Origin: Sphingorhabdus sp. 109 | GTDB lineage: Bacteria > Pseudomonadota > Alphaproteobacteria > Sphingomonadales > Sphingomonadaceae | Length of the DNA stretch: 64,000 nucleotides | Assembly (NCBI RefSeq): GCF_902506555.1 | Contig: NZ_LR732707.1 | Coordinates: 2,937,290 to 3,001,289, forward strand | Reading direction: 5' to 3' | Shown here: positions 1-64,000 of the stretch, piece after piece | Position numbering within the stretch: the first letter of the stretch is position 1 | How the letters are laid out: each line of letters opens with the position of its first letter | Translations under genes and position numbers: made by a program | The notes under the pieces: generated by a model | Seen by the model: the letters and a program-made list of their open reading frames with translations, nothing else | Database searches by the model: none | Told to the model about the DNA's origin: nothing

Positions 1-508
1 GGGCGGCTGCCGCAAGGTCGGCGAGGCTCATCGTGGCCCCGGCCAGCCAGCTGCGATGGTCGATCAGATAGTCGACATAGTCGAGATGCGAATTCGCCCG
101 GCGCATCGCCTCCCGCAGAACCTTGGCGTCGGGCGGCTCGCGCCGGACCAGTCGTTTGTGCATCCGTTCGTGCAGCATCGGCGCGGTGACGTCGCCGTAA
201 AATTGCTCGTCGAACCAGGCGACCAGACGCCGGATCTCGGCCCGGTTGACCGCTGTGCCGTTGATCATCGGGACCTTCTCGACCGTTTCCTCGATATATT
301 CGCAGATGGCGACGCTATCGACCAGATGGATGTCGCGCTCTCCATGTTTCATCACCGGGGTCCGGCCGGTCGGGTTCATCGACAGAAATTCGTCGCGCTG
401 TTCCCATGGTGATTCGCGGACAAGCTCGTAGCCGACCGACTTCTCGCCCAGCAGCAAGCGGACTTTGCGCGAAAACGGACAAAGAGGGAATTGGTACAAC
501 TGCCACAT
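1..508 (-). CDS. Glutathione S-transferase-fold protein, 3' end cut by window (possible FzlA)
   Basis: The minus-strand reading frame starts at an ATG at 508 (MWQLYQFPLCPFSRKVRLLL) and runs open to the window edge, so about 169 residues are visible and the C-terminus is missing. The N-terminus is a thioredoxin-like GST domain with a CPFSRKVR active-site segment near residue 10 and a TGRTPVM cis-proline segment near residue 50, then the start of the helical domain. GST-fold proteins with this N-terminus, encoded near uppP in alphaproteobacteria, include the FtsZ-binding division factor FzlA; uppP lies 8 kb away here with the glt operon between. FzlA identity is inference; a generic GST is the alternative. 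Confidence 0.8.
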   Translation of the reverse strand, partial: MWQLYQFPLCPFSRKVRLLLGEKSVGYELVRESPWEQRDEFLSMNPTGRTPVMKHGERDIHLVDSVAICEYIEETVEKVPMINGTAVNRAEIRRLVAWFDEQFYGDVTAPMLHERMHKRLVRREPPDAKVLREAMRRANSHLDYVDYLIDHRSWLAGATMSLADLAAAA

Positions 509-844
509 GATATTGGTGTTAGGCCCGAATAGAGTTTTGGGGAAGAGCTTTGATGCAGGTTTCCCACAATGTCCTGCAGTGAAAGCTACGCATGGTTATT
601 CAGTCTGTTCCATCAGACGATTCATTGTCCCGATCATGGCCTGCACTTGCGAAACAAGTACCGCAATCTGCGCGGAGATCGCGCCTTTCGGGCCTTCCCT
701 CATTCGATAATATCGAAAATGTCAGGATCGGTCGTACCGGTCCGAACTCTGCTGGTGCAACGAAAATTGCCTGGTAAATAATTGTAACCTTGGTGCAGGC
801 TAGTCAGGCGGGCAAATGGCGAGACGGTTTCCCGCCGGATCAAC
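509..844. other. Intergenic gap downstream of gltB
   Basis: No convincing gene is seen here; short open frames lack a plausible start or family resemblance. An imperfect hairpin (GGCGGG pairing with CCCGCC, 807-836) sits just after the gltB stop but has no T-run on the minus strand, so it is only a weak candidate for the operon terminator. The part near 510-700 probably holds the promoter of the GST-fold gene. Confidence 0.4.
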
Positions 845-5367
<4,523 letters not shown>

Positions 5368-5371
<4 letters not shown>

Positions 5372-6066
5372 TCGTCTTCAACCTCCGGGCTTGCCGAGGA
5401 CACGGCCCCGACCGGAGGGAGATGGGCGGTCGCTTCCTCGACCTTTTTCATGATCGCGGGCATGGCCTGCATCATCTCCGGCACAAAGCTCATCATCGAT
5501 TGCATCATTTCCGGATCGACAAAGACCATCATATAATCGCGCGCGAAGGCGCTACCGGTTTCGGTGGCGAAAAAGGCATTCATCTCGCCAAGTTGGTCTG
5601 CCGTGAATTTCCGGGCGTAGATACTGGCAAGTGTTTCGCGGAGCGCCGGCTCCATGCTGGTCATCAGGTCGACCATCTCATTGGTCATGACCCGGGTCGA
5701 TATCTGCATCCGCTCCCGAAAATGCGGGTCTCTTTCCAGCATCATGTCATTGATCGACGCATCACCCAGATCATCAAGCTCCGGATCGTCAACGCCCATG
5801 CCTTTCATGGTCTCTGCCATCGGCTGGTCAAAGCTCTGGCTTATGATGCTGTCCATCATCTGGTCCATCGTGCCCTTCATCATCCGCTCGTAGGTGCCGA
5901 GCGGAAAAAGATAGTCGACCGTGACCTTGGCAGCGGTGAGACGGGCAGGGTCGACCGGAAGCTCTTGACCGGTTGGCTGTGGAGCCGGGGATTCGTCCTG
6001 TGCCAGCAGCGGGCTGGCGATAATGATGGCTGCGCCGGCAGCGGCGGCTTTGAACATTCCTAGCAT
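5368..6066 (-). CDS. DUF2059-family exported protein
   Basis: About 232 residues. I take the ATG at 6066 (MLGMFKAAAAGAAIIIAS) because a GGAGA lies 9 bases upstream; a TTG at 6087 would add seven residues. An N-terminal signal peptide ends near SPLLAQ, so the product is probably periplasmic. The rest is helical and very methionine-rich (for example MDQMMDSIISQ and MMQSMMSFVPEMMQ), with the DUF2059 pattern of helices after a YARKFTADQLGEM segment. DUF2059 function is unknown. It is the second of two paralogues between gltD and gltB, overlapping gltB by 4 bases. Confidence 0.85.
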
Positions 6067-6067
6067 G

Positions 6068-6631
6068 TCAAGATGTCTCCGTAGCAAGAAGGTCGGACAG
6101 ATATTGTTCCATGACCGCCTTCATGCGGTGTTCGATACCTGGCTGGTACTTGCGCATATTGTCCATACCAATCGTCATCAGTTCCGTTTGCAGTTCTGGT
6201 CCGATGGTCAGCGATTTCCGCATCACAGGATCACGATATATTTCGGTCAGTCGGTCAAGTTCGCTCGCCGAAAAATAGCGGGCATAGACAAGGCCGGCTT
6301 CGATCCTGCTATCCCGGGTAAACTCTTCCACGAGCTGATCCATCTCTTCGGCAAATGCAGCGCGCAGTTTCTGCTTCAGCTCATCGTCCAGTTCGACCCC
6401 TTCTCTTTTCATGCTTTGCAAGAGCATTTCGTCGAAGACCATAAGGCTCATCGGGCCTATTGTTGCCTTGAGCTGTTCATCATATCCCGTGCTGTCGAGC
6501 AGCCGGTAACTCGCCTCCACGGCGGCTTCGGTAGTGGAATTGTCTGTCGGAAACTGCTGGTCCGGGCTTTGGCCATGGGCGGGCGCAGACAGGATCAAGG
6601 CCAGACCGACAAGGAGCGGGCGTGTCATCAT
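6068..6631 (-). CDS. DUF2059-family exported protein
   Basis: 187 residues with a short signal peptide (MMTRPLLVGLALILSAPAHG) and a DUF2059-type helical region including YARYFSASELDRLTEIY, which matches the equivalent segment of the next gene. The two are clearly paralogues, this one less methionine-rich. The start overlaps the gltD stop by 4 bases and the stop lies two bases before the next gene's ATG, so translational coupling is likely. No catalytic residues are apparent and the role is unknown; the operon position suggests a need tied to nitrogen status or envelope function. Confidence 0.85.
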   Translation of the reverse strand: MMTRPLLVGLALILSAPAHGQSPDQQFPTDNSTTEAAVEASYRLLDSTGYDEQLKATIGPMSLMVFDEMLLQSMKREGVELDDELKQKLRAAFAEEMDQLVEEFTRDSRIEAGLVYARYFSASELDRLTEIYRDPVMRKSLTIGPELQTELMTIGMDNMRKYQPGIEHRMKAVMEQYLSDLLATETS

Positions 6632-8082
6632 GCTGCCTCCTTTTCAGCCAGTTTTTTCGCTTTCAGGTACCGATGCATATGTTCGGTCACATCGCGACCG
6701 TCCCTGATACCCCAAACAACCAGGCTGGCGCCGCGGACGATGTCGCCCGCGGCGAAAACGCCTTCGAGATTGGTCATCATTGATTTGTGATCGACCCGCA
6801 AAGTGCCCCAGCGGGTAACCGACAGGTCCGGGCAGTCAAACAGGGTCGGCAATTCTTCCGCGTCAAAGCCCAGAGCCTTGATCACCAGATCGGCCTCGAC
6901 CGTAAAGTCGCTGTCCGGTTCTACTTCAGGCGAGCGACGGCCGCTGGCATCGGGCGCGCCGAGCCGCATGCGGTTCGCCCGGACCGCGGTCACATGATCG
7001 GTGCCCTCGACCGCCTTCGGTGCTGACAGCCAGACAAATTCGACGCCCTCTTCCTCGGCATTGCGCACTTCGTTCTGCGAACCTGGCATGTTGGCACGGT
7101 CGCGGCGGTAGAGACATTTGACCGATGTCGCGCCCTGCCGGATCGAGGTGCGAACGCAGTCCATCGCCGTGTCACCGCCACCGATGACAACAACATTCTT
7201 GCCCTGCGCGTTGAACCGCCCATTATCGAAATCGGGCACATCATCGCCAAAGCTCTTGCGGTTGGAGGCGATCAGGAAATCGAGCGCTTCCTCGACGCCC
7301 GGCGCGCCGACGCCCGGCATCTGGATTTCGCGCGCCTTGTAGACGCCGGTCGCGATCAGGATCGCGTCATGTTTCTCGCGCAATTCTTCCAGCGTGGCAT
7401 CGCGGCCAACTTCGAAATTTTCGTGGATATGAATGCCACCGTCTTTCAGTCGCTGCACCCGCCGCATGATCACATGCTTTTCCAGCTTGAAGCCGGGTAT
7501 GCCGTAGGTCAGCAGCCCACCGGCGCGGTCGTGCCGGTCATAGACATGCACATCATAGCCGGCGACGCGCAGATATTCCGCCGCGGTCAGGCCGGCCGGT
7601 CCGGCGCCGATGATGCCGACCGACTGGCCCGTTGGCCGACCGGGTTGTAGCGGCTCGACCCAGCCTTCTTCCCAGGCCGTGTCGGTGATATATTTTTCCA
7701 CCGAGCCGATGGTAACGGCGCCATGACCGGAAAACTCGATCACGCAATTGCCCTCGCACAGGCGGTCCTGCGGACAGATGCGGCCACAGATTTCCGGCAT
7801 GGTCGAGGTCAGGTTGGACATTTCATAGGCTTCGCGCAGCCGGCCTTCCGCGGTCAGGCGGAGCCAGTCGGGAATATGATTGTGCAACGGGCAGTGGACC
7901 GAACAGTAAGGCACGCCGCATTGCGAGCATCGGGCGGCCTGTTCCGCCGCCTTCTCGGGTGCGTAGCGGTCGGCAATTTCCCGGAAATCTTCCGCGCGCA
8001 GATCGGCGTTGCGTTTCTCGGGATAGGCCTGGCCCTCCTCGACGAATTTCAGCATTTCCAGTTTCTGCGGGGCTTTTGCCAT
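6628..8082 (-). CDS. gltD: Glutamate synthase small subunit
   Basis: 484 residues, the beta subunit of GOGAT that takes electrons from NADPH and passes them to the alpha subunit. Cys52, 55, 60 and 64 (CSQCGVPYCSVHC) and a second group near residues 100-115 (CGRICPQDRLCEGNC) form the 4Fe-4S sites. FAD-binding GAGPAGL lies near residue 158 and the NADPH-binding GGGDTAMDC near 300. It is the first gene of a four-gene operon ending with gltB; the usual order in bacteria is gltB then gltD, or adjacent genes, so the reversed order with two inserts is notable. Confidence 0.97.
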   Translation of the reverse strand: MAKAPQKLEMLKFVEEGQAYPEKRNADLRAEDFREIADRYAPEKAAEQAARCSQCGVPYCSVHCPLHNHIPDWLRLTAEGRLREAYEMSNLTSTMPEICGRICPQDRLCEGNCVIEFSGHGAVTIGSVEKYITDTAWEEGWVEPLQPGRPTGQSVGIIGAGPAGLTAAEYLRVAGYDVHVYDRHDRAGGLLTYGIPGFKLEKHVIMRRVQRLKDGGIHIHENFEVGRDATLEELREKHDAILIATGVYKAREIQMPGVGAPGVEEALDFLIASNRKSFGDDVPDFDNGRFNAQGKNVVVIGGGDTAMDCVRTSIRQGATSVKCLYRRDRANMPGSQNEVRNAEEEGVEFVWLSAPKAVEGTDHVTAVRANRMRLGAPDASGRRSPEVEPDSDFTVEADLVIKALGFDAEELPTLFDCPDLSVTRWGTLRVDHKSMMTNLEGVFAAGDIVRGASLVVWGIRDGRDVTEHMHRYLKAKKLAEKEAA

Positions 8083-8194
8083 GCCAGATACCCGTTTCCC
8101 GTAAATTTTGAGTGTCGCAACAGCCCGCTCGCCGGGATGTTGCGGCTGAACTAGCTAAAAAAACGGCGGGAGTCACGCGCAAATTGCAATAAAG

Positions 8195-8209
8195 GACAGA
8201 CATTCTGTC
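8195..8209. promoter_or_regulatory. Dyad in gltD-uppP divergent promoter region
   Basis: GACAGA-CAT-TCTGTC is a perfect 6-3-6 inverted repeat about 113 bases upstream of gltD and 142 bases upstream of uppP, in an AT-rich 268-base divergent region. It could be a transcription factor site; no regulator is identified from the sequence. Confidence 0.3.
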
Positions 8210-8350
8210 TTATATTATGATTAAACCGTTCGCGCCGATAAAGAAAAATATGTCTTTTTCGATAAATGGTATCAATACGGACCTATATTTTCCTCACGAC
8301 AAGCAGATATTGAAGAGCTATTGAACGGAAAATAAAAATACAGGCTGTCC

Positions 8351-9145
8351 ATGACCTTCATTCAAATGCTGCTTCTCGCGATCGTGCAGGGCGTTACCGA
8401 ATTTCTTCCGATATCTTCCTCCGGCCATTTGATCCTGCTGCCGGTCTTCACCGGCTATGCCGATCAGGGGCCGATGATCGACATCGCCGTACACGTCGGC
8501 TCGCTGCTCGCGATCATCACTTATTTCTTCAAGGATGTCTGGTCGCTCGGCAAGGGCGGTCTCGCCACCATCGGCATCGGCCAGGCGCCGGCGGAGAAGC
8601 GATTGTTCTGGTGGATCATCCTCGGCACCATACCCGCCGTCATAGTCGGCCTGTTTCTGAAGACCGGCGGCTATCTGGACGGGTTCCGCAGCACCACGCT
8701 GGTTGCGGTCAATCTGATCGTTTACGGCGTGCTGCTGGGCATCGCCGATCGTTTCGGGCGGCAGGTCAAATCGTTCGAGCAGTTGACGCTGAAGGACGGC
8801 ATCATCGTCGGTCTGGCCCAGGCTCTGGCGCTGGTACCGGGCACCAGCCGTTCCGGGGTGACCATGACGGCGGCCCGCTTTCTCGGCTATACCCGGGTCG
8901 AAGCGGCGCGCTTTTCCTTTCTGCTGTCGATACCGGCGGTGGCCGGTGCCGGCGTGCTGATCATTCCTGACCTGATGGGAGCGAGCACCGAATTGCTCAA
9001 GGAAGCGCTGATCACCGGCGCGCTGACCTTTCTGGCGGCGCTGGCGACGATGACCTTCCTGATGCGCTTTCTGCGCAAGGCCTCGATGATGGTCTTTGTC
9101 GTCTACCGGGTGGCGATGGGCATCGCGCTGCTGGCGCTATTCTAG
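8351..9145 (+). CDS. uppP: Undecaprenyl-diphosphatase
   Basis: 264 residues, a polytopic membrane phosphatase of the BacA/UppP family that dephosphorylates undecaprenyl diphosphate to recycle the lipid carrier of peptidoglycan synthesis. The two signature loops are present: GVTEFLPISSSGHLIL near residue 15 and PGTSRSGVTMTAARFLG near residue 163, which hold the catalytic Glu, Ser and Arg. About eight hydrophobic segments are seen. It is transcribed away from gltD and converges on the NDUFA9-like gene. Confidence 0.96.
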   Translation: MTFIQMLLLAIVQGVTEFLPISSSGHLILLPVFTGYADQGPMIDIAVHVGSLLAIITYFFKDVWSLGKGGLATIGIGQAPAEKRLFWWIILGTIPAVIVGLFLKTGGYLDGFRSTTLVAVNLIVYGVLLGIADRFGRQVKSFEQLTLKDGIIVGLAQALALVPGTSRSGVTMTAARFLGYTRVEAARFSFLLSIPAVAGAGVLIIPDLMGASTELLKEALITGALTFLAALATMTFLMRFLRKASMMVFVVYRVAMGIALLALF

Positions 9146-9167
9146 GTCCGCCCTTTTCTTACAATAG

Positions 9168-10103
9168 CTAGCTGGCCTTGGCGCGGGCGCCGAAGCGGCC
9201 GTGCGCGGTATATTTTTCCATCCAGCCATTGGCTAACGCTGCAATCGGCGTCGGTGCCACGCCGAAACGGTCGAGCCCGTTGGCGCCTTCCGCTACGACA
9301 TTGTCTTTCTGCAGCATCTTGTACTGGTCGGTGGTGATCGGCGAGGCGGGCAGCATGGCCAATATTTTCGCAGCGGCATCGGGCACGTCGACAAAGGTCC
9401 GCTCGCGTCCGGTCATTCTGGCGATCCGGCGGTTGAGATCGCCCATGCTGACCACTTCCGGTCCGCCCAGCTCGAACGTCTCGCCGGCAAAAGCTTCCGG
9501 ATGGCTGATCGCCTCGGCTGCCGCGTCAGCAACATCGCCGGCGAAGATGGGCTGGAATTTTGTATTACTCCCGATAACCGGCACGACGGGCAGCATCTGG
9601 ATCATCGCAGCAAAGCGGTTGATGAACTGGTCTTCCCGTCCGAAGATAATGGACGGCCGGAAAATGATCGCCTCGGGAAAGGCTTTCAACACGGCCTGTT
9701 CGCCGTCGCCTTTGCTTTTGCCATAGCGCGAAGGTGATTGAGTGTCGGCGCCGATGGCCGACAGGTGCAGCAGCGTCCGGCATCCTGCGCGGGCTGCGGC
9801 TTCGGCAACATTGCGCGCGCCCGCGACATGGACCGCCTCGAAATTGCCGTTCAATATGCCGACCAGATTGACCACCCCGTCGCAGCCGTGCACCGCGCGG
9901 GCGACGCTGTCCGGCTTGGTGACGTCGGCGCTGATCAGCTGCGTCTGGCCGAGATTGCCGAGCGGCTTGATGTGCACCGCATTTTTGACATTGCGCTCGG
10001 CCACGCGCAGCCGCGCACCACGCTCCAGCAGCGCCTGCGCCACATAGCGGCCGAGAAATCCGCCGCCGCCAAATATGCAAATCAATTGTCCGTCGAGATC
10101 CAT
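9168..10103 (-). CDS. NDUFA9-like NAD(P)-binding reductase of the atypical SDR type
   Basis: About 311 residues. Two in-frame ATGs at 10109 and 10103 compete; the second (MDLDGQLICIFGGGGFLGRY) has GGAAG six bases upstream and matches the usual family N-terminus, so longer upstream extensions are unlikely. The Rossmann motif GGGGFLG is at residues 12-18, followed by a predicted NmrA/atypical SDR fold. Alphaproteobacterial members are annotated as complex I NDUFA9 subunit family and sit next to uppP, as here. The exact substrate is unknown; a structural role in respiratory complex I is family-based inference. Confidence 0.88.
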   Translation of the reverse strand: MDLDGQLICIFGGGGFLGRYVAQALLERGARLRVAERNVKNAVHIKPLGNLGQTQLISADVTKPDSVARAVHGCDGVVNLVGILNGNFEAVHVAGARNVAEAAARAGCRTLLHLSAIGADTQSPSRYGKSKGDGEQAVLKAFPEAIIFRPSIIFGREDQFINRFAAMIQMLPVVPVIGSNTKFQPIFAGDVADAAAEAISHPEAFAGETFELGGPEVVSMGDLNRRIARMTGRERTFVDVPDAAAKILAMLPASPITTDQYKMLQKDNVVAEGANGLDRFGVAPTPIAALANGWMEKYTAHGRFGARAKAS

Positions 10104-10359
10104 GTCCATCTTCCACTCGTGCTCTGGTTTCCAAATGCCTCTGCCCCAGCCGGGCGAGCGACGCAACAGGCGATTCCGGTCCGGCAATAGCATATTTCCC
10201 GCTGCCGCACCGCCCGCAAATGTCCCGCAGCACCCGGCCGGCACAGCGGCGGACGGCGTGTTTGCATTTTTGCCGATATGAATCATTGACAGCAGAACCA
10301 TCCAGCGGCTAATCGGCCGCCTCTATCAGGTGGTATCGAGACGATCGCCGCCTGCATGG

Positions 10360-10446
10360 GCCCAGATGGCGGAATTGGTAGACGCGCATGCTTCAGGTGC
10401 ATGTATTCGCAAGGATGTGGAGGTTCGAGTCCTCTTCTGGGCACCA
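10360..10446 (+). tRNA. tRNA-Leu (CAG)
   Basis: An 87-base class II tRNA with encoded CCA. The acceptor stem pairs GCCCAGA with TCTGGGC, the anticodon stem pairs CATGC with GCATG around the loop TTCAGGT (anticodon CAG), the variable arm is long, and the T arm contains GTTCGAGTC. Its 3' end is followed by an integrase remnant, consistent with use as an attachment site. Confidence 0.97.
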
Positions 10447-11027
10447 GATATACGTTCGCAAGTGTTCGTCAAAGCTTGCTAGAATACCGTAAAACTGCTA
10501 AAAATACTCCTCAAATGACCGTTGGCGTCCGCCCGTGTTCGTGTGCAATCGCGATCTTTCGGGGGCCACGTTGGGGCCATTGCTATGCGGACCGATAGGA
10601 GTGGTCCCCAGATGGCATTGACTGATACAGCAATTAAAGCGGCTAAACATGGCCCGAAACCGATCAAGCTTTTCGACGAAAGAGGGTTGTTCCAGTTGCT
10701 TCAACCTAGCGGGGGAAAGCTTTGGCGACTCAAATACCGGATAGCCGGACGTGACAAGCGGGCATATTTGCGTGCATCACTTTCGTCTTGATCCGGATAA
10801 CCATATTTGAGCCGGTAGTTAGCTGCGAGATTATCCGCAATGACAATGGCGCTGAAAACTCGGAGACGGACTGCCCTGCGCTACGCTCTGGTTCGGCCCG
10901 TGCATGGCTTTAACCGCAGTGCTCTTACTCGTGCACTGGACCAGCTACTGGGGGTTGGTCAGCTATGATTCCGTGCGGTGCAATCGGGCGATAGTTTCAG
11001 CATCGCGCAAAATTTTTCGGCACGCAC
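10447..11027. other. Integrated-element remnant region after tRNA-Leu
   Basis: This stretch holds the integrase fragment listed separately and no other clear gene. A 42-codon open frame at 10840-10968 (MTMALKTRRRTALRYALVRP) has no recognisable relative and no good ribosome site. I saw no second copy of the tRNA 3' end downstream, so the original element is largely gone. Confidence 0.5.
10612..10791 (+). pseudogene. Truncated phage-type tyrosine integrase (arm-binding N-terminus only)
   Basis: The frame begins with MALTDTAIKAAKHGPKPIKL and continues with a PSGGKLWRLKYRIAGRDK segment, the hallmark of the DUF4102 arm-binding domain at the start of P4-type integrases. A complete enzyme has about 400 residues with catalytic R-H-R-Y near the C-terminus; here the frame stops after 59 residues and no catalytic domain follows. 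It begins 165 bases after the tRNA-Leu 3' end in the orientation expected for an element integrated at that tRNA. It is almost certainly inactive. Confidence 0.85.
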
Positions 11028-11627
11028 CTATTCAGGATTGATCACCAGCATCAGCCGCTCCTCGCCAGTGCCTTCAATCGGCGGCGAGCGGTGGATGGCC
11101 GGGGCACGAGATGACCAGAGACGCCCCTTGAAAAGCGCTACATCGCCGGTTTGCATCTGCTGGATATTATGCGGCTCGCCACAATCGCAATCCGCGGTCT
11201 CGTCAATATCCAGCCATTGTGTACCCTGACCCGAATAGGTCGTGATCAGTCGCGCCTGGACATAATCGCTGTGAAATTTCTTGCAGGCATTGGTGGTGAT
11301 ATGCTCCAGCCGGATCTCGACGGCGTCGCTTTTCATGATCCCGGCAAAGCGGCTGGCCAGGCTGACAATGTCATCATGCAAGGCTTTTCGAAATCGGCCT
11401 TCTGCATAGCCCGCATCGGCCAGTGCATCGGCAAGCATTCCACCCAGTGCGCCGATATCCGATGTAAAACGGATATCGCTAATCTTATCCATATCGACGC
11501 TTGCCAGATCAATGGCGGGTTCGCGTTGCCAGAGGGCAATGGAGATATGCTCATCGCGGATGGCATCCAGGGCTTTGCTATATCCTTCAATCAGGGCAAT
11601 CGAACGGCGTTTTGCATCGACGGTCAT
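11028..11627 (-). CDS. DUF1826 protein of the zinc island
   Basis: 199 residues from the ATG at 11627 ([20 protein letters not shown]), which overlaps the upstream GTPase stop as ATGA and is preferred over a longer start inside that gene. The C-terminal part contains conserved-looking His, Cys and acidic residues ([31 protein letters not shown]) and a [15 protein letters not shown] ending typical of DUF1826. The family's biochemistry is unknown, but it is repeatedly found next to COG0523 zinc GTPases. Translational coupling with the GTPase and the shared upstream operator imply a role in zinc limitation, which is inference. Confidence 0.85.
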
Positions 11628-12859
11628 TCGGCCGGCTCCAGAACGGGCTGTGACCTTTCCCAGGCCGGGAAAGGGTCGGGCAGGGAAGACCATTGTTCCG
11701 GTGTAAAACCAGCGCTTGCCACCAGGCAGTCATCCAGTTCCCGGCGGATGCGCGCCTCTTCCATGCCAATGCCGATGAAAACGAGTTCCTGACGGCGGTC
11801 ACCCCAGGCCGGGTCCCAGTGTTTCATGACGAACTTCTCGAAACTTTCTTCTTCCGGCCATTGGTTCTTGGGAACCGCTGCCCACCAGCGGCCCAGACGT
11901 GCGGTGATCGTCTGGCTACCGGCTACGGCCAGCTCTCCCAGAAAATCGGGGCGTGTTGCGAGCCAGAAATGGCCCTTGGCGCGGATCACGTTATCGAGCC
12001 CGTTTTGCGTCAGGAAGTCATAGAAGCGGGCAGGATGAAACGGACGGCGGGCGCGGTAGACAAAACTCTCGACACCATATTCTTCCGATTTGGGGCGGTG
12101 GCTGTCATGATCATAAAGTTCTTTTGCCCAGAGAGGATGCGTTTCCGCCTTCTCCTCGTCAAAAAGACCGGTGTCGAGTATTTCGCCAAGATCGACACTG
12201 GCATAATCGGTTTCGATGATCCTGGCATCGGCATTGAGCGAGGCCACAACCTGTCTGACTACCGCCAGTTGAGCCGCTGAGACTTCGCTCGCTTTGTTGA
12301 TGATGACAACATCGGCAAATTCGATCTGTTCAACCAGCAGGCTGACCAGACGACGATCATCCCCTTCACCCGCGGTTTCGCCCCGGTCGGCAAGGAAGTC
12401 ATGGCTGGAATAATCGCTGAGAAGATTGATCGCATCCACGACAGTGACCATGCAATCCAGTCTGGCTGTATCCCCCAGGCATTGGCCGTCCTCGTCGCGA
12501 AAGGAAAAGGTGGCGGCCACCGGCAAGGGTTCGGATACCCCGGTGCTTTCAATGACGAGATAGTCAAACCGGCCCTCTTCGGAGAGTTTGCGCACTTCCA
12601 GAAGCAGGTCATCCCGCAAGGTACAGCAGATGCAGCCATTGGTCATTTCAACGAGGGTTTCTTCGGAGCGCGATAAAGCGGCCTCGCCGCCGCGCACCAG
12701 ATTCGCGTCGATATTTACCTCTGACATATCATTCACAATGACGGCCACCCGTTTGCCATCGCGATTGCCGAGAATATGGTTCAGCAGCGTGGTTTTGCCA
12801 GCTCCGAGGAAACCGGAGAGAACGGTGACGGGTAAAAGCGGGGTGAGAGCGGAATTCAT
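11624..12859 (-). CDS. COG0523 (CobW/P47K) family GTPase, putative zinc chaperone
   Basis: 411 residues from the ATG at 12859, which follows an AGAGG by eight bases; a TTG one codon earlier is less likely. The Walker A motif GFLGAGKTT lies near residues 16-24, the metal-binding GCICCT (CxCC) near residue 74, and a C-terminal CobW domain completes the protein. Members of this family insert or deliver zinc under starvation and are commonly Zur-repressed. An operator-like palindrome lies 23 bases upstream of the ATG. It heads a two-gene unit with the DUF1826 gene. Zinc rather than cobalt or iron is inferred from the neighbouring Zur and ABC genes. Confidence 0.92.
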
Positions 12860-12882
12860 CAAACTGGCCTCTTGCGAATCAT

Positions 12883-12900
12883 GTAATGTTGTATCATATC
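12883..12900. promoter_or_regulatory. Putative Zur operator in the COG0523-merC divergent region
   Basis: GTAATGTTGTATCATATC is an imperfect 18-bp palindrome. Its reverse complement matches 14 of 18 positions of the second site at 13759-13776. It lies 23 bases upstream of the GTPase start and 42 bases upstream of the MerC start, so one bound repressor could control both directions. Assignment to Zur rests on the adjacent Fur-family gene and on the AT-rich dyad form. Confidence 0.65.
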
Positions 12901-12942
12901 ATCTATGAACTAAGTTTGACCCTCCGAATCCGCAAGGAAAAT

Positions 12943-13344
12943 ATGACCATGTCGCCGCAATATGCCAACCGGATCGAAACATCCGCTCTGTTTCTGTCGG
13001 GCCTGTGTGTTGTCCATTGCATCGGGCTTCCACTGCTTTTCCTTGTCGTGCCTGTGTTTGCGAATGTCTTTGCCTTTCCGGATGCATTCCATGCCTACGC
13101 ATTGCTGCTGGCCGTTCCCCTGAGCCTGACATCGTTGATATATGGCGCAAGCCAGCACAGGTCGTTCACACCACTGGCAATCGGCACCTTCGGACTTTTG
13201 CTCATGGCGGTCGCGCTGAGTGAAAAATATCACCACGCGGAAGTCATCTTGACCCTGTTGGGTGCCAGTTCTGTGGCTCTGGCCCATCTTTCCAATTGGA
13301 GACGGCGCACGCGGTGTGCTGTTGCACCTGGTGGCCGGAATTGA
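12943..13344 (+). CDS. MerC-family membrane protein
   Basis: 133 residues from the ATG at 12943, preceded by AAGGAA; a second ATG two codons later is possible. It has four predicted membrane segments and the CVVHCIGLPLL motif near residue 17, with the paired cysteines of the MerC family. MerC proteins carry mercuric ions in mer operons, but solitary copies near Zur genes suggest zinc or another soft metal. It is divergent from the COG0523 gene and runs directly into the Fur-family regulator, so the pair likely forms one operon. Confidence 0.85.
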   Translation: MTMSPQYANRIETSALFLSGLCVVHCIGLPLLFLVVPVFANVFAFPDAFHAYALLLAVPLSLTSLIYGASQHRSFTPLAIGTFGLLLMAVALSEKYHHAEVILTLLGASSVALAHLSNWRRRTRCAVAPGGRN

Positions 13345-13712
13345 AACGACGGAAAGCCTTTGCTGTCGACCAGCAGGTCGAGAAAATCCTGCTGCAATGC
13401 ACCAGGCCCATTGGTGCCTATCAGATAGCGGAGAGGCTGCCAAAGGTCGCAACCACGCAGGTCTATCGGGCGCTGGAGCGCCTGATCGCCAAGGACAGGG
13501 CAAGGCGGATCAACGCGCGTAACCGCTTCGTCGCGATATCGGCCGATACCGATCTGATCGCCATTTGCAGCAAATGCGATGAATTCCAATTGCTGGAATG
13601 TCCCGATTTTGTCAGTGGTCTGGCGAATCTTTGCGACAGCCGGGCGTTCCGGATCAGGGAGATATGTCTGGAAATGGCCGGGACGTGCCGAAATTGCCAT
13701 AACGGAGAGTAA
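13341..13712 (+). CDS. zur: Fur-family transcriptional regulator, probable Zur
   Basis: About 123 residues if translation begins at the TTG at 13341, which overlaps the merC stop (TTGA) and follows CCGGAA; an ATG at 13296 would add 15 residues unlike the family. The winged-helix region reads IGAYQIAERLPKVATTQVYRALERL. Two CxxC pairs, CSKC near residue 60 and CRNC near the C-terminus, would form the structural zinc site. Gene context (COG0523, MerC, zinc-type ABC genes) argues for Zur rather than Fur or PerR. It probably senses zinc and represses the two operator-bearing promoters here. Confidence 0.88.
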   Translation: MKRRKAFAVDQQVEKILLQCTRPIGAYQIAERLPKVATTQVYRALERLIAKDRARRINARNRFVAISADTDLIAICSKCDEFQLLECPDFVSGLANLCDSRAFRIREICLEMAGTCRNCHNGE

Positions 13713-13744
13713 TGTTTCGCCGGTCCCGACCGGATCAATTTCGC

Positions 13745-13783
13745 TTGAATGGTCTTTAGTTATGATGTATCATTACATGAATG
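13745..13783 (+). promoter_or_regulatory. Predicted promoter giving a leaderless mRNA
   Basis: TTGAAT (13745-13750) and TATCAT (13768-13773) are spaced by 17 bases and fit a sigma-70 promoter, placing the transcription start at about 13780-13781, exactly the ATG of the next gene. A stop codon at 13778-13780 excludes an earlier start in frame and there is no ribosome site between operator and ATG. The -10 lies inside the putative Zur operator, which would make repression direct. Confidence 0.5.
13759..13776. promoter_or_regulatory. Putative Zur operator of the ABC operon
   Basis: GTTATGATGTATCATTAC is a near-perfect 18-bp palindrome ending four bases before the start codon at 13781. It shares 14 of 18 positions with the inverted site at 12883-12900, and both flank the merC-zur genes. 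It overlaps the predicted -10 hexamer. Confidence 0.7.
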
Positions 13784-14119
13784 TTCCTGCGTCATTCCAT
13801 TCTTTTTGCAGCAATGCTGAGCTTTGGCTTTCCCGCGCATGCATGCAGTCTCGAGGGCGGATTTGACATGCACCGGTTCAACCCATTCCAGACGATGCAG
13901 TCCGATCCAACCGACCGGTTTCGGAATGACGCGCGTAACCAGAATACCATCGGTCCCGTGCAGCTGAAAACGCCGGTTGCAAAGGAGCCGGACAACGCCA
14001 GTCAGCCGACTGAACAAATGGTGCCTGTCATGTCGAATATAAACGACCAGGGGGCTACAATAGAGGCCAATCCGCGCCAAGACGGCGGATTGCCGGCCGA
14101 CAGGACGACGTTTCACTAG
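13781..14119 (+). CDS. Small exported protein of unknown function, first gene of the zinc ABC operon
   Basis: 112 residues. A signal peptide (MFLRHSILFAAMLSFGFPAHA) is followed by CSLEGGFDMHRFNPFQTM and a low-complexity, Gln/Asn/Pro-rich tail with few hydrophobic residues. I do not recognise a family. It occupies the position where related loci in Vibrio and Pseudomonas carry a DUF2796 periplasmic protein (ZrgA, PA4063), yet it is much shorter and lacks a histidine-rich stretch. It ends four bases before the ATPase gene. A periplasmic accessory role in metal capture is a guess from position only. Confidence 0.75.
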   Translation: MFLRHSILFAAMLSFGFPAHACSLEGGFDMHRFNPFQTMQSDPTDRFRNDARNQNTIGPVQLKTPVAKEPDNASQPTEQMVPVMSNINDQGATIEANPRQDGGLPADRTTFH

Positions 14120-14123
14120 TTCC

Positions 14124-14777
14124 ATGGTAATCAAAATCGAAAATCTAGACTATGCCATCAGAGGGAAGCCCCTGTTCGAAGGATTTTCGCTTTCGGTCGA
14201 GGCACAAAGCCATCATCTTCTGGTGGGGCCGTCGGGATCGGGGAAAACAACACTCATCAATCTGGTCTGCGGCCTGCTGTCTCCAGATCATGGCGAGATC
14301 AGAGTGGCGGGCGAGAATATAGCTGCCGCTTCCGAAAGCGGGCGCGATAAAATCCGCCGCGAAAATATCGGGATGGTGTTCCAGACGTTGCGTCTGGTTT
14401 CGGCGCTGGACTTGTCCGCCAATCTCTTGCTGGCCCAGCGACTGGCACGGGGTAGCACCGACGGGTCCCTGATCCACTCTCTTCTCGAGCGGCTGGGTAT
14501 CGGCCATCGAGCGCGGGCAAAGCCGCACGAAATGAGCCAGGGCGAAGCACAGCGGGCGGCAATCGCCCGGGCGCTGGTTACACGGCCGCGGTTGCTGATC
14601 GCCGACGAGCCGACGTCCTCCCTCGATAAGAGCAATGCCCGCCAGGTCGCGGATCTCTTGCTGGAATGCGCTGCGGACTATGGGGTCACCTTGCTGATCG
14701 CCACCCACGACGACCGGCTGGACCCGCTTTTCTCCAATCGTATCGCTCTGACCGGGCCTGTGGCAAAGGTGGCCTGA
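14124..14777 (+). CDS. ABC transporter ATP-binding protein (LolD/MacB-like, zinc island)
   Basis: 217 residues with Walker A GPSGSGKTT near residue 36, a Q-loop near residue 88, the signature MSQGEAQR near 136 (variant of LSGGQ), Walker B LLIADEP near 158 and the H-loop ATHDD near 193. This resembles ATPases that work with FtsX/MacB-type permeases rather than ZnuC. It is followed after four bases by such a permease. In the ZrgABCDE (V. cholerae) and PA4063-4066 (P. aeruginosa) loci the equivalent gene is zinc-repressed and supports zinc uptake; the same role here is inference. Confidence 0.93.
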   Translation: MVIKIENLDYAIRGKPLFEGFSLSVEAQSHHLLVGPSGSGKTTLINLVCGLLSPDHGEIRVAGENIAAASESGRDKIRRENIGMVFQTLRLVSALDLSANLLLAQRLARGSTDGSLIHSLLERLGIGHRARAKPHEMSQGEAQRAAIARALVTRPRLLIADEPTSSLDKSNARQVADLLLECAADYGVTLLIATHDDRLDPLFSNRIALTGPVAKVA

Positions 14778-14781
14778 CCCG

Positions 14782-16077
14782 ATGTTCGGACTTGCTCTTG
14801 CCTATCTGCGGGATCGCAGCCTGACCACAGCGCTCAATGTCCTTCTGTTGGGCATATCGGTTGCGATGTTGGTTCTGCTGGTGCAATTTGCCAATCAGTT
14901 TTCAAACCGCCTGGACCGGGATGCAGAAAATGTGGATCTGGTTGTAGGTGCCAAAGGGTCACCGCTGCAGCTTATCCTTTCGAGCATTTTTCATATCGAC
15001 CAGCCGACCGGTAATATCCCGCTTGAAAGCCTCGCTATGGTGCGAAGCGACCCGGCCGTCAAAGAGGCGATCCCGCTGGCGCTCGGAGACAATTTTGACG
15101 GCTTCCGTATCGTCGGAACGGAGGCAGGCTATGCCCGTCTATATGGCGGTGAAATCGCGCGGGGCAAAATGTTCGAAAAGCCGATGGATGCGGTTATGGG
15201 CGCGTCGGTAGCGAGAACAACCGGCGCGCAGCTTGGCCAGAAATTCATTGGCAGCCATGGACTTGAAACCGCCGAAGGCGATGGGCAGGGGCACGATCAC
15301 GCGCCCTTTACCACCGTTGGCATCTTGGCGCCAACCGGCAGTGTCATCGACCGGCTTATCCTGACGTCGATCGAGAGCATCTGGGACGTGCACGGCATAG
15401 AGCATGATCATGCTGAAACGGATCATGCCGATCACGAGGCCGCAGATCACGAAGCAGAGGAGTATAGTCATGGATCCGGCCATGAATTGGACGAACAACA
15501 GCACGCCCTGTCCGCACAGGGGCATCTGGAACCGGAAATAACCGCGATACTGCTACGCTATCGCAATGCGGCTGGCGCAATGCGCATCCCTGCGATGATC
15601 AACCGCCAGACTGAAATGCAAGCGGCATCGCCCGCAGCGGAAACCGCGCGCTTGCTATCCCTCTTTGGTGCCGGAATAGAGGGTGCACGTATATTCGCCT
15701 GGATACTTGCGGTCACCGGTGGTCTTGCCATTTTCATAGCCTTGCTGAACATGGCGCGGGCACGGGAAGGCGACCTCGCTCTCTTGCGAGTCATGGGCGC
15801 CAGCAAGCTTCAGGTGTTCGGCACGATATTACTGGAAGGCCTGATGACAGCGGCCTCGGGCGCCATCCTGGGCATCATTGGCGCGCATCTGGCGCTCTTG
15901 CTGGCCGGCCGCAATTTCCAGACATTGAGTGATCTCGGAATCAGTGCAACGCGATTCGACCCTGCCGAACTTGCAATCTTCGCAACGGTCCTCCTGATTG
16001 GCGCTATCGCCGCGCTTATTCCCGCTGCGCGCATTTTCCGCATCAACCTGGCGCTTACACTCGCCCGATCATCATGA
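14782..16077 (+). CDS. FtsX/MacB-like ABC permease with histidine-rich periplasmic loop
   Basis: 431 residues: one N-terminal membrane segment (about 15-38), a large extracytoplasmic domain, then three C-terminal segments (about 300-430), as in MacB/LolE-type permeases. Residues about 203-248 contain ten histidines mixed with Asp and Glu (for example HDHAETDHADHEAADHEAEE), and a smaller cluster GQGHDHAPF lies near 170. This is a likely metal-binding loop. Paired with the preceding ATPase. Such permeases normally move lipids or mechanically work on periplasmic partners, so direct ion transport should not be assumed; the family context nonetheless points to zinc acquisition. Confidence 0.9.
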   Translation: MFGLALAYLRDRSLTTALNVLLLGISVAMLVLLVQFANQFSNRLDRDAENVDLVVGAKGSPLQLILSSIFHIDQPTGNIPLESLAMVRSDPAVKEAIPLALGDNFDGFRIVGTEAGYARLYGGEIARGKMFEKPMDAVMGASVARTTGAQLGQKFIGSHGLETAEGDGQGHDHAPFTTVGILAPTGSVIDRLILTSIESIWDVHGIEHDHAETDHADHEAADHEAEEYSHGSGHELDEQQHALSAQGHLEPEITAILLRYRNAAGAMRIPAMINRQTEMQAASPAAETARLLSLFGAGIEGARIFAWILAVTGGLAIFIALLNMARAREGDLALLRVMGASKLQVFGTILLEGLMTAASGAILGIIGAHLALLLAGRNFQTLSDLGISATRFDPAELAIFATVLLIGAIAALIPAARIFRINLALTLARSS

Positions 16078-16085
16078 GGCCCCCG

Positions 16086-16592
16086 ATGAAAATTCTTTAT
16101 GCCCTCATCCTTGCATCAGCAACGTTCCTGCCCGCTGCATCCGCATCCTCGGCGATGCAAAACGGCGGCAAGGTGCCGGCAGATGATGTATGGAAGCCTG
16201 CCAGGACTCCCAAGGGCGGGGTGTCGTGGGCTGTGCTGGAATCGACGAAGGAAAAAACGCGTACCGGGAAGGATGGCTATATCTATTCGAAACCGCTGTT
16301 CTCACCGGCGGTAAAATCCCTCGCCGGCAAGCGGATAAAGGTCGCCGGCTGGATGACCCCGCTGGAGCAAGGTGCCCGGCAGAAAAGATTCGTGTTGCTG
16401 GCCTACCCGCCCGGCTGCCCTTTCCATTTTCACGCAATGCCAAACCAGTTCATCGAGGTGCTCGCCGACATTCCCTTTCCCACCGATGAAAGAAAAATAC
16501 ATGTCGTCAGCGGCATATTGGAACTGACCGGCCAGGATGAAAGCGGAATATTCTACCGGTTGAAAGCGGCAAGTCCTGCCGGTTCCAAATGA
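16086..16592 (+). CDS. DUF3299-family exported protein
   Basis: 168 residues from the ATG at 16086, which has GAGG six bases upstream; an ATG at 16074 overlapping the permease stop is also possible. A signal peptide (MKILYALILASATFLPAASA) precedes a domain with GWMTPLEQGARQKRFVLL and PPGCPFHFHAMPNQFIEV, whose Cys and His residues could bind metal. DUF3299 proteins are the fourth member (ZrgD, PA4066) of zinc-regulated ABC loci. It closes the operon. Confidence 0.87.
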   Translation: MKILYALILASATFLPAASASSAMQNGGKVPADDVWKPARTPKGGVSWAVLESTKEKTRTGKDGYIYSKPLFSPAVKSLAGKRIKVAGWMTPLEQGARQKRFVLLAYPPGCPFHFHAMPNQFIEVLADIPFPTDERKIHVVSGILELTGQDESGIFYRLKAASPAGSK

Positions 16593-16822
16593 TCCACTAC
16601 CGATCTCGTGGCCACTATGGAACAGGCGGATATCAGGCTGAAAATAAAAGCTTGGAGCGCCACCCATGCACTGACGATCCAATGCGCGCTGGCTGCCCAT
16701 CGAACCAGCAGCAACGGTGATAATGGCCTATTGAATAGCTGTCGGCCGGGCCAGCCTTGGTTATGGTTTTGCCGGTGCTTGCGAGCCCTTGTTGGAAAAA
16801 GGTTCCCGGCGGCCCGAGAATA

Positions 16823-17638
16823 TCATCGACCGGATCTTGTCGCGCTGATCACGAAATAGCGCAAGACGGACCGGCGATAGGCCCATTGTAGAAATCGGCC
16901 GGTCACCGCATGTTTGAGACGCGCTGGCCAATCCGCTTTTGCGCTTGCCGGGGATGTCCGGACGAAACTGGCAAAACCGGGCATCACATGCTGGCTGATA
17001 TCGGTAATTCGCACCTCTTCAAATCCGGCCGTCCGCAACTGGTCCAGATAGCGGGCGCGGTGCACGATATTTGTCTCGGCAATATGCGAGCGTTTCAGCA
17101 TCCAGACCAATAGCCGGTGGGTGAAGGACCCGGACCGGTGCCGATCGGACAGCATGAAATCGGTTAGCGCAATGCGGCCTGCCGGTGCGAGTTGTCGGTG
17201 TGCCTGGGCGATAAAAGCCTGCCGGCTGGGAAAATGATAGGCGCAGTCCAGCGCCAGCACATGGCTGGGCCGGTTCCCCCCGAGCGCAACATGCCACGTC
17301 TCGCTGTTGTTGATGTCGCCCTGCACAATAGCAGCCGCCTTGAAACCGGCTGCTGCGAGCTTTGTTCTGGCAAAAGCGGTCTGACTGCGGGATAGGTTGA
17401 CGCCGCGGACTTCAGCCACGCGAAAATCGGTCAGCCAGAGCAACAACTGGTCGCCGCACCCGAAGCCCGCGTCGAAAACTTCCGACTGGCTATCCAGCCC
17501 GGCCTGTTCGCCGAGCAATAGCGCCAGGGCGCGGCAAGCGTCCGAATATTCCGTCGCGCTTTTCCAATATCCCAGATTTCCCCAGGACTGGTTATCACGA
17601 TTGAGTGCCAGTTCTGCCAGATCGTGAAATTCGGTCAT
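16823..17638 (-). CDS. Class I SAM-dependent methyltransferase
   Basis: 271 residues with the SAM-binding motif FDAGFGCGDQLLLWL near residue 55 and an acidic end of strand 2 (VRGVNLSRSQ) followed by a VQGDINNSE motif. The central region matches a methyltransferase-11 fold, and the C-terminal helical extension is less familiar. It lies three bases downstream of the flavoprotein gene in an operon with a thioesterase, so a lipid or acyl substrate is plausible. The substrate cannot be named from sequence; small-molecule or fatty acid methylation (as in cyclopropane synthase-like neighbours) is only one possibility. Confidence 0.85.
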   Translation of the reverse strand: MTEFHDLAELALNRDNQSWGNLGYWKSATEYSDACRALALLLGEQAGLDSQSEVFDAGFGCGDQLLLWLTDFRVAEVRGVNLSRSQTAFARTKLAAAGFKAAAIVQGDINNSETWHVALGGNRPSHVLALDCAYHFPSRQAFIAQAHRQLAPAGRIALTDFMLSDRHRSGSFTHRLLVWMLKRSHIAETNIVHRARYLDQLRTAGFEEVRITDISQHVMPGFASFVRTSPASAKADWPARLKHAVTGRFLQWAYRRSVLRYFVISATRSGR

Positions 17639-17641
17639 CGC

Positions 17642-18952
17642 TCAAACCGCAGAGGGCGTATCGGTTTTCCACGGTATGGCGGCGCCGAGATGTCCGGCAA
17701 CAGCGACCGAGGAATCAACCGCAGCCTCGAGCAGGGGAATTTTTTCGGTCATATAGGAGCCACAGAGCCAGAGCCTGTTGCCCGGCTGGCAGTGCTGTTC
17801 GCGCAAGGCGATGACCGCCTTGCGGCTGTCCCTTGTTACCGTGGGCCGGGTGAATTCGACTCTCGCCAGTTCGCGATTGGGAGCGATCCTGCGTATCGGG
17901 TTCCAGGTCTGAAATACGGTCTCCTGATCCGACAGGCGCGCAATGGCCTTGGTCAGATCCACGGATACTTCGGCACGCTCGGCGTCACGCGGGACATGGT
18001 AGTTGACCGGGGAGAGGCCCTTGACCGGAGCGGGCAGAATTTCCTGATCGCTGTGTACGCTCATGCTTGACCGCTCGAAGGGTATACGGCCGAGCAGGAC
18101 CCGACGCTCTTCAAAACCGGCTAGCATCGCTGCGGCCTGATGCGCCTGCGCGGCAATCACAACCTGGTCAAAATGCCGGGTCGAACCCGCTTTCGTGACC
18201 ACGCGGAGCTGTTCTCCGTCCGGTTCGACCAGGGCAATCGGGCTGTTGGTCTGTAACTCGACATCGACCAGCATGCGCGGTACGATATCGTCGACGCCTT
18301 TTGCCGCGGTCATGATCCCCAGCTCGTGCACGCCGCAGGTCAGATATTCCAGCATCAGATCGGCCGGATAGTCGCGCACCGCCTGATAGCTGCACGTGCA
18401 GGTCACTGACATCATCGGCAGCAGAACGGTCGCGACAAATTCCCGGCCCGCGCCCGATTGCTGCAGATATTCGCCGAAGGACAGCTCGGCCAGGCCGGAC
18501 CGGCTGACATCCCGCTTTGCCCGGGCGAAGAAGCGCCTGCTCTGCAGGCCGATGGTCCAGGCTGCGGGATTCAGCCAGCTGTTCCCTTTCAAATGGGACA
18601 AATGGACCGAACCCAGCCGGAAATTGCCGTAATGCAGAAGGACACGGCCGGTCTCGTCCGAAAATATGCCGCTATGGTCGCTGGTCAGTATCTCCACGCC
18701 GATATGGTCATAGAGGGCCAGCAGGTTGTCATAATAGCCGTGGCAGAATATCCGCAGCGGGATATCTATCCGGCTGGTGATGCCTTTGCTGGCATAATCG
18801 ACGCTATGCGCACCCATGCCGGCGCGCGCCTGGCTTTCAAAAACCGTGACCTGATGATCGTCTTTCAGCAAATAGGCCGCGGACAGGCCAGCAATCCCGG
18901 TGCCGATAACGGCGAGACGGGGTTTGCCCTGCGAGTCCGCGCCGGAATCCAT
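17642..18952 (-). CDS. FAD-dependent amine oxidase-like flavoprotein (COG2907-like)
   Basis: 436 residues starting with a dinucleotide-binding motif (LAVIGTGIAGLSAAYLL, about residues 13-29). The segment GITSRIDIPLRIFCHGYYDN and the central TCSYQAVRDYPADLMLEYL fit the predicted NAD/FAD-binding proteins related to phytoene desaturase-like oxidoreductases. In many genomes COG2907 proteins sit beside cyclopropane fatty acid synthase-type methyltransferases, and here a methyltransferase lies directly downstream. Its ATG overlaps the thioesterase stop (TGATG). Likely role is oxidation or desaturation in lipid metabolism, which is inferred. Confidence 0.85.
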   Translation of the reverse strand: MDSGADSQGKPRLAVIGTGIAGLSAAYLLKDDHQVTVFESQARAGMGAHSVDYASKGITSRIDIPLRIFCHGYYDNLLALYDHIGVEILTSDHSGIFSDETGRVLLHYGNFRLGSVHLSHLKGNSWLNPAAWTIGLQSRRFFARAKRDVSRSGLAELSFGEYLQQSGAGREFVATVLLPMMSVTCTCSYQAVRDYPADLMLEYLTCGVHELGIMTAAKGVDDIVPRMLVDVELQTNSPIALVEPDGEQLRVVTKAGSTRHFDQVVIAAQAHQAAAMLAGFEERRVLLGRIPFERSSMSVHSDQEILPAPVKGLSPVNYHVPRDAERAEVSVDLTKAIARLSDQETVFQTWNPIRRIAPNRELARVEFTRPTVTRDSRKAVIALREQHCQPGNRLWLCGSYMTEKIPLLEAAVDSSVAVAGHLGAAIPWKTDTPSAV

Positions 18953-19749
18953 CAGGCGTAATAGGCCACGCTTTGCATCGCGGTTGCGATCAGTTCACGA
19001 TGACTGTTCCAGATGCTCATATACTGGCTGCTTGAACCGTGATCGGCATGATGGGTGTGGGAGTCGATCAGCCACCAGCCGTCCTGCGTTGCGGGCGATT
19101 CGGCGATGAGATTGACCTGCCAGTTCATCGAGCTGACCATCGCATTCTTGTCCAGCAGACCCATGACCGAAGGCGGAAGGCTATCGCACATACAGAGAAT
19201 TTCGGCCACCGGATCGAGGCCGGCGCGCTGCTTCAGCCGCATCCAGCGGGTCAGGCGGTTGGTCTTGGTGCTGGTGTCGATCCGTTTGCCGACATATTCC
19301 ATATTGGATGTGAAAAATTGCGGCGGGCCGCTGTGCAGGTCGCTGTCTCCGGGCAGCGGCGGAAAGTCCGGCGCCGCAATATCATATGTCCTCACTTCGG
19401 TCGGCCGGGGGGCGGCAAAAATGAAGTTGCAGTGCAGGCCGAGACCCTTGTCGCCAAAGATCTCGGACTGGACAAAGGCACTGTTCTTGCCACGGCGCAA
19501 CATTGCGGTTTCCGCGATCAAGGCACCGAACAAAGGCCCCGTAAACGCGATCTGCGTTGACCGCAGCGGCGGCAGGTCCGCCTCGATAAGGCTGGCTGCA
19601 TGATAAGCGATCGCTCCGGACAGGCCGCCAAAGGCTGTCCGTCCCTGCGTCCAGCTTTGCGGTAGCGTGACCGGATTTTCGGGACCGCCGGCTCCGCATT
19701 GGCTGAGCAGGTCGGCAAGGGCTATGGGTTCAGGATGTTTGTCTGTCAT
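18952..19749 (-). CDS. Thioesterase-like (TesB-type double hotdog) protein
   Basis: 265 residues with the layout of double-hotdog acyl-CoA thioesterases: an N-terminal half with WTQGRTAFGGLSGAIAYHA and a C-terminal half with MNWQVNLIAESPATQDGWWLIDS and HADHGSSSQYMSIWNSH. Related proteins hydrolyse medium and long acyl-CoA esters. It is the first gene of the three-gene operon with the flavoprotein and methyltransferase. The promoter must lie in 19750-19872, shared with the divergent ihfA gene. Confidence 0.85.
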   Translation of the reverse strand: MTDKHPEPIALADLLSQCGAGGPENPVTLPQSWTQGRTAFGGLSGAIAYHAASLIEADLPPLRSTQIAFTGPLFGALIAETAMLRRGKNSAFVQSEIFGDKGLGLHCNFIFAAPRPTEVRTYDIAAPDFPPLPGDSDLHSGPPQFFTSNMEYVGKRIDTSTKTNRLTRWMRLKQRAGLDPVAEILCMCDSLPPSVMGLLDKNAMVSSMNWQVNLIAESPATQDGWWLIDSHTHHADHGSSSQYMSIWNSHRELIATAMQSVAYYA

Positions 19750-19872
19750 CCATTCCGCTTATCGGGCTAATCGGCTGAAATCCACTGGTAAGTTTGCTGG
19801 CAACATTTACAAAAGCCGAGATTTGATTTATAGCTTTGGTGAATTTTCAGACTCTTACTGAAAGATTTTTTG

Positions 19873-20172
19873 ATGAACTACACCAACACCCTGACCCGCG
19901 CCGATCTGGCCGATACCATGAACCGGCAGGTCGGCCTTTCGCGTGCCGATAGCGCGGTCATGGTGGAATCTATTCTCGATCATATGATCGAGGCGCTGGT
20001 CGACGGTGAGAATGTCAAGATTTCAGGATTTGGTACCTTTGTCCTGCGCGACAAGGGGGAGCGCACGGGGCGCAATCCCAAGACCGGAGTCGAAGTGCCG
20101 ATTGCGCCGCGCCGGGTTCTGACCTTTCGTGCAAGCCAGACGATGCGTGACAGGATTATCGCCGCAGGTTAA
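19873..20172 (+). CDS. ihfA: Integration host factor subunit alpha
   Basis: 99 residues, a DNA-bending nucleoid protein of the HU/IHF family. The ATG at 19873 gives [20 protein letters not shown]; a TTG one codon earlier is not needed. The family core [33 protein letters not shown] and the DNA-arm region are intact. It heads a small unit with merR, an order conserved in alphaproteobacteria. With IhfB encoded elsewhere it would form the heterodimer used in transcription, replication and recombination. Confidence 0.96.
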
Positions 20173-20201
20173 TGGACCCGGCGAAACCGGGGGAGTAGAG
20201 T

Positions 20202-20588
20202 ATGACCAAGGAACTAGGGGCTTTCCGGACCATCGGCGAGTTGTCCAAAGAGCTGAACATAAAGCCCCATATCCTGCGTTACTGGGAAGATCAGTTTGCT
20301 GTTCTGGCTCCGCTGAAACGGGCGGGATCACGCCGCCATTATCGCCCGGAAGATGTCGAGATCGTCAAGACGATCAATCGTCTGCTCAATGAAGAAGGCT
20401 ATACGATCAAGGGCGCCCGCAAATTTCTCGCGTCACGGCGGCGGAGGCCGGAAATGGTCGAGGATGCACCGCAGCCCGGTTCCGTACCGGTGTCTTCAGC
20501 TGAACCGGAGCCGGACTATCGCGGTCCGAGCATCGCCGAACTGAAATCGATCCGCGACCGGTTATCACACGCGCTCGATCACGCCTGA
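20202..20588 (+). CDS. MerR-family transcriptional regulator
   Basis: 128 residues with an N-terminal winged-helix MerR domain (FRTIGELSKELNIKPHILRYWEDQF) and a second wing SRRHYRPEDVEIVKTINRLL. There is no cysteine-bearing effector domain, so it is not a typical metal-sensing MerR; the short C-terminus is Pro- and Glu-rich. It follows ihfA by 29 bases, the usual alphaproteobacterial arrangement. Targets are unknown. Confidence 0.92.
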   Translation: MTKELGAFRTIGELSKELNIKPHILRYWEDQFAVLAPLKRAGSRRHYRPEDVEIVKTINRLLNEEGYTIKGARKFLASRRRRPEMVEDAPQPGSVPVSSAEPEPDYRGPSIAELKSIRDRLSHALDHA

Positions 20589-20613
20589 AATCCAGCCGTT
20601 TAACCAACGGTTT

Positions 20614-21156
20614 CTAGTCGTAATTGGGGCCCAGTTCGGGATCCAGATCACGCGGGCGGGTGAACCGGTCCAGCGAGCCGCATTTTTCGGTAATATCCGC
20701 CCAGCTGTCAATGGCGAGCGTCATCTCGGCCAGCGTGGCGGTCGGATATTTGGTTTCGACCTCGTCGCGGGCCGGCGAACTGCCGTCGTCGGGAACCAGA
20801 TCAAAGACCAGATCTTCAAGACCGGGATTATGGCCCACCATCAGAACATGATCGGCATCGTCGCTGGCACCGCGCAAGACATCCAGCAAAGTCGCCGAAG
20901 AGGCGAGATAGATTTTGCGATCCCAGGTCGGTTCCATCGCCTGTCCGCTGGCCTCCTCGACATGTTCCAGCGTCTCGATCACCCGGACGGCAGGAGAGGC
21001 AAGAATCTGGTCAAAGCGGAGTCGATTGCGCTGGATGAAGCGGCCCATCACCGCTGCAGCGCGCTTGCCCTTCTTGTTGAGCGGGCGGTCGAAGTCGCGG
21101 TCAACCGGATCATCCCAGCTGGATTTGGCGTGGCGCAGGAGTGTCAGCTTTTTCAT
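20614..21156 (-). CDS. SixA-like histidine phosphatase
   Basis: 180 residues. LLRHAKSSW near residues 6-14 contains the RHG-like catalytic histidine (His8 phosphorylated in family members), and MVGHNPGLEDL near residue 105 supplies the second catalytic histidine. Related proteins include SixA, which removes phosphate from histidine phosphotransfer proteins. It overlaps the upstream helicase stop by four bases, suggesting co-transcription although no functional link is known. It is convergent with merR. Confidence 0.92.
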   Translation of the reverse strand: MKKLTLLRHAKSSWDDPVDRDFDRPLNKKGKRAAAVMGRFIQRNRLRFDQILASPAVRVIETLEHVEEASGQAMEPTWDRKIYLASSATLLDVLRGASDDADHVLMVGHNPGLEDLVFDLVPDDGSSPARDEVETKYPTATLAEMTLAIDSWADITEKCGSLDRFTRPRDLDPELGPNYD

Positions 21157-23888
21157 TGCAGCTTGTCATGCATCAAACTTGTTTCAGTTGAAAGACCGGA
21201 TTGCGGCATATCCGATTTTGCCTTGCGGATCTCCGCCAGCGTCTGATCGAGGGGCATGCGTTCGACCGGCGTGCCTTCGGGAAAGGCCGAAAGCAACCGC
21301 GAAGGGAAGGCGGAGGACAGGATCACAAAATGACCATGGTCGTCGGTCCGCCGGATGATCCGGCCAAAGGCCTGAGCCAACCGGGCGCGGATGATCCTGT
21401 CATCATAGGCGCTACCGCCGCCGGCCATTTTGCGCGCGCGGTGGAGAATATCGGGACGCGGCCAGGGGACCGATTCCATCACCACCAGCCGCAGACTTTG
21501 GCCGGGCACGTCAACGCCGTCGCGCAGGGCATCGGTGCCGAGCAGGCTGGCCTTCGGATCATCGCGGAAAATATCGACCAGGGTGCCGGTGTCGATCGGA
21601 TCGACATGCTGGGCGTAGACGGGCAGGCCGCTCTGGGCCATGCGGTCGGCGATCCGGGCGTAGACGGTGCGCAGGCGCCTGATCGCGGTGAACAGGCCGA
21701 GCGTTCCGCCGCCCGATGCCTCGATCAGCTGCGCATAGGCGCCTGCTAGCCCGGCCATATCGCCGCGTTTCACATCCGTGACGATGATGACCTTGGCCTG
21801 GTTGGGATAGTCGAACGGACTGGCGACCTCGAATTCCCGCGGCGCGTGATCGAGATGGACTGCGCCGCTGCGGGCTCTGGCGGTCTCCCAGCCACCGCCG
21901 CCCTTCAGCGTGGCCGACGTGATCATGACGCCGTGGGCGGGCTTGGTGACGACCTCGGTGACCGGGATGGTCGGATCGAGCCAGTGACGGCATATCCCGA
22001 TATCATATTCGCGGCCCTCGAACCGGTCGATCATCAGCCAGTCGACAAAGTCGGGGTCGGCCGGCCCGCCGATGCGCGACAATAAGGAGAGCCAGCTCGT
22101 CAACGTGTCGCGGCGCCAGCCGAGGCTCGACAGCGCACCTTCCATCCGGGCGCGGGCCTGCGCGTCCATCCAGTCGGGGCCCTCCTCGATCAGATGTTCG
22201 ATCCGCTGGCCCAGCCGGACAAGAGGCTTGAGCAGCGCGTCCATCGCAGTCGCGGCATTGGCGACGGCGTCGATCATCGGGCCCTTGATGTCGGTCAGCT
22301 CGGTTTCCAGACTATAGCCGGCGTCGGCGCTCTGGCTTTCGTCGCGGGCAAAGACCATGGCGCGCACTTCCTGCAGCAAGGTTTCGACCGGCCCATAGGG
22401 CTCGCCCTCGGCCACCCGTTGCAGCCAGCCGTCACCGGGCAACGCTTCGGCGGCCTGGCGCGCGCTTTCAATCGCGCGCCCGCCTTCCTCGTCATAGGAA
22501 GCGAGATCGGCGAGCCGCGCGGCAAGTCCGCGCCGGCGACCGCGGTTTTTGGATTCCGGGCCGATGACCCAGCGGCGGATTTCGATGGTTTCCTGTCCGG
22601 ACAGGCGCGCGGCAAACATCGAATCGGCGGCGTCGAACAGATGATGGCCTTCGTCGAAGATCAGCCTTGTCGGCCGGTTCTGCTGTTCGCGTCCCCGCGC
22701 CGCATTGACCATGACCAGCGCGTGATTGGCGATGACAATGTCGGCCTGCTGGCTGGCGCGGGCGGCTTTCTCGATGAAACATTTGCGATAATGCGGGCAG
22801 CCGGCATAGACGCATTCGCCGCGCCGGTCGGTTAGCGCGGTGGCGCCGTTGCGGCGGAATAATGTCGTCAGCCAACCGGGCAGATCGCCGCCGACCATGT
22901 CGCCATCTTTACTATAGGCGGCCCAGCGCGCGACCAAATGGGCAAGGATCGCGGCCCGCCCGGCAAAGCCGCCTTGCAGCGCATCCTCCAGATTGAGCAG
23001 GCAGAGATAATTTTCCCTTCCCTTGCGCACCACGACCTTCCGCCGAAAAGTCTCCTCGTCCGGATAGATGCGCCTGGTTTCCCGGTCGAGCTGGCGTTGC
23101 AGCGCCTTGGTGAAGGTGGAAATCCATACCGCGCCCCCGGCCTGGCGGGACCAGAGCGAAGCGGGCGCAAGATAGCCGAGCGTCTTGCCGATCCCGGTGC
23201 CCGCTTCGGCGAGCAGCATATTGGGCGCGCCCCTGATCTTGCGCGGATTGAATATCTCGCTGACCGCGGCGGCGTAGCTTTTCTGGCCTTCCCGCTCTTC
23301 CGATCCTTCACCGGTCAGAGCGTCGAGCGTGGCCAGCGTTTCCTGCTTGTCGACGGTGATCGAACGGGGCGCGGGGCGCGGGGCCTCTTCTTCCCATTCG
23401 TCGAGTTTCGAAAATAGCCAGCGTTCGGTCCCCACCGGTTTGGTCAGCCTTTTGCCGACCTCCTGCGCCCAGGGCCAGCGCAGCCGGTAGAGTGCCTGCG
23501 CGCTGCTCCACGCGCCTTCCCGCTCTTTCCAGAAAGGCGCTTCCAGCCCGTCCAGCAGCAGGCTCGCCGCTTGCCGATAGAAAGCCGCGATATCGGCCTC
23601 CTGATCCGGCGGCGCCAGACCCAGCGTCTTGGCCAAGCCAGAGGGAGTCGGAACTACAAATTGCGCCGGGTGGATGAAAGCGTAAAGCTCGAGCAGGTCC
23701 AGCCCCGAGAGATCGGGATAGCCCAGCCGCTGCCCCAGAAGCGGCGCATTGAGCAGAATATGCGGTGTTTCCGCCACCCGGCCAATAGCCTCGCCCTTGC
23801 CGATCGCACGGGTTTCGCCCTTGCTCGAGCAAATCCAGATGCCGCTATGGCTGGCATGCAGCGCGGGGTAGGGGAGTGATGCGACCAT
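21153..23888 (-). CDS. DinG/Rad3-type ATP-dependent DNA helicase
   Basis: 911 residues. Walker A AGTGIGKT is at about 229-236. Cysteines 296, 359, 364 and 370 (last three in ECVYAGCPHYRKCF) fit the iron-sulfur cluster of the XPD/DinG group. DEGH at 412-415 is motif II. C-terminal motifs ALRDGVDVPGQSLRLVV and QAFGRIIRRTDDHG are present. The roughly 170-residue N-terminal extension is of uncertain fold. Such enzymes unwind 5'-3' DNA and R-loop structures during repair. It ends in a 4-base overlap with the histidine phosphatase and follows nnrU directly. Confidence 0.94.
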   Translation of the reverse strand: MVASLPYPALHASHSGIWICSSKGETRAIGKGEAIGRVAETPHILLNAPLLGQRLGYPDLSGLDLLELYAFIHPAQFVVPTPSGLAKTLGLAPPDQEADIAAFYRQAASLLLDGLEAPFWKEREGAWSSAQALYRLRWPWAQEVGKRLTKPVGTERWLFSKLDEWEEEAPRPAPRSITVDKQETLATLDALTGEGSEEREGQKSYAAAVSEIFNPRKIRGAPNMLLAEAGTGIGKTLGYLAPASLWSRQAGGAVWISTFTKALQRQLDRETRRIYPDEETFRRKVVVRKGRENYLCLLNLEDALQGGFAGRAAILAHLVARWAAYSKDGDMVGGDLPGWLTTLFRRNGATALTDRRGECVYAGCPHYRKCFIEKAARASQQADIVIANHALVMVNAARGREQQNRPTRLIFDEGHHLFDAADSMFAARLSGQETIEIRRWVIGPESKNRGRRRGLAARLADLASYDEEGGRAIESARQAAEALPGDGWLQRVAEGEPYGPVETLLQEVRAMVFARDESQSADAGYSLETELTDIKGPMIDAVANAATAMDALLKPLVRLGQRIEHLIEEGPDWMDAQARARMEGALSSLGWRRDTLTSWLSLLSRIGGPADPDFVDWLMIDRFEGREYDIGICRHWLDPTIPVTEVVTKPAHGVMITSATLKGGGGWETARARSGAVHLDHAPREFEVASPFDYPNQAKVIIVTDVKRGDMAGLAGAYAQLIEASGGGTLGLFTAIRRLRTVYARIADRMAQSGLPVYAQHVDPIDTGTLVDIFRDDPKASLLGTDALRDGVDVPGQSLRLVVMESVPWPRPDILHRARKMAGGGSAYDDRIIRARLAQAFGRIIRRTDDHGHFVILSSAFPSRLLSAFPEGTPVERMPLDQTLAEIRKAKSDMPQSGLSTETSLMHDKLQ

Positions 23889-24464
23889 TTAGCCGCCGAC
23901 GACCGGTACGCCAGCGATCCACGGATGGACCAACATCAGAATGGCATAGAGTATTGTCACAATCACCAGACTCAGCAATTCGCGGCCTGCTGTAGCGATC
24001 TTGGCCGGCTTTACCCATGCGCCTTCGTTGCGGGAAATGGTGATGATCGAGACCAGCGCCCATAGGCCGAGCCCGCCGAACAGCATCAGCGACTTGTTGT
24101 CGCCATTGGCCAGCAGATGGCCGACCGCCCAGATCAGAACACCGGTCAGCATCGGATGGCGGATCCATTGTCTGATCCGGGACGAACCCTGCGCAGCGCC
24201 CAGCAGCAGGATCGCGACAAACATCAGCGTCATATTGGCATGACGGCCCCACGCCGGTGGATCATAGACGAATTCGGCCGGAGTTGAGCGCCAGCCAAAG
24301 ATTATCAGGGCGAGCGAAACCAGCAACAACAGGGCCACCAGACCCTTGTGCGGGCCTTCACCGATAGCGTCCTGAATCGAGGCGCGCAGGCCCGGCGTCA
24401 CCGACTTCATCAAATGGACCAGGCTCCACAGCAGAACCCCCGTAATCAGCATTGCCATGTTCAA
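23889..24464 (-). CDS. NnrU-family integral membrane protein
   Basis: 191 residues with five to six predicted membrane segments and the NnrU pattern (LMKSVTPGLRASIQ, RHPMLTGVLIWAVGHLLANGD). NnrU was first described near nitrite and nitric oxide reductase genes and is related to methyltransferase-like membrane proteins; its biochemical role is not settled. No denitrification genes are nearby here. The stop directly abuts the helicase start. Confidence 0.93.
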   Translation of the reverse strand: MNMAMLITGVLLWSLVHLMKSVTPGLRASIQDAIGEGPHKGLVALLLLVSLALIIFGWRSTPAEFVYDPPAWGRHANMTLMFVAILLLGAAQGSSRIRQWIRHPMLTGVLIWAVGHLLANGDNKSLMLFGGLGLWALVSIITISRNEGAWVKPAKIATAGRELLSLVIVTILYAILMLVHPWIAGVPVVGG

Positions 24465-24544
24465 TCTCCCGCTTTTGTTGCGTTCTACCTTGCCATATAG
24501 GCTAAGGCTACTATTTGCGCAGCATTGACTGAAAAGGACAAATT

Positions 24545-26131
24545 GTGACCGATTATCGCGAAGCAGCTGAAAATTCCAAAGCGTGGCCGTTCGAGGAAGC
24601 CCGCAAGCTGCTCAAACGCTATCGTGGAGAGCGTGGCGCACCGGCACCCAAACCGGGTGGCGAGCCGATGCTGTTCGAGACCGGCTATGGTCCCTCGGGG
24701 CTGCCGCATATCGGCACGTTCAACGAAGTGCTGCGGACCACGATGGTCCGCCATGCCTATGAAACGCTGACTGGCAATCCGACGCGGCTGATCGCGTTCA
24801 GCGATGACATGGACGGTTTTCGCAAGGTGCCGACCAACGTCCCCAATCAGGAGATGCTGGCCGAACATCTGCACAAGCCGCTGACCCAGGTGCCGGACCC
24901 GTTCGGGAAGTTCGAGAGCTTCGCCGCGCATAACAATGCGATGCTGCGCGACTTTCTCGACCAGTTCGGTTTTGACTATGAATTCATGTCCTCGACCGAG
25001 CAATATCGCAGCGGCGCCTTTGACGAGACGCTGAAGCTGGTCCTCGCCCGCAACCAGCAGATACTCGATATCATGCTGCCGACCCTCGGCAAGGAGCGGC
25101 AGGCGACCTACTCGCCGATCCTGCCGATCAGCCCCAAGACCGGCCATGTCCTGCAGGTGCCTGTCGAGATCGTCGACGCCGAAGCCGGGATTGTCCGGTT
25201 CGAGGATGACGGCGAGATGATCGAGCATAATGCTTTGACTGGCGGCGCCAAGCTGCAGTGGAAGGTCGACTGGGCGATGCGCTGGACCGCGCTTGGCGTC
25301 GACTATGAAATGTACGGCAAGGACCTGACCGACAGCGGCGTGCAGTCGGGCAAGATTGCCAAGGTATTGGGCGCGCGTAAGCCCGAGGGTCTGATCTACG
25401 AGATGTTCCTCGACGAAAAGGGCGAGAAAATCTCCAAGTCCAAGGGCAATGGTCTCAGTCTCGAGGAATGGCTGCGCTATGGTTCCGAGAACAGCCTCGC
25501 TTTCTATATCTTCCGCGAGCCCAAGTCGGCGAAGCAATTGCACATGGGCGTGATCCCCAAGGCGGTGGACGAATATTTCCAGTTCCGCGCCAATTGGCAC
25601 GACCAGGCGCCAGACAAGCGGCTCGGCAATCCGGTGCACCATGTTCACAATGGGGACGTGCCAACCGATACGATCCCGGTCACCTTCGGTCTGCTGCTTA
25701 ACCTCGTCGGCGTGATGGGCGATGCGGATCGCGAGCAGATCTGGGCCTATCTGCGCCAATACGCGCCGGACGCGACGCCAGAGCGCTATCCCGATCTCGA
25801 CGAACTGATCGGCAATGCGATGGCCTATCACAAGGACTTCATCGCTCCGACGCTGCACCGGCGCAAGCCGGAAGGCGTCGAAGTGCCGGCGCTGCAGCGG
25901 CTCGGCAGTGAGCTAGCGGAACTGCCAGAGGATGCGCCGGCCGAGGACATCCAGAATATCGTCTATGCCATTGGCAAGGAAGGCGGCTTCGACAATCTGC
26001 GCGACTGGTTCAAGGCGCTGTACGAGACTCTGCTCGGCTCTTCGCAGGGCCCGCGCATGGGTAGCTTCATTGCGCTCTATGGCCTGTCCAATAGCCGCAA
26101 GCTGATTGCCGAAGCACTGGCGTCGTCATGA
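24545..26131 (+). CDS. lysK: Lysine--tRNA ligase, class I
   Basis: 528 residues, the class I (archaeal-type) enzyme that charges tRNA-Lys, which replaces class II LysRS in many alphaproteobacteria. The HIGH-equivalent SGLPHIGTF is at about 51-59 and KISKS at about 294-298. The catalytic Rossmann core and C-terminal helical anticodon-binding region are complete. Its stop overlaps the start of the asparaginase-domain gene (ATGA). It is divergent from nnrU, so 24465-24544 holds both promoters. Confidence 0.97.
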   Translation: MTDYREAAENSKAWPFEEARKLLKRYRGERGAPAPKPGGEPMLFETGYGPSGLPHIGTFNEVLRTTMVRHAYETLTGNPTRLIAFSDDMDGFRKVPTNVPNQEMLAEHLHKPLTQVPDPFGKFESFAAHNNAMLRDFLDQFGFDYEFMSSTEQYRSGAFDETLKLVLARNQQILDIMLPTLGKERQATYSPILPISPKTGHVLQVPVEIVDAEAGIVRFEDDGEMIEHNALTGGAKLQWKVDWAMRWTALGVDYEMYGKDLTDSGVQSGKIAKVLGARKPEGLIYEMFLDEKGEKISKSKGNGLSLEEWLRYGSENSLAFYIFREPKSAKQLHMGVIPKAVDEYFQFRANWHDQAPDKRLGNPVHHVHNGDVPTDTIPVTFGLLLNLVGVMGDADREQIWAYLRQYAPDATPERYPDLDELIGNAMAYHKDFIAPTLHRRKPEGVEVPALQRLGSELAELPEDAPAEDIQNIVYAIGKEGGFDNLRDWFKALYETLLGSSQGPRMGSFIALYGLSNSRKLIAEALASS

Positions 26132-26607
26132 TCGATATTTTCACCACCGGCGGGACGATCGACAAGGTCTATTTCGACGCCTTGTCGGAATATCAGATCG
26201 GTGCGACGGCGCTGCCCGACATGTTGCAGGAGAATAACGTCTTTGTCGCCCACCGGGTAACGCAGCTGATGCGCAAGGACAGTCTCGAACTGACCGATGC
26301 GGACCGGGCGGCGATCCATGACGCGGTGGTGGCCAGCGATGCCGACAAGATACTGGTGACCCATGGCACCGACACGATGGTCGACACGGCGCGGGTGCTT
26401 TCCGGCATCAGCGGCAAGACGATCGTGCTGACCGGTTCGATGCAGCCGGCGTCGCTGCGCATCAGCGATGCCCAGTTCAACGTCGGCTTTGCCCTCGCCG
26501 CGACCCAGACCCTGCCGCACGGCGTCTATATCGCGATGAACGGCGAGGTCTTTGACCCGGCGAAGACGCACAAGGACCGCTCGGCGCACCGGTTTGTCCG
26601 GGACTAG
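26128..26607 (+). CDS. Single-domain asparaginase-like protein
   Basis: 159 residues. It has both catalytic threonine segments of L-asparaginases: TTGGTIDK at about 6-13 and THGTDTMVDTA at about 80-90, followed by VLTGSMQPASLR. Classical asparaginases are about 330 residues with a second domain; only the N-terminal catalytic domain exists here, with no stop or frameshift remnant, so it is a short family rather than a truncation. It is translationally coupled to lysK. Its actual amidohydrolase activity is uncertain. Confidence 0.9.
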   Translation: MIDIFTTGGTIDKVYFDALSEYQIGATALPDMLQENNVFVAHRVTQLMRKDSLELTDADRAAIHDAVVASDADKILVTHGTDTMVDTARVLSGISGKTIVLTGSMQPASLRISDAQFNVGFALAATQTLPHGVYIAMNGEVFDPAKTHKDRSAHRFVRD

Positions 26608-26648
26608 GATCATGTCCGGCACATAGGGACGGCAACGGGGAGTTTGGG

Positions 26649-27188
26649 ATGGCAAAGCGCACGGTCGAGCAACTCAGCGAGCAGCTGCTCAACAAGCCGC
26701 TGGCGGCGCTGTCTCCCGAAGAGCGGGGCGTTCTCGAAGCGATCGTATCGCGGGAGATCGTTGCGGATGATGCCGGAATATTGGCCGACGAGCAGACCAG
26801 TTTCGGTGAACGTCTGTCCGACAAGGTGGCGGCGGTTGGCGGTTCCTGGGGCTTCATCATCACCTTCGCGCTGGTCCTGTTCGGATGGATGCTGCTGAAC
26901 TCGGAAATATTGACCCGGTTCGATGCCGCCTTCGACCCCTATCCCTTCATCTTCCTCAACCTCATGCTCTCGACGCTGGCCGCCGTTCAGGCCCCGATCA
27001 TCATGATGAGCCAGAACCGCGCCTCCAACAAGGACCGGATCGCCGCCGCGCACGACTATGAAGTCAATCTGCGGGCCGAGCTCGACATCATCCGCCTGCA
27101 CGAGAAAATCGATCTGCTGATGCTCGAGAAGATCGCGAAGCTCGAGGCTGATCTTGGCGAGATCAAGACGGCGGTGCAGTCGGCCTAG
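26649..27188 (+). CDS. DUF1003 membrane protein
   Basis: 179 residues with two central transmembrane segments (about 74-92 and 108-125) separated by FDPYPFIFLNL, the core of DUF1003, followed by QAPIIMMSQNRASNKDR and a C-terminal amphipathic helix. The function is unknown. The stop codon shares bases with the stop of the convergent desaturase gene (CTAG), leaving no room for a conventional terminator. Confidence 0.92.
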   Translation: MAKRTVEQLSEQLLNKPLAALSPEERGVLEAIVSREIVADDAGILADEQTSFGERLSDKVAAVGGSWGFIITFALVLFGWMLLNSEILTRFDAAFDPYPFIFLNLMLSTLAAVQAPIIMMSQNRASNKDRIAAAHDYEVNLRAELDIIRLHEKIDLLMLEKIAKLEADLGEIKTAVQSA

Positions 27189-28246
27189 GCAGCAACCGGC
27201 CGTGTCACTGTCCGCAAGACCTCGGCATAGCTGTTCGCGATCGTCATCCGTGGGCCATAGCCCTTGGCGATCAGCAGTTCGTGCGCCCTGGGCAGATTAT
27301 AGCAGGGCACACCCATGAACAGATGATGCTCGCTGTGATAATTGACCCAATAGGGCGCCAGCGTCATCCGCATCAGCATATTGGCCTTTGTCGTGCGCGC
27401 ATGGCTGAACGGGTCATCGCCGCCGGTGGTGGTGCAGGCATGTTCGGCGATATTGCGGATCCGCAGGATCAGCTGGAACGTGGTCGCCAGCGCGGCCAGC
27501 CAGATCAGGAAGGGAATGATGCCTAGCGTCGCCAGACTGACCAGCAGCACCGCCAGCTGGATCAGCAGGAAGCGGCCGACCGTCCGCGTGGTCCGCTTTG
27601 CACCGTCAATATCGACTACCGGCGCGGCGACACCGGCGGCACCGTTGCGGTTGAGCGGCGTACCGGCAGATGTATCGCGCTTGGCCGGAGGAGTGGTATC
27701 GCTCGCACCCGACAGCATCGTCTTGAGGCCCTTCCACGCCACCGCGAACTGATTGCTGCGCTGCTTGAAGAAGGTCTGCCCGGTGAGGTCGCGGATGACC
27801 TTGCGTTTCATGCTGGCGGGCGTCGTCGGGAAAGCCGCGGACAGGCCAAGGTCCGGATCTTCGCTCTGCTGGGTGAAGCGGTGATGGGTCAGATGATAGG
27901 CGCGATAGCTGTGCAGGTCGCTGCCGGTCGCCGAACCGGTGATCCACTGGCCGAGAAAATTGTTGATCTTGCGTTTCGGATGGAGCAGCCCGTGCGCGCC
28001 TTCGTGCATCAGGATCGACAGGCCGAGCTGTCGCCCGCCGATCAGTACCAGCGCTAGCGGCGTCGCGATCAGGCCGGCCAGCCAGTGCCATTGCCAGAGC
28101 AAGGCCGTTCCACCCGCGACCAATGCCACCATCAGCCAGGCGTGAATCGACAGCCAGAGACCGTGCCAGCGTGACACGCGGGTCAGTGCTTTCCACTCTT
28201 CGGACGTGAAAATCTCGTTGGGTCTGGCGGCTTTTACAGCGGGCAT
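27185..28246 (-). CDS. Fatty acid desaturase-family protein
   Basis: 353 residues with three histidine boxes that bind the di-iron centre: HEGAHGLLH near residue 95, HLTHHRFTQQ near 130 and HSEHHLFMG near 305. Four or more hydrophobic segments place it in the membrane. It could act on fatty acids, sterols or carotenoid-like lipids; the sequence does not decide. A central 27-residue insertion rich in Ala, Pro and Thr (about 180-210) interrupts the usual core. It converges on the DUF1003 gene. Confidence 0.92.
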   Translation of the reverse strand: MPAVKAARPNEIFTSEEWKALTRVSRWHGLWLSIHAWLMVALVAGGTALLWQWHWLAGLIATPLALVLIGGRQLGLSILMHEGAHGLLHPKRKINNFLGQWITGSATGSDLHSYRAYHLTHHRFTQQSEDPDLGLSAAFPTTPASMKRKVIRDLTGQTFFKQRSNQFAVAWKGLKTMLSGASDTTPPAKRDTSAGTPLNRNGAAGVAAPVVDIDGAKRTTRTVGRFLLIQLAVLLVSLATLGIIPFLIWLAALATTFQLILRIRNIAEHACTTTGGDDPFSHARTTKANMLMRMTLAPYWVNYHSEHHLFMGVPCYNLPRAHELLIAKGYGPRMTIANSYAEVLRTVTRPVAA

Positions 28247-28383
28247 ATTGCTATCCTTTTCTCATCCCAATATAGCTGTTTTCCGCCGATTTTACAAATT
28301 TCGGCAATGCCGTAGCGTTACGCTGAAGTGGCGGCGATTCGCTTCTTCGAGGCCAATCCTAGGACGGGCCTCCACGCAACCGC

Positions 28384-28415
28384 CCTTCGACCGGTTCAGG
28401 CCGAACGGCAATTCA
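28384..28415. repeat. Short intergenic repeat-like motif
   Basis: CCCTTCGACCGGTTCAGGCC followed by GAACGG resembles the GTTCAGGCTGAGCTTGTCGAAGGG-type dispersed sequence seen in many sphingomonad intergenic regions. A related form may occur at about 50082-50147. Identification is by resemblance only. Confidence 0.35.
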
Positions 28416-28424
28416 GGTGCGCCT

Positions 28425-29582
28425 TCACACCAGTGCCTCGGCCAACCTCTCCATGAAATCCGCGCCGCGTGCAAACTGGTCGACCGCCAGATATTCATTC
28501 GGCTGGTGTGCTTGCTCGATTGATCCTGGGCCACAGATCACGGTGGGAAAACCGGCCTGCTGGAACTGCCCGGCCTCGGCGGCATAAGAGACAACGCCCG
28601 AGGGACTATTGTCGCCGGTCAGGCGGCGGACAAAGGCCTCGGCTTCCGCGGATCCGGCCGGAGTCATCGGCGGCGCGTTGGACAGGCGCGTTATGGTGAC
28701 GCCGGCCTCGGGAAAGGCTCCGCGCATCTCGCTATCGAGCGCCGCAACCTTCGCTTTGAAAGGCGCCAGTACGGCTTCCGGATCAACCTCCGGGGGGCAA
28801 CGCAGATCAAAGACAAAATGGGCCCGGCGCGCGAGAATATTGGCCGCAGTCCCGCCTTCCATCCTGCCGATGGTCAGTGTTGCGTGTGGTGGAATGAAGG
28901 GCGAGGCCGGATCGGCTTCCTCCCACAATTTGCGCGCCAGTTCGGCCAGATCGTGCATTAACTCCACAGCCACCATATTGGCGGACAGGCCAAGATGGGT
29001 GAGGCTCGAATGGGCTTCGTGGCCCAGCACCTCGACCTCGTGCACGGTGATCCCCTTGTGACCGCTGATCACCTTCATCATCGTCGGTTCGCCGATGATT
29101 GCCAGCGCCGGGCTCGGCAGTTTTGCCGCCATCTCTTCGATCATCGCCGGTGCACCGAGGCAGCCGACTTCCTCGTCATAGCTGAAAGCGAGATGAACCG
29201 GCTTCGCGCAGTCTTTGAACAGCGGCACAGCGGCCAGCGCCAGCGCGATAAAACCCTTCATATCGCAAGTCCCGCGCCCGTGCAGTAGCCCGTCCCGTTC
29301 GGTGACGGTCCACGGATCGCTATCCCAGTCCTGTCCGTCGATCGGTACGACATCGCTATGGCCGGAGAGAATGACGCCGCCTTTCCCATCGGGACCGACG
29401 CTGGCGTAAAGATTGGCCTTGCTGGCATCCGCACTAACGACCCGCGCCGATGAAACGCCATGGTGACCAAGATAATCCTCGACCCATCCGATCAGTTCGA
29501 GATTGCTGTTTCGCGACGTGGTGTCGAAGGCAATCAATGTGGCGAGAATTTCGCGAGCGGCGGGGAGCAGAGCGCTGGTCAT
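28425..29582 (-). CDS. argE: M20-family acetylornithine deacetylase-like protein
   Basis: 385 residues with the M20 metallohydrolase pattern: SGHSDVVPIDGQDW near residue 71, GRGTCDMKGFIALAL near 104 and EEVGCLGAPAMIEEM near 137, supplying His, Asp and Glu ligands for two zinc ions. ArgE hydrolyses N-acetylornithine to ornithine in arginine synthesis; related M20 enzymes act on succinyl-diaminopimelate or peptides. Sequence layout favours ArgE, and no arg neighbours confirm it. Confidence 0.88.
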   Translation of the reverse strand: MTSALLPAAREILATLIAFDTTSRNSNLELIGWVEDYLGHHGVSSARVVSADASKANLYASVGPDGKGGVILSGHSDVVPIDGQDWDSDPWTVTERDGLLHGRGTCDMKGFIALALAAVPLFKDCAKPVHLAFSYDEEVGCLGAPAMIEEMAAKLPSPALAIIGEPTMMKVISGHKGITVHEVEVLGHEAHSSLTHLGLSANMVAVELMHDLAELARKLWEEADPASPFIPPHATLTIGRMEGGTAANILARRAHFVFDLRCPPEVDPEAVLAPFKAKVAALDSEMRGAFPEAGVTITRLSNAPPMTPAGSAEAEAFVRRLTGDNSPSGVVSYAAEAGQFQQAGFPTVICGPGSIEQAHQPNEYLAVDQFARGADFMERLAEALV

Positions 29583-29868
29583 GGGGCAATGATCTTTACA
29601 AAGTTTACAGTGTTAAAAGAAAAAATGCTAACTGGCTCGAAAACGGCAAAAAATGGCGGTTTCGGAGACGAAATACTGAATATGACCATGGGGTGCGATT
29701 ATCACAACAAGCGGGATGTAGGACAGCGAATTCTGCATCAAGGCCCTCCTTCCGGGAGCAAGGAGGTATAGCTGTTCCACTGCTTGTGTATACATTGTAG
29801 CGAAGGCCTCTGGGACGGTCGGTCATTCTCCCTGACGGGAAACTGTAGCTAGCCCGGCCAGAAACTAT

Positions 29869-30390
29869 TCAGGAGCCAGGCGCATCGCTTACCCACTGCA
29901 CCATCGGATCATGGAGATCGACGACGGTGCCCAGTTCGTAAATGTTGCGGTAGCCATAGCCGTAGAGATTGATGAAGGTCGGGATGTTCAGCGCCAGCGG
30001 TGCCCGTTTGAGCTTGATCGGCCGGATATTGTTGCTGAAATTATTGTTGCAGTAGATCAGGATTTCCCGGTCGAGATTGGCGCCGATCACGGCGCGCAAC
30101 TTGCTGTCGGTAAAGTCGGAAAAGGGCAGATTGATCGCACCGGCCATATGACCCTCGGCGAAGGCCGCGGCAGAACGGGTGTCGAGAATGAGCGTTTCAG
30201 GCCTGGCTGCCCGCCGGCGGAATTCAGCCAGATCGATCAGCCGTTCCTGCCGTTTTGCGGCGACTTCGTGGCTCAGCGCGAGAAACGCGGGATAGTCGAT
30301 CTGTTGCGTGCTATCGGAAGCGGCCTGCAGCGGCGAGGCTGACAGCATGGTGGCCGCAACACACACCAGCAGCAGTCCGGAATTTCGCAT
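29869..30390 (-). CDS. Exported rhodanese-like protein
   Basis: 173 residues from the ATG at 30390 (MRNSGLLLVCVAATMLSASP), preceded by GGAGAA; a longer frame upstream lacks a signal peptide context. A signal peptide is followed by a rhodanese domain with LILDTRSAAAFAEGHMAGAINLP and the active-site loop YCNNNFSNNIRP. The cysteine is present but the loop is not the compact CxxGxR form, so activity toward thiosulfate is uncertain. Likely periplasmic sulfur or redox handling. Confidence 0.85.
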   Translation of the reverse strand: MRNSGLLLVCVAATMLSASPLQAASDSTQQIDYPAFLALSHEVAAKRQERLIDLAEFRRRAARPETLILDTRSAAAFAEGHMAGAINLPFSDFTDSKLRAVIGANLDREILIYCNNNFSNNIRPIKLKRAPLALNIPTFINLYGYGYRNIYELGTVVDLHDPMVQWVSDAPGS

Positions 30391-30469
30391 CACGCATTCT
30401 CCTCGCAAAGAAGCGGAATATCCTTCCCTTATTTTGAACTGACCCTGAACCCGGCTGGATCCGATCGAT

Positions 30470-31441
30470 CTAATGCCCTGTTCCCGCCAATTCCTCGGCA
30501 ATGAAGTCGAGAAGGTCGCTCTCGATCGGGTCCAGATTCTGGTCGGCGTGAATTTTGCCATGCAGCCAGCTATTCTCGACGATGGTCAGCTTGCGTGCCT
30601 GCTCGACGGCATCGATATGACCGCATTCTGCATTTTTTCCGCCGAATATATCGCTGTCGAACACTTTCCGGAACGTCCCGCCAATGTCGGTATCTTTCAT
30701 CCGGCCGAAAAAGCCCCTGACGCTCGGCTTGTTGTCGTCCATGAACCGTTCGAGACGCGCCGCTTCTGTTCGGCACAGCATTTCATATTCGCCATAGGCC
30801 ATCAGATAATTGCCGACCAGCTGGACGAACAGTTTCGGCCAGTGCTTGCTATTGTCTGCACCGAGCGTGGCATCCTTGATCCGGAACAGCATGTCGGCTT
30901 CGTTGCGGCTGATCCGCCCGGGACCGTCGGAGCCCGCGGCGTAGCAAACGCGGCGGAGTATCTGCACTTCGCTGTCGCTGACCGATCCGGGTTGTAAAGC
31001 GCCGCCATCGCGGCTCGGACCCTTGCCGGTCAGGACGGTGTCCTCAATCTGCTTGAGTACATAATCCTGCAGGATTTCCGGCGTACCGGTGGCCTTTTCC
31101 ATCGTGCGGACGAGCAGTTCCAGCTCCGCGGCGGATTCGACTTTGCCGTCATGGTCGATTCTCTGCATCAGCCAACGGGCATTATCTTCGCTGACATAGC
31201 CCTTCGGCTCCGTCTGCTGGACAATATATGCAGTGATTGCGGAGACGAAAAATTCGAGCCACTCTCCGCCCGGCTGGCTGTCCAGATCGTTGATTTCGAA
31301 AAGCAGCCCGGCTTCATCCGCGCTAATCACACCGTCGGGCCAGATCTCCTTGCGCAACGACATGACATCTGCCGCGCTGATTGCCTGTCTGGCTTTGATA
31401 TCCCCGATCAGTCCCGATACGTCCATTTTCATCATATTCAT
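30470..31441 (-). CDS. Hypothetical protein with repeated EF-hand/TerB-like helical units
   Basis: 323 residues, no signal peptide. Four spaced segments share an acidic helix-turn pattern: VISADEAGLLFEINDLD, YVSEDNARWLMQRIDHDGKV, RISRNEADMLFRIKDAT and NLDPIESDLLDFIAEEL. This suggests an internally repeated, acidic, cytosolic helical protein, possibly calcium binding at DHDGKVE. I do not recognise a named family. It lies 79 bases upstream of the rhodanese gene on the same strand. Confidence 0.7.
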   Translation of the reverse strand: MNMMKMDVSGLIGDIKARQAISAADVMSLRKEIWPDGVISADEAGLLFEINDLDSQPGGEWLEFFVSAITAYIVQQTEPKGYVSEDNARWLMQRIDHDGKVESAAELELLVRTMEKATGTPEILQDYVLKQIEDTVLTGKGPSRDGGALQPGSVSDSEVQILRRVCYAAGSDGPGRISRNEADMLFRIKDATLGADNSKHWPKLFVQLVGNYLMAYGEYEMLCRTEAARLERFMDDNKPSVRGFFGRMKDTDIGGTFRKVFDSDIFGGKNAECGHIDAVEQARKLTIVENSWLHGKIHADQNLDPIESDLLDFIAEELAGTGH

Positions 31442-31522
31442 CCCGCTGGTTCGGGATTGTGACTAGATGAAATTGCTTAAAATGCGGTTAGTGCAAATTT
31501 ACGGCTGGCCCCCGGAGATCAT

Positions 31523-31556
31523 GCCGGTATGAGGGACGTTCATCCTCCATACCGGC
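31523..31556. terminator. Hairpin downstream of the DUF885 gene
   Basis: GCCGGTATG (31523-31531) pairs exactly with CATACCGGC (31548-31556), with further AGG/CCT pairing inside. It lies between the DUF885 stop and the start of the downstream minus-strand gene. No T-run follows on the minus strand, so this may be a weak terminator or processing signal. Confidence 0.4.
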
Positions 31557-31579
31557 TTCTATTGACGGGAAGGCTCCGG

Positions 31580-33412
31580 TCAGACCTGCGACTTGATCCA
31601 ATCGCGGATCTTGCTTTCCAGCACGGTCATCGGCAGCGCGCCGGTGTTGAGCACCTGATCATGGAACTCGCGCGGGTCGAACTTGTCGCCGAGCGCGTCC
31701 TGTGCCTCTTTTTTCAGCCGCTGGATGGTCAGCGCGCCGATCTTGTAGGCCAGCGCCTGCGAGGGAATGGCGATATAGCGTTCGACTTCGGCGGTTGCAT
31801 CGGTTTTGCCCATGCTGCTGTTGTCGAGCATATACTGGATCGCCTTGTCACGGCCCCAGCCCTTGCTGTGCAGGCCGGTGTCGACGACCAGCCGCATTGC
31901 CCGGAGCATCTCGTCGTCGAGATGGCCGAAGCGCTGGTAGGGGTCGTCATAGAGCTCCATCGGGAAACCGAGTTTTTCCGCATAGAGAGCCCAGCCTTCG
32001 ACAAAGGCGGTGTTGCCGCCAAAGCGCATGAAGTTCGGCAGGTCGGTATTTTCCTGGGCCAGAGAAATCTGGAAATGATGGCCCGGTGCGCCTTCGTGCA
32101 GATAAAGCGTGGTGATGCCAGAGGTGTTCCGCGAGGGCAGGTCATAGGCGTTGAAATAGAAGACGCCGGGACGCGAGCCGTCTGGCGTGCCACTCTGGTA
32201 GGAGCCGCCAGCCTGGAATTTCTCGATCGATTCATCATAGGGCCGGATTTCCAGCGGAGACTTTGGCAACACCTTGAACTGTTCGCCGATTTTTGCGTCG
32301 ACCTTCTTGCCCATGTCGTAATAGGCCTGGGTCAGCGCTTCGCGGGATTCGGGGTGAAATTGTTCGTCGGTGCGCAGAAATTCGAAAAATTCCGACAATG
32401 TGCCGTCAAAACCGACCTCGGTCTTGATCGCTTCCATCTCGGTCTTGATCCGCTTGACTTCGCTGAGGCCCAGATTGTGGATATAGTGGGCTTTCAGCGG
32501 CAAGGTGGTCGTGTTCTCGATCATGTTTTCATAAAGAACCGCACCGCCCTTCATGCTCGACAGGCCGACTTCGTCGCGCGCTACGGCGAGATATTCGTCT
32601 TTCAGGAAATCATGCATCCGCTGATAGCTGGCGAAAATATCCTTGGTCGCCGCTTCATATTCCTTGGTCAGACGCGCCTTGTCAGCGTCGCTGAAATCCT
32701 CGGGGAAATTTTTCGTCGGCGCCATGAAAGGGCTGTTCTCGAGGCCGAGACCGATCTGCGTGGCAAGCTGTTCGATGACATTGGTTATCGTCAGCTTGGT
32801 CTCGACAACACCGCTGTCCATGCCTTCGCGGAAACGGTCGATCGAACGGTCGCCAATGGTGATAAACTGCTTGTGCCGCTTCAGATTGTCTTCGTAATTC
32901 TTCACCGTCTTGAACGGCGCGCCGCCCTTGCCGGATGCAAAATTGGGATAGAATGTGTGAAAGCCGCTGAAATGGTTGACCGGCCGCACGACAGTCAAAG
33001 CCATGATTTCATCGGAATAGCCTTTCAGCGCCTGCTGCTTCGTGCGTTTGAACACATCATAGGCGATTTTGTCGGTGGCGCTCAGCTGGCTGCGGTCGAT
33101 TTTCATCAGCGCCGAAAGTTCGGCGGTTTCGGCGGCTTTCTCCTTGGCGAAATATTCGTCGGAAATATAATCGCCCAGCTGGTCGGCATAGCGTTCGTCG
33201 CCACGGAACAGCGCGCCGATCGGGTTGCGCCTGAGATTATCCTCGTCGCTTTTGGCGAACAGCGCCTTCAGCTTCTCGCCCTCTGTCATTTCCGCGGCTT
33301 CGTGATGCTCCATGGTTGCCGCGCCGGTTGCGGCGAGCGGCTGGGCCATTGCAATGCTGCCGGTTGCGAGCAGGCTGGTGCCGAGCAGAAGCGCGAGAGA
33401 ATTCTTGGTCAT
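31580..33412 (-). CDS. DUF885-family exported protein, putative metallopeptidase
   Basis: 610 residues with a signal peptide (MTKNSLALLLGTSLLATGSI) and the DUF885 hallmark LYLHEGAPGHHFQISLAQE near residue 430, whose histidines and glutamate resemble a zinc peptidase site. The family is found in exported proteins of many proteobacteria and is thought to be peptidase-like, though substrates are unknown. A second conserved segment FVEGWALYAEKLG follows. It is flanked by independent genes and has its own promoter space. Confidence 0.9.
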   Translation of the reverse strand: MTKNSLALLLGTSLLATGSIAMAQPLAATGAATMEHHEAAEMTEGEKLKALFAKSDEDNLRRNPIGALFRGDERYADQLGDYISDEYFAKEKAAETAELSALMKIDRSQLSATDKIAYDVFKRTKQQALKGYSDEIMALTVVRPVNHFSGFHTFYPNFASGKGGAPFKTVKNYEDNLKRHKQFITIGDRSIDRFREGMDSGVVETKLTITNVIEQLATQIGLGLENSPFMAPTKNFPEDFSDADKARLTKEYEAATKDIFASYQRMHDFLKDEYLAVARDEVGLSSMKGGAVLYENMIENTTTLPLKAHYIHNLGLSEVKRIKTEMEAIKTEVGFDGTLSEFFEFLRTDEQFHPESREALTQAYYDMGKKVDAKIGEQFKVLPKSPLEIRPYDESIEKFQAGGSYQSGTPDGSRPGVFYFNAYDLPSRNTSGITTLYLHEGAPGHHFQISLAQENTDLPNFMRFGGNTAFVEGWALYAEKLGFPMELYDDPYQRFGHLDDEMLRAMRLVVDTGLHSKGWGRDKAIQYMLDNSSMGKTDATAEVERYIAIPSQALAYKIGALTIQRLKKEAQDALGDKFDPREFHDQVLNTGALPMTVLESKIRDWIKSQV

Positions 33413-33545
33413 ATCTGGTTCCTATCCAAAACTGTTATGCCCAGCTAACACGCTATAGTTTCGCCCGCAACGACTTCGCGCAAAGCGGGATGTCGTTAAT
33501 CGAAGCCGGTCGGGCGTTCATCGGGAAAGGGCCCCTTGCCGGAGA

Positions 33546-34238
33546 TCAGCTTCCGCCCCACCGGTTGAGTCGGAACCATTTGGTGATGATATATTTCGTG
33601 CCCTGCTCGACCGGCGTTCCGGCGTGCAACGTTTGGATATTGGGCGTCCCGTCCGGCTTCATATTGTTCCAGATCAACGCCATCCCGCGGCGCGGTTCAA
33701 CCTCATATTGCAGTTGCGGGAAGGCCGTGGCGCCTCCCTTTTCCGGCTCGTTGAGATAGACCATCGCGGTCCAGCTGCGCTGGCCGCCGTGCGGACCTTC
33801 ATATTGCCAGTAGGATTCGCTCTGGTGAAAATAGTCGTGATGGTCCTTGAACTGCTGGCCCTCGCGGTAGCGCTGGCCCTGCAGGATTTCGCTATGCGAT
33901 TGCGGCAGGCCCAGCAGGTCGCAGATCGACTTGTCGATGCGCTGGATGTCGGGGTTGGCCGGATCGACATTGCAGCTGTAGCTGGTGCGGTAGCCGTTGC
34001 GCTCGCTGCCCTTGTACAGGGTCGAGGGCTGGCTGTTGCTTTCGATCATGTCGATCAGCAGGGCGCAATCGGCGTCGCTGAGGAAATTCTGGTGGACGTA
34101 GAGTTGCACAAAGGGGCTTTCCAGCCACTGCACGCGGGGATGCGCGTTGAGCCTTTCGGTGACCTGCTGGCCGAGCTGCGCCATGCGCTGCGGGCTGGCG
34201 AATAATTCCGTCTGCTTTTTGGAAAAGACCTTGGCCAT
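33546..34238 (-). CDS. 2OG-Fe(II) oxygenase, prolyl 4-hydroxylase-like
   Basis: 230 residues with a double-stranded beta-helix dioxygenase domain: the HxD iron site in FKDHHDYFHQSESYW near residue 133, and the distal HAGTPVEQGTKYIITKWF near 205 with the 2-oxoglutarate-binding Lys/Arg. It is about the size of bacterial prolyl 4-hydroxylase-like proteins. The substrate, protein or small molecule, is not evident. It sits nine bases downstream of the amidohydrolase stop on the same strand. Confidence 0.88.
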   Translation of the reverse strand: MAKVFSKKQTELFASPQRMAQLGQQVTERLNAHPRVQWLESPFVQLYVHQNFLSDADCALLIDMIESNSQPSTLYKGSERNGYRTSYSCNVDPANPDIQRIDKSICDLLGLPQSHSEILQGQRYREGQQFKDHHDYFHQSESYWQYEGPHGGQRSWTAMVYLNEPEKGGATAFPQLQYEVEPRRGMALIWNNMKPDGTPNIQTLHAGTPVEQGTKYIITKWFRLNRWGGS

Positions 34239-34247
34239 GGTCGCCGC

Positions 34248-35528
34248 CTAGTCGATGACGCGGCCGCGGACCATCACCCAGTCGACCGTTTCCAGCGTCC
34301 GGACATCGTCCAGCGGATTGCCGTCGAAGGCGATCAGGTCGGCGGAATAGCCGATGGCGATCCGCCCGATTTCCTGATCCATGTCCAGCGTTTTGGCAGC
34401 AATGGTGGTGGCGCTGGCAATGGCTTCGCGCGGAGTGAGTCCGGCATCGACCATCAGCTGCAGCTCCTCGGCATTGCGGCCGTGGTTAAAGACGCCGGCG
34501 TCGGTGCCAAAGGCGATCGGCACGCCCAGTTTCTTCGCCAGCGTCACCGCTTTGCCGACACGGCCCATGGTCATCCGGATCTTCTCCTCGACCACCGGCG
34601 TGTAAATGCCCTTGTCCAGCCTTTCGCTGACACCCTTGAACGCCATCAGCGTCGGTATCAGGACCGTCCCCTTGTCCTTCATCACCCTGAGCGCGGCCTC
34701 GTCGGCAAATGTGCCATGGTCGATCGTGTCGATACCCGCCCGCGCCGCCGCCTCGATGCCGCGCGCACCATGGGCATGGGCCATGACTTTCAGGCCGAGC
34801 GAGTGGGCGGTGTCGGCGATCGATTGCATTTCTTCGCTGGTAAACTGTGTGTCCAGCCCTCGGCCCTGTTGCGACAATACGCCACCGGTGGCGGTGATCT
34901 TGATAATGTCCGAACCCGCGCGCGATGCCTTGCGAACCTTTGCAGCGCATTCGACCGCGCCGGTGCAGCTATAGCCTCCGGTCAGCAGATCGTTCACCTC
35001 CTCGGTAAAGCCCGACACATCGCCATGGCCACCGACAATCGCCAGGGCGGGGCCGGCGGCGATGATGCGCGGACCCGGAATGATCCCCTCGGCGGTACCC
35101 CGGCGCAACGAGAAGGCGCTATATTGCGAAGAACCAGCCTCGCGAACCGTGGTGAAACCGGCCTTGGCGGTCACCAGCGCATTTTTCGCGCCGACGACCA
35201 CGCCCCATTCGGCCGGTTCTGTGGTGGCTTTCCAGAAATCGCCACCGGGATCGCCGGTCAGATGCACATGAAGGTCGATCATGCCGGGCATGACGGTCTT
35301 TGTGGAGAGATCGATGATGGTGGCTACGGCATCATATGCTGCGTCCGGCCCGCGCCGGATCTCGGCGATCCTGCCATCCCGAACGATGATCGTTGCCGGT
35401 CCGCTCGGCTGCGCGTCAGCATCGGTCAGCAGATTGCCCACGCGAATGATCTGGTCCTGGGCAATGGCACCGGCGGGTAACATTGCCAGCGCCAGGGTTA
35501 AAATGGTCAGGCCGAGCGCGCGTATCAT
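34248..35528 (-). CDS. Exported amidohydrolase-family metallohydrolase
   Basis: 426 residues from the ATG at 35528 (MIRALGLTILTLALAMLPAG), which begins a signal peptide; 16 upstream codons lack support. The amidohydrolase site is complete: DLHVHLTGD near 85, VMAHAHGARG near 240, IDTIDHGTF near 258 and AFGTDAGVFNHG near 335. Related exported enzymes cleave prolidase-type dipeptides or imidazolone-like amides. The substrate is unknown. Confidence 0.9.
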   Translation of the reverse strand: MIRALGLTILTLALAMLPAGAIAQDQIIRVGNLLTDADAQPSGPATIIVRDGRIAEIRRGPDAAYDAVATIIDLSTKTVMPGMIDLHVHLTGDPGGDFWKATTEPAEWGVVVGAKNALVTAKAGFTTVREAGSSQYSAFSLRRGTAEGIIPGPRIIAAGPALAIVGGHGDVSGFTEEVNDLLTGGYSCTGAVECAAKVRKASRAGSDIIKITATGGVLSQQGRGLDTQFTSEEMQSIADTAHSLGLKVMAHAHGARGIEAAARAGIDTIDHGTFADEAALRVMKDKGTVLIPTLMAFKGVSERLDKGIYTPVVEEKIRMTMGRVGKAVTLAKKLGVPIAFGTDAGVFNHGRNAEELQLMVDAGLTPREAIASATTIAAKTLDMDQEIGRIAIGYSADLIAFDGNPLDDVRTLETVDWVMVRGRVID

Positions 35529-35582
35529 CTTCAGTCTCCTCTTGTCCTGACGCACTTCTGCTTGGCGGCCCCGCATGATGCA

Positions 35583-35614
35583 ACAAAAAACCCGCCGCCC
35601 TTCCGGGCAGCGGG
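35583..35614 (-). terminator. Intrinsic terminator of the RcnB-like gene
   Basis: On the minus strand CCCGCTGCCC pairs with GGGCGGCGGG around a GGAA loop, followed by TTTTTTG. It sits about 25 bases after the stop at 35639 and is a strong Rho-independent terminator. Confidence 0.85.
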
Positions 35615-35638
35615 TCTCGTGGTAGCGTTTTTCCAGTC

Positions 35639-36586
35639 CTACCAGAAAAAGTCGTAGATCACGTCGATGACTTCGCCGCTATAGGTATCGACCAGCAGGA
35701 CATCGTCATAATAGCGGATCCAGCGGGTACCCGCATAGGCCGTGGGCAGACGGTAGCGCCAGGGATCGTTGATCCAGTAACGCGATCCGTAAAAAGATGC
35801 GCCCAGAAAGACCCCGATGTTCCAGCGGCGGTAGCTGTGCGACCGATAGGGTGAATAATAGCGTCCCAGCCGGTAATAGCTGCGGTTGGCCTGGCGGTAA
35901 CGCCGCCAGTCATAGCGCCGGTCCTGGCGCCAGCTGCGGTTCCAGTTGCGATTGTTGCGGTTATAATTGCGGTCATTTCTGACCTGACGGTTGTCGCGGT
36001 AGCGGCGATCAATGTGGCCATCCCGATTACGGTCTACCCGCCGGTCGACGCGACCATTGTTGTTGCGGTCATAGCGCCGATCAATCTGTCCGTCGCGATT
36101 GCGGTCGTAACGCCGGTCGACCCGGCCATCGCGGTTGGTATCGCCCCGTCTGGCTGCGCGCCGGTCTGCGGTGCGTCGATTCTGGGTGGCCGACCTGGTG
36201 GCCGCGCGCTGCCTGTCGACGCGCCGTTCCCGCTGGGTTGCCAGATTGACATTGCGGTTGGCGGACTGTTCCGCGCGGGTGGCCCGACGGGTCTCGCGCG
36301 TTTCGTTGCGGTCGCTCCGGGCTGAGGACCGGCTTTGCCGACTCACATCAGCCTGTCCCCGATTATTTCGGGTCTGCGACCGGGCCTGTCCGCGGTTGCC
36401 CTGACGATTGGATCGATTGGCGCGACGCTCGCTGCGGCCTTCGCGCTGCAGGGCGACGTTGCCGGTCAGATCGACTTTGACCAGTCCGGGTGTTTTGTTG
36501 AGATTGGGCGCAATTTCCGCGGCGGAAGCGGCGGCTGGCGTCAACATCGTGGCCGCCATCAGGCCGGGGACTAAAAATATACGCAT
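35639..36586 (-). CDS. Exported RcnB-like protein with four EF-hand-like repeats
   Basis: 315 residues. A signal peptide (MRIFLVPGLMAATMLTPAAA) precedes a long Arg/Asn/Gln-rich stretch. At residues about 149-193 four loops DTNRDGRVD, DRNRDGQID, DRNNNGRVD and DRNRDGHID recur every 12 residues, the DxNxDGxxD form that binds calcium in EF-hand and dockerin-like proteins. A Tyr/Arg-rich region leads to a C-terminal RcnB-type domain ending in DDVLLVDTYSGEVIDVIYDFF. RcnB proteins are periplasmic and linked to nickel and cobalt homeostasis; that role is inferred from the C-terminus only. Confidence 0.8.
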   Translation of the reverse strand: MRIFLVPGLMAATMLTPAAASAAEIAPNLNKTPGLVKVDLTGNVALQREGRSERRANRSNRQGNRGQARSQTRNNRGQADVSRQSRSSARSDRNETRETRRATRAEQSANRNVNLATQRERRVDRQRAATRSATQNRRTADRRAARRGDTNRDGRVDRRYDRNRDGQIDRRYDRNNNGRVDRRVDRNRDGHIDRRYRDNRQVRNDRNYNRNNRNWNRSWRQDRRYDWRRYRQANRSYYRLGRYYSPYRSHSYRRWNIGVFLGASFYGSRYWINDPWRYRLPTAYAGTRWIRYYDDVLLVDTYSGEVIDVIYDFFW

Positions 36587-36689
36587 GGCTTTCTCCTGTT
36601 GCTGGCGACTCCATTTGCCGCATCTGTGAAACAGGTGATAGTTTATTAACCCTGTCGGACTCCTGAACTGACTTGTTATGTTCAGGAAA

Positions 36690-36731
36690 GGTGGAAGTTA
36701 TCTGAACATTGCTGTTCAGATAACTTCCACC
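36690..36731. repeat. Perfect 19-bp inverted repeat, 4-nt spacer
   Basis: GGTGGAAGTTATCTGAACA (36690-36708) is followed by TTGC and then its exact reverse complement (36713-36731). As RNA this would be a very stable 19-bp hairpin on either strand, without a T-run. Its length and perfection exceed ordinary terminators and suggest a mobile repeat or RNA processing element. Confidence 0.9.
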
Positions 36732-36840
36732 CCGGACTTGGTCCGGGGTCCATCACGGGTCCTCTAATCGATTTGTTTTTCTGATTGGTTTGCTGACGAA
36801 CGAGCGGTGAGAACCAACGCTTTCCCTTTTGATGCAAGTT

Positions 36841-36871
36841 CAGGAGATGGACTCCCGCCTTCGCGGGAGAA
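36841..36871 (+). repeat. Short palindromic repeat, copy 1
   Basis: An AGGAGATGG lead is followed by a 7-bp stem CTCCCGC/GCGGGAG with a CTTC loop. The same lead-plus-stem plan is seen at 36950, 54912 (inverted) and 54966. Confidence 0.7.
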
Positions 36872-36949
36872 CAATCCAGTCTGGCAATCTGTTATTTCGA
36901 GCTCGCGACCCCAGCGGCACGATCCATCATCTTGCCGAACGGCTCGTAT

Positions 36950-36982
36950 CCAAGAGATGGCCCCCCGCCTGCGCGGGGGCAC
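36950..36982 (+). repeat. Short palindromic repeat, copy 2
   Basis: The lead AAGAGATGG is followed by the stem CCCCCGC/GCGGGGG with a CTGC loop. It is the second unit of the family within 110 bases. Confidence 0.7.
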
Positions 36983-36994
36983 AGTTCCACCAAT

Positions 36995-38350
36995 CTAATC
37001 CTTCAGATTATCCTTCTCGAGCCATTCTTCCAGCCACTTGATCGTATATTCGCCCGACTGGAATTCCTCGTCATAGACCAGCTTCTGGTGAAGCGGGATG
37101 GTGGTCTGGACGCCTTCGATGACCATCTCGTCGAGCGCGCGGGCCAGCCGCATCATGCAGCCGTCGCGGGTGCGACCGTAGACGATCAGCTTGGCGATCA
37201 TGCTGTCATAATAAGGCGGGATCGAATAGCCGGCATAGAGACCGCTATCGACCCGGACGTGCATGCCGCCGGGGGCGTGATAGCTGGTAACCTTGCCGGG
37301 CGATGGTGCCCAGGTTTTCGGATTTTCGGCATTGATCCGGCATTCGATGGCATGGCCGCTGAACACGAGATCTTCCTGCTTGACCGAAAGATCGCGGCCG
37401 TCGGCGATGCGGATCTGTTCGCGCACCAGATCGAAGCCGGTGATCATTTCGGTGACCGGATGTTCAACCTGCAGTCGGGTGTTCATTTCGATGAAGTAGA
37501 ATTCGTCATTCTCGTAGAGAAATTCGATGGTGCCGGCACCGCGATATTGCATGCCTTTCATCGCATCGACGCAGACCTTTCCCATTTTTTCGCGCTGTTC
37601 GGCGCTGATCACTGGCGAAGGCGCTTCTTCGAGCACCTTCTGGTGCCGGCGCTGCAGCGAGCAGTCGCGTTCGCCGAGATGGATGGCATTGCCGCGGCCA
37701 TCGCCGAACACCTGAAATTCGATATGGCGCGGATCGCCGAGATATTTTTCGATATAGACGGTGGCGTCGCCAAAGGCGGCTTTCGCCTCGGTGCCCGCCT
37801 GTTTCATCTGGGTTTCCAGCTCGGTCTCGCTGTTGACCACTTTCATGCCGCGACCACCGCCGCCGGAAGCGGCCTTGATGATCACCGGATAGCCGACCTG
37901 CTTGGCGACCTTCTTGGCCTCGGCAATTTCGCTGACCGCACCATCGGAGCCGGGAACAAGCGGGATGCCCAGATCGCCGGCGGTTTTCTTGGCGGCGACC
38001 TTGTCACCCATCACCTTGATATGTTCCGGCTTGGGACCGATCCACTTGATACCATGCGCCTCGACAACTTCGGCGAAATGCGCGTTTTCGGAAAGAAAGC
38101 CATAGCCGGGATGGATCGCGTCCGCGCCGCTGATCTCGGCGGCCGAAATGATCGCCGGGATCGACAGATAGCTGTCGGCGGCGGCGGGCGGTCCGATGCA
38201 GACCGCCTGGTCAGCGAGCCGCACGTGCATGGCGTCCGCGTCCGCGGTGCTGTGAACGGCGACGGTTTCGATGCCCAGCTCTTTGGCCGCGCGCAAAATC
38301 CGGAGAGCAATTTCTCCGCGATTGGCGATCAGGATTTTCTCAATGGTCAC
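36995..38350 (-). CDS. accC: Acetyl-CoA carboxylase biotin carboxylase subunit
   Basis: 451 residues, the ATP-grasp subunit that carboxylates biotin on BCCP in the first step of fatty acid synthesis. Motifs run in order: [13 protein letters not shown] at the start, the glycine-rich ATP loop [14 protein letters not shown] near 160, and the active-site [18 protein letters not shown] near 286-303. Length is normal. It is the last gene of accB-accC, 10 bases after accB. Confidence 0.97.
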
Positions 38351-38360
38351 GCGGCAAACC

Positions 38361-38840
38361 TCAAGTGATCACGACGAGGGGCTGGTCGAATTCGATCGGC
38401 TGGCCATTTTCAACCAGCACAGCTTTGACCGTGCCGGCGGTTTCCGCCGTGATCGGGTTCATCACCTTCATCGCTTCCACGATCAGCAACGTGTCGCCAA
38501 CGGCAACCTTGTCACCGACACTGATGAAATTAGCGGCACCGGGTTCCGGCGCCAGATAGGCGGTGCCGACCATCGGCGATTTCTGTGCGCCCGCATGGTC
38601 GTCTGCCGGTACGGCAGCGGCTTCTGCGGCCGGAGCAGGCGCTGCGGGGGCAGCGGGTGCCGGGGCAGCTGCCACCGGTGCAGAGACAAACTGACCGCCA
38701 CCGCGCGCAACCTTGATCTTGCGGTCGCCATCTTCAACCTCGATCTCGGTCAGACCGGCCTTGTCGAGAATGGCCGCAAGATCGCGGACCAGTTTGATGT
38801 CCACGTTCATGCCTTCACCCGTTTCTTTCTTTGCAGACAT
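38361..38840 (-). CDS. accB: Biotin carboxyl carrier protein of acetyl-CoA carboxylase
   Basis: 159 residues. An N-terminal helical region is followed by an Ala/Pro-rich linker (about 60-80) and the biotinyl domain whose EAMKVMNPI motif carries the biotinylated lysine. The protein works with AccC in the biotin carboxylase half reaction. It is co-transcribed with accC and downstream of aroQ. Confidence 0.97.
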
Positions 38841-38861
38841 TTTTTGTCCTTATGCTTGTCG

Positions 38862-39299
38862 TTAAAATTTGCTCGCTGCATCCAGCGCCAGCTGGTAGCC
38901 CAAAGCACCAAAGCCGCAAATGCTTCCTTTTGCAACCGGTGCAATGAAACTCTTGTGACGATATTCCTCGCGCGCCGCCGGATTTGAAATATGCACTTCG
39001 ATGACCGGCGTGTTAATCGCCTTGATCGCATCGAACAGGGCGAGCGATGTATGAGTCAATGCTCCGGCATTGAGAATTACCGCATGGGCGTCTTCCGCCG
39101 CCGCTTCGTGCAGCCAGTCGATCAGATGGCCTTCATGGTTGCTCTGGCGAATGTCGACATCGAAACCAAGCGTCTGGGCATGGTCTTCAATCTGGCCGGC
39201 AATCTCGTCGAGCGTTTCCGAACCGTAGATTTCCGGTTCGCGCATGCCGAGCAGGTTGAGATTGGGCCCGTTCAATACGAAGATGGTCTTGGCCGCCAA
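38862..39299 (-). CDS. aroQ: Type II 3-dehydroquinate dehydratase
   Basis: About 145 residues if translation starts at the TTG at 39299, which has GGAAGGA nine bases upstream; a TTG six codons earlier would overlap this ribosome site. Motifs [43 protein letters not shown] and [17 protein letters not shown] supply the catalytic Tyr and His and the lid Arg. It removes water from 3-dehydroquinate in the shikimate pathway. It is followed by accB and is divergent from thiSG. Confidence 0.94.
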
Positions 39300-39383
39300 G
39301 ATATTGGTCCTTCCCAAAGGCTTTTGGTTGCGACTGGAGCGCCCTCTTTATATGGCTCGTTTTTGAAAAGCGAGATTAAAGAC

Positions 39384-40379
39384 ATGAAAGTTACCGAAAT
39401 GGCTGAAATTCAGATCCGGTTGAACGGCGATGATCACAAATTTGCTGCTGGTGGATCGATCGCCGATCTGGTGCGCTCGCTCGAGCTGGACCCGGCGAAG
39501 GTGGCCGTGGAACGCAACCGCGAGATCGTTACCCGGTCGACGCTGGAAGATGTCGTGGTTGAGCAGGGTGACGAGCTGGAAATCGTGCATTTTGTCGGTG
39601 GCGGTTCTGGTGACGACAGCTGGACTGTCGCTGGCCGGACCTTCCAGTCGCGGCTGATCGTCGGTACCGGCAAATATAAGGATTTTGCTGAAAATGCCGC
39701 GGCGGTAGAAGCCTCCGGCGCGGAAATTGTCACCGTGGCGGTGCGCCGGGTCAATGTGATGGACCGGAACCAGCCGGTCCTGATGGATTTTATCGATCCG
39801 AAGAAGACCACCTATCTTCCCAACACCGCCGGCTGTTTCAACGCGGACGAGGCGATCCGCACCCTGCGGCTGGCGCGCGAGGCGGGTGGCTGGGATCTGG
39901 TCAAGCTGGAAGTGCTCGGCGAAGCAAAGACATTATATCCCAATATGCGCGAGACGCTCGAGGCGACCGAGGTGCTGGCCAAGGAGGGCTTCAAGCCGAT
40001 GGTCTATTGTGTCGATGACCCGATCGCCGCGAAGCAGCTCGAAGACGCAGGGGCCGTGGCGATCATGCCGCTGGGCGCGCCGATTGGCTCCGGGCTCGGT
40101 ATCCAGAACCGGGTAACGATCCGGCTCATCGTCGAGGGTGCCAATGTACCGGTATTGGTTGATGCCGGGGTCGGGACCGCCAGTGATGCAGCGGTGGCGA
40201 TGGAACTGGGCTGTGACGGCGTGCTGATGAATACGGCCATTGCCGAGGCGAAGGAGCCGGTGCGGATGGCGCGGGCGATGAAGCTCGCGGTCGAGGCGGG
40301 GCGCGAGGCCTATCTCTCCGGTCGCATGGGCCGCCGCATGTATGCCGACCCGTCGAGTCCGCTTTCCGGCCTGATTTAG
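39384..40379 (+). CDS. thiG: Fused ThiS sulfur carrier and ThiG thiazole synthase
   Basis: 331 residues from the ATG at 39384. Residues about 1-74 are ThiS-like, ending in the Gly-Gly(-Gly) at 72-74 that free ThiS uses to carry sulfur; from about 79 the protein is ThiG with [19 protein letters not shown], the Schiff-base lysine at about 174 (DLVKLEVLG) and GIGTASD-like phosphate loop near 270. It makes the thiazole phosphate of thiamine. The fusion places the ThiS glycines internally, a known alphaproteobacterial variant. No THI-box riboswitch is visible in the 85 bases upstream. Confidence 0.93.
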
Positions 40380-40705
40380 TGTCCTAATACACTGCGATTC
40401 GGTCTAATCTGTAACTGATTGATTCGTAACAAAAGTTACATGATGTTGCATTGGTCGACCGGCGATTGTCGTTGGTCGAAGCGGTTTGCCGTTTGCCGAT
40501 CAAAATGGCGGTTTATCGAAGTCCGGGTGCTCGCCGGGCCATGCTCCCCTATCCAAGATGGTGAGGCGGGAGCATAACCAGTCTCTCCAGACAGCCCATC
40601 CCCGGCACGACGGAAAAACCGCTCCCGACCTCAGCCCCTAACGGGCGGCGCCGGCCCCCCCTTGTTCTTCCGGCAACGCCCAGAAAATTATTGAGGAGTG
40701 AGAGA
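40380..40705. other. Intergenic gap upstream of the UrcA gene
   Basis: No gene or known RNA is recognised. A GTAAC-AAAA-GTTAC dyad at 40426-40439 follows thiSG and could be a regulator site. The end of the gap must hold the promoter of the UrcA gene; a GAGGAG ribosome site lies just before its ATG. Confidence 0.4.
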
Positions 40706-41059
40706 ATGTCGAACATTAACTTTACCAAATCCCTTGGTGCCGCCGCAGCGATCGCTGTTGCCGCAGCCGGCTTCGCCACCAGTGCCAGTGCCCAGAACCG
40801 GGTTACCCGGACCGCTACGGTTGAATATGCCGATCTGGATCTGACCAGCGAAGATGGCCAATCGACCTTGCAGGGTCGTCTGAAGGGCGCAGTACGCAAG
40901 GTTTGTGGCAGCGTCGACACGAAAAATCTGGCCGATATGCAGGACCATCAAACCTGTATGCAGGAAGCAAACGCATCGGCCCAGCGCGCCAGTGTGACGA
41001 TCATGGCTGCGGCCAAATCGAACAAGCCTGTCGAAACCGCTGTCGTGATCAGCAAATAA
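40706..41059 (+). CDS. UrcA-family exported protein
   Basis: 117 residues from the ATG at 40706 (MSNINFTKSLGAAAAIAVAA), which follows GAGGAG; an earlier ATG lacks this. A signal peptide ends near SASAQ. The mature part has RTATVEYADLDLTSEDGQSTLQGRL and two cysteines (VCGS, TCMQEA), the UrcA pattern of small exported proteins in sphingomonads and related orders. Function is unknown. A strong terminator follows. Confidence 0.9.
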   Translation: MSNINFTKSLGAAAAIAVAAAGFATSASAQNRVTRTATVEYADLDLTSEDGQSTLQGRLKGAVRKVCGSVDTKNLADMQDHQTCMQEANASAQRASVTIMAAAKSNKPVETAVVISK

Positions 41060-41428
41060 AGTAGAACTCCAAGAGCCGCAAAGCCCCAAAAAGCGGCCGC
41101 AATTTGGCCAAAACAGCCTGCAAAAGCTCCGGTGTCCCTTACACCGGGGCTTCTTTTATGGGGTGTTTCTTTATAGGCATAATGAAATCGAGAATTGAAA
41201 ACATATTTTCATCGGTAATACTTTGTTCTAAATATATGATACATATCAATATTAGAGAAATGCCCGGCAGATTTTGAATCTGCAAGTATTTTTAGCCTAT
41301 TAACCACGGTTGGTAACCCTATGGCAACGGCTTGGCTCCATATGTAAATGATTGTAACGGAGCGCGTCATAAAGTCTGCTGCTTCAAGATGCTGGAGCCG
41401 CAGAAAGCGCTAGCCTCCGGGAGGATTT
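41060..41428. other. Gap between UrcA and SciP-like genes
   Basis: Apart from the terminator at 41124-41157, no gene is seen. TTAACCACGGTTGGTAACC at 41300-41318 is an imperfect dyad beginning with TTAACC, reminiscent of the CtrA half-site TTAACCAT, and lies about 110 bases before the SciP-like gene. CtrA control is a guess. Confidence 0.4.
41124..41157 (+). terminator. Intrinsic terminator after the UrcA gene
   Basis: A 12-bp stem with one G-U pair (AAGCTCCGGTGT with ACACCGGGGCTT) around CCCTT, followed by CTTTTAT. It lies 65 bases after the stop. Confidence 0.85.
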
Positions 41429-41779
41429 ATGGAAGTTGATCGGCAGAAAAAACCGGAGAAAGTCATAGGTCCGTTCGGCGAAGCCCTGAGCCTCGATGAT
41501 CTGCCGAAAAGCAATACCACCAGATGGGTGATCCGACGCAAAGCCGAAGTGGTCTCTGCCGTTACCGGTGGTTTGCTCAGTCTTGAAGAGGCTTGTGAAC
41601 GTTATGATCTCTCGCTCGAGGAGTTTCTGTCTTGGCAGGAATCCATCGACAAGTCCGGTCTGCCCGGCCTGCGGATCAGCTATCTATCCAAATATCGCAC
41701 AGAATATCGGGCCAGACAGGAAAAGCCAGCACAGACAGGGTCGCAATCACCCCGGGATCCGGTGACGGATCTTCACTAA
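41429..41779 (+). CDS. sciP: SciP-like DUF1153 regulator
   Basis: 116 residues. KSNTTRWVIRRKAEVVSAVTGGLLSLEEACERYDLSLEEFLSWQ is the conserved DUF1153 helix-turn-helix core; in Caulobacter this family is SciP, which binds CtrA and limits transcription of CtrA targets in late cell cycle. Length is slightly above the approximately 90 residues of SciP because of a C-terminal extension. The next gene, 16 bases later, encodes an EAL-domain response regulator. Cell cycle role in this organism is inferred. Confidence 0.88.
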   Translation: MEVDRQKKPEKVIGPFGEALSLDDLPKSNTTRWVIRRKAEVVSAVTGGLLSLEEACERYDLSLEEFLSWQESIDKSGLPGLRISYLSKYRTEYRARQEKPAQTGSQSPRDPVTDLH

Positions 41780-41795
41780 CTGAAAGACCCTTATC

Positions 41796-42926
41796 ATGTC
41801 CCACAAGCGAGTTCTCGTCATCGACGAAGAGAGCGCGTTCACGCGCTTTCTGCAGGATGATCTGGAGCGGCGCGAAATATCCGTAGCATGCGTCTATTCC
41901 CCCGGTGATGAGAATAGCGCCACGGCCTTTGCCCCCAATGTCATCCTCGCCGACCGGAAAATGCTTTCCTGGCGAAACGCCGGCCTGTTGCACAAATTGC
42001 CGCTTGTTCTGATGACCGGCACGGACAGGCAATGGCTTGAGGATGGCAATGAGCCGATAACGGCCGCCAATTCACAAATTGTCGCGACGATACCGAAGCC
42101 ATTCGAACCCAATATGCTTGCCGAGCTGATTGATCGTTATGCAACCGACAGCCAGAAGATCAATCTGGACGCGGAATATATCGAGGCGCTGATTGCCAGC
42201 AACAGGCTGCTCGACAATCTCGTGGTGGAGTTCCAGTCGAAACATGCTCTGGAGGATGGACATATCACGGGTTACGAGGCGCTGTCCCGGCTGAAGACCA
42301 GACGGGCGATCAGCCCGGCGACGATTTTCTCCGCCGCTACGGAAATATCGCTGGAGATCGAGGCGACGATGAACGTCATCGACCAGGTGATAAAACTAGC
42401 GACTGCGTTGCGTCAGTCGCGGAAAAAATTGCCGATATCCTTCAACTGCAGTGCGATATTGCTCACACGGTCCGACTTCGTCGACGCGCTTTTTGCCCGG
42501 TTGCAGCAGTCGCCGCATATCGGCGGTTCGGTGATCATGGAGATTACCGAGGAGAACCGGGTCGCCAATATCCAGATCGTGTCCGAAATCTGCCAGATGC
42601 TCGGCCAATATGGGCTGAAAGTGTCGATCGACGATTATGGCACCGGTCACAGCAATCTCGACCGTATCGCCGAAATTCCCTTTGCCGAACTGAAACTGGA
42701 CAAGCAGATTTTCTGGGCCTTCTGCAACGACCGCGTGCCGATGACGGTTCTCGGATCGATCATAGATTTCTGTCGTTCACGCGGCGCCAGAACCGTGATC
42801 GAGGGGATCGAAACCGCGTTCCATCTCGAAAAAGCGCGGCTGCTCGGCGCCGATCAGGGACAGGGTTTCTACTGGGGCCGCGCGGTTCCGCCGCAATTTC
42901 TGGTCAAGGACTGGCACGGACCCTGA
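41796..42926 (+). CDS. Response-regulator with EAL domain (c-di-GMP phosphodiesterase)
   Basis: 376 residues. An N-terminal receiver-like domain (about 1-115) has Asp53 in VILADRK as the likely phosphorylation site and Lys101 in IPKPF. The EAL domain follows: E161-A-L in GYEALSRL, then FNCS, MEITEEN, DDYGTGHSN, KLDKQ and EGIE, all catalytic and metal-binding residues present, so active hydrolysis of cyclic di-GMP is plausible. It is close behind the SciP-like gene and may be co-transcribed. Confidence 0.93.
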   Translation: MSHKRVLVIDEESAFTRFLQDDLERREISVACVYSPGDENSATAFAPNVILADRKMLSWRNAGLLHKLPLVLMTGTDRQWLEDGNEPITAANSQIVATIPKPFEPNMLAELIDRYATDSQKINLDAEYIEALIASNRLLDNLVVEFQSKHALEDGHITGYEALSRLKTRRAISPATIFSAATEISLEIEATMNVIDQVIKLATALRQSRKKLPISFNCSAILLTRSDFVDALFARLQQSPHIGGSVIMEITEENRVANIQIVSEICQMLGQYGLKVSIDDYGTGHSNLDRIAEIPFAELKLDKQIFWAFCNDRVPMTVLGSIIDFCRSRGARTVIEGIETAFHLEKARLLGADQGQGFYWGRAVPPQFLVKDWHGP

Positions 42927-43059
42927 TCATTTCGTCGAGGGATCTTTCAGTCGCAATATCGGGGGCTCGCGGTCATAATCAGACTGTGGTTTATGGATTC
43001 GCATATACGGCATATTTACACTATGCTGACAGAAATATCAGCGGCTTGAGGGGATTGTC

Positions 43060-44601
43060 ATGAAACAGCTTAGCGCACTGGATGCGATGTTTGCTTATAC
43101 GGAGACGGCAAACACGCCGATGCATATCGGGCAGCTGCTGATCTATGATCCCGCGACCGCGCCGGGCGGCAAGGTCGGGTTCAAGGACATATTGCGCTAT
43201 ATCGAAGGGCGTCTCGATGGCGCGCGGATTTTCCGGCAGAAACTGGTGCGGGTGCCGCTGGACCTCGATCATCCTTATTGGGTCGATGATGCCAATTTCG
43301 ATCTCGAATTTCACGTCCGCCATATCGCTTTGCCGAAGCCGGGCGACTGGCGCCAATTGTGCATCCAGGCGGCGCGCATCTACGCCCGGCCGATGGATAT
43401 GAACAAGCCGCTGTGGGAATATACGGTGATCGAGGGGCTGGACAATGTCGAGGGCGTGCCGAAAGGCAGCTTTGCGGTGCTGCACAAGATGCACCATGCC
43501 GCGATCGACGGCCAGTCGGGATTGCAGATGACATTGGCTTTGCACGATCTCGACGCCGAGATGAAGCCGCGCAAGTTCGACATGCAGTTCCAGCCGGAGC
43601 AGGATCCCAATCCGGTTGCCCTGCTCGCCAAGGCGCAGTTTAACAATATCGCCAATCCTGTGCGCGGGCTGCAGAATCTGCAGAAGTTGCTTCCGATGCC
43701 AAAGCGGCTATTCGATGTGCAGCGCGAATTTCGCCAGCGCGATGACGCCAAGGGCAGTATCCCGAAGACGCGCTTCAACAAGAAGCTGAGCCCGCACCGC
43801 GTGTTTGACGGGCGGGAGTTTGCGCTCTCCGATATCAAGAAAATCCGTGAGGCTTTTCCCGGAGCGACGGTGAACGATGTGATGATCGCCGTGGTTAGCG
43901 GATCGATGCGCTGCTATCTGGAAGCGAAAGATGATCTGCCCGAAAAAACATTGAAGATCGGAGCGCCGGTATCGGTCCGGACCGACGATGACAAGGATAG
44001 CGCCGGCAATCAGGTGACGATGATGCAGGTGGGCGTCGGTACTCATCTCGCCGATGCGGGCGAACGGCTGAAATTCATCATGGCGGAAACCCGGAGATCC
44101 AAGGCGATGACCCAGGCACTTGGCGCAAAGACGCTGATGGAACTGTCCGGCGCAATGCCGGCCGGATTGACCGCAGCAGGCACCAAGATGATGGTGCGCG
44201 CCGGTTTGGTCGAGCGGCTCAATCCCGCCGTCAATACCGTGGTGACCAATGTTCCCGGACCGATGACGCCGATGTATTTTGCCGGGGCGGAGCTGGTCAA
44301 GAGCTTCGGCATGGGTATTCTTGCCGAAGGGCAGGGACTATTCCATGTGGTGACCAGCTATAACGGCAAAGTCATCCTGACCTTTCTGGCGGATCGCAAT
44401 ATCATGCCCGATCCGGAATTTTATGCGGCCTGTATTTCCGATAGTTTTGCCGATCTTCTGGCGGCAGCGGAAAAACAGGCGGCGTCGGATTCCAAAAAGG
44501 CCAAGGCCAAGAAGTCCAAGCAACCGAAAAAGCCGAAGAAGCGCGTTTCCTCTTCTGCCGCTACGGCGGGCAGGCAACGGACAAAAACGACGGTAAAATA
44601 G
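43060..44601 (+). CDS. Wax ester synthase / diacylglycerol O-acyltransferase
   Basis: 513 residues. The HHxxxDG active site HHAAIDG is at about 145-151, PLWEY near 118 and NDVMIAVVSG near 275 (the ND motif) complete the WS/DGAT signature. The enzyme esterifies acyl-CoA to long alcohols or diacylglycerol and makes storage lipid. The C-terminal about 35 residues are Lys/Pro-rich (KKAKAKKSKQPKKPKKR) and probably flexible. It precedes an SDR-MaoC pair in a lipid-related region. Confidence 0.95.
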   Translation: MKQLSALDAMFAYTETANTPMHIGQLLIYDPATAPGGKVGFKDILRYIEGRLDGARIFRQKLVRVPLDLDHPYWVDDANFDLEFHVRHIALPKPGDWRQLCIQAARIYARPMDMNKPLWEYTVIEGLDNVEGVPKGSFAVLHKMHHAAIDGQSGLQMTLALHDLDAEMKPRKFDMQFQPEQDPNPVALLAKAQFNNIANPVRGLQNLQKLLPMPKRLFDVQREFRQRDDAKGSIPKTRFNKKLSPHRVFDGREFALSDIKKIREAFPGATVNDVMIAVVSGSMRCYLEAKDDLPEKTLKIGAPVSVRTDDDKDSAGNQVTMMQVGVGTHLADAGERLKFIMAETRRSKAMTQALGAKTLMELSGAMPAGLTAAGTKMMVRAGLVERLNPAVNTVVTNVPGPMTPMYFAGAELVKSFGMGILAEGQGLFHVVTSYNGKVILTFLADRNIMPDPEFYAACISDSFADLLAAAEKQAASDSKKAKAKKSKQPKKPKKRVSSSAATAGRQRTKTTVK

Positions 44602-44647
44602 CGTCCTTCCGGCTTGACTTGATGGGTCTGATTGCGCATCGGTGCCG

Positions 44648-44663
44648 TTAATCATTCAATTAA
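44648..44663. promoter_or_regulatory. Palindromic operator TTAATCATTCAATTAA, site A
   Basis: An imperfect 16-bp dyad 14 bases upstream of the SDR start. It shares 15 of 16 positions with site B (52448) and matches the form of site C (59260), all placed before acyl-CoA metabolism genes. A TetR-type repressor is a likely binder but none is encoded in the window. Confidence 0.6.
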
Positions 44664-44676
44664 AGAGGGACTCGCC

Positions 44677-45591
44677 ATGAGCACTGTAGAATTTAACGAC
44701 CGCGTTGCCATTGTTACCGGCGCGGGCGCCGGATTGGGCCGCGAACATGCCAAGGAACTGGCGCGTCGCGGCGTGAAGGTTGTCGTCAACGATTTCGGCG
44801 GCGCACGTGATGGCACCGGCGGGTCCGCCACGGTCGCCGAACAGGTTGTAGCCGAAATCGAAGCCGAGGGCGGCGAAGCCATGGCAGCCGGCTGCAGCGT
44901 CACCGACATGCCTGCGGTAGAAAAAATGGTCGCCGACGCGATCGCCAAATGGGGCCATGTCGACATTCTGGTCAACAATGCCGGCGTGCTGCGCGACAAG
45001 AGCTTCCACAAGATGAGCATGGAAGATTTCCAGTTCGTCATGGACGTGCATCTGACCGGCAGCGCCAATTGCACGAAGGCCGTCTGGGATCATATGCGCG
45101 AACGCCAATATGGGCGGATCGTGATGACCACATCCTCGACCGGTCTCTACGGCAATTTCGGACAGGTCAATTATGGCGCGGCGAAACTGGCCTTGGTCGG
45201 CATGATGAACAGCCTGCACCAGGAAGGCGCAGGCAAGGGCATCCACACCAACTGCATTTCGCCTGTGGCCGCCACCCGCATGACCGAAGATATCATGCCG
45301 GAAGAAGCGCTGAAAGCGCTGGTTCCTGAAGCGGTGACACCTGCGGTTGTCTATCTGTGCAGCGACGGCGCGCCTTCGAAGACCATTTTGACGGCGGGTG
45401 CCGGCGGCTACGCAGCGGCGAAAATTTTCGAAACAGAAGGCATCTGGTTGCCGGAAGACAAGCGCAGCGCCGAATCCATTGCCGAAAATATCGACCAGAT
45501 TTTGGACGAAACCGGCATGCAGGAATATGCCAATGGCGGCGGCCAGGGCGGCAAGTTCTTCCGCCGGATGCAGGAAGTCATGAAGGGCTAA
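44677..45591 (+). CDS. Short-chain dehydrogenase, multifunctional-enzyme-2-like
   Basis: 304 residues from the ATG at 44677, which follows AAAGAGGGA and gives MSTVEFNDRVAIVTGAGAGL; earlier codons overlap the operator. The Rossmann TGAGAGLG, NNAG near residue 94 and YGAAK near 166 (catalytic Tyr and Lys) are present. The C-terminal tail resembles the (3R)-hydroxyacyl-CoA dehydrogenase part of peroxisomal-type multifunctional enzymes. The next gene, a MaoC hydratase, is 25 bases away, so the two likely catalyse successive beta-oxidation steps. Confidence 0.9.
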   Translation: MSTVEFNDRVAIVTGAGAGLGREHAKELARRGVKVVVNDFGGARDGTGGSATVAEQVVAEIEAEGGEAMAAGCSVTDMPAVEKMVADAIAKWGHVDILVNNAGVLRDKSFHKMSMEDFQFVMDVHLTGSANCTKAVWDHMRERQYGRIVMTTSSTGLYGNFGQVNYGAAKLALVGMMNSLHQEGAGKGIHTNCISPVAATRMTEDIMPEEALKALVPEAVTPAVVYLCSDGAPSKTILTAGAGGYAAAKIFETEGIWLPEDKRSAESIAENIDQILDETGMQEYANGGGQGGKFFRRMQEVMKG

Positions 45592-45616
45592 AAGACCCGC
45601 GAACAGGAGAAATAAT

Positions 45617-46075
45617 ATGCCAACGATCAAAGCAAGCGAACTGGAATCCTGGAAGGGCAAGGAAGTCGGTGTATCCGACTGGGTCCTGGTCGATCAGGAC
45701 CGGATCAACACATTCGCTGACTGCACCGAAGATCACCAGTTCATCCATATTGATGAAGAGGCCGCTGCAAAAACGCCATTCGGCGGCACCATCGCCCATG
45801 GCTTGCTGACGCTCTCACTGCTGCCGAAACTGTCTTACGGCACAACGCTGGGCCTCGAGGGGACAGTGATGGGGATCAACTACGGCTTCGACAAGGTCCG
45901 CTTCCTCAATCCGGTGCGCGCCGGCTCCAAGGTTCGCGGCCGTCACACATTGGTGGATGCCGTAGAAAAACAGCCAGGCCGCTGGTTGCTGACCTATAAT
46001 GTCGTTGTCGAGATTGAAGGTATCGACACACCGGCGCTGATCGCGACATCGCTGGTGATGATCGTCGTCGGCTAG
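45617..46075 (+). CDS. MaoC-family (R)-specific enoyl-CoA hydratase
   Basis: 152 residues with the hotdog MaoC pattern and the hydratase motif DHQFIHIDEEAAAKTPFGGTIAHG, whose Asp and His are catalytic. The partner SDR is upstream. It should hydrate trans-2-enoyl-CoA to the (R)-3-hydroxy product. A bidirectional terminator follows. Confidence 0.93.
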   Translation: MPTIKASELESWKGKEVGVSDWVLVDQDRINTFADCTEDHQFIHIDEEAAAKTPFGGTIAHGLLTLSLLPKLSYGTTLGLEGTVMGINYGFDKVRFLNPVRAGSKVRGRHTLVDAVEKQPGRWLLTYNVVVEIEGIDTPALIATSLVMIVVG

Positions 46076-46096
46076 GCTGTATGCAGAGCGAATGAG

Positions 46097-46131
46097 AAAA
46101 AGGGCTCTGGACCACTTCCGGGGCCCTTTTT
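46097..46131. terminator. Bidirectional terminator between maoC and mreB
   Basis: An A-run (46097-46101) leads a stem GGGCTCTGG/CCGGGGCCC with several G-U pairs around ACCACTT, followed by a T-run (46127-46131). It could stop both the plus-strand MaoC transcript and the minus-strand mreB transcript. Confidence 0.8.
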
Positions 46132-46157
46132 CATGGGTACTGTTTTTGCTTCCGGTC

Positions 46158-47192
46158 TCAGGCCGCTATCAGTACGTTGCGCAGTAACGGATCTTCCATC
46201 GCCCCGCCTGCGCCATTGGCGACGCAGGTTAGCGGATCATCGGCAATGGTGACCGCCAACCCGGTTTTCTCCGAGATAAATTCGTCAATTCGCCCCAGCA
46301 AGGCACCGCCACCGGTCAGGACTATCCCCTGTTCCATGATATCCGCTGCCAGTTCCGGCTTGCTGTGTTCGAGTGCGTTGAGCACTGACTCGGCAATCTG
46401 GCCGACCGGTTCCGCGATCGCCCGGGCAATTTCGGCTTCGGTGATGGCAATTTTCTTCGGCATGCCGCTGACCAGATCGCGGCCCTTGATATGCATTGTC
46501 CGGCCCTCGCCTGACGGCGTCATCGCGCTGGCTATACCGTGTTTGATCAGTTCGGTGGTGGATTCACCGATGGCCAGATTATGCTTGCGGCGGATATGTG
46601 AAGTGATGGTGTCGTCAATCTTGTCACCGCCCATCCGGCCCGATGTGCTGTAGGCCAGGCCTTGCAACGACAATATCGCAACCTCGGTAGTTCCGCCGCC
46701 GATATCGACCACCATTGCGCCAGTCGGCTCGGTTACCGCCAGCCCGGCACCGATCGCCGCAGCCATCGGTTCCTCGACCAGAAATATGCCAGACGCACCG
46801 GCATTGGAGGCCGCGTCCCGCAAGGCGCGGATCTGAACATTGGTGGAACCGGACGGAATGCAGACGATGATGTCGAAGCGACTGAATATCCCGGTTTTCT
46901 TCTTGTGGACCTTCTGGATAAGATGGGTGATCATCTGTTCCGCGACGTCGAGATCGGCGATAACACCGTCCTTGAGCGGGCGAATGACCCGGATATTGAC
47001 CGGTGTCTTGCCCATCATCAGCTTGGCATCGCTGCCCACCGCACGGACCTTGGTTACGCCGTCAATCGTCTCGAGCGCAACCACGGATGGTTCGTCGAGT
47101 ACGATCCCGCGATCCCGCGCGTAAATCAATGTGTTGGCCGTACCGAGGTCGATCGCCAGGTCATGCGACCGGAGCTTGAAAAAATTGTTCAT
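46158..47192 (-). CDS. mreB: MreB-like actin, rod shape protein
   Basis: 344 residues from the ATG at 47192 (MNNFFKLRSHDLAIDLGTAN), the usual MreB length; upstream in-frame ATGs would add residues not typical of the family. Phosphate loops DLGTANTLIY near 12 and VVDIGGGTTEVAI near 160, and the C-terminal GGGALL are present. MreB organises peptidoglycan synthesis along the cell side. No mreC or mreD follows, unusual for the main shape operon, so this could be a second MreB paralogue. Confidence 0.92.
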   Translation of the reverse strand: MNNFFKLRSHDLAIDLGTANTLIYARDRGIVLDEPSVVALETIDGVTKVRAVGSDAKLMMGKTPVNIRVIRPLKDGVIADLDVAEQMITHLIQKVHKKKTGIFSRFDIIVCIPSGSTNVQIRALRDAASNAGASGIFLVEEPMAAAIGAGLAVTEPTGAMVVDIGGGTTEVAILSLQGLAYSTSGRMGGDKIDDTITSHIRRKHNLAIGESTTELIKHGIASAMTPSGEGRTMHIKGRDLVSGMPKKIAITEAEIARAIAEPVGQIAESVLNALEHSKPELAADIMEQGIVLTGGGALLGRIDEFISEKTGLAVTIADDPLTCVANGAGGAMEDPLLRNVLIAA

Positions 47193-47532
47193 AAAAAAAG
47201 GGAGTGTTTCAAATAGAGCGGCCATATTGCCAATGTCATTGGGGTTATGGTCGGAGTGGCAGCATGGTAATGAACCTGCGCTGTATAGCCATTTGGTGCC
47301 AGCGGCCTGCCTATTCGTCACAGGGGTGGATAATTCGGTCGAACCGTTGGACGGTTCGCGGCAATGGCTGTAAAAATTCCTTAATCTTGCTGCCCGCTTC
47401 TGGCCTGGCCTCTCCGTAGAGATACTGATGTCGATCGGCCGGCAAAAGGCTATTGTCAGTGATCAAGGCCTGTCGCCGTCGGTTTCGACGGAACCGGTGG
47501 CCTGACAATTGAAGAGAGAGGAGCAATATTCC
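47193..47532. other. Divergent gap between mreB and usp
   Basis: No gene is supported. The region must contain the mreB promoter and the promoter of the stress protein gene. No palindrome or repeat stands out. Confidence 0.35.
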
Positions 47533-48351
47533 ATGCCCGTACCCACAAAAATTCTGGTCGCCACCGATCTGACGGCGCGGGCGGACCGGCCATTTGCCCG
47601 GGCCAAGCTGCTCGCCGATATCTGGAACGCCACGCGCACCCTGCTGTTCGTGAGCAGTCCCAAGAAAGAGGTCGACATCGCGAAGGTCGAGGCGGAACTG
47701 CTGCGCAATTATGGTAGCGATGCCGAAGGCTGCAACCTCGCCATCAACTATGGCAAGCCACCCCAGGTGATTGCCCATACTGCCGAGCAGCTGGACAGCG
47801 ACCTTATCATTGTGGGGGCGGCGCGCCACAACAATATTTCCGATTTTTTCCTTGGCACGGCGGTCGACCATCTGGTTCACCACGCCAAATCTCCCGTGCT
47901 GATTGTGAAGGAACGCCCCCGCGCGCAATATGGCCGCATTCTCGTGGCGACAGACTTTTCCGACTTTGCCGCCCATGCGCTGCGCACCGCGCTGGCGTTC
48001 TTCCCCGACGCGAAAATCGATCTCGTGCACGCCTATCATGTTGCCTATGAGGCATGGCTGAAATCCGATGGCGTTGCCAACGAGATGCTGTCCGATGCGG
48101 AGAAGGAACTGCAGGATTTCATGACTGGTCTCAACCTGTCGGCGAGCGATGCCGCGCGCGTCAGTCCGCATCTTGTCGAAGGCAATCTGCACCAGTCGGT
48201 GTACAAGATGCTCGATGATCGTGAATTTGATCTGCTGGTGCTCGGAACGCACGGGCGGGGCGGTTTTGTCATGGCCACCATCGGCAGCCGTGCCAGTGAA
48301 ATGATGGGCTGGTCGCCGGTAGACGTTCTGATGGTCGGAAAACCCGACTAG
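47533..48351 (+). CDS. Tandem universal stress protein
   Basis: 272 residues from the ATG at 47533, preceded by GAGGAG; a TTG eight codons earlier is less likely. Two Usp domains are fused: the first starts KILVATDLTARADR, the second RILVATDFSDFAAHAL near residue 140. The second has the ATP-binding form GTHGRGG-x8-GS near residue 240; the first is degenerate (VGAARHNNISDFFLGT). Such proteins respond to stress and energy limitation in the cytoplasm. Confidence 0.92.
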   Translation: MPVPTKILVATDLTARADRPFARAKLLADIWNATRTLLFVSSPKKEVDIAKVEAELLRNYGSDAEGCNLAINYGKPPQVIAHTAEQLDSDLIIVGAARHNNISDFFLGTAVDHLVHHAKSPVLIVKERPRAQYGRILVATDFSDFAAHALRTALAFFPDAKIDLVHAYHVAYEAWLKSDGVANEMLSDAEKELQDFMTGLNLSASDAARVSPHLVEGNLHQSVYKMLDDREFDLLVLGTHGRGGFVMATIGSRASEMMGWSPVDVLMVGKPD

Positions 48352-48360
48352 GTCCGGCTT

Positions 48361-49176
48361 TCAGGCCAGCGCCTGTTCAACAGCTTGCCGATGCGCGGCA
48401 TCGGGCGGGCCGGTCAGTCGCCGGTAGAGGTGCCACGTCGCGTGACCAAGCACCGGCAGTACGACGAGCAGACCGAGGAACAGCGGCAGCATGGCTACAA
48501 ACAGAGCCATCGCAATCAATGTCGCCCAGATCAGCAGTATGAATTTGTTCGATCGCACCGATGCCAGGCTGACAATGATGGCGGTGATAAAGTCGACGTT
48601 GCGATCTACCAGCATTGGCAGGCTGACAACTGTGATCGCATAAAAGGCCAGCGCCATCAGCGCGCCGACGACGCCACCGACCAGCAGCATCATCAATCCC
48701 GCGCCAGTGGCCAGCAGCGCGACGGATTCCGACCCGATGCCGGATTCGGCCAGAAAAATCGCGAATATCCCGTGTGCAACCATCAGCCAGAAGCCGAAGG
48801 CGACAAACAGAATGACGCCCATGCTCAAAATCTGCTCGTCGCCGCGTCCGCGCAAGGCCCCGAGTATCGCGCGCCAGCTCATCGGCAGGCCGGCTTCCCG
48901 GCGCCGGCTCACTTCATACAGGCCGACCGCAACAAAGGGGGCGAGCAGCGGGAAGCCCGCAGCGGCCGGGACCAGCCACGCGATCTTGCCGCGCTCGAAC
49001 AGGGCAAAATAGATAAACATGCCGGCGCCGACATAGATGGCGGCGAAAAACAGTCCGAAGGCGGGATAGGCCTTGAAATCATTCCAGCCCGCGACGAGTG
49101 CGGCCCGCAGATCGCCCGGCGCGAGATCACTGGCAATCGTGGCCGGTAAGATTTGTGCCTGCTCGCCTGCGTTCAT
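48361..49176 (-). CDS. DUF2189 integral membrane protein
   Basis: 271 residues from the ATG at 49176 (MNAGEQAQILPATIASDLAP), preceded by GGGGAGGAG; a longer frame upstream is Arg-rich and unlikely. About six hydrophobic helices and the LAPGDLRAALVAGWNDFKAYPAFGLFF segment define DUF2189, whose role is not known. It converges on the stress protein gene. Confidence 0.85.
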   Translation of the reverse strand: MNAGEQAQILPATIASDLAPGDLRAALVAGWNDFKAYPAFGLFFAAIYVGAGMFIYFALFERGKIAWLVPAAAGFPLLAPFVAVGLYEVSRRREAGLPMSWRAILGALRGRGDEQILSMGVILFVAFGFWLMVAHGIFAIFLAESGIGSESVALLATGAGLMMLLVGGVVGALMALAFYAITVVSLPMLVDRNVDFITAIIVSLASVRSNKFILLIWATLIAMALFVAMLPLFLGLLVVLPVLGHATWHLYRRLTGPPDAAHRQAVEQALA

Positions 49177-49286
49177 GCCATCTCCTCCCCGCGGAAATAT
49201 TTGGAGAGAATGCAGCAGATTCTGTTTCATATCAAGGTTCGACGGGTTTGAAACTGGTCTGCTGCGCCTTGAACACCGCCTGATGA

Positions 49287-50051
49287 TCAGGGCTTGCCGG
49301 CGATGCGGATGCATTGGCCGGTCAGCCATTCCGATGCCGGAGCGCAAAGATAAAGCGTCAGCGCGCCGATATCCTGCGGTGTACCCAGCCGTCCGGCTGG
49401 CAGGCCGAGCGTGTCTTCAAAACCGATGAAATCCTCGTCCGTCATATCCAGCGCCTTTTTGACCGTGTCGGTCGGAACAAAGCCCGGAAGGATCGCGTTG
49501 ACCCGCGTCTTCGGCCCGAGCTCATGGGCGAGCGTCTTGGTCAGCATCAGCACACCGGCCTTGGCGGCGCTATAATGGCCGCTGCCGGGGAACGGTTCCT
49601 CAGCGGCCAGGGACGATGTGTTGACGATCCGGCTGCCCTCGCCGAAATGCTTGCAGGCGGCACGCACACCATGGAAGACCGATGTCAGATTGGTTGCCAG
49701 TGTCTTGTCCCATTCCGCTTCGTCCAGTTCGGTCAGCGGTGCCGAGACCAGCGAACCGCCGGCGTTATTTACCCAGATATCGAGCCGGCCGAATTCGTCG
49801 ATCGCGCGCTGAGCGAGCTTGTCCATATCCGCGGCGCTGGTGACATCGGTCGCATGGGCGATCGCCCGGCCGCTGCTGTTGCTGGCATTGATTTCATCGG
49901 CAACGCGGCTGATCTCGTCGATGCTGCGCGAGGCGCAGACGATATTGCAGCCGGCATCGGCGAGCGTCCTGGCCATGCCTTCGCCGATGCCCCGGCCGGC
50001 GCCGGTGATAACGGCGGTTTCGCCTGTGAGGTCGAACAGCGGATTGGTCAT
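49287..50051 (-). CDS. SDR-family oxidoreductase
   Basis: 254 residues with TGAGRGIGEGMA near residue 14, NNAGG near 96, the catalytic YSAAK near 159 and a C-terminal ASEWLTGQCIRIAGK. It is a classic NAD(P)-dependent reductase acting on hydroxy or oxo groups. Its position before the molybdopterin and acyl-CoA dehydrogenase genes suggests a step in the same catabolic route, which is inferred. Confidence 0.92.
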   Translation of the reverse strand: MTNPLFDLTGETAVITGAGRGIGEGMARTLADAGCNIVCASRSIDEISRVADEINASNSSGRAIAHATDVTSAADMDKLAQRAIDEFGRLDIWVNNAGGSLVSAPLTELDEAEWDKTLATNLTSVFHGVRAACKHFGEGSRIVNTSSLAAEEPFPGSGHYSAAKAGVLMLTKTLAHELGPKTRVNAILPGFVPTDTVKKALDMTDEDFIGFEDTLGLPAGRLGTPQDIGALTLYLCAPASEWLTGQCIRIAGKP

Positions 50052-50081
50052 CTTTGTTTCTCCTGAAAATTATTGTCTGCC

Positions 50082-50147
50082 CTGAGCTTGGCGAAGAGTC
50101 GACTGGGTCAAGTCCGGTGCTTTGGCAGGCTCGGCACAAACGGATTT
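50082..50147. repeat. Degenerate dispersed repeat
   Basis: The text CCCTGAGCTTGGCGAAGAG followed by GGCAGGCTCGGCACAAACGG resembles two halves of the GTTCAGGCTGAGCTTGTCGAAGGG-type dispersed sequence. It lies between SDR and molybdopterin genes. Resemblance only. Confidence 0.35.
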
Positions 50148-50161
50148 TCTGCCGGGTTCGA

Positions 50162-52396
50162 TTACTCCGCCGCTTCCAGTTCTGCATTGGCCTGCTTGGC
50201 TCGTACCCTAATGGGGATCGCACTCATCAGCGGAATGCCGGTGCGCTTGTCATAATCGCGGTCGTTGAAAGAGAGCCGCCCGGTATTGCCGCCGGCGCCG
50301 AGCGGGTCTTCTTTCTCGTCGGGATTGGTCCCCCAGCTGTGCGGTGTGGAGACGCAGCCGGCGCGCACGGTCTTGTCGGCCTTGGCAACACAACTGATGA
50401 AGGCGCGGGCTGATTCCAGTTCAACCGGCTGGTCTTCGGATAGTCCCAACGCTTCCATATCGGCCGGGTTCATGAAGGCGGGGTGGTGCGGCACGCGCTT
50501 GCGTTGTACCGGATCCTCGTGCCAATTGCTGTTGTGGATCGCGGTCATCCGCCGCCCGATCATCCGGAAGGGATATTCTCCTGCCTCGACCGGTTCGCCC
50601 AGCTTGGCCGCATATTCGGAAAGCTCTGCCATCATCGCTTCATTGCCGACCGACAGCTTGCCTTCCCAGCCGGTCGGCTTGGGTTGAACGAGCAGCGCTT
50701 GCGCTTCGACAATCTTGCCCTTCTGTACCTCGTCATCCTCATACAGCTTGCCGATATCGGCGGGGCAGCCGTTGAGCGATGCGCTCCACGCGCTGATCGG
50801 ATCGGGGGCTTCGCCGGGCGGGAAAGCGGTGGCCTTTTCCTCGCGCTCGTCGGGATGGGCGAGCAAAGCCCAGGACTTGACCTTGATCGTTTTGCCCATT
50901 TCCGAGGCGAGCGCGTGGATGAACTGATATTCCTCACACAGGTCCGAGCCTTCCGGCACATCCATGATCGGCGGGCTGGCCTGCGCATAATTATTCTCGA
51001 AACCCCAGCCGGCGCCAAAGCCGCCGTAGATTTCGGGCGCCGCCGTATTGCCGTGCACTTCATAATGGAGCTTGGGTGCGATGACATAGTCGGCCAGTTC
51101 GGCGGTCTTCGACATGCGCGGGTCGATGCAGACCAGCAGGTCGAGCGCCTTCATCGCCTCGAACGTCTTCAGCTGATCGGGCCAGGCAAGCATCGGATTG
51201 CCGCCGAGACAGATCAGTGCCTTCACCTGCTTGTCGCCGGGCGTCAGGATCTCGTCGGGCAGCGCCGAGGTCGGCATGCCGGAAATGCTCTGCTCCAGAT
51301 CGCGGCTGTGCAGCTTGCGGCCAAAACCCCAGGCCGGGATCGGGCCGGGCGTCGCGGCGATCGGCGGGGCGGGCTTGGTGAATACGCCCGTCCGGCGGTT
51401 GAGGTCTCCTTCGCGCAGCCAGTGGCCCATGATCGAAGTCAGCGCGAGGTTGAGATATTCGGTGATATTGCCACCGCCCGACATATTGGTACCGGTGCCA
51501 CCGCTAATGCTGGCCTTGTTCCAGCTGCCGTACATGCGCGCCGCGCGAACGATATCTTCTGCCGCGACGCCCGCGCGGTCGGCGGCTGGTCCGGCGTCGA
51601 ACGGTTGCACGGCTTTTTTCAGCGCCTCGAAGCCGTCGACATCGCCGGCGACGAAATCCTTGTCGTATAATTCTTCGTTTATGACCACCTTGGCAATGGC
51701 GCCGAGCAGGATCGGGTCCTGACCGGGCCGGCATTGCAGGTGGATGTCGGCCTGGCGCGCGCTGTCGGTCACCCGCGGATCGATTACGATCAGCTGCATT
51801 CCGCGCTTCTTCGCATCATGCAGTTTCTTGGCCGGGTTCATGCCGAGGCCACCGTTCATCGACACCACCGGATTGGTGCCGATCAGCATCAGCCCGTCCC
51901 AGTCGCCAACCCGCGGCGCGCCGGCGAGCCAGGGACCGATCAGGGCGCGGGCAATGCCCTTGCCGGGCTGGTCGATGGTGACGCTGTCATAGACCGAGGT
52001 CGATCCGATCGAGTCCATCAGCGCCAGCATGAAGGCATGGGCGTTGACGTTATTATAGCCGAAGGTGCCGACATAGGAGGCGACGCTGTCCGGGCCATGC
52101 TCGTCGACGATCCGCTCGAGCCGCGCAGCAATATCGCGCGCGGCGTCGCGCCAGTGCACGGCCTGCTTGTTGCCGTTTTTCATGCCAGTGTAGCTGGTCA
52201 GCAGGCGCGTGTCGAAACTGTGGTAATTGGCCAACTGCCGGCCCTTGATGCAGCTATAGCCCTCGAACTCGGGATTATCCTTGTCTCCATGGGTCTTCAC
52301 CGGCACGCCATTTTCGAAATCGACGATCAGGCCGCAATGGGCGTGACAGGCCCGGCACATCACATGCTTCTGTCCAGTGAATGCTTCGCTGACCAT
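50162..52396 (-). CDS. Molybdopterin-dependent oxidoreductase
   Basis: 744 residues from the ATG at 52396 (MVSEAFTGQKHVMCRACHAH), with GGAGAG upstream; a GTG four codons earlier overlaps that site. An N-terminal CRACHAHC and SCIKG cysteine set binds a 4Fe-4S cluster, followed by the bis-MGD domains typical of formate dehydrogenase/nitrate reductase relatives. It lacks a twin-arginine signal, so it should be cytoplasmic. Position between the SDR and the acyl-CoA dehydrogenase operon, divergent from the latter across site B, suggests a role in the same pathway. The substrate is unknown. Confidence 0.9.
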   Translation of the reverse strand: MVSEAFTGQKHVMCRACHAHCGLIVDFENGVPVKTHGDKDNPEFEGYSCIKGRQLANYHSFDTRLLTSYTGMKNGNKQAVHWRDAARDIAARLERIVDEHGPDSVASYVGTFGYNNVNAHAFMLALMDSIGSTSVYDSVTIDQPGKGIARALIGPWLAGAPRVGDWDGLMLIGTNPVVSMNGGLGMNPAKKLHDAKKRGMQLIVIDPRVTDSARQADIHLQCRPGQDPILLGAIAKVVINEELYDKDFVAGDVDGFEALKKAVQPFDAGPAADRAGVAAEDIVRAARMYGSWNKASISGGTGTNMSGGGNITEYLNLALTSIMGHWLREGDLNRRTGVFTKPAPPIAATPGPIPAWGFGRKLHSRDLEQSISGMPTSALPDEILTPGDKQVKALICLGGNPMLAWPDQLKTFEAMKALDLLVCIDPRMSKTAELADYVIAPKLHYEVHGNTAAPEIYGGFGAGWGFENNYAQASPPIMDVPEGSDLCEEYQFIHALASEMGKTIKVKSWALLAHPDEREEKATAFPPGEAPDPISAWSASLNGCPADIGKLYEDDEVQKGKIVEAQALLVQPKPTGWEGKLSVGNEAMMAELSEYAAKLGEPVEAGEYPFRMIGRRMTAIHNSNWHEDPVQRKRVPHHPAFMNPADMEALGLSEDQPVELESARAFISCVAKADKTVRAGCVSTPHSWGTNPDEKEDPLGAGGNTGRLSFNDRDYDKRTGIPLMSAIPIRVRAKQANAELEAAE

Positions 52397-52447
52397 ATTT
52401 CTCTCCACAGTCTAATTTAGCAGGGTGAGGCCATTGCTTTTTGCAAT

Positions 52448-52463
52448 TTAATCGTTCAATTAA
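52448..52463. promoter_or_regulatory. Palindromic operator TTAATCGTTCAATTAA, site B
   Basis: It lies in the divergent region, 52 bases upstream of the molybdopterin gene start and 77 bases upstream of the acyl-CoA dehydrogenase start. Close match to sites A and C. One bound regulator could control both genes. Confidence 0.65.
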
Positions 52464-52539
52464 CCCAGCAGTGATTCAAGCAATATCGCAGACGACGGGG
52501 CCGGACCACTGGCCCTATTGATAAGAATTTGGGAGCAAG

Positions 52540-53757
52540 ATGATGCCGGACAAACCGAGTGCAGCCGAACTCAAGGATTATGCCGAACAGGCGGATGCCT
52601 GGTTCAAGGAAAATACGGTGCGCGATCCCGGCTTCATGCTGCCATTGACCTTCATGGAAGTGTCGACCGACCAGCAGTTCGATTTTCTTCGCGACTGGCA
52701 ACGCAAGGTTTACGAGGCAGGCTATCTCGGCGCCAGCTGGCCGAAGGAATATGGCGGCGGCGGGTTGCACAGCGAGTTTCAGCGTGCGGCCACTAGGGCA
52801 ATGAAAAAATATGACGCGCCGATCATGCTCAACGCGATCGGCAATGGCTGGGCCGGGCCGCTGATCCTCGATCTCGGCACTGAAGAGCAGAAGCAGAAAT
52901 ATATCAAGCCGATGCTCAGCGCCGAGGATATCTGGTGCCAGGGCTTTTCCGAACCGGAAAATGGCTCCGATCTCGGCAACGCACAATTGAAGGCGGTCCG
53001 CGACGGCGATGAATATGTCCTCAACGGCTCGAAAATCTGGACCTCGCTGGGAGACCGCGCGAAATATATGATCCTGCTCGCGCGCACCGATTTTGATGCG
53101 CCGAACAAATATGCCGGCCTCAGCTTCTTTCTCAATCCGATGAAGATCGACGGCATCACCACCAGCCGGATTAAGAAGCTGACTGGCGAATATGGTTTCG
53201 TCCAGACCTTCTTCACCGATGCCCGCATTTCCGCAGACTGCCTGTTTGGCGGCGAGGGCAATGGCTGGTCGATGGCGATGAAGACGCTGGAATATGAGCG
53301 CGGCGCTAAGGTCAAGCCGGTGGGCGGTTTCTTCGTCAAAGAGCTGGACGTGATGGAAATTGTCGAACTGGCGAAAAACTCGGTCCGCAATGGCAAGCCT
53401 TTGCTCGACGATCCGGTGATGCGCGACAAGATGACTCAATATATGATCGATATCCAGGCGCTGAATCTCAACAACACCCGCCGCCGGATGCCGCAATTGA
53501 TGCAGGATCGGCCGATGGGATTGCCGCTGATGAACAAGCTGGCGCGGACCGAACTGATCCGCGAGCTGACCGAATTTTCACTGGCCTTTCAGGGTACCAA
53601 GGCGGGCTATTATGTCGGCGACGAAAACGCGATCGACGACGGTTACTGGCATCGCAGCTATCTCAACAGCTTCTCGGCCACGATTGGCGGAGGTACCTCG
53701 GAAATTCAGCGCAACATTGTCGCAGAGCATGCGCTCGGTCTCCCAAAAACTCGCTGA
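52540..53757 (+). CDS. Acyl-CoA dehydrogenase, larger member of a pair
   Basis: 405 residues with the ACAD N-terminal helices, middle beta domain (CQGFSEPENGSDLGN, WTSLGD) and C-terminal helical domain ending IGGGTSEIQRNIVAEHALGL. The FAD-binding and catalytic regions look intact. An ATG at 52540 and one at 52543 compete. It is followed 15 bases later by a smaller ACAD gene; adjacent unequal ACADs commonly form alpha2beta2 enzymes acting on bulky acyl-CoA such as sterol side-chain or ring-degradation intermediates. Confidence 0.94.
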   Translation: MMPDKPSAAELKDYAEQADAWFKENTVRDPGFMLPLTFMEVSTDQQFDFLRDWQRKVYEAGYLGASWPKEYGGGGLHSEFQRAATRAMKKYDAPIMLNAIGNGWAGPLILDLGTEEQKQKYIKPMLSAEDIWCQGFSEPENGSDLGNAQLKAVRDGDEYVLNGSKIWTSLGDRAKYMILLARTDFDAPNKYAGLSFFLNPMKIDGITTSRIKKLTGEYGFVQTFFTDARISADCLFGGEGNGWSMAMKTLEYERGAKVKPVGGFFVKELDVMEIVELAKNSVRNGKPLLDDPVMRDKMTQYMIDIQALNLNNTRRRMPQLMQDRPMGLPLMNKLARTELIRELTEFSLAFQGTKAGYYVGDENAIDDGYWHRSYLNSFSATIGGGTSEIQRNIVAEHALGLPKTR

Positions 53758-53772
53758 TCGGAAAGCAATATC

Positions 53773-54897
53773 ATGGATAATTTAGGCACAATCGGAACAA
53801 CCGAAGAGCAGATTGAACTGATGGACGTGGCGACCAATTTCTGTCGCGACAAAAGCCCGGTCGACAAGGTGCGGGCGCTGATCGACGATGATCTCGGCTA
53901 TGATCCCGGCATCTGGAAAGAAATTGGCGAGCTGGGCTGGCTGGCGATTGCGATTCCCGAAGCGCATGACGGGGTTGGCCTGTCGATGGCCGAAGTCGTT
54001 CCGATTGCCGAGCAGATGGGCCGCAATCTGATGAGCACGCCTTTTGGGTCGACGACGCTGGCGGCACAGGCTTTGCTCGCCGGTGGCAGCGAAGCGCAGC
54101 AAGCCGCGTGGCTACCGAAAATCGCGGCGGGTGCTGCGGCGACGCTGGCCTTGCGCGAAGACAATGGCGATTGGGACCTGTCCAACATAGACGCGACCGG
54201 CGATGTGAGCGGCGACAATGTGAGCCTGTCCGGCAAGAAGCAGCTGGTGCTCTGGGCCGATAGCGCGGAACTGATCATCGCGTCCGTCAAGGTCGACGGC
54301 GCGGTGCGCTTCGTGTTGATCGAACGCTCGGCCCTGCCGGAAGGATCGTTGCGCCGGGAGACGGTGATCGACGAAACCGCGCGCAGCTATGAGGTGTCTC
54401 TCGACGGCGTGACCGTCTCGGCCGATGCCCTGTTTGATGCCAGCCGGACCCGTGAGACGCTGGAGAAGATCGAACTGGCGGCGGGCCTGCTCCATGCTGC
54501 GGAAATGACCGGCGGCGCGCAGGCGGTGATTGACTATACGCTGGAATATCTCAAGACCCGCAAGCAGTTCGGCAAGATCATCGGCAGCTATCAGGCGCTG
54601 AAACACCCGACCGTGAACAATTATGTCGAATATGAAAAAGCGCGGACGCATCTCTACAGCGCGGCCCATAGCTGGGGCGAGCAGGGGCGCGGCGAGGTTG
54701 CTGTCCGTATGGCAGCAGCGCAATCGCATTCGAGCTATTCCACGGCCGCGGACCGGGCGATCCAGTTCCACGGCGGCTTTGGCTTCACCCATGATTGCGA
54801 CGCCCAGTTGCACCGGCGCAAGGCGATTTTGTCAGGTGCCCTGATCGGCGACGCGGCCTACCAGCGGTCGAAATTGGCGGGATTGTTGTTTGACTAG
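53773..54897 (+). CDS. Acyl-CoA dehydrogenase, smaller member of a pair
   Basis: 374 residues with the same fold as the preceding gene but a reduced middle domain: ALREDNGDWDLSN replaces the usual substrate loop. The C-terminal KTRKQFGKIIGSYQALKHP and the QFHGGFGFTHD motif are present. The proximity to the 405-residue ACAD and the difference in length fit a heteromeric FadE-type enzyme in which one subunit carries the catalytic base. Partner assignment is inference. Confidence 0.93.
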   Translation: MDNLGTIGTTEEQIELMDVATNFCRDKSPVDKVRALIDDDLGYDPGIWKEIGELGWLAIAIPEAHDGVGLSMAEVVPIAEQMGRNLMSTPFGSTTLAAQALLAGGSEAQQAAWLPKIAAGAAATLALREDNGDWDLSNIDATGDVSGDNVSLSGKKQLVLWADSAELIIASVKVDGAVRFVLIERSALPEGSLRRETVIDETARSYEVSLDGVTVSADALFDASRTRETLEKIELAAGLLHAAEMTGGAQAVIDYTLEYLKTRKQFGKIIGSYQALKHPTVNNYVEYEKARTHLYSAAHSWGEQGRGEVAVRMAAAQSHSSYSTAADRAIQFHGGFGFTHDCDAQLHRRKAILSGALIGDAAYQRSKLAGLLFD

Positions 54898-54911
54898 GAA
54901 TTGCATGAGCA

Positions 54912-54940
54912 GTGCTCCTGCGGAGGCAGGAGCCCATCTC
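54912..54940 (-). repeat. Short palindromic repeat, copy 3 (inverted)
   Basis: Read on the minus strand it gives GAGATGG followed by the stem GCTCCTGC/GCAGGAGC with a CTCC loop, the same design as the units near 36.9 kb. Confidence 0.7.
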
Positions 54941-54965
54941 TTGTCATAGCCTCTATACGCAATTT

Positions 54966-55001
54966 CAGGAGAGGAACTCCGGCTTTCGCCGGGGCATGAT
55001 C
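54966..55001 (+). repeat. Short palindromic repeat, copy 4
   Basis: CAGGAGAGGAA is followed by a stem CTCCGGC/GCCGGGG with one G-U pair around TTTC. It ends 24 bases before the next gene start and pairs with copy 3 in opposite orientation. Confidence 0.65.
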
Positions 55002-55025
55002 TTAAAGATACAAAGGAGAAATAAT

Positions 55026-55784
55026 ATGTCAGAAGTACTTACCGAGATCCAGGATGGTTTCATCATCGTCACCATCAACCGGCCCGATGCCAAAAATGCG
55101 ATGACCAAGGCGGCAGCCGAAGGCATTCGCGCGGCGATGGAGCAGCTCGACAATGACAATAGTCTCAACGCGGGTATCATCACCGGTGCTGGCGGGACAT
55201 TCTGTTCCGGCATGGATCTCAAAGGCTTTTTGCGCGGCGAAACGCCATCGGTCAAAGGCTATGGCTTTGGCGGGATCACCGAAAAGGGTCCGGAAAAGCC
55301 GCTGATCGCTGCGGTTGAAGGCTATGCGCTCGCGGGTGGTCTCGAACTGGCTCTGGCCTGTGACCTGTGCGTCGCGAACGTCAACGCGAAATTCGGTATT
55401 CCCGAAGTCAAGCGCAGCCTTGTCGCCGGTGCAGGCGGTGTCCTGAAGCTGCAGCAATTGGTGGGCAAGCGCATTGCCATGGAATGGGCCCTGACCGGCG
55501 ATTTCGTCTCGGCGCAGCGCGCTTATGAAGTGGGATTCGTCAATCGTGTGACCGAAGGCGCCGCAATCGATGCGGCGATCGAGCTCGCATCTACGGTTGC
55601 AGCGAACGGCCCGCTGGCGCTGAAAGCGACCAAGAAAATCATCAATGAAAGCTATGACTGGACCAGCGAGGAAGCCTGGAAGAAACAGGGTGAAATCATG
55701 GCGCCGGTGTTCACCTCCAAGGATGCGCAGGAAGGCTCTTTGGCCTTCGCCCAGAAGCGCAAGCCTGACTGGAAGGGTGAATAA
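55026..55784 (+). CDS. Enoyl-CoA hydratase/isomerase family protein
   Basis: 252 residues from the ATG at 55026, preceded by GGAGAAATA; upstream frame extension runs through repeats and is rejected. It has the crotonase fold with the oxyanion-hole segments GAGGTFCSGMDLKGF near 65 and EGYALAGGLELALACD near 105. Equivalent enzymes hydrate 2-enoyl-CoA. It follows the ACAD pair and is 9 bases before the hydrolase gene, so this is one operon. Confidence 0.95.
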   Translation: MSEVLTEIQDGFIIVTINRPDAKNAMTKAAAEGIRAAMEQLDNDNSLNAGIITGAGGTFCSGMDLKGFLRGETPSVKGYGFGGITEKGPEKPLIAAVEGYALAGGLELALACDLCVANVNAKFGIPEVKRSLVAGAGGVLKLQQLVGKRIAMEWALTGDFVSAQRAYEVGFVNRVTEGAAIDAAIELASTVAANGPLALKATKKIINESYDWTSEEAWKKQGEIMAPVFTSKDAQEGSLAFAQKRKPDWKGE

Positions 55785-55793
55785 GTCCGATAT

Positions 55794-56753
55794 ATGGCAA
55801 ACACAGATATTGTAGACCAGTGGGCAGCGTCGCAAGACCTGCCCGCATGGTTCGTGCAGGCGATGGCCGTGCCGCGCGAGGAAGCCTTTGTCGAAGTCGA
55901 TGGTGCCAGGGTCCATTATTTCCGCTGGGGAAAACGCGGCAAACCGCCGCTGCTGATGACCCACGGCTTTCTGGCGCACGCACGCTGCTTTGCCTTCATC
56001 GCGCCGTTTCTCGCTGAGAATTATGATATTGTCGCCTATGACCTTGCCGGGATGGGCGACAGTGAAATTCCGGCCGATTGCGATGGTGACAAGCGCGCTA
56101 CAGCGATGGTCACCCTAGCTGAAGCGCTCGATCTGTTCTCGACCCCGGTGAAGCCGAAGATCATCGCGCACAGCTTTGGTTCCGGCGTCGCCCTGACCGC
56201 CATGGAAATGGCGGGAGAACGCTTTGGCGGCCTGATCATCTGTGACCTGATGGTTATGCGCCCCGAGAGGCTGCTAGCCCATTTTGAAAATGGCGGTGGT
56301 CCACCGGGTTCCGGCCGGTCGGATCGACCCAATAAAGTCTATCCCGATTACGACAGCGCGCGTGGCCGCTTTGTCCTGTCGCCGCCGCAGCCGGTGCAGG
56401 AACCGTTTCTGCTGGAATATATGGCCTATCATTCGCTCCGTGCCGTGCAGGACGGCGAGCAAAAGGGCTGGTCGTGGAAATTTGACCCGATGGTTTTCCA
56501 TCGCAATGAAAATGATATGGCGAAATGGGCGCAGACGGGACAGCGGATCGTCGATCTGCCACACCGGCTGGCGATCGTCTATGGCGAGAACAGCAAGCTT
56601 TTTGATGATGACAGTGCGGCCTATCTGCGCGAACTGGGCGGTGACCATATACCGATGATCGCGATTCCCGAGGCAGAACATCATCTGATGCTGGATCAAC
56701 CGCTGGCGCTGGTCACGGCTTTGCGGTCGATCCTGGCTCTCTGGAGGGATTAA
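55794..56753 (+). CDS. Alpha/beta hydrolase
   Basis: 319 residues with LLMTHGFLAHARCF oxyanion loop near 45, AHSFGSGVAL nucleophile elbow (Ser near 126) and PEAEHHLMLDQP (His near 303). The form resembles hydrolases and dehalogenase relatives in aromatic and sterol catabolism. It is the last gene of the ACAD operon. The substrate is unknown. Confidence 0.9.
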   Translation: MANTDIVDQWAASQDLPAWFVQAMAVPREEAFVEVDGARVHYFRWGKRGKPPLLMTHGFLAHARCFAFIAPFLAENYDIVAYDLAGMGDSEIPADCDGDKRATAMVTLAEALDLFSTPVKPKIIAHSFGSGVALTAMEMAGERFGGLIICDLMVMRPERLLAHFENGGGPPGSGRSDRPNKVYPDYDSARGRFVLSPPQPVQEPFLLEYMAYHSLRAVQDGEQKGWSWKFDPMVFHRNENDMAKWAQTGQRIVDLPHRLAIVYGENSKLFDDDSAAYLRELGGDHIPMIAIPEAEHHLMLDQPLALVTALRSILALWRD

Positions 56754-56904
56754 CGGCCCGCTAGCTGATTGCCAGATGAACGAAAGCGGGGTTCTGCGAC
56801 AATCTAGTACAAAATAGCGCGAATCTGACAAATGTCTGGGACAGGTCTCCCCTATTTCTACCTGTGACGCCGCAGTTGGCGCCGGATAGAAAAAGGAATT
56901 GAAG

Positions 56905-57339
56905 ATGAAAAAGTTTCTGATGGCTTTGGCAGTGACAACAATGGCGGTGTCCCCGGTGGTTACCGCCCAGGCAGAAGCTGCCCCGCACCAGTCTTCCAAG
57001 AAGAATAAAACGACGACAAAAACGACGGTGAAGAAAACGACCGCTAACCAGAAGGGCAAGCGTACCGTTACCAAGACAGTTACCCGGCAGCAAGCGGCCC
57101 CCGCGCGCTATAGCAGAACATCAACGGTGGTGCGGCAGAACCATCGCAACTGGTCCAAGGGCCAGAAGTTTGACCGGCGCTACGCGACCAACTACCGGGT
57201 GATCGACAATCCGCGGGCCTATCGGCTCTCCAATGCGCCGCGCGGATACCAGTGGGTCCGGTCCGGCAATGACGCGGTGCTGATCGCTGTGACCAGCGGC
57301 ATCATCGGAGCGGTCATCGGCAACGCGATTTCCCGTTAA
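56905..57339 (+). CDS. Small exported RcnB-like protein
   Basis: 144 residues from the ATG at 56905. A signal peptide (MKKFLMALAVTTMAVSPVVT) leads to a Lys/Thr-rich region (SKKNKTTTKTTVKKTT) and a C-terminal RcnB-type segment NYRVIDNPRAYRLSNAPRGYQWVRSGNDAVLIAVTSGII. RcnB proteins are periplasmic and linked to nickel/cobalt tolerance; the basic linker may bind the cell envelope. A strong terminator follows. Confidence 0.85.
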   Translation: MKKFLMALAVTTMAVSPVVTAQAEAAPHQSSKKNKTTTKTTVKKTTANQKGKRTVTKTVTRQQAAPARYSRTSTVVRQNHRNWSKGQKFDRRYATNYRVIDNPRAYRLSNAPRGYQWVRSGNDAVLIAVTSGIIGAVIGNAISR

Positions 57340-57361
57340 ATCGAACGATCAACCACTAAAC

Positions 57362-57395
57362 AAAAGCCCCCGGAAGCATTTCCGGGGGCTTTTTT
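57362..57395 (+). terminator. Intrinsic terminator after the RcnB-like gene
   Basis: AGCCCCCGGAA pairs with TTCCGGGGGCT around GCAT, followed by TTTTTG. An A-run upstream gives weak activity on the other strand, where the PspA-like gene ends. Confidence 0.9.
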
Positions 57396-57462
57396 GTGCG
57401 GACTGGAGGCCGGTATGAATGAAGCGTCTCTGGTCTGGAAATACCGAAAGCCCTTGGCCGGC

Positions 57463-58143
57463 CTATTTGCTTTTCTCGCCCTTGCCGCTTTTGGCTTTCA
57501 TCGCTTTTTTCATGGCAGCCAACCGTTGTTCGACCTCCGAATTGCGCTGCAACTCGCCGATTTCAGAAGCTTGTCTTGAAGCACCATTCACACCGCCGGC
57601 CATTTCCATGGTCCGTTCGAAAGTTGCTGCCGCGCGTTCAACCTTCCGATCGACGGTCCGGTCGGATTCTGACCGGTCGTCCCCTGCGGCGCTGTTCTCG
57701 CTCATCATTTTTTCAAAACCGGCGAGCTCATCCTCCATCCCAGACTTGCGGGCAGCGAGGTCCTCCAGCAAGCTGTCGAGGCGGCCGGCATCCGCTCTGG
57801 CCGATGCTTCGAGATTTTTGAAATGCTTGACCTTCGCCTCAAATTCCATCTGCTGCACAATCGCGGCTTCCGCCAGATCCTCGCGGCCTTTCTCGAGGGT
57901 GAACTGCACTTTACCCAACCATTCTTCCGCGCGCCGGGCCGACAGTTTCTGCTGGCCAACGGCCTGGCTCTGGCGATCGAGGGCCTCCTCATGTTCGCCA
58001 CGAACCTTTTCCATCGCCCGGTCAACCTCCCGAATGGCTTCGCGCATCAGGCTGGTCCCGCTGGCGCGTTCGGCGTGATCGAGAGCGGACTCGATCCCCG
58101 CCGAAACAACCCGCTTCGCCCGCAAGTAAAAAGGTTCTGCCAT
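57463..58143 (-). CDS. PspA/IM30-like coiled-coil protein
   Basis: 226 residues, nearly all helical with long charged heptads (EAIREVDRAMEKVRGEHEEAL, AKVKHFKNLEASARADAGRL), typical of the PspA/IM30/Vipp1 family that supports membranes under stress. The N-terminus lacks a transmembrane segment, so peripheral membrane binding is expected. The C-terminus is Lys/Ala-rich (KKAMKAKSGKGEK). No psp regulators are nearby. Confidence 0.85.
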   Translation of the reverse strand: MAEPFYLRAKRVVSAGIESALDHAERASGTSLMREAIREVDRAMEKVRGEHEEALDRQSQAVGQQKLSARRAEEWLGKVQFTLEKGREDLAEAAIVQQMEFEAKVKHFKNLEASARADAGRLDSLLEDLAARKSGMEDELAGFEKMMSENSAAGDDRSESDRTVDRKVERAAATFERTMEMAGGVNGASRQASEIGELQRNSEVEQRLAAMKKAMKAKSGKGEKSK

Positions 58144-58223
58144 GTTCGGATGCTCCGGATATGATTAAAGTCCAATGGGTAACCGAAACTGGCTATTAGT
58201 CAATCCGGAGCAAATGGGAACGA

Positions 58224-59201
58224 TCAGCCCGCTACAAAGCCCTTGAGCCGCTCGTTGATGATCTGGTCCGCTTCGGCCATGATCCGGTCTATCAGTTCCT
58301 GACAGGTCGGGATGTCATTGATCAGGCCCGCGACCATGCCGCAGCTCCAGGCACCGGCATCCATCGTGCCTTCCATCATGATCTTGGGATAGACGCCCGC
58401 GACCTGCTCGATGACATCCTTGAATTCAAGGTCTGCGCCTTTTTCCTTCTCGATTTCGAGCAGCCGTTCGACCGCCGCATTGGTCAGCACCCGTTCGGTG
58501 TTGCGCAGTGGGCGCATGACGAGGCGGGTATCGAGTTCGCTGGCGGCGACAATCGCGTCCTTCACATTCTGGTGCACCGGTGCTTCCGTGGTGGCGATGA
58601 AGCGAGTGCCCATGTTCATGCCCTCGGCGCCCATCGCCAGCGAGGCGACGAGGCTGCGGCCGTCGGCCTGACCACCGGAGGAGACAAAAGGAATATCCAG
58701 TTCGTCGGCGGCGCGGGGCAGCAGGATCATGTTCGGAATATCGTCTTCGCCGGGATGGCCGCCGCATTCGAAGCCGTCGACCGAGACCGCGTCGCAGCCG
58801 ATGCTTTGGGCCTTCAACGCGTGGCGGACGGCGGTGCATTTGTGGATCACCTTGATGCCGGCATCGTGCAGAGCGGGGAGCACCTGGACCGGATTGTTGC
58901 CGGCGGTTTCGACGACCTTCACGCCGCCTTCGATGATCGCCTTGACCATGCCTTCATAATCCGGCGCGTTGACCACTGGCAGGAAGGTCAGGTTCACGCC
59001 GAACGGCTTGTCGGTCATGTCGCGGCATTTGGCGATTTCATCGGCCAGCGCGGCGGCGGACGGCTGGGTCAGCGCGGTGATGATGCCAAGGCCACCGGCG
59101 TTGGAGACGGCTGCGGCGAGCTCGGCGAATCCGACATAATGCATGCCGCCCTGAATGATTGGATGTTCGATACCGAATAGCTCTGTGATACGTGTTTTCA
59201 T
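58224..59201 (-). CDS. Nitronate monooxygenase-family flavoprotein
   Basis: 325 residues from the ATG at 59201 (MKTRITELFGIEHPIIQGGM), with GGAG upstream; a longer frame ahead is not supported. A TIM-barrel FMN protein with GGLGIITALTQPS near 33, DGFECGGHPGEDDIPN near 145, PFVSSGGQADGRSLVASLAMGAEGMNMGTRFI near 178 and a catalytic-type His near 146. Members oxidise nitroalkanes, but relatives near steroid and acyl-CoA genes serve in ring-degradation steps. Site C lies 59 bases upstream. Confidence 0.9.
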   Translation of the reverse strand: MKTRITELFGIEHPIIQGGMHYVGFAELAAAVSNAGGLGIITALTQPSAAALADEIAKCRDMTDKPFGVNLTFLPVVNAPDYEGMVKAIIEGGVKVVETAGNNPVQVLPALHDAGIKVIHKCTAVRHALKAQSIGCDAVSVDGFECGGHPGEDDIPNMILLPRAADELDIPFVSSGGQADGRSLVASLAMGAEGMNMGTRFIATTEAPVHQNVKDAIVAASELDTRLVMRPLRNTERVLTNAAVERLLEIEKEKGADLEFKDVIEQVAGVYPKIMMEGTMDAGAWSCGMVAGLINDIPTCQELIDRIMAEADQIINERLKGFVAG

Positions 59202-59259
59202 GGGCTTGGCTCCTGTTTCTGGAAGGATTGGAAGCATGTTTGCTCCATCCGGGAATCAT

Positions 59260-59275
59260 TTAATCGAGCGATTAA
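59260..59275. promoter_or_regulatory. Palindromic operator TTAATCGAGCGATTAA, site C
   Basis: This is the most symmetric of the three sites: seven bases on each side are exact complements around AG. It lies 59 bases upstream of the nitronate-monooxygenase-like gene and overlaps the stop of the upstream acyl-CoA dehydrogenase gene. Confidence 0.7.
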
Positions 59276-60315
59276 CTAGCAACCGATTTGCGGTCCGTCC
59301 AGTCGCCTGTGGTCACGCCTTTCCAGACTTGATCGGGTGACGTTACGGCGAGCGCTTCTCCGAGCCGTTTCGACCAGAGATGTTCGTTGCCCAGCGCGTC
59401 GCGCCAGGCCCAAAGGCGACGGGTATAATGGTGCAGATCATATTCCTGCGTATAGCCCATCGCGCCGTGGACCTGATGGAAAGGCACGGTGACGGCTTCA
59501 ACGCTATGGCCGATCTGGACCTTGGCGATGACCGCCTCGTGCCAGGCCTGTTCCGGATCGTTGCTGTGCCGGGCAATGGCGCTGGCCGCCTGCGTCGCCG
59601 CCATGGTCGCGGCAGCGCATTCGGACGCGGCGACCGCCAGTTGCTGCTGAATCGCCTGGAACTTCGACAGCGGCCGACCAAATTGCTCGCGCTGGGTGAC
59701 ATAGTCGATCGACAGGTTCAGCGCGCTCTCCATCGCCGCCGCCATCTGCACGGCCCGGACGGTCAGAATCAGCGCTTCAAACGCCTGGCGCGACAGATCG
59801 GTTTTGGCCGATTGCTCGGCGACATGGCCGGAAAAGACAAATTGCGTCATGCCGTCGGGCGACAGCGATTCTTCCGGCGAGCGGACGGCGACACGGTTGT
59901 CGAACAGCGAAATTTCGTGATGCGCCTCGTCGAACAGCACGATCTTGTCGGCGTGCATGCCAAAGGGAATGTCGGCGCTGGGTGTGTGGCCGCTGAGGGC
60001 AAAGCTGGCGCTGCCGTCCGCCGGGGCAAGGCCGGCCCGGTCGAGCATCCAGTTGGCGATCAACGTTTCGGCAAAGGGTACGGGAGAGGCGGCCTGCGCC
60101 GAAGCCCAGATCGCGCCAAAAACTTCATCAAGGTCGGCGCCAAAGCCGCCATTGGCTTCGCTGACCCAAGCCAGCGGCAGTCCGTTTTCGGTCAGCGCAT
60201 CCCAGAGCGCCTGCGGATAGCGACCCGCTTCGGCTTCGTGCGGGACTTCCCGTGCGCACAGGTCGGTGTAGATTTTCGTGGCCGTTTCGGCGACCATGCC
60301 TTGCGTGTTTATCAT
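59272..60315 (-). CDS. Acyl-CoA dehydrogenase, smaller member of the second pair
   Basis: 347 residues from the ATG at 60315 (MINTQGMVAETATKIYTDLC); the longer frame upstream runs through intergenic repeats. It has ACAD helices and a DYVTQREQFGRPLSKFQAIQ region but a short middle domain, as the smaller member of ACAD pairs. HQVHGAMGYTQEYDLHHYTRRL is near the C-terminus. The larger partner is 110 bases upstream on the same strand. Confidence 0.92.
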   Translation of the reverse strand: MINTQGMVAETATKIYTDLCAREVPHEAEAGRYPQALWDALTENGLPLAWVSEANGGFGADLDEVFGAIWASAQAASPVPFAETLIANWMLDRAGLAPADGSASFALSGHTPSADIPFGMHADKIVLFDEAHHEISLFDNRVAVRSPEESLSPDGMTQFVFSGHVAEQSAKTDLSRQAFEALILTVRAVQMAAAMESALNLSIDYVTQREQFGRPLSKFQAIQQQLAVAASECAAATMAATQAASAIARHSNDPEQAWHEAVIAKVQIGHSVEAVTVPFHQVHGAMGYTQEYDLHHYTRRLWAWRDALGNEHLWSKRLGEALAVTSPDQVWKGVTTGDWTDRKSVAS

Positions 60316-60330
60316 AAGATGGTTTCCACC

Positions 60331-60410
60331 TGTGCTCCGCATTTGATGCGGAGTTTTGCAATAGAAAGAAGGCTCCTGCCTCCGGGGCTTCGCATCAGGT
60401 GCGGTGCACA
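60331..60410. repeat. Inverted pair of 23-bp hairpin repeats
   Basis: TGTGCTCCGCATTTGATGCG (60331-60350, with GAG beyond) has an 8-bp perfect stem CTCCGCAT/ATGCGGAG around TTG. The reverse complement of 60388-60410 matches it at 19 of 23 positions. The two units are inverted relative to each other, about 34 bases apart, between the two ACAD genes. This is the layout of REP/BIME-type repeats. Confidence 0.7.
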
Positions 60411-60424
60411 ATGCTCTGATATCA

Positions 60425-61579
60425 TCATCTCAGCCCCAATTGCCGCGCGGTGATCCCGCGCATCACTTCGGTCGTGCCGCCGCGCAATGTATTGGGCGGA
60501 GAGCGCAGCACGCCGATGTTCATGATCCGCCGCATGTCCGGGCTCCAGTCCTCGGACGACAGATCGTTGAGCATCGCCCGCACCTGCTGGGTCAGGTCGT
60601 TTTCCAGCCGGTTGCCGAGATCCTTGACCAGCGCCGCTTCGGTCTCCGGCGACACGCCCTGATCGAGCAGATTGGCAATGCCCCAAGACATGCCCTTCAG
60701 CGTGCGCAGACCGGCGATCAGCTTGCCAAGCCGGGCGTGGCTGTCCGAACCCATTTTCCCGCTGAGTTGGTATAGCGCGGTTTCCAGCGTGATATAGCTG
60801 GACAGGAAGCGTTCCGGTCCGGAGCGTTCCATCGCCAGTTCGCCGGTCACCTGTTTCCAGCCGCCGCCTTCCTCGCCGAGCAGGCAGTCATCGGGCACGA
60901 TGACATCCTCGAAATAGACTTCGTTGAAATGGGCGTCGCCCGACAGGTCGACAATCGGCTTGATGGTGACGCCGGGCAGGCTGAGATCGATCATGATCTG
61001 CGACAGGCCGACATGGCGGTTGCGGCCGTCGGCCGGCGAAGTGCGCAGCAGGGCGACCATATAATGGCACATATGCGCGCCGGAGGACCAGATTTTCTGG
61101 CCGTTGATTTTCCAGCCTTCTGGCACCTTCTCGGCCTTGGTTTTGACATTGGCGAGATCGGAGCCGGCGCCGGGTTCGCTGAGACCGATGGCGAAATAAC
61201 ATTCGCCCGCGGCGATGCGCGGCAGGATATCGAGCTTCTGTTCCTCGGTGCCGTGGGCGAGCAGCATCGGCGCGTGCTGCCGGTCGGCGATCCAGTGGGC
61301 GGCGACGGGCGCGCCCGATCGCAGGGTTTCCTCGGTGACAATATAGCGTTCCAGCGCGCTCTTGTCGTGCCCGCCATATTGGCTCGACCAGGTCAGGCCG
61401 ATCCAGCCGCGCTCGCCCATTTTTTTCGAGAATTCCGGGTCGGCGGAGGCCATCCAGCATTCCGGCTCGGGCCGGAAATTGCCGGCCTCGCGCTCTTCCT
61501 TCAGAAAGGCCTGCAATTCGCCGCGCAATTCTTCGAGCGCCGGGTCGGGCTGGACAACGGGAAAGTTAAATCTTTGCAT
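60425..61579 (-). CDS. Acyl-CoA dehydrogenase, larger member of the second pair
   Basis: 384 residues from the ATG at 61579 (MQRFNFPVVQPDPALEELRG); a TTG two codons earlier is not preferred. The ACAD core is complete: FAIGLSEPGAGSDLANVKTKAEKV, IWSSGAHMCHYMV, and C-terminal PPNTLRGGTTEVMRGITARQLGL. The smaller ACAD follows after a repeat-bearing gap, so the two may still be co-transcribed. A bulky acyl-CoA substrate is inferred from the pairing. Confidence 0.94.
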   Translation of the reverse strand: MQRFNFPVVQPDPALEELRGELQAFLKEEREAGNFRPEPECWMASADPEFSKKMGERGWIGLTWSSQYGGHDKSALERYIVTEETLRSGAPVAAHWIADRQHAPMLLAHGTEEQKLDILPRIAAGECYFAIGLSEPGAGSDLANVKTKAEKVPEGWKINGQKIWSSGAHMCHYMVALLRTSPADGRNRHVGLSQIMIDLSLPGVTIKPIVDLSGDAHFNEVYFEDVIVPDDCLLGEEGGGWKQVTGELAMERSGPERFLSSYITLETALYQLSGKMGSDSHARLGKLIAGLRTLKGMSWGIANLLDQGVSPETEAALVKDLGNRLENDLTQQVRAMLNDLSSEDWSPDMRRIMNIGVLRSPPNTLRGGTTEVMRGITARQLGLR

Positions 61580-61624
61580 GGGCAATCCTTATTACAGCAC
61601 GAACGGTGATTGGCGCAGATCCGG

Positions 61625-63586
61625 TCATGGCGTCACGATATCAAATTGCGGGTCTACCTCGTCAAGCGCGCCGAACATAGATGCCATTAAGGCCGCATTG
61701 CCGCTGATGACCATTTCCTTGTTCTGGATCAGCTCCAGCGGATTGGCCTGACGCATCAGCAATTTCGTGAACAGCGCACGACTGATCGTGATCTGCGTAT
61801 CCGATCCGTCCGCCGTTACAGCATAATCTTCCCCGCGCGGGAACATCACGCTTTTGCCAAGATCTATGCTGACGGCCTCTTTCCGGTCCGGGAACCAGAA
61901 GCGGATGATGCCACCATCGCCCTGCATCTTGGCCGGGTTGAAGCGGGTCGCCATGGCGTCGAACAGGTCGACCGCCGGGATGCCGCTCAACACTTTTTCA
62001 TTGGCTGTGCTGATCGAGTCCTTGACAGTATTGCCCTCGCGCAGCTCCTTCGCGCCGACCAGATAGATATTACGCCAGGTTCCGGCCTCTGCCTGAAAAC
62101 CGAGCTGTTCATAGGTCGCCGCCAGCCAGTCCTTGGCACTCTGGCTGGCCGGATCGGCAAAGACCAGGTGGTTGAAGACGGTCGCCGCCCAGCGATAGTC
62201 GCCTGCGGCGAAAGCTTTCTCCCCGACGGCCAGCGCTTTGTCCGCGCCGCCCATCGCCGCGACATATTTCTGCGAGGCCTCGACCGGCGGCAGTTGGTGA
62301 TAATGGGCCGGAACCGCGTCCCACCAGCCGAAATAGCGCTGGTAGACCGCCTTGCTGTTGTGGTTGAGCGTGCCGTAATAGTCGCGCACGCCAAAGTCGT
62401 TCTCGGCAAAGTGCGGCTTGCCAATATTTTCGGCAATCTCGTGCATCGTGGCGCCCTGATTCGCCTGCCGCATGGTCTGGTCATGGACATAACGATAGAT
62501 ACCGCGCTGGTTTTTCAGCGCCGCCTGCACATTGTCGCTGCCCCAGGTCGGCCAGTGGTGCGAGGCCAGCATCAGCTCCGATTTCGTCCCATAGCGGGCG
62601 AGCATCTCGTCGATCACCTTGCTCCATTTCAGCGTGTCGCGGACCAGCGCGCCGCGCGGCGTCAGCACATTGTGGAAAGTGCGGGTCACAACCTCGGCGG
62701 TATGCAGCGCCTTATATTGCGGCAGATAGAAGACCAGCTCGGCCGGAGCCTCGGTCTCTCCGGCATCCATGAAGTCGAAGCTGATGCCGTCGATCATCAG
62801 CGTCTCGCCCCTCTTGCTGATCGACCGGGTCGGTGGCACGAGCGCGACATCGCCGCTTGAGAGTTTCTGACCGAGGCCACCGCCGACATGACCGGTCTTG
62901 CCCACGGGCAGGGCGGTGCCGAACTGGAATTGCACCCGCCGGTTCATCGCGGTGCCGGCAATCACGCTCTCGCCGATCGACTCGGCCAGCCAGCCATGCG
63001 GCGCGATTACCTGTATCTTGCCCGACCGGATATCGTCGGCCGAAGCGACGCCGGCGACGCCGCCGAAATGGTCGCCATGGCTGTGGGTGAAAATAACCGC
63101 GACGACGGGACGTCCGCCGAGCGTCTTGTTGGCGAGCGCAAGACCGGCTTTCGCCGGCGCGGGCGTGGTCAGCGGGTCGATGACGATCCAGCCGGTCTCG
63201 CCGGGGATCAGGGTCATCTGCGCCAGATCATAGCCCCGGATCTGGTAGATGCCGGGCACGACCTCGAACAGGCCGTGGATGCTGTTGAGCTTGCCCTGCC
63301 GCCAGAGCGAGGGATTGACCGTGTCGGGTGCATCGCCCTGCAGAAATTCGAACTGGCGCGAATCCCAGGCGACCGTTCCGTCCTCGTTGAGGATCTGGTC
63401 TTCTTCAATCCGGGCGAGAAATCCGCGATTGGCATTTTCGAAATCTGTCTGGTCGGCAATCGACAGGCTGGCTGCGACCCTGGCGTTGGCGGCTCTGGTG
63501 GCTTCGGTTGCGACACCTTTCGGAGGAGCAGCCTGGGTCGGGACCGCCATCATCAGGGCAATCAGTGAAACAGCGGTCTTTTTCAT
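61625..63586 (-). CDS. Exported alkyl sulfatase, metallo-beta-lactamase superfamily
   Basis: 653 residues. A signal peptide (MKKTAVSLIALMMAVPTQA) leads to an MBL domain with THSHGDHFGG near residue 170, the zinc-binding HxHxDH, then AEVVTRTFHNVLTPRG and ELMLASHHWPTWG segments typical of the SdsA1/alkylsulfatase group. The helical dimerisation and SCP2-like C-terminal domains follow. The enzyme removes sulfate from long-chain alkyl sulfates, giving alcohols that the neighbouring beta-oxidation genes could use. Alternative: another MBL sulfatase substrate. Confidence 0.92.
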   Translation of the reverse strand: MKKTAVSLIALMMAVPTQAAPPKGVATEATRAANARVAASLSIADQTDFENANRGFLARIEEDQILNEDGTVAWDSRQFEFLQGDAPDTVNPSLWRQGKLNSIHGLFEVVPGIYQIRGYDLAQMTLIPGETGWIVIDPLTTPAPAKAGLALANKTLGGRPVVAVIFTHSHGDHFGGVAGVASADDIRSGKIQVIAPHGWLAESIGESVIAGTAMNRRVQFQFGTALPVGKTGHVGGGLGQKLSSGDVALVPPTRSISKRGETLMIDGISFDFMDAGETEAPAELVFYLPQYKALHTAEVVTRTFHNVLTPRGALVRDTLKWSKVIDEMLARYGTKSELMLASHHWPTWGSDNVQAALKNQRGIYRYVHDQTMRQANQGATMHEIAENIGKPHFAENDFGVRDYYGTLNHNSKAVYQRYFGWWDAVPAHYHQLPPVEASQKYVAAMGGADKALAVGEKAFAAGDYRWAATVFNHLVFADPASQSAKDWLAATYEQLGFQAEAGTWRNIYLVGAKELREGNTVKDSISTANEKVLSGIPAVDLFDAMATRFNPAKMQGDGGIIRFWFPDRKEAVSIDLGKSVMFPRGEDYAVTADGSDTQITISRALFTKLLMRQANPLELIQNKEMVISGNAALMASMFGALDEVDPQFDIVTP

Positions 63587-63676
63587 TTTCTCTCTCCTTC
63601 AGATGCCTCTGTATATCAGAGGTCTATCTCCCGAAATTCCCGTCAGGTAAAATGGGGAGAAATGTCTCCCCGTCGA

Positions 63677-64000
63677 TCACGCCCCCTTGAACACCGGCTT
63701 CCGTTTTTCGAGGATCGCGTCAATCGCCTCGCGGTGATCGTCGAGCTGCTGCAAAACGCCCTGGAACAAGGCCGCCTGATCGAGATTTTCCTTCAGCGTC
63801 ACGCTCTGCGCGGTGCGCACCAGTTCCTTGGTCTTGCGGATCGCCAGTGGTGGCAGGCCGACGACCATTTCGGCCAGTTCATAGGCCCGTTCAAGCAGCT
63901 TGTCGTTCGCCACAACTTCCGACACCAGGCCATAATCCAGCGCCTTGGCGGCATCGATAAATTCGCCGGTGAACAGCATCTGGTTGGCTCGCGCCTGACC
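63677..64000 (-). CDS. Enoyl-CoA hydratase/isomerase, N-terminus beyond window
   Basis: The last about 107 residues of a crotonase-family protein are visible: MLFTGEFIDAAKALDYGLVSEVV followed by GLPPLAIRKTKELVRTAQSVTLKENLDQ and a C-terminal AIDAILEKRKPVFKGA. The start is outside the window. Context with the acyl-CoA dehydrogenases and sulfatase supports a beta-oxidation role. Confidence 0.9.
   Translation of the reverse strand, partial: GQARANQMLFTGEFIDAAKALDYGLVSEVVANDKLLERAYELAEMVVGLPPLAIRKTKELVRTAQSVTLKENLDQAALFQGVLQQLDDHREAIDAILEKRKPVFKGA

Follow-up and report, generated by a model that had tools for sequence, protein, structure and literature searches.

The closest described counterparts of the locus reported here are the zrg operon of Vibrio cholerae and the PA4063-PA4066 genes of Pseudomonas aeruginosa, and the role of the machine that they encode is disputed, zinc import being set against metallophore export. 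The V. cholerae operon aids growth in low zinc, and in the relevant excerpts of that study the data are read as zinc import (PMC9820375). The same excerpts describe the His-rich loop of V. cholerae ZrgA as dispensable for growth, and therefore a His-rich loop of this kind need not be a working part. PA4064/4065 has been argued to be an exporter, in the sections of a report that draw on P. aeruginosa genetics and modelling (PMC11481552).

Searches with Pfam and NCBIfam profiles, combined with the list of ORFs, place eight genes at positions 11028-16592 of the window (the whole stretch of DNA that was analysed, 64 kb, from a relative of Sphingomonas). The ATPase-permease-DUF3299 order that the initial annotation had likened to zrg and PA4063-4066 is present among them, as judged from the ORF order and the Pfam matches. 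The features of the cluster are as follows.

11028..11627, minus strand: DUF1826 protein (PF08856, E 1.3e-45)
11624..12862, minus strand: COG0523 GTPase close to ZigA (cobW 5e-52, CobW_C 4e-24)
12882..12901, no strand: Zur-box-like palindrome TGTAATGTTGTATCATATCA between the COG0523 and MerC genes (23.3 bits, no mismatches to the pattern)
12943..13344, plus strand: MerC-family small membrane protein (PF03203, E 5.8e-24)
13296..13712, plus strand: Fur-like protein (Pfam FUR E 0.18; NCBIfam Zur 4e-6)
13745..13773, plus strand: promoter-like hexamers TTGAAT-17-TATCAT from a consensus scan, the second hexamer within the Zur box
13758..13777, no strand: Zur-box-like palindrome AGTTATGATGTATCATTACA, 3 bp 5' of the ATG of the small gene (18.2 bits, 1 mismatch)
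13781..14119, plus strand: small exported protein of 112 aa, one of a family of small genes that precede the ATPase
14124..14777, plus strand: ABC ATPase of the FtsE/LolD/MacB class (PF00005, 2e-32)
14782..16077, plus strand: FtsX/MacB_PCD permease (PF02687, PF12704)
15397..15531, plus strand: His-rich permease loop (residues 206-250, of which 9 of 45 are His)
16074..16592, plus strand: DUF3299 protein (PF11736, 26.5 bits against a cut-off of 22)

The small gene, the ATPase, the permease and the DUF3299 gene are separated by 4 bp, 4 bp and then a 4-bp overlap, the DUF1826 gene and the end of the COG0523 gene have 4 bp in common, and the COG0523 and MerC genes are divergent. Two relatives, L033 (whose permease is 82% identical) and L138, have all eight genes as well, and an ATPase and a DUF3299 gene lie in the same fetched stretch as the permease in 79 of 80 named relatives. 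Erythrobacter longus DSM 6997 (L142) carries the ATPase, permease and DUF3299 genes with a MerC gene close by, and no small gene was found there. A tRNA-Leu gene and an integrase fragment are located just upstream of the cluster; tRNA-Leu was checked as a possible island boundary, and none occurs in the scanned stretches of 16 relatives. Among plasmids, 94 records carry a permease of less than 60% identity, with no sphingomonad in the best 20 of these 94, which are the matches listed.

The zinc theme proposed initially for this gene set is borne out by the predicted Zur sites. A Zur matrix was built from three predicted sites outside the island in the same genome, which precede merC-zur, a tonB gene and a TonB-dependent receptor, and by this matrix the two island sites rank first and second in the window, the third-best place scoring 11.0 bits. 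In 18 of 36 related loci a site scoring 12 bits or more is located no more than 1 kb upstream of the ATPase gene, as compared to none in the downstream controls of the 35 readable loci. The promoter-like hexamers carry little weight alone, because four were found in the region against 2.5 expected. The zinc theme of this predicted starvation cluster, with putative repression by Zur, is well supported by these sites; in the open-licence literature we found nothing that joins a Zur regulon with the Sphingomonadales.

The regulator encoded within the cluster had been described as of the Fur/Zur type, which holds only in part. By its profile values the protein is only a remote relative of Fur, and its start codon is uncertain, the first in-frame TTG (13296) lying inside the MerC gene. 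It retains structural site A, with two CxxC motifs (C78, C81, C118 and C121, in the numbering of the aligned stretch), but not most of the sensing site. The ligands of regulatory site B in E. coli Zur are His77, Cys88, His96 and Glu111 (PMC4219657), and alignments to Zur gave no matching His or Cys for the first three of these four; a canonical zur gene is located elsewhere in the genome.

Around the transporter core, the MerC protein bears a C-x-x-H-C motif near its N-terminus, and a second MerC gene of the same genome adjoins zur. Of 37 genomes, 16 have a MerC gene no more than 3 kb from the permease, against an expectation of 0.11, and 19 have none within 10 kb of it. In eight Pedobacter loci a MerC gene lies between the COG0523 and ATPase genes. 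The cluster would connect zinc starvation with MerC proteins, which are known for mercury. The COG0523 protein matches the full NCBIfam ZigA model (NF038288) at 583.8 bits, for which the cut-off is 600, and the only other cobW match in the genome is short and weak. DevA, FtsE and LolD are the best NCBIfam matches of the ATPase, all below their cut-offs. For the DUF3299 protein an OB-like fold is predicted (AlphaFold2 model, mean pLDDT 85), and the best Foldseek match of the model is 4hsp, which is PA4066 (E 3.6e-4, with a TM-score of only 0.40-0.45).

Profile searches matched COG0523 (as cobW and CobW_C) and DUF3299, and they gave no DUF2796 match in the small protein, in agreement with its initial description as unfamiliar and not of that family. 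This protein has no Pfam or NCBIfam family, and we found no solved structure for its relatives. Its predicted mature N-terminus is CSLEG, after AHA, and that of the family is Cys-x-x-[Asp/Glu/His/Cys]: of 25 distinct members, 24 are predicted to begin with Cys once mature, and all 24 have Asp, Glu, His or Cys at position 4. None of the open-licence papers listed mentions a mature N-terminal cysteine. Neither ZrgA (DUF2796) nor DUF2607 is an acceptable identity for the protein by Pfam match, and since only 18 of 37 loci yielded it, the other 19 giving no match, it is not a general substitute for ZrgA. A lipoprotein was also rejected, as the lipobox is not conserved (by eye) and a signal peptidase I pattern is seen instead, with Ala, Val, Thr or Ser at -3, Ala at -1, and His, Met or Gln at -2 in 8 of 24 members; a loose lipobox would admit four or more of the family.

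The permease is distinguished by a conserved set of residues, His159, His171, Asp190 and His204 (the HHDH set), which occurs in 142 or 143 of 143 rows of less than 90% identity, is common to permeases with and without ZrgA, and is absent from the outgroup row L068. Permeases linked to ZrgA are found at ~1e-100 with profile A1 (30 rows, one from a ZrgA locus), which makes the family homologous to ZrgB, and in the tree the island permease falls outside the ZrgA-linked clade, in a separate clade. By profile, the solved proteins closest to it are LolF, an ABC permease (5xu1), MacB, YtrF, LolC/LolE and FtsX, none of which is known to pass ions. The His-rich loop was observed in 0 of 63 ZrgA-bearing genomes versus 19 of 30 ZrgA-less genomes, and the initial suggestion that a His-rich stretch of the permease takes the place of ZrgA survives this comparison. 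The tree-corrected support is weaker, because at most three of four independent contrasts agree, none being opposed (p 0.25, not significant, at least six contrasts being needed for p <0.05). The loop is not a universal feature, being absent from a part of the ZrgA-less permeases: 11 of the 30 have fewer than four His, as do many Bacteroidota permeases. Where it exists in the island permease, the stretch probably binds zinc, and its location within a membrane protein, not on a separate carrier, represents an alternative arrangement that is widespread but has been little studied.

ZrgA (DUF2796/PF10986) has 0 matches in the genome and none in 36 of 37 permease-bearing Sphingomonadales genomes, and ZnuA (cluster A-I binding protein), ABC-3 (ZnuB) and ZIP were likewise without a match in this genome. 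We read the core of the cluster as a sister of the Zrg system, a variant that lacks ZrgA. Its initial portrayal as a distinct variant is upheld as regards the lack of ZrgA and the His-rich permease, but other genomes have the variant too: triads lacking ZrgA are present in Alpha-, Beta- and Gammaproteobacteria and in Bacteroidota. Such a variant isolates the constant core of the machine, in which the permease often has a metal-binding-type loop of its own and shares the HHDH set with its ZrgA-linked relatives, and it occurs here in a genome with no matches for the known zinc importers.

Our preferred reading, which we hold tentatively and at somewhat less than an even chance, is that a Zur-repressed zinc-starvation cluster has at its centre a sister form, without ZrgA, of the Zrg (PA4064-4066) machine, handing zinc to a conduit that is most likely MerC. 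The part of this explanation that can be read from sequence is supported by the Zur sites, the gene linkage, the lack of ZrgA, ZnuA, ZnuB and ZIP matches, the His-rich loop and the invariant periplasmic residues. For the transport mechanism of the Zrg-like core we infer that, as zinc falls, Zur would leave both island sites, and the ATPase and FtsX/MacB-type permease would act as a mechanotransmission complex that uses ATP-driven movements to do periplasmic work. The permease loop might gather zinc near the complex, as ZrgA loops may do elsewhere, with His159, His171, Asp190 and His204 as the putative working metal site; the small protein, through its N-terminal Cys-x-x-Glu, and the DUF3299 protein would be candidate periplasmic partners that bring or take zinc. 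Metal freed at the membrane would enter the cytoplasm via a dedicated conduit, and COG0523 would deliver it inside the cell. The linked MerC is favored as this conduit because a MacB-type permease is not known to form an ion pore and because no classical importer was matched. We consider it unlikely that the scheme extends to a general route, by which bacteria without ZnuABC or ZIP take zinc via a mechanotransmission complex (His-rich sponge, His3-Asp site) and an exported N-terminal-Cys chelator to a MerC-family channel, while a sensing-less Fur paralogue modulates Zur during starvation.

Other explanations draw on the same features. The FtsX and MacB_PCD domains of the permease, the predicted Zur sites of a TonB-dependent receptor and tonB in this genome, and the sections on P. 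aeruginosa genetics and modelling in PMC11481552 would suit a MacB-like exporter that expels a metallophore or metal-metallophore complex (the role suggested for PA4063-4066 with pyochelin-cobalt), its His-rich loop recognising the metal. We think this unlikely: the V. cholerae data, in the excerpts cited (PMC9820375), are taken as import, and no MacA-type adaptor or outer-membrane channel domain appeared in the ten ORFs scanned. A periplasmic zinc sponge would also be an odd need for export from the cytoplasm. The occurrence of the loop where the zinc-binding protein is missing, in a genome with no ZnuABC or ZIP match, might instead indicate a true importer without a separate binding protein, in which zinc binds the loop and passes through the permease itself; we are more doubtful of this, as none of the solved relatives named above is known to pass ions.

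In its C-terminal membrane region the permease matches Lol and FtsX permeases by profile, as might be expected if the machine served envelope maintenance, through LolCDE/FtsEX-like remodelling or repair (of cell wall or lipoproteins, for example) when zinc enzymes fail, with metal binding as a regulatory device. This is improbable in our view, as metal handling is what the His-rich loop and the invariant His set suggest, and the linkage to MerC, COG0523 and the Zur sites likewise speaks against it. Least credible of all is that the island was acquired horizontally and that its small protein, loop and Fur-like protein are remnants under drift, functionless in their host. The adjacent tRNA-Leu and integrase fragment and the degenerate Fur-like protein are compatible with such an origin, but the reading frames are open, the Zur sites agree with those predicted elsewhere in the host genome, and the full gene set is retained in L033 and L138.

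Returning to the preferred reading of a Zrg-like core, the island resembles ZrgABCDE of V. cholerae and V. parahaemolyticus in having an ATPase, an FtsX/MacB-type permease and a DUF3299 protein under Zur control (predicted in the island). It differs from ZrgABCDE in having no ZrgA or DUF2607 match among its proteins, in the His-rich stretch of a permease that lies outside the ZrgA-linked clade, in being led by a small protein with a predicted N-terminal Cys, and in the adjoining MerC, COG0523 and DUF1826 genes. With PA4063-PA4066 it shares the core order and the best structural match of its DUF3299 model (4hsp), whereas PA4063 (DUF2796) has no match in the island and the 63 permeases of genomes with ZrgA all lack the His loop. 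The ABC-3 permease and cluster A-I binding protein of ZnuABC are unmatched in the genome. The FtsX and MacB_PCD permease domains are those of the mechanotransmission ABC class (MacB, LolCDE, FtsEX), but here the ATPase is a separate gene, no adaptor gene was found in the island and the HHDH set is invariant in the permease family; the FtsX and MacB periplasmic core domains are likewise shared with MacAB-TolC, but no domain of its adjacent MacA adaptor appeared in the ten ORFs scanned. The znuGHI genes of Caulobacter crescentus encode, according to an extract of PMC4176598, a Zur-repressed ABC system in another alphaproteobacterium, as predicted for the island, but one annotated as ABC-2 type, not FtsX. 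Zur-regulated clusters that unite COG0523 and DUF1826 near a Zur site, as described in a portion of PMC2770081, resemble the corresponding pair of the island, which differs from the clusters in that portion by its position beside MerC and a Zrg-type core.

Gene calls and domain searches confirmed the eight genes of the predicted zinc-starvation island (11028-16592) where the initial annotation had placed them. The DUF1826 and COG0523 GTPase genes are transcribed leftward, and the genes for MerC, the Fur-like protein, the small exported protein, the ABC ATPase, the permease and the DUF3299 protein rightward. The last four are spaced only a few bases apart, a tight packing which suggests that the small gene through the DUF3299 gene form a single transcript. 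Immediately upstream of the island in this 3.6 Mb genome lie the probable remains of an integration event:
10360-10446, tRNA-Leu(CAG)
10612-10791, after the tRNA gene, a 59-codon fragment that contains an integrase arm-binding domain (PF13356, 1.6e-9)

The permease query matched 129 of the 396 genomes of the order Sphingomonadales at E 1e-3 and 36, including the genome of the window, at E below 1e-20; the 36 loci fetched are 35 from the latter set plus that of the weaker G010, whose locus L068 is no real member. ZrgA (PF10986), the His-rich protein that leads the zrg and PA4063-4066 operons, was matched in one of 37 permease-bearing genomes of the order (G014, with a permease that has no His loop and in this resembles the ZrgA-linked ones) and exceeded the cut-off in 65 of the 398 genomes of the phylum sample. 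The best 80 of 590 relatives on GTDB contigs come above all from Bacteroidota, and also from Sphingomonadaceae, Phenylobacterium, several Beta- and Gammaproteobacteria and a few other phyla; their fetched stretches include ATPase and DUF3299 genes in 79 of the 80 and ZrgA in none. A second ATPase-permease-DUF3299 set in the ZrgA-bearing genome G461 (L285) has no ZrgA within the 7 kb fetched. A distant ATPase-permease clade (L248-L252, L257, L258) has a DUF3299-type protein upstream and Leu for permease Thr76; in L248 and L258 the DUF3299-type protein has CPFC in place of CPFH.

For the His loop, histidines were counted from permease residue 206 to 250 in 93 of the 96 phylum genomes with a permease, leaving out the partial matches G650, G661 and G713 and the second copy in G461. 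At least four His, a threshold set after the data were seen, occur in 19 of 30 ZrgA-less genomes (G671 partly masked) versus none of 63 ZrgA-bearing ones (maximum 2; G576 cut off, its loop unreadable), with a Fisher's p of 2e-12 that ignores kinship. On a tree of 90 rows, from which G576, G671 and G410 were left out as incomplete, the loop label requires ten changes, nine of them forced by starred branches, and the ZrgA-less His-loop permeases of G745, G652 and G660 are nested within the ZrgA clade on starred branches. A quicker tree built without the loop columns left four independent contrasts; over 200 pairings a mean of 2.7 contrasts (2 or 3 each) ran as predicted, none was opposed and the rest showed no difference (p 0.25). 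The mutual exclusion of ZrgA and loop is striking, but the case for more than one origin comes from three instances. G640 has neither ZrgA nor loop, and the G410 permease, split across two frames, shows no loop His in the alignment used for counting but six when read in other ways. In two ZrgA-less permeases, L256 and L260, the loop is extremely rich in His, with 44 among 134 residues and 34 among 130.

In a set of 143 permeases filtered to below 90% identity (without L068), just three alignment columns reach 90% His or more: His159, His171 and His204, each kept in 142 of 143 (the exception being L225). Asp190 is kept in all 143. The four residues are present both with and without ZrgA, and are likely to constitute a metal site.

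The small gene belongs to no Pfam or NCBIfam family, and a search of the PDB with the profile of its own family gave no match. Genes similar to it were found in 18 of 37 loci, 17 of them immediately before the ATPase gene and one (L046) on the opposite strand beside DUF3299. In 24 of 25 distinct members (the family-search matches plus the window's own) AxA-like residues are followed by Cys; all 24 have Asp, Glu, His or Cys as the fourth residue of the predicted mature protein, and in 23 of them the mature part has no further cysteine. The -3/-1 pattern is of the signal peptidase I type, so that cleavage would leave a free N-terminal cysteine. The small protein of L138 (5037-5336), a relative that keeps all eight island genes, has lost the cleavage and cysteine stretch; that of L063, found in separate searches, has it. 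A 13-row family alignment matched 16 of the 396 order genomes, 13 being its own sources, and all of the 16 except G153 have the permease.

A palindrome pattern allowing up to two mismatches was found at seven places in the whole genome, and its backwards control at none. Two places lie inside the island; three precede the merC-zur pair, a tonB gene after gltX and a TonB-dependent receptor, and the remaining two were taken as chance because of their neighbours. With a Zur matrix built from the three non-island sites, themselves selected by their neighbours, the island sites score 23.3 and 18.2 bits, the top two of the 64 kb (next 11.0). Of 36 related loci (L067 and L068 have another permease type), 18 have a site of at least 12 bits in the 1 kb upstream of the ATPase, and none has one in its downstream control stretch (L056 lacks such a stretch). 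The second island box contains a -10-like hexamer and ends 3 bp ahead of the small gene's ATG, in likeness to Caulobacter Zur operators, which overlap -10 regions according to passages of PMC4176598. Just 7 bases separate hexamer and ATG (13745-13781), and the operon may therefore start with a leaderless message.

The canonical zur of the genome is the gene linked to merC and not the island's Fur-like gene; the merC-zur pair (L080, 4399-5314) is preceded by a predicted Zur-like site, and Zur probably represses itself along with a MerC protein. The Fur-like protein (13296-13712), also found in L033, another relative with all eight genes, retains four structural cysteines in alignments and has no residues there matching His77, Cys88 and His96 of E. 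coli Zur (ligands as given in PMC4219657), so that conventional zinc sensing by this protein is improbable. As a paralogue within the predicted Zur regulon, with the structural zinc site kept and the sensing site lost, it might blunt or replace Zur under starvation.

Profile searches for ABC-3 permease, ZIP and ZnuA gave no matches in the window's genome. The ABC-3 search matched 29 of 55 genomes, two of them strongly (E below 1e-60), and we read the weak matches in other genomes as related siderophore/B12-type permeases. Of the 37 permease-bearing genomes, 36 have MerC, and in 16 of the 37 it lies no more than 3 kb from the permease (0.11 expected); eight Pedobacter loci likewise have COG0523 facing MerC-ATPase-permease-DUF3299, and the second MerC of the window's genome adjoins zur. 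The DUF3299 model is of good confidence (mean pLDDT 85). Its best match is PA4066, at modest TM-scores, and the others are OB-fold domains; a conserved Cys and His lie within the motif CPxH.

By profile the permease groups with LolF, MacB, LolC/E and FtsX, permeases which act on the periplasmic side. This kinship would place zinc capture by the permease complex in the periplasm and the passage of zinc across the membrane elsewhere, with MerC as the best-linked candidate. For the periplasmic action of such permeases, passages of PMC11481552 may be compared. The published readings of the related systems conflict, as far as the portions cited here go: PA4063-4066 and zrg have been read as providing a zinc-binding protein for import (PMC9820375, PMC8561739, PMC9817125), and PA4063-4066 alternatively as a system for pyochelin-cobalt export (PMC11481552).
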